A program made the translations under genes and the position numbers. Below, piece after piece: positions 1 to 11,827 of a stretch of DNA of 11,827 nucleotides. The stretch lies in assembly GCA_002690445.1 (NCBI GenBank), contig NZER01000007.1:1-11827 (forward strand). Reading direction: 5' to 3'. The first letter of the stretch is position 1; each line of letters begins with the position of its first letter. Source of the stretch: Candidatus Pacearchaeota archaeon (GTDB lineage Archaea; Nanoarchaeota; Nanoarchaeia; Pacearchaeales; GW2011-AR1). The notes under the pieces are model-generated. The model was not told where the DNA came from, made no database searches, and was given only the letters and a program-made list of their open reading frames with translations.

Positions 1-2083
1 AATCCCCAGAACGACGACCGTAAGTGTCAACGGGGTCTCCGGGGTATTTTCCGTGAGAAGGATACTCCACGCTGGTGGGAGCCGGGCCTGGGCTCATCCA
101 AGGAGTCAACTTCTGGATCATTCTCCACATTGCCCTCTCCTTGTCTCGCTGCTGAAGGCTCTCTGCCATAGTCTCTGGAGGGGAAGGGATCCGGGGATAC
201 TTCTCGCGTCTCTTTATTTCCGCATTCTGTTCAGCGGCCCACCTTTCGTCCTCCTCCTTCTCTCGCGCCCTCTTCTCCCTCGCCTCCCTCATCTTTTTAT
301 TGTGCCTCTTGTCGTCTTCTCTCCGAGCCGCCCTCCGACTGGCGAGCCGCTTGCGTGACTTATCCATCCGTGCGTCGTGCTCTTTTTGGCTTTTCCTGTT
401 CTCCTCCATCCACGCCTCGTGCTCTGCCTGCTCCTTGGCAAACTTTGCCCTCGACCTCTGTTTTTCTTTGCGCCTTTCGGTGGCCGTCCTTTTGTAATAC
501 TCCATCTCCTTGAATTCCCGATCTGCCTTCTTCGCCTTTATGGCTGCTTCATGTTCGGTGACACTATCAAACCCGGCCTCGCCCGCAGCTCGCTCTTTCG
601 CCTTGTATCTTTGCGCCCGCCGCACCCCTTCTTGACCACCAACCGCATGGAATTCTTTGTCCACCCGCGCCTTTTTCTCCTCTGGAGATTCCTCTGGGCC
701 TTCATACCACGGTCGCCGCCATCCTCCCCCCATCCCAAGGCTGGGGTCTAGCCTCTCTCGTTTTCCGAGAAGTTCTTGCAATGAGCCCATGAATCGATCC
801 GCAAAGTTCGGCTCGATATTTCCAGCTGCAATCTGCTGACGCCTGGAGGGAGGCGAGTAATCCGGGCTGGGTCTATGGAGGGGATGTGATTCCTCTAGCG
901 GAGCAGCTCTCATGTACTCACGCCACTTGCGATTATAGTCACGATCACCCGGCTTGGGCGGATAGATGACCTTTCCCCTATACATCTTGGGCTGGTCATA
1001 CTTCCCGCCTCGCTCCACCTCCCTGCCGAGAAGGTCAAGATGCTTCTTATAATCTTCCATCTCTTCTTGCGCTAATACTGCCGCCCGCTCTCTCTTGGCT
1101 CCCGGCGACACAGCTGCGCCCATGTCCGGATAGCTGGGGACTCTTCCTCCACCCCACTCCGCTATTTTTCGGAAGGCTGGCTTCATGGAATCTGGAACCA
1201 ATGCGCCGGGGTCTTTGGTGAGCTTCTCTATACCCCCAGGGATGTTCTTGTAGAGCCACTGAAACTCAGGTGAGTTAAAGAAGTAGTGCTCCATCAGAGT
1301 TGGCGCTCTTTGTTCGCCTCTTTCTCTAGCCTTATCCCATTCCCTCTGACTGTCCCTCTCCCCGGGTAAGAAGCCAGGCGTACCGGGCGCTTCCCCGGGT
1401 ACGATGTTGGGCCTTCCCCACTTATCCCGAACCGACTTGAACGGAAGATTATCATAGCGATGGCGCGTGGCCTGGGGGCGTCGCTCATATTCTGTCTGAG
1501 GCCTGGCATAAAACCAATTGCTTGGGTGCAGGGCAGGGGGGATGTAATCACTGATTTTCCGGTGGGTTTCCTCCACAGGTGAATGCGGTCTGCCCTGAAT
1601 CGGCTGAGGCCGGGATGAGGGATATAACTTCTCCATCCTCTGCTTAAATTCTGGATCATTCCACATCTTAAGCCGATGCTCCCAACCAAAAGCTGATCCC
1701 GCCGGAGACATTTGCCTCGCAAATTCCATGGGGTCAAAGAAGGCTTCTTTAAAGCCTTCCCATAGTTTCCGATATTGGCGAGCAGGGGCGTGAGGCACCG
1801 CACCGGACGCCCTGCCTCCAGCCGCGTAGCCACCACCCCCCAGAGGCACCAGCTTGTCTTTCCAGTCACCAGGAGGCATCTTCCACTCACCCTCCTGCCA
1901 ACGTTCGATCTCTCGCTCCCAGTCCGGGGGGGGGCCGCGCCACAGGAGGTCTTGGTACGGAGTTCCATCATAGATCGAAGGGGTTGGATCCAGCCCACGC
2001 CTGACAGCCTGGGAAGAAGTTAGGCCAGCGCCAAAGCCACCCTTAATAGGGTCTCCCCTCATCATTCTGTCATACAGAGACAT
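1..2083 (-). CDS. Large charged coiled-coil protein, partial at the left edge
   Basis: The frame beginning with ATG at 2083 (MSLYDRMMRGDP...) stays open for 694 codons to the window edge, with no in-frame stop, so the C-terminus is missing. The start sits one base after the TAA of the upstream holin-like gene, with a GAGG about 10 nt before it, which points to translational coupling. Residues 1-470 are rich in Pro, Trp, Arg and Gly and look like a modular, partly disordered protein. Residues about 474-631 are dominated by Lys, Arg, Glu and Ala in a heptad-like pattern, a strong coiled-coil or single alpha-helix candidate. I see no signal peptide, membrane segment or catalytic motif, and I do not recognise the family. 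Its place at the end of a head operon fits a virion-internal, DNA-ejection or tail-associated protein, but that is inference only. The ORF is real with good confidence; its function is unknown. Confidence 0.75.
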   Translation of the reverse strand, partial: MSLYDRMMRGDPIKGGFGAGLTSSQAVRRGLDPTPSIYDGTPYQDLLWRGPPPDWEREIERWQEGEWKMPPGDWKDKLVPLGGGGYAAGGRASGAVPHAPARQYRKLWEGFKEAFFDPMEFARQMSPAGSAFGWEHRLKMWNDPEFKQRMEKLYPSSRPQPIQGRPHSPVEETHRKISDYIPPALHPSNWFYARPQTEYERRPQATRHRYDNLPFKSVRDKWGRPNIVPGEAPGTPGFLPGERDSQREWDKARERGEQRAPTLMEHYFFNSPEFQWLYKNIPGGIEKLTKDPGALVPDSMKPAFRKIAEWGGGRVPSYPDMGAAVSPGAKRERAAVLAQEEMEDYKKHLDLLGREVERGGKYDQPKMYRGKVIYPPKPGDRDYNRKWREYMRAAPLEESHPLHRPSPDYSPPSRRQQIAAGNIEPNFADRFMGSLQELLGKRERLDPSLGMGGGWRRPWYEGPEESPEEKKARVDKEFHAVGGQEGVRRAQRYKAKERAAGEAGFDSVTEHEAAIKAKKADREFKEMEYYKRTATERRKEKQRSRAKFAKEQAEHEAWMEENRKSQKEHDARMDKSRKRLASRRAARREDDKRHNKKMREAREKRAREKEEDERWAAEQNAEIKRREKYPRIPSPPETMAESLQQRDKERAMWRMIQKLTPWMSPGPAPTSVEYPSHGKYPGDPVDTYGRRSGD

Positions 2084-2084
2084 C

Positions 2085-2288
2085 TTACTCGTGCCTCACG
2101 GTATTGACCTTGACGGCAGTCCGAGACGCAGTGTAGCCAAGAGCGGCGAGTACGGAGATCACCGCACCGACAGCCTTGCCAATGGTAGAGGATTCACTGA
2201 CCACATCCCCAGCGATGAGGGCACCGCAAAGGATCGCCGCCAAGGAAAGCCAGAATTCTGAAGTCCGCCAGCCTTTACTTTGCGACAT
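2085..2288 (-). CDS. Small holin-like membrane protein
   Basis: A protein of 67 residues starting MSQSKGWRTSEFW. Two hydrophobic stretches (roughly residues 11-27 and 37-52) are separated by a short polar turn with acidic residues, and the tail is short and charged (SRTAVKVNTVRHE). Small two-segment membrane proteins of this form are common in phage genomes, where they are annotated as holins or holin-like. A holin would form inner-membrane holes that release endolysin. The ATG at 2288 is preferred over the GTG immediately before it because GGAGG lies 5 nt upstream of the ATG and only 2 nt from the GTG. The start overlaps the end of the preceding gene by 14 nt, so the two are probably co-translated. 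No endolysin gene is visible in the window, so a lysis role rests on form and context. Confidence 0.6.
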   Translation of the reverse strand: MSQSKGWRTSEFWLSLAAILCGALIAGDVVSESSTIGKAVGAVISVLAALGYTASRTAVKVNTVRHE

Positions 2289-2493
2289 CACGCCCTCCGT
2301 TCAGCTTCCTTAGCAACAGCGAGACTTCCGCCAGCACCGTCGTATTCTTCTCGACCGTCGTGATCAGAGATGAATGCTGGTGTTTCGTAGCCTGATCCCT
2401 GCTTCGAATATACGATACAAAGCTCTTGATCAACCAAGCCAGAACGACTAGCGCTGGGACTTGTTTGACAACCTCTACGATTGTGTCTTCCAT
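2275..2493 (-). CDS. Small single-span membrane protein, possible lysis accessory or holin
   Basis: A protein of 72 residues. One hydrophobic segment (about residues 12-28, PALVVLAWLIKSFVSYI) is followed by a charged, helical, probably coiled-coil tail ending LLLRKLNGGRDVAK. One span plus a helical tail resembles small phage proteins often found beside holins and labelled XhlA/BhlA-like or simply hypothetical; I cannot assign a named family. It overlaps the next small membrane protein by 14 nt, and the pair looks like a lysis cassette placed inside the structural operon. The ribosome binding site is weak: the 15 nt between the preceding stop and this ATG contain only a poor purine run. Initiation may therefore depend on ribosomes finishing the upstream gene. 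Confidence 0.55.
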   Translation of the reverse strand: MEDTIVEVVKQVPALVVLAWLIKSFVSYIRSRDQATKHQHSSLITTVEKNTTVLAEVSLLLRKLNGGRDVAK

Positions 2494-2508
2494 GTTTTCT
2501 ATTCAACT

Positions 2509-2907
2509 TCAAGCTGGAGGCCACTGGTGATATGCCCAACCCAAATCGCCCCATGCGCCATCTGAATATGTGACCCGCCCCGTCCACGTCCCCGGCCCCC
2601 AGTCAAAAGAGGCCAGAAGATCGTAGGCTCGGTAGGTTCCCGGATAGGATTGCTCATTGACCGAGATGGCGAACGGTGCCGTCGCAGGCAATGTGAGCCC
2701 GAAGTCATCCCAGGTGGGGAGAGAGTCCCTCGCAATGTGTGGATCGGGGATACCATCATCACCATCGGATGGCACTGGTCGAGGGGTCTCGATCCCCTGC
2801 CAATACTGGCCGTTTGATCCTATGTAGGTAGCCTGGAGAGGGACAATCGCATCCTGGAGAGATGCGATATAAAGCTCTGCTTCTTGTTTTACGTCTTCAA
2901 GTGCCAT
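2509..2907 (-). CDS. Unknown Trp/Gly-rich, probably beta-structured phage protein
   Basis: A protein of 132 residues. The first 30 look helical (MALEDVKQEAELYIASLQDA), and the rest is rich in Trp, Gly, Pro, Asp and Tyr with no hydrophobic membrane segment. The C-terminal half (DWGPGTWTGRVTYSDGAWGD region) reads like short beta strands and turns, as in many phage virion or adhesion proteins. The family is not recognised. The ATG lies 2 nt after the TAA of the LamG gene (TAATCATG) and no good Shine-Dalgarno precedes it, so translation is probably coupled to that gene. The tight pairing hints that it may assemble with, or serve, the LamG protein; this is inference. Confidence 0.6.
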   Translation of the reverse strand: MALEDVKQEAELYIASLQDAIVPLQATYIGSNGQYWQGIETPRPVPSDGDDGIPDPHIARDSLPTWDDFGLTLPATAPFAISVNEQSYPGTYRAYDLLASFDWGPGTWTGRVTYSDGAWGDLGWAYHQWPPA

Positions 2908-2909
2908 GA

Positions 2910-3815
2910 TTAAGAGAACGGATGATCCGTGCCTCCAATTGTTAATTCATAAAGTGCCAGTATTTCTGCGTTGGTCAACAATCGGTCTCGCCAAATCCCA
3001 AGGAGATCAATCCCTCCAGCAGACTTACCTGCGACCGAATCACCGATGGAGAAGACGGTGCCGTCCTGGAGAGCCTCTCTATCATCTTGTTTATATGCGA
3101 TTGTCGATAGGGTGCCTGATCCAGCACCACCGGACACCACCATGATCTGTTTTTCGTTGACGTAATTCCCGACAAATCTCCTATCGGTTGCATCTCCTGG
3201 TGGGCTTGCTCCTGAGTCATAGCCGCAACCGAAATACCTTATGCAGACAAAGTGCCATTCATCTTTGGCATATGTTTTGGCAGTGGATACATATTTGAGA
3301 GAACCACTTCCAGAAACACCCCAGTCGAATTGCACGTCGTTGGCATCGCTTCCGGCATATGTTCCCATGTACCAGTTGATTCCTGCGGCGTGCCCAGTGG
3401 TTTGTCTTTCATACAAATAAAATGGGTAATTAGCCCCCACGTTCTCTGGGTAAACCCAGCAGCAAGCAGTAAACGGGTGAGCCGTGTATGTGCCCTCTCC
3501 TCCAGCCCCACCAGAGACTTCGGCGGCACTCAAGAGCGCAGCAGCAGTGGTCGTCCCCCGGCTGGCGTCACTGTAGGAGACAACAGCAGCCTGGTTGATT
3601 ACCCCGGTCATGCTCGCAGGAGTATTAACCTGGGTCATGGCCGTGGCTGTCACGGAATCGGTGAACGCACCCGAAGCTGTGTCAAATTTCCACCAGGACT
3701 CAAGGTCTGTCAGGTACGGACTTGGCTCCGCGCCTCCAGGCCCCTGCGGCGGATGGAATCCACGAGCGCTCCCCCCGGCACCCTGAAAGTGACCGTATGC
3801 GGGATCGAACGTCAT
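2910..3815 (-). CDS. LamG / concanavalin A-like domain virion protein
   Basis: A protein of 301 residues. After a Gly/Pro-rich N-terminal linker (about 1-33), residues 37-290 match the layout of a LamG-type jelly-roll: an opening DLESWWKFDTASG...FTDS strand, the central FTACCWVYPEN strand near 115-124, a EWHFVCIRY strand near 186-194, and the family's closing signature GIDLLGIWRDRLLTNAEILALYE at about 268-290. Such domains bind carbohydrate or protein ligands, and in phages they often occur in tail fibres, appendages or capsid surface proteins. The ATG overlaps the previous gene's TAA (TAATG), with GGAGG 6 nt before it, so initiation should be strong. With no enzyme domain attached, a binding or decoration role is the likely one. 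It could equally be a receptor-binding accessory. Confidence 0.8.
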   Translation of the reverse strand: MTFDPAYGHFQGAGGSARGFHPPQGPGGAEPSPYLTDLESWWKFDTASGAFTDSVTATAMTQVNTPASMTGVINQAAVVSYSDASRGTTTAAALLSAAEVSGGAGGEGTYTAHPFTACCWVYPENVGANYPFYLYERQTTGHAAGINWYMGTYAGSDANDVQFDWGVSGSGSLKYVSTAKTYAKDEWHFVCIRYFGCGYDSGASPPGDATDRRFVGNYVNEKQIMVVSGGAGSGTLSTIAYKQDDREALQDGTVFSIGDSVAGKSAGGIDLLGIWRDRLLTNAEILALYELTIGGTDHPFS

Positions 3816-4144
3816 TAGATACCTCCAGAGCAGACATCCCTAATCGAGCACCAGAGAACCGTGCAGGAGCCAGACGGTTGCAGATTGTATGTATATCCAC
3901 TATCCGCAGGCCAGGTAAACGTGTGCCCAGCAGTCGCCGTCAGATTTGAATCGTCATTCAATACCACTGTCACGGTTGTTGCCCCCGATTTAATCAGGAG
4001 ATTTAGCTTCACAGCAGCAGAGAGTGCAACTCCGATTGTAAGTACAGAATCCGGCCCCTGGGGCACCAGATCCGCACCAAAAATATCAGCCGATCCACCG
4101 TTAGCAGTATTATAAACTGGAACAAAAGCACTTACTCGTGCCAT
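3815..4144 (-). CDS. Small beta-rich structural protein, probable virion decoration
   Basis: A protein of 109 residues, mostly alternating hydrophobic and Thr/Ser/Gly residues typical of a beta sandwich: VKLNLLIKSG, TTVTVVLNDD, HTFTWPADSG, SCTVLWCSIRDV. There is no signal peptide or membrane segment. The family is not named with confidence, but small all-beta proteins in this position, just downstream of capsid and decoration genes, are usually virion components. GGAG lies 9 nt before the ATG, and the stop overlaps the LamG gene's start in TAATG. The gene is separated from the capsid/decoration genes by a strong hairpin at 4166-4191, so it may be made at a lower level than they are. Confidence 0.6.
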   Translation of the reverse strand: MARVSAFVPVYNTANGGSADIFGADLVPQGPDSVLTIGVALSAAVKLNLLIKSGATTVTVVLNDDSNLTATAGHTFTWPADSGYTYNLQPSGSCTVLWCSIRDVCSGGI

Positions 4145-4165
4145 CGATTATCTCCATAGAAAGTA

Positions 4166-4191
4166 GGGGTCACGCCCGGAGGCGTGACCCC
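4166..4191 (-). terminator. Perfect 11-bp hairpin with a cUCCGg tetraloop after the decoration gene
   Basis: GGGGTCACGCC at 4166-4176 pairs perfectly with GGCGTGACCCC at 4181-4191, leaving a 4-nt loop. Read as minus-strand RNA, the loop is UCCG closed by C-G, a member of the extra-stable UNCG tetraloop class. It starts 8 nt after the decoration gene's stop. The following minus-strand bases (TACTTTCT) are only a weak U-tract, so partial termination or 3'-end protection of the capsid mRNA is more likely than full termination. Confidence 0.6.
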
Positions 4192-4199
4192 ATTTCTTG

Positions 4200-4694
4200 C
4201 TAGTTGAGGGTACGAAGCAACTGTATGTCGAACTCCGCATCCGTCGAGCCTGCGGCGGTCAAAGCCTGTCCACAGACGATCATCTCAGTAAACGTGCTGC
4301 CAGCAACAATGTGTCGGCTGAGCTTACCTGAATCAGCGTCATCGTCCGGACCTACGCCATCACCCACGGCGATTGCCGTTCCGTGATCTCCACAGATACC
4401 GACGACTTTTCCGCCGACCTGCATCATGAAGTAATCAGAATTTGCAGGACCAGCAGAAGACGCTTCGGTTGGAACAAATCCGCAGATTTCCTCCGTTGCA
4501 GCATCCACCCTCTCGACAGTGTAAGCCGTGCGGCTCACCCATGTCAGAGCGGAACAACGAGGGACCGCCGCACCGTCAGCATTGAGTACCAAGCGGTACG
4601 AATTGCCATCGGGTAGCGTGATCAGTTTGCCCAGCACATCAGTATTGATTTCGGTCGTACTGTGTGAGAGAGCGAGAGGTAAAGAAATAGCCAT
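4200..4694 (-). CDS. Capsid decoration / cement-like protein
   Basis: A protein of 164 residues encoded directly after the major capsid gene. Gly, Ala, Val and Thr are abundant and it ends in the pattern FTEMIVCGQALTAAGSTDAE..., where a G-ALTAAG turn is followed by a short amphipathic strand. This resembles DUF2190-type capsid cement proteins, which trimerise on the head lattice and reinforce it against DNA pressure. The resemblance is by eye, so the family name is tentative. The start at 4694 (MAISLPLALS) is chosen because AGGAGG stands 5 nt before it in the 13-nt gap after the capsid stop codon. The frame stays open for another 77 codons upstream, but that extension lies inside the capsid gene and reads as a shadow. 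Expected to be highly expressed together with the coat protein. Confidence 0.65.
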   Translation of the reverse strand: MAISLPLALSHSTTEINTDVLGKLITLPDGNSYRLVLNADGAAVPRCSALTWVSRTAYTVERVDAATEEICGFVPTEASSAGPANSDYFMMQVGGKVVGICGDHGTAIAVGDGVGPDDDADSGKLSRHIVAGSTFTEMIVCGQALTAAGSTDAEFDIQLLRTLN

Positions 4695-4707
4695 ATCACC
4701 CTCCTTT

Positions 4708-5766
4708 CTAAGCGAGCGTTTTGAGTGCGAGGAACTTACGAGGGGAAATGAACTTACAATTCCCGAAAGTGGACAAGAGGAATTTATGAGCAAGCTGATC
4801 TTCATCGAAGACCATCCGCCCAGTTGCGATTTCCGAATTGAGGAACAGGATCTGCATGGCACTGAAGTTAAAGCCGTAGCCTTGAACAGTGTCAGCAGCG
4901 GTCTGCTCATCAACGGTCGGAACATCGATATCCCAGGTGACCGGGGTGCCGTCGATCTCTACATGATCTCCGAAACCCATAGCCAAAAGGGTCGCGTTCT
5001 TCGCGCTTGCGATGATACGCTCACTTCCATCCACCAAGTTGAGAAGATCGATGTATGAACCCCGGTTAAGGAGAATCAGGTCGAGCTTGTCATCATGACC
5101 GAAGGTCGTGTGCTTGATACCCGTTCGCAAACGTTCCAGCCCCTGGGTAGCCCAAGTCTGGGTGTTGTAGCCAGTATTGACCAAGACCGGAGACCAGAAG
5201 TCGTATTCCGGGCTATTGTCCGTACTGGTTCCACCATAGGTGCCTTTAACACTGCTAATGCCAGCGTAGGTTCCGGCATTGGTGCCGATCTCGTCACCAT
5301 TAACAGTACCCGACTCGTTCATGATAGTGTCGATTCCCTGGAATCGCTTGCTGTTGGCAGCAAGATCACCATCGATAAACAACTCTCCACAGAAGCGACG
5401 CTTCCACGCAGCTTTCATGCGGTCGAGCTTGTCTTCAACGATGTTGACGATCGCGCTTTTGCCACGATTCATCAGCCGTTCCTTTTCAGAAACAGCGTCA
5501 GTCATGACATAGCCACGATAGTCGATCGTTGCCTTCTTCTCGGTTACAACACGGGCGAAGTTAATCGTTTCCATGTCACCGTAACCGGTCAACTCATGGT
5601 CCTTGAAACCAACGGTCCATGAGGTCTGCGGTGCTGAAACGTTATATTTCAGCCGCTTCTTTTTCTGAAGCATCGCAAGAGCCACGCGGTTCTTGAGTTG
5701 CTCCTCATGCAAGCCCTTTGCCCAGTCCTCGATGGACGTAGCAAGAACTCGTTCAAATTCTGCCAT
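4708..5766 (-). CDS. Major capsid protein (HK97 fold)
   Basis: A protein of 352 residues, the expected size for a coat protein that uses a separate scaffold. The order of elements fits the HK97 fold: a charged helical N-arm (1-45), an E-loop-like beta region (about 47-85, SWTVGFKDHELTGYGDMETI), a long spine-helix candidate (about 92-128, EKERLMNRG...WKRRFCGELF), a FQGIDTIM turn near 142-149, an A-domain region that includes WATQGLERLR (205-214) and DLILLNRGSY (229-238), and a C-terminal strand ending FISPRKFLAL. It sits between scaffold and decoration genes, which supports the call. GGAGG precedes the ATG by 6 nt but lies in the arm of a hairpin whose loop is the scaffold stop, so translation is probably coupled to the scaffold gene. 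Confidence 0.85.
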   Translation of the reverse strand: MAEFERVLATSIEDWAKGLHEEQLKNRVALAMLQKKKRLKYNVSAPQTSWTVGFKDHELTGYGDMETINFARVVTEKKATIDYRGYVMTDAVSEKERLMNRGKSAIVNIVEDKLDRMKAAWKRRFCGELFIDGDLAANSKRFQGIDTIMNESGTVNGDEIGTNAGTYAGISSVKGTYGGTSTDNSPEYDFWSPVLVNTGYNTQTWATQGLERLRTGIKHTTFGHDDKLDLILLNRGSYIDLLNLVDGSERIIASAKNATLLAMGFGDHVEIDGTPVTWDIDVPTVDEQTAADTVQGYGFNFSAMQILFLNSEIATGRMVFDEDQLAHKFLLSTFGNCKFISPRKFLALKTLA

Positions 5767-5769
5767 GTT

Positions 5770-5787
5770 TCCTCCTTATTAGGAGGA
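5770..5787 (-). promoter_or_regulatory. Stop-codon-loop hairpin holding the capsid gene's ribosome binding site
   Basis: In the minus-strand RNA the sequence TCCTCCTAATAAGGAGGA is a perfect 6-bp inverted repeat with a 6-nt loop. The left arm is the last two Ser codons of the scaffold gene, the loop is exactly its tandem stop TAATAA, and the right arm is the Shine-Dalgarno of the capsid gene. A ribosome ending at the stop would open the hairpin and expose the site, coupling coat synthesis to scaffold synthesis. Confidence 0.6.
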
Positions 5788-6696
5788 CGGTCCCATCACA
5801 TTCTCCTCACCGAAAGTCGCGCCAACAGCATCAGCAGCATCATCAAAGATTTCACTGAAGCTCTTGCCACCTGCTGCGGAACTAGCGTTCTTCACAGATC
5901 CACCCCCGCGCTGAGAACGTCCCGAGACACGTCCCTTTAATCTATCTTTTTTGCGCTGGAGTTCATCTTCTTCGTTTCGCACATTCTTGCTTTGAGCAGC
6001 GATTTTCCTGAGATGTATGATCTCGCGTGCGGCGTCCGTAGGTACTCCAGATTGGAGTAGGTTCTGGAAATCGCCAACGTGATCTCTCAGTTCATCCGAA
6101 TGATCTCGCCAGAATGATGCGGCATGAAGTTGAGCTTCTAGATCGGCAAACCGCTCAGAAACCATCTCTTCAACCAAAGGACTAACCATCTGTTCTGCGA
6201 ACGTATTTGGATTAGTCTGCCATTCCCGCCACTTGTTATTGTAGTAGTTCAGGTATTCCTGAGCATTCTTCTGTTCCCCACTATCTAGATTGTCCCAGCC
6301 TTCTGTTCCAATCAGATCGACGGCACGTTGAACAGATCCAATATCATGCGGCGGATTCCAGGCAGGTTCCGGCTCGTAGTATTCCTCATTGCCACCTCCG
6401 TGTTTCCATTCCTGGTACTCATCCCAGTCAGGAGCAACGCTGCGGCCTAATGTGGCGTAGTCGTCTTGAGTCGAAATCAGCTTCTGGGCTTCGTTGTATG
6501 CCTTTTCTAAATCCCCAACAGATGAATATTTACCCGCATAGGTCGTAGGTCCGGCTTCATCAACCATTGGTGAGGTATCATCATCATCTGATGGCTCATC
6601 ATATGGCATCGCAAAGTCGGATGGTATGGACTCTTCGGGGATGGTATCCGCTTCCACGGCATCTTCAGAAGAGGTGTCCATTTCTTCTTCGGACAT
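5779..6696 (-). CDS. Capsid scaffolding protein
   Basis: A protein of 305 residues, very acidic at the N-terminus (1-50) with a stretch of four Asp near 37-40. Residues 54-74 (AGKYSSVGDLEKAYNEAQKL) match the GK(Y/F)-x-S-x-xDLEKAY-x-E motif common in T7-like and other phage scaffold/capsid-assembly proteins. The middle (about 160-245) is helical and probably forms coiled coils, and a basic patch lies at about 248-263 (KKDRLKGRVSGRSQRG) followed by a helical C-terminus. A basic C-terminal helix is what scaffolds often use to dock on coat protein. It would guide coat assembly around the portal and then leave the procapsid. The ATG directly follows the previous gene's TAG (TAGATG), with GGAGG about 9 nt upstream. 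It ends in tandem stops TAATAA. Confidence 0.8.
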   Translation of the reverse strand: MSEEEMDTSSEDAVEADTIPEESIPSDFAMPYDEPSDDDDTSPMVDEAGPTTYAGKYSSVGDLEKAYNEAQKLISTQDDYATLGRSVAPDWDEYQEWKHGGGNEEYYEPEPAWNPPHDIGSVQRAVDLIGTEGWDNLDSGEQKNAQEYLNYYNNKWREWQTNPNTFAEQMVSPLVEEMVSERFADLEAQLHAASFWRDHSDELRDHVGDFQNLLQSGVPTDAAREIIHLRKIAAQSKNVRNEEDELQRKKDRLKGRVSGRSQRGGGSVKNASSAAGGKSFSEIFDDAADAVGATFGEENVMGPSS

Positions 6697-6966
6697 CTAT
6701 GCTTTCCTCCAGTTCTTATCAAAAGTTTCTGAGAACGATTCAGAACGGTGCTCTTTCCTCGTCCCCGGTACTACATCTTCCACATTTTGTATCACCTTGC
6801 CGTCAGCCGCTGCCTTTCGGTGCGCCTCTGCCATGCAAGTAACGTTGGCTCTGGGGTCATCTGGATAACGAGCAAGAGTAGAGATATACCGAGTCTCACC
6901 AGCCGGATGCCTGATAATAGCTCCGGGTGCCTGCTTCGCCTCGATCATTTCTCTTATCTTGTCCAT
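6697..6966 (-). CDS. Unknown 89-residue protein between portal and scaffold
   Basis: A soluble, polar protein with a helical start (MDKIREMIEAKQAPGAIIRH), a short central region with STLARYPDDPRANVTCMAEAHRKAA, and a basic C-terminus (FDKNWRKA). I see no known motif or membrane segment. GGGAG lies 6 nt before the ATG, and the stop abuts the scaffold ATG, so it is clearly part of the head operon. Small genes between portal and scaffold can encode assembly chaperones or head-completion factors, but nothing in the sequence fixes the role here. Confidence 0.65.
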   Translation of the reverse strand: MDKIREMIEAKQAPGAIIRHPAGETRYISTLARYPDDPRANVTCMAEAHRKAAADGKVIQNVEDVVPGTRKEHRSESFSETFDKNWRKA

Positions 6967-6990
6967 CTCTATCTCCCAAATCCAAACGAT

Positions 6991-7018
6991 ATTCTAATAT
7001 TTTAACCAAATCTTACAA
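6991..7018 (-). promoter_or_regulatory. Candidate internal promoter before the scaffold/capsid genes
   Basis: In the AT-rich 46-bp gap after the portal gene, minus-strand TTGTAA (7013-7018) and TAGAAT (6991-6996) are 16 bp apart, a plausible sigma70-type pair. It would give extra transcription of the 89-residue gene, scaffold and coat. The call rests on motif match alone. Confidence 0.35.
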
Positions 7019-9016
7019 GAAACCTCCACCCCCACCCATCGGTGCCGGAGCCGGGAAAACTGCTGCTCCCTGCGGCGGCAACGCTAAGGTGGGTGGCTGG
7101 GCACCAGCCCCGCCCCCTCCCTGCGGGACTGGCTGCTCTGGCGGAAGAGGCTGTACGGACAAGTAAACCCTCTGAGGATGTGCAATCATAAACGCATCGT
7201 ACAACAGATCCAGGCTTTTGTTATAGGTCGTGATGTCGATCTCTGGCGGTAGCTCAAGCGACAATTGCCCTACTCGATCCATGATCAATTGCGCCTGTTC
7301 CACGCGGAATTCCTGATCTGGCCTACGTGCAGACCCAGCCTCGATACGATAAGCGAACTCCCTGACGATATCGATATTATCCGAAAGCGACCCCGTATCT
7401 CTCCAGGCTACACTGGCAGTCACCGGTACTACTGAAATCTGAGCCATAGGCATGGTCGTTCGCACCATTTGCTGCGCATCCATCATTGCCTCGTCTGCTT
7501 CCTCCCGGGTTTCCCAGTAGGTGCCAAACTCTGGACTAAACTCTCTCACCTCTGCCAGTGTGAGTATCTCCCCGTCCACGAAGATCTCAAGTTTGTACCC
7601 ATAAATCTCGTCAGACCCGACTACCTTTTCAACATCTTTCCCATCCAGAAGGAACCGAGCAAGAATCGCTTCCTTGCGAGCCACCTCATTCTGCCAGTGC
7701 TCGACAAGGTCTGCCTTGTCATCAATCCTGGCACGAGAGTTCCTGTCCTTGATTGAGATCGCTTCCGCCGATCTCTCTGCAACCCGAGATCGACCGTACA
7801 GGATCTCCTGTAGCCCGGTCCTCTTCTCAAACAGATCAACCAGGAGCCGGAAGGTCTCTTTGAGATCTGTGGAGATGCCCGGATGCTCCAGCCATTGGAT
7901 CACCTCATTGATCGATCTCCCCTGCGCACCGGTAAGCGAGACAACTTCCAGATCCGCACCACTCGAAAGCTGGGAAATAACATTCTCATCTACGGACGGG
8001 TCCACCCCGATGATATCACGAGAAGCGTTCTTCGCTTTCGCTAGCATAAACGTAGCTAGGTAGTCGATTGCCTTCTGTTCCCCAAGTGCTGGCTTGAGTG
8101 GTGCGATAGGGTACAACTCCGAAGGGTGGGTGTGAAAGATAAGAGAGCTATGAAACCATTTCCCATCAAGAAATAATGGGGCGGGCCAATCCTCAATCGC
8201 CAAAGGACGCTCATGGCCGGGACAGAACACGATGTAGACGTTGTCTTCATCATCCGGAATGTCCTTCTTTATGTCTTCCTCGACCTCTTTGTATCTTACT
8301 CCGACCCCCATCTTTGAGAAAACCTCGTAAAAGACGACAAGATCTTGCGACACGCTTTTGGTGCTATGCTTGTCGTTCGTGTCTGCCAATGACATGGATT
8401 TTCCCAGATGAGAGGTCTTGTTCCCCTTGAGACCTTTGCTCGTCTTCGGAAACATCTTCTCCACAACCCAGAGAGGCTCGATCCTGCGCCTCGCAACCCA
8501 CCACATATCCTTGAAGCGACGCGCATCGGGATCAAAAACAATGTTGTCCACCGATTCATAGCTTGACCCCACTAATCCAGTATCTCGATCGTAGGAGGTC
8601 CAAAGGAAACCGAGACCGGAGATGAGCGCATCGTTAATCGCATCTCTTGACTCAACCCGAAGCCCATTTTCGTGAGGGGTATAGTTCAGGTAAGTCTCCA
8701 TCACGCTAGCTAGCGCAGCGTGAACTGGGTCTTTTGTCCTGGTTGTTATCGTTCTGATGGGGTTTTTTTGATAGAGAATGGGTCCAAACACTTCGACTAA
8801 CTCGAAAGTGAGGTTGATAGTCATCTGTGCCCAAGATTCATTCGCCGCCCACCCAGCGCTTTCGGCCTCGTCGTAGATGTGCGAATGATCACCAGCATAA
8901 AAGCGCAAAACGTCCTTGCGATCCTTATCGAATCGCTTCTTTTTCAGCTTAACCCCCGCATCGACCAGATCAGTCCAGATCGAAACGATTTTCTTGTTGC
9001 GTTCTTTCTTATCCAA
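7013..9016 (-). CDS. Portal protein
   Basis: A protein of 667 residues, in the size range of podovirus-type portals. The portal forms the dodecameric ring through which terminase pumps DNA and on which the head nucleates. Evidence: its place directly after terL; an N-terminal helical region with RFYAGDH near 38-44 and FGPILYQKNPIRTI near 76-89, typical of portal wing regions; and a long helical stem/crown C-terminus. The last 46 residues (622-667) are a Pro/Gly-rich low-complexity tail ending in a run of Gly, not needed for the usual portal core. The only available start is TTG at 9016, since an in-frame stop lies two codons upstream. GGAG stands 8 nt before it, and it overlaps the terL stop by 8 nt, so it is likely coupled to terL. 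Confidence 0.85.
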   Translation of the reverse strand: MDKKERNKKIVSIWTDLVDAGVKLKKKRFDKDRKDVLRFYAGDHSHIYDEAESAGWAANESWAQMTINLTFELVEVFGPILYQKNPIRTITTRTKDPVHAALASVMETYLNYTPHENGLRVESRDAINDALISGLGFLWTSYDRDTGLVGSSYESVDNIVFDPDARRFKDMWWVARRRIEPLWVVEKMFPKTSKGLKGNKTSHLGKSMSLADTNDKHSTKSVSQDLVVFYEVFSKMGVGVRYKEVEEDIKKDIPDDEDNVYIVFCPGHERPLAIEDWPAPLFLDGKWFHSSLIFHTHPSELYPIAPLKPALGEQKAIDYLATFMLAKAKNASRDIIGVDPSVDENVISQLSSGADLEVVSLTGAQGRSINEVIQWLEHPGISTDLKETFRLLVDLFEKRTGLQEILYGRSRVAERSAEAISIKDRNSRARIDDKADLVEHWQNEVARKEAILARFLLDGKDVEKVVGSDEIYGYKLEIFVDGEILTLAEVREFSPEFGTYWETREEADEAMMDAQQMVRTTMPMAQISVVPVTASVAWRDTGSLSDNIDIVREFAYRIEAGSARRPDQEFRVEQAQLIMDRVGQLSLELPPEIDITTYNKSLDLLYDAFMIAHPQRVYLSVQPLPPEQPVPQGGGGAGAQPPTLALPPQGAAVFPAPAPMGGGGGFL

Positions 9017-10808
9017 TGATCAATCTCCGGCTTTTTTTGTTGCCACCCGATTTCTTCTTCCAATATTCCGTGAATTCTTTGAATCGAGCGAAACCGTCTT
9101 CTTGCCTAGGCCTTAGTCTGTCGCTCCTGTCCTTGTATGGGTTCAGGTCCAGCAGCATCAAACCAATTGCCATAGACATCAGCCTATCATCATGCTTACC
9201 GGGAGTCGCTTGCCATTTCCGACTAGCAACTCCCCAAGCGAAGTCTTCCATCTCCTCTGAGAAGCCCTCATCATAGATCTTTAGCATCCGTTGTCGAGTA
9301 ACCATCCGCAAAACATCGAGCATTTCCCTGCGAGTCTTGACGTTGGTATTCCACCCCGGTCGATGCGCCCGTGCACGAGGAGTGTTCACATCTCTGTGCC
9401 AGTACAGATTTGGATACCGGAGATGGTAGGACAATCGACGGCAAACCTCCGGATTATGATTATTCTCCGGCGCAATTAGCGCTTTGTTATACCAGTGTCC
9501 CAGGCGGAAAAGCTGTTCGCACAACTCATCGCTATCCACCAGCGAGTGCATGGCAGCAACCGCTTCGACCTGCGATCTCTTCAAAACATAAGCGCTATGG
9601 TAGTCCCCGCCCGGAATACCCTCCGATACGTCCACCGATATGACGTACTTCTCACGAGATATTGGCTTCTCCCAAATATGGAGGCTTCCGTGAACGTTTG
9701 GATCGAAGATTGGGGTTCCCTCTCTCGATATCCCCATGTCTCCGATGACCTTCGGTTTTTGGATCTGCTCCCGGTAGTGTTTTTTCACTTCCTCTGAGAA
9801 GAACCGCTTCTGGGATACAGAGAAAGCGTCTCGCAGGGTCGCTGGGTAATATCGATCCCAGATCCCGTTCTCTCCGCCGCATTTGTTCTTTATGCACCAT
9901 CTTCTGTACTCAAATTGAGAGTCTTGGATCTCATAACCGGTCGTATCAAAAACTTCCCCACGAATGTGGTCTTCTTCCTGGGTGATCCGCCATCCCTTGT
10001 CCTTAATCGGCCTATCGTACTTATCGCAAATATACCAGGGCAGAAATATGACCTCAAAGTCATTGTCACCCTTCAATGCGCCCATGCACATGCGATAAAA
10101 GAACGCTTCGCGTCCATTTGCCGTGGATTCCAGCACAATCGCCGTCTCATGGTGATCGGGGATCGAACTTGCGACTGATGTCCACGCAAGCCACGGATCT
10201 TGCCCGGAATCCGCCCAGTTTGCCACCTCAGAGCCATGAAACAGGGTCGGAGTGGTGCCTTTCGCCAAGGCATCGCCGGATCGAGCGGTCATAACCATGT
10301 ATTTCGATCCGTGCGGCTCAACGTACTCTAGTTCAGTCTTGGCGCTGTACTTCAGCCCTCTCTGCATGTGCTGGGGCAAGAAATCGTAGAATCGCCGGGT
10401 GATCTGGAATATGTAAGAGCTTGATTCCGCATTATGGGCGACGACTGCGGCTTCCTCATGGTCCTGGTTATACAGCCGCTCAAAGAATATCGCTTGGATC
10501 AGGGTCGTCACTCCCTGCTTCCTCGCCTTCGGAATCAACATCCGAACCGGCTTCTTCTGGTCCCAGCACTGCCGGATCTTCCGGTACAGGATCTTCTGAC
10601 TCTCGTTCAATCTGAACGGTATCACCTTCTGATTCCCAGAATTCTCCTCCGATTCGTCCAGTTCCTCCGTTTCCACTGTCGTCCTCTGCTCCGCTGATAT
10701 CTTCAAGTAGTTTTCGATCCAGATCGCAGGCTCTTGCATCAAGCCCGAAGCCATTTCCTGAATCTCCTGGTTGCCCCCCAAGGATGTCAACGTATCGATT
10801 GATGGCAC
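9009..10808 (-). CDS. terL: Terminase large subunit (packaging ATPase/nuclease)
   Basis: A protein of 599 residues with both terminase domains. ATPase: deviant Walker A PKARKQGVTT (93-102), Walker B region LFHGSE with the catalytic-type Glu at 194, and coupling motif ESTANG (227-232). Nuclease, RNase H fold: Asp393 in SVDVSEG, Glu448 in APENN, and Asp540/Asp541 in KHDDRL. It cuts concatemeric DNA and drives it through the portal. The start is GTG at 10808, preceded by AGGAGG at 6 nt spacing. The first 109 codons overlap the upstream gene in another frame. Residues 40-62 are an acidic insertion between the usual N-terminal helix and the PFRLNESQ motif, and they fall in the overlap. The identification is secure. 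Confidence 0.95.
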   Translation of the reverse strand: MPSIDTLTSLGGNQEIQEMASGLMQEPAIWIENYLKISAEQRTTVETEELDESEENSGNQKVIPFRLNESQKILYRKIRQCWDQKKPVRMLIPKARKQGVTTLIQAIFFERLYNQDHEEAAVVAHNAESSSYIFQITRRFYDFLPQHMQRGLKYSAKTELEYVEPHGSKYMVMTARSGDALAKGTTPTLFHGSEVANWADSGQDPWLAWTSVASSIPDHHETAIVLESTANGREAFFYRMCMGALKGDNDFEVIFLPWYICDKYDRPIKDKGWRITQEEDHIRGEVFDTTGYEIQDSQFEYRRWCIKNKCGGENGIWDRYYPATLRDAFSVSQKRFFSEEVKKHYREQIQKPKVIGDMGISREGTPIFDPNVHGSLHIWEKPISREKYVISVDVSEGIPGGDYHSAYVLKRSQVEAVAAMHSLVDSDELCEQLFRLGHWYNKALIAPENNHNPEVCRRLSYHLRYPNLYWHRDVNTPRARAHRPGWNTNVKTRREMLDVLRMVTRQRMLKIYDEGFSEEMEDFAWGVASRKWQATPGKHDDRLMSMAIGLMLLDLNPYKDRSDRLRPRQEDGFARFKEFTEYWKKKSGGNKKSRRLIIG

Positions 10809-11136
10809 TCTGTGCCTCCTTTACTGACGGAAGTGGTTGCCCGGATTGCAGATTAGTGATCTGAACATTCATGTTATCTGGCGCTACGGACGATATTTTC
10901 TTCTCCAACGCGATCGCGCTGAGAGTGAGGTCCAACCCCGATTTGTGTAACGAGGCCAGTAGCTTCGCAGCCGCCAGCATGATGTTGGCATTTCCACGCG
11001 CACGAGCCACCTCCACCGCTTCGTTTACCAGTGCCCGGATCTCATCGGGATGCGATTGCCCGATGATCGCTTCGGCCTGCCTCTGCACAAATTGCAGATT
11101 CTCCTGCATCGTCTCTGTCCGCTCCAAAGCGGTCAT
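10480..11136 (-). CDS. terS: Probable terminase small subunit
   Basis: A protein of 218 residues starting MTALERTETMQ. The first 105 residues are mostly helical (repeated Ala/Leu/Glu, e.g. NANIMLAAAKLLASLHKSGL), suiting an oligomeric DNA-recognition subunit, but I see no clear helix-turn-helix. Residues 110-218 are Gly/Ser/Asp/Glu-rich and strongly acidic at the end (SGAEDDSGNGG, GSDVDSEGEE), and are encoded in the 329 bp that also encode the start of terL. The call comes mainly from position: first gene of the operon, directly before terL. GGAG stands 9 nt before the chosen ATG at 11136; a second in-frame ATG at 11109 is possible. Codons upstream of 11136 run through promoter-like DNA and are unlikely to be translated. 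What else it could be: a small unknown regulator. Confidence 0.6.
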   Translation of the reverse strand: MTALERTETMQENLQFVQRQAEAIIGQSHPDEIRALVNEAVEVARARGNANIMLAAAKLLASLHKSGLDLTLSAIALEKKISSVAPDNMNVQITNLQSGQPLPSVKEAQSAINRYVDILGGQPGDSGNGFGLDARACDLDRKLLEDISGAEDDSGNGGTGRIGGEFWESEGDTVQIERESEDPVPEDPAVLGPEEAGSDVDSEGEEAGSDDPDPSDIL

Positions 11137-11184
11137 AGACGGCAACTCCAACGCTTGGGCTTTCGTTTTGTGTATCACAGCCAA

Positions 11185-11219
11185 ATCATACCAAATACAT
11201 AACCAGAAGCGAAAGTCAA
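11185..11219 (-). promoter_or_regulatory. Candidate promoter of the terminase/head operon
   Basis: On the minus strand, TGGTATGAT gives an extended -10 (TGn plus TATGAT, hexamer at 11185-11190) about 48 nt before the terS ATG. A TTGACT (11214-11219) lies upstream, but 23 bp from that -10; paired with TATTTG (11192-11197) its spacing is 16 bp. An A-rich run (complement of 11231-11239) further upstream resembles an UP element. Which hexamers are used cannot be told from sequence. Confidence 0.45.
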
Positions 11220-11244
11220 TAAGAAAGCATTTCTTTTTTCCGTG

Positions 11245-11272
11245 TTTACTTTCCTGGGTGCTCTGATAGAAT
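11245..11272 (+). promoter_or_regulatory. Candidate divergent rightward promoter
   Basis: TTTACT (11245-11250) and TAGAAT (11267-11272) are 16 bp apart, and TGA precedes the -10 hexamer to make an extended -10 (TGATAGAAT). It points away from the terminase operon into the structured non-coding block and would start RNA near 11279. The motif match is good but unproven. Confidence 0.45.
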
Positions 11273-11278
11273 GTCCCC

Positions 11279-11445
11279 GTGGTCATCGGAGTCCACACTA
11301 CGAGCGTCACCTGCTCTGAGTGGTGAGCCACGGTGGGAGCAGATCCACCACTTCTCGATCGGGCGCGTCATCTCAACTGATCGAGATCTCCTGAAAGTGG
11401 TGCGGATAGCGATCTCGCATAGCGAGTCCGCACCACTTTTTTTTT
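11279..11445 (+). ncRNA. Candidate small RNA or attenuated leader, about 165 nt
   Basis: The segment lies between a candidate promoter and a strong intrinsic terminator, holds no convincing gene and is rich in inverted repeats. Four octamers alternate in sense: GAGTGGTG (11318-11325), CACCACTT (11346-11353), AAGTGGTG (11395-11402) and CACCACTT (11431-11438). Pairing 1:2 allows the 3:4 terminator; pairing 2:3 blocks it. Between elements 2 and 3, CTCGATC (11354-11360) pairs with GATCGAG (11379-11385), which would stabilise the 2:3 form. The layout is that of a transcription attenuator. No known riboswitch or RNA family is recognised. Alternatives are a free-standing regulatory RNA or simply repeat-rich DNA at a packaging site. 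Confidence 0.4.
11394..11445 (+). terminator. Strong intrinsic terminator with bipartite stem
   Basis: AAAGTGGTGCGGA (11394-11406) pairs perfectly with TCCGCACCACTTT (11427-11439), a 13-bp stem. Inside it CTCGC-ATA-GCGAG (11414-11426) forms an apical hairpin. Nine T residues occupy 11437-11445. The orientation is plus strand, so it would stop rightward transcription and does not end the terminase operon. Confidence 0.8.
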
Positions 11446-11520
11446 ATGCTTGCAATTTCAAATCTCGATGTTAAAATCAGCGCTTAAGAAGCTGATAAAA
11501 GGCGCGATCTCGCATAGCGA
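11409..11520 (+). repeat. Perfect 17-nt direct repeat (two copies)
   Basis: GCGATCTCGCATAGCGA occurs at 11409-11425 and again at 11504-11520, 95 bp apart. Both copies contain the small TCGC-ATA-GCGA hairpin at the tip of a larger stem. A partial match, CGATCTCGC, occurs at 11740-11748. The span given covers both full copies and the sequence between them. Confidence 0.75.
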
Positions 11521-11597
11521 TTGAGCCGCGCCAAGCGACGCAAAGCAGGAGCGATTCGGCGCGGCGCTCATATCCTATATGCGAAAGCGCTGATTTT
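11473..11597. repeat. 125-nt imperfect cruciform / long stem-loop
   Basis: Nested inverted segments: AAAATCAGCGCTT (11473-11485) with AAGCGCTGATTTT (11585-11597); TCGCATA (11510-11516) with TATGCGA (11578-11584); and TGAGCCGCGCC (11522-11532) with GGCGCGGCGCTCA (11558-11570), the last with a 2-nt bulge. The two right-hand outer arms are contiguous, while the left side has a 24-nt interruption. A local alternative also exists, GGCGCG (11501-11506) with CGCGCC (11527-11532). It has no proper T-tract in either direction, so it is not an ordinary terminator. It may be an RNA structure, a protein-binding DNA site or an origin/packaging element. Confidence 0.65.
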
Positions 11598-11641
11598 GCA
11601 ATAGCTCTACTTACTAGTACCTCACTAGTCTCCGCTATTCA

Positions 11642-11721
11642 ATCCCGTTATCTCAGACCAACTTGTGGTTACTTCTAGTTCCCACCTCCCCCGGTCGCCA
11701 GAGATGACGGGATCTTTTTTT
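11642..11721 (+). terminator. Second rightward terminator with a long structured loop
   Basis: ATCCCGTTATCTC (11642-11654) pairs with GAGATGACGGGAT (11701-11713) over 13 bp with one G-U wobble, followed by seven T residues (11715-11721). Inside the 46-nt loop GACC (11656-11659) can pair with GGTC (11693-11696), and GTGG (11665-11668) with CCAC (11682-11685). So this is an extended stem with internal loops rather than a simple terminator, perhaps the 3' end of a structured RNA. Confidence 0.65.
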
Positions 11722-11765
11722 ATGAGGGGGGTCGGGGTTCGATCTCGCTTACGCTTCTCTCACCC

Positions 11766-11785
11766 AACCCCAGTTTTGGGTTTTT
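11766..11785 (+). terminator. Weak terminator-like hairpin
   Basis: AACCC (11766-11770) pairs with GGGTT (11778-11782) across a 7-nt loop and is followed by three further T residues. The stem is short, so support is thin. It is the third plus-strand terminator-like element in the block. Confidence 0.3.
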
Positions 11786-11804
11786 AGAGAGAATTTTTAG
11801 AGAG
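11781..11804. repeat. Tandem 11-nt direct repeat
   Basis: TTTTTAGAGAG occurs at 11781-11791 and 11794-11804, a 13-nt period. Short iterons of this kind can be protein-binding sites at replication origins or packaging sites; only two copies are visible before the window ends. Confidence 0.5.
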
Positions 11805-11827
11805 TGACTATACTAGTATTCTCAGAA

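Follow-up and report, generated by a model that had tools for sequence, protein, structure and literature searches.

All long genes with a family match in the DNA analysed here (the window, 11,827 nt at its full length) lie on the minus strand, and they include those of phage packaging and head formation:

4708-5766, minus strand, major head protein (E 3.1e-11)
7013-9016, minus strand, portal (E 5.7e-8)
9009-10808, minus strand, large terminase (PHROG 2, E 2.7e-16)

The frame ahead of the large terminase, like its counterpart in the related contig L010, gave no family match above threshold, and is assigned to the small-terminase slot by position alone. By eye, this gene may start at GTG 11178 (11176-11193, minus strand), six nt after an extended -10 (TGGTATGAT), and is possibly leaderless; at the same gene, L010 and a second relative, L001, instead have a leader with an RNA element and a terminator. 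If 11178 is its start, no convincing gene was seen from there to the window end. The features considered below lie on the plus strand of this gene-poor stretch, with the octamer and terminator site directed away from the terminase:

11245-11272, plus strand, promoter-like site from a consensus scan (TTTACT, 16 nt, TAGAAT, TG before), predicted start near 11279
11279-11447, plus strand, predicted small RNA of ~169 nt, with start and end taken from the promoter-like site and the terminator
11294-11355, plus strand, conserved RNA core of ~60 nt, also present in nine further instances from seven additional viral records
11302-11316, plus strand, covarying hairpin P1 (GAGC 11302-11305 with GCTC 11313-11316, 7-nt loop GTCACCT 11306-11312)
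11307-11326, plus strand, probable pseudoknot (loop TCACC 11307-11311 with GGTGA 11322-11326)
11318-11325, plus strand, octamer 1 (GAGTGGTG), overlapping the 3' strand of the pseudoknot
11332-11349, plus strand, hairpin P3 (GGTGG 11332-11336 with CCACC 11345-11349, loop GAGCAGAT 11337-11344)
11346-11353, plus strand, octamer 2 (CACCACTT), overlapping the 3' arm of P3 and able to pair with octamer 3 in this phage only
11353-11386, plus strand, hairpin TCTCGATC / GATCGAGA between core and terminator (-14.1 kcal/mol)
11394-11445, plus strand, predicted intrinsic terminator with a 13-bp stem (octamers 3 and 4), inner hairpin CTCGC-ATA-GCGAG and T run 11437-11445
11395-11402, plus strand, octamer 3 (AAGTGGTG), in the 5' arm of the terminator
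11431-11438, plus strand, octamer 4 (CACCACTT), in the 3' arm of the terminator
11450-11477, plus strand, second promoter-like site (TTGCAA, 16 nt, TAAAAT, TG before), directly behind the terminator

A strong intrinsic-terminator-like hairpin is thus predicted to close a structured RNA in the window, and the simplest unit would be the RNA of ~169 nt, transcribed rightward. Positions 11270-11450 are more stably folded than shuffles (z = -3.14), and the consensus scan found three promoter-like sites in 10800-11827 (mean of 0.9 in shuffles).

The preliminary description of this site, made from the letters, had proposed a trp-style attenuator in which octamers 1:2 and 3:4, or alternatively 2:3, would pair. 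A script readback of the letters recovered the four octamers in that order, a terminator stem complementary at 13/13 positions (11394-11406 / 11427-11439) and the run of nine T, three of which fall within the stem, while the additional stem said to sit inside the 2:3 form is present with 8 bp (11353-11360 / 11379-11386) rather than 7. Pairings 2:3 and 3:4 are perfect, and 1:2 contains one G.U; a simple terminator scan with an 8-nt loop limit had left this terminator unlisted. Chance was evaluated post hoc throughout, with dinucleotide shuffles of 11279-11393 in which the terminator arm was kept fixed (n = 2000). An 8-nt Watson-Crick competitor for the terminator arm appeared in 19/2000 shuffles, and the strict chain of such a competitor with its own 8-nt upstream partner in 0/2000 (19/2000 with G.U allowed throughout); chains of 7 nt were reached in 1/2000 (strict) and 138/2000 (G.U). 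For 11191-11827 as a whole, a run of three perfect alternating octamers spanning at most 130 nt was found in 3/2000 shuffles, and the 2:3 competitor alone in 39/1000 of a mononucleotide control. The octamer chain is unlikely to be a product of chance.

Close terminase relatives are few: L001 (80%), L008 (71%) and L009 (69%) in IMG/VR, as well as L010 and L011 (terminase 80%), two contigs of a bin named Chloroflexi whose upstream regions are 99% mutually identical. L008 stops 463 nt short of the large terminase gene and was left out of the judgement, and the conserved core is absent from L009, whose noncoding region was searched. Aligned in register with L001 and L010/L011, the octamer segment is not conserved; the 40-48 bp around the second promoter-like site are 81-83% conserved in the same contigs. 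Over ~55-60 nt, the plus strand of the window is similar to the opposite strand in L010 (score 45) and L001 (score 44). This stretch was picked after the resemblance had been noticed by eye, and the scores were reached by 1/2000 (L010) and 0/2000 (L001) shuffles, against 495 and 1194/2000 for the other strand. When the entire noncoding region was compared, 0/300 shuffles reached the opposite-strand score for L010 and 31/300 for L001. In both of these relatives, the core-bearing strand heads toward the packaging genes.

A search pattern drawn from this element (TCACCT-N4-8-GTGGTGAG-N5-15-AGCAGA) matched 10 stretches in IMG/VR, namely the L001 contig, three duplicates, L028, and L023, L024, L027 (two copies), L029 and L031. 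L028 was dropped (16.3 bits, E 0.05, coding by eye), as were the duplicates L025 (100% to L023 over 10,250 nt), L026 (100% to L024 over 7,317 nt), L030 (100% to L029 over 4,201 nt), L011/C25 (99% to L010) and other copies of the L001 contig. Among 400 Chloroflexota genomes, the pattern occurred in one (G001), only on two phage-gene-bearing contigs, and a tightened pattern likewise found only two G001 contigs among 393 genomes of the class (partly the same genomes), so that an element of the Chloroflexota host was rejected. The second copy of that genome (C20b, contig C20) lies 25.7 kb from the first. A reversed control pattern gave 0 matches, a looser pattern yielded no further instances in 12 records, and model R1 added only weak sites (≤ 19 bits) on 11 records. 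With stricter filters, R1 reported eight further genomes of the 400, at 22.8-27.8 bits. The sites in L071 and L072 (the two highest-scoring), in L073 and at the weak second position of G405 (L065, 19 bits) were taken as chance, since in every one of them P3, the GUGGUGAG block or the GUCACCU loop, or more than one of these, was missing, and all four lay inside a stop-free frame of at least 108 codons.

Overall, 10 distinct instances were retained from eight viral records and about five lineages, which group by the sequence examined as the window with L001 and L010, L023 with L031 (five common proteins), L024, L027, and L029. Between the sequence stretches compared, no protein of at least 100 aa matched across these five groups at E 1e-5. 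Independently of the pattern, blastn found that the DNA common to the window group and L027/L024 is the core alone (40-48 nt, 82-94%); in L027, window positions 11303-11350 are the sole common DNA (83%, 48 nt, E 1.7e-7). DNA comparisons with annotated phages gave no similarity or short matches only, including one to Gordonia phage Kvothe that was checked and dismissed.

Several of these records show further features around the core. L029 has 96-139 nt of DNA in common with L023 and L031 away from the core, a block (e.g., L029 1911-2040) that overlaps the tRNA match of L029. By eye, a TTAGTC block lies 3' of the core in L029, L031 and C20b (in the L029/L031 version, TTAGTCGT-GGNGTGAGCACG), which suggests a larger RNA in some instances. 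Also by eye, the two cores of L027 (G407; 1430-1490 and 4428-4488), separated by 3 kb, have similar flanking sequences, and a frame of uncertain start follows each of them at ~150 nt.

On comparative grounds, positions 11294-11355 belong to a conserved family of phage RNA elements, with two predicted hairpins that covary and a probable pseudoknot. The window core has the P1 loop GUCACCU, the block GUGGUGAGYC and the P3 loop RAGCAGAN that define the family (alignment A5, pair counts and model R2). Twenty letters are constant by construction of the search pattern; unfixed yet recurring are the stems of P1 and P3, the G that precedes and the RC that follows TCACCT, and the YC that follows GTGGTGAG. 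With the caveat of the covariation tool that related sequences may exceed shuffles without structure, 96.6% of 119 cells were paired (85.1% in shuffles, 0/500), double-change cells numbered 15 (4.4, 0/500), the covariation score was 0.330 (0.095, 0/500), and four pairs changed on both sides (2.2, 10/500), while further pair types were not above shuffles (7 vs. 6.8, 321/500). Slid controls gave at most one double-change cell. In P1, columns 10:22 are CG in four sequences, AU in three and GC in three, and columns 12:20 are UA in five and CG in three, with two unpaired (L023 and L031); in P3, columns 43:56 show four pair types (AU5, GC3, CG1, UA1), and the outermost pair is broken in two sequences. 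The pseudoknot between loop GUCACCU and GGUGA is probable: its strands are complementary and invariant in 10/10 instances, with letters set by the search pattern, so that covariation of this pairing is not assessable. Model R2 was built from the six sequences of the other groups, with neither the window nor its terminase relatives included; it matches the window at 54.7 bits, with an E-value (~1e-15) that overstates independence because of the pattern-fixed letters. It matches L001, L010 and C20b at 57.7-64.6 bits, and the next best match in 230 kb scored 10.3 bits.

This conserved fold bears directly on the proposed switch. Folding of growing prefixes, sampled every 3 nt (an equilibrium prediction without pseudoknots, and not a kinetic simulation), leaves 1:2 barely populated (mean P ≤ 0.04 at all sampled prefixes), and forcing it in the full RNA costs 5.2 kcal/mol. 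Octamer 2 is paired in these folds with 11332-11336 or with the RNA 5' end instead of octamer 1. Pairing 2:3 is transient, with a mean P of 0.88-0.89 at ends 11402-11405 (0.88 at 11402), 0.00 at 11414 and ≤ 0.20 later; while formed, it depresses P1 and P3. The least-pair probability of P1 is 0.76-0.99 at 19/22 sampled prefixes and 0.19-0.30 at three, and that of P3 varies from 0.01 to 0.90 with length (0.17 at the end) as rival pairings compete in these pseudoknot-free folds. In the full RNA, P1 with P3 reaches -68.8 against a minimum of -70.4, i.e., 1.6 kcal/mol above, so energy alone does not select the conserved fold.

Among relatives, 1:2 complementarity occurs in 1/10 instances and 2:3 complementarity in 1/5 terminator-bearing instances, in both cases the window only. 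The loss of complementarity between octamers 1 and 2 in homologues is what the preliminary description had itself named as speaking against its switch, and stem 3:4 is also not kept in the nearest phage relatives. Octamer 1 lies within AGUGGUGAG, which is found in 9/10 instances (GUGGUGAG in 10/10, with letters mostly pattern-fixed) and probably used in the pseudoknot, and octamer 2 overlaps the 3' arm of the covarying hairpin 11332-11336/11345-11349; 1:2 would therefore break both the pseudoknot and P3. No leader peptide was seen among the listed plus-strand frames of at least 50 aa across the RNA; leader-peptide attenuation was rejected, as the lone such frame starts at 11271 inside the -10 box and reads through the terminator. 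No convincing rightward gene was found in the 382 nt from the terminator to the window end, whereas in L001, L010 and C20b a terminator does stand ahead of a gene. A trp-style attenuator shares with this site a terminator and a possible competing pairing (2:3), and differs from it in that here there is no leader peptide, 1:2 does not form and the pairings are unconserved. Although the octamers are real and improbable by chance, and 2:3 forms in passing, we consider such an attenuator very improbable in this phage, and reject the four-octamer switch since 1:2 is hardly populated and the pairings are not kept in relatives. Pairing 2:3 could still act in this phage alone, adding a switch of its own.

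It is even less credible that the terminator merely insulates two rightward promoters, with the octamers a coincidence or a degenerate duplicated hairpin. The terminator does end 5 nt before the second promoter-like site and is the final fold, with a probability of 0.92-0.99 at the transcript end, but this reading leaves the conserved core directly upstream unexplained.

The noncoding region contains other repeats. The -10 box of the second promoter-like site falls within a 13-bp inverted repeat (11473-11485 / 11585-11597). Such arms are retained in L001 and L010 at start-to-start distances of 134 and 126 nt, with changes that compensate one another (AAAATCAGCG vs. AAAATTGGCG), which could reflect a further structured RNA or else a pair of operator sites. 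The 17-mer GCGATCTCGCATAGCGA is repeated exactly at 11409-11425 and 11504-11520, with a variant at 11740-11754, and has no exact match in IMG/VR. A third hairpin (GGGG..CCCC, by eye) is found at ~11726-11770 in the window, 1630-1690 in L001 and 4090-4150 in L010, with a conserved loop (CGCTTACGCT). In L001 and L010, this loop could pair over 14 nt (13 Watson-Crick) with part of the inverted repeat that lies behind the second promoter-like site. Finally, AGAGAATTTTTA(T)AGAGAG (11788-11812) is conserved in the window, L001 and L010 (as GAGAATTTTTAGAGAG in L009) within noncoding DNA that is otherwise hardly alignable, and is a candidate promoter or origin motif.

The preliminary description recognised no known leader or riboswitch here, and Rfam 15 scans were likewise without a credible match: at gathering scores, there were 0 matches in the window and, across eight loci, only tmRNA and tRNA matches in L029/L030, off the core. 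When the scans were made permissive (window, L010, L001 and L027), all matches stayed below threshold; among them was the Listeria sRNA sbrA, which overlaps the core and terminator of L001 (17.9 bits, E 1.7), far below its gathering score of 45, and was unlisted for the window, L010 and L027. Catalogued Rfam RNAs, ribozymes included, were rejected at threshold. A tandem array of cores, as sought for a ToxI RNA of a type III toxin-antitoxin system, was not found in 11180-11827, and the window holds a single full-length core match.

Among known phage systems, the immunity RNAs of P4 (CI RNA) and P1 (c4 antisense RNA) are short, contain repeated complementary segments and are tied to premature termination, and the element resembles them in being a short phage RNA with complementary segments and a link to termination. 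The models gave no match above 8.6 bits in the P4 genome and half of P1 (which may not contain c4), the Rfam scans gave no hit, and the P4 immunity RNA was rejected by model search. Late control in lambda (pR', tR' and Q) resembles L001 and L010 in having a terminated leader RNA before late genes; Q, however, acts via a DNA site near the promoter, whereas the conserved feature here is an RNA fold. To our knowledge, phages other than the lambdoid ones have yielded few known antitermination or leader RNAs. As far as titles and abstract openings show, such a motif is not named in the literature found, which does not prove that it is unpublished.

The put RNAs of HK022 are described as processive antitermination elements of ~70 nt with two stem-loops that act on terminators even 10 kb away (PMC9378689). 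Our element is likewise a short structured phage RNA, present in two copies in some genomes and related to terminators. It differs from put as so described in that the terminator is close by and in its fold of two hairpins, the first of them short and probably knotted through its loop. On the whole HK022 genome, the top matches of R1 and R2 were fragments of 16 and 12 nt, at 11.1 and 10.1 bits (true instances scoring 50-72 bits), and put was rejected as a match by model search. EAR, canT and conAn2, from Bacillus, Tn916 and a conjugative plasmid, are also credited with polymerase passage through terminators, and are set beside the element here by description (PMC11658703).

A terminator with a 9-15 bp stem occurs within 130 nt after the core in 5/10 instances (the window, L001, L010, C20b and L024), against a background of 57/775 windows with a terminator stem of at least 6 bp (L027 counted twice), and none occurs over that distance in the other five (L023, both copies of L027, L029 and L031). 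By lineage this support is 2/5, as four of the five cases belong to one phage group. In L001, L010 and C20b, the terminator stands between the core and a gene start, with only 22-24 nt from the T run to the start codon (counted in the sequence). In L001 and L010, core and terminator are oriented opposite to those of the window and immediately precede the gene that comes before the large terminase, and thus the gene with which the packaging and head operon opens. In C20b, they are followed by a 73-aa frame and an Mgm101-type recombination gene, so that the L010 phage has two sites of this kind. The L023 core is flanked by DnaN-type clamp and SSB genes on the same strand, with SSB behind, and in L027 frames without a family match follow both copies. 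The window and L024 have the terminator with no gene directly behind, the L024 core and terminator being placed between convergent frames. The L029 core (1065-1126) lies 66 nt upstream of a match to the alphaproteobacterial tmRNA (RF01849, match region 1193-1552), and the permuted tmRNA model RF04321 starts 108 nt on from the core, in a viral contig; ARAGORN found no gene in the window or seven loci and so does not confirm this tmRNA match.

We tentatively favour, at somewhat short of an even chance, a phage RNA element that would govern read-through at adjoining terminators in the manner of antitermination or attenuation, rather than by an octamer switch. Control of termination, as proposed in the preliminary description, thus stays the best reading, although not through the four octamers, because the core precedes a gene-preceding terminator in three related loci (L001, L010 and C20b). 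The 22-24 nt between T run and start codon leave hardly any space for a further promoter, and the polymerase must pass the terminator to reach the gene unless a promoter overlaps it, which favours control of read-through. No upstream competitor of the terminator arm beyond chance was found in L001, L010, C20b or L024 (reached in 953, 832, 833 and 562 of 1000 shuffles, respectively), so no pairing switch is visible there, and such control would more likely proceed via a bound factor or the polymerase than via pairing; put, too, is described as working through the polymerase rather than pairing (PMC9378689). In this scheme, the core would be transcribed rightward from ~11279 in an RNA ending at the terminator 11394-11445, RNA polymerase or a trans-acting factor would recognise the folded core on the nascent RNA, and this recognition would set how often the polymerase passes the adjacent terminator. 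In the window, where the core is reversed relative to the nearest phages, read-through would enter the noncoding region to the right. The stronger proposal, that of a new class of phage antitermination RNA (pseudoknotted, found in separate lineages at one or two per genome, and carrying the polymerase through an adjacent terminator with no competing hairpin), is rather doubtful at present.

Alternatively, the core may belong to a stand-alone small RNA that binds a protein or RNA in trans, with the terminator merely its 3' end; where it precedes genes, it would be either a processed leader or an RNA gene packed against other genes. For the window and L024 this is nearly as good as control of read-through, given a core between a promoter-like site and a terminator with a second promoter-like site at once after in the former, and between convergent frames in the latter. 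The short distance from T run to start codon in L001, L010 and C20b, as well as the L023 core between same-strand clamp and SSB genes, nonetheless fits control in cis better, and for the element as a whole we regard a stand-alone RNA as a serious if somewhat unlikely alternative. Less probable still is a cis element for processing, stability or translation (a self-cleaving ribozyme, a 5' stabiliser or a ribosome-linked RNA) next to incidental terminators. Such a role would suit a compact, highly conserved fold found in varied contexts (SSB, the permuted-tmRNA match, family-less genes, two copies in one phage) and the five instances without a terminator behind, but terminators behind the core are commoner than background and the core has no counterpart among Rfam families, ribozymes included, at threshold.

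Whichever of these roles applies, the core recurs in eight viral records from about five lineages without a detected common protein, and a striking ladder of octamers such as that of the window can be largely a by-product of an adjacent conserved fold. Its size makes the core accessible to direct structural study, and its position in the closest relatives is ahead of the packaging and head genes. A defined RNA with a covariance model may thus offer a way to study how such genes are switched on in little-known phages, of which one was binned with an uncultured Chloroflexi.
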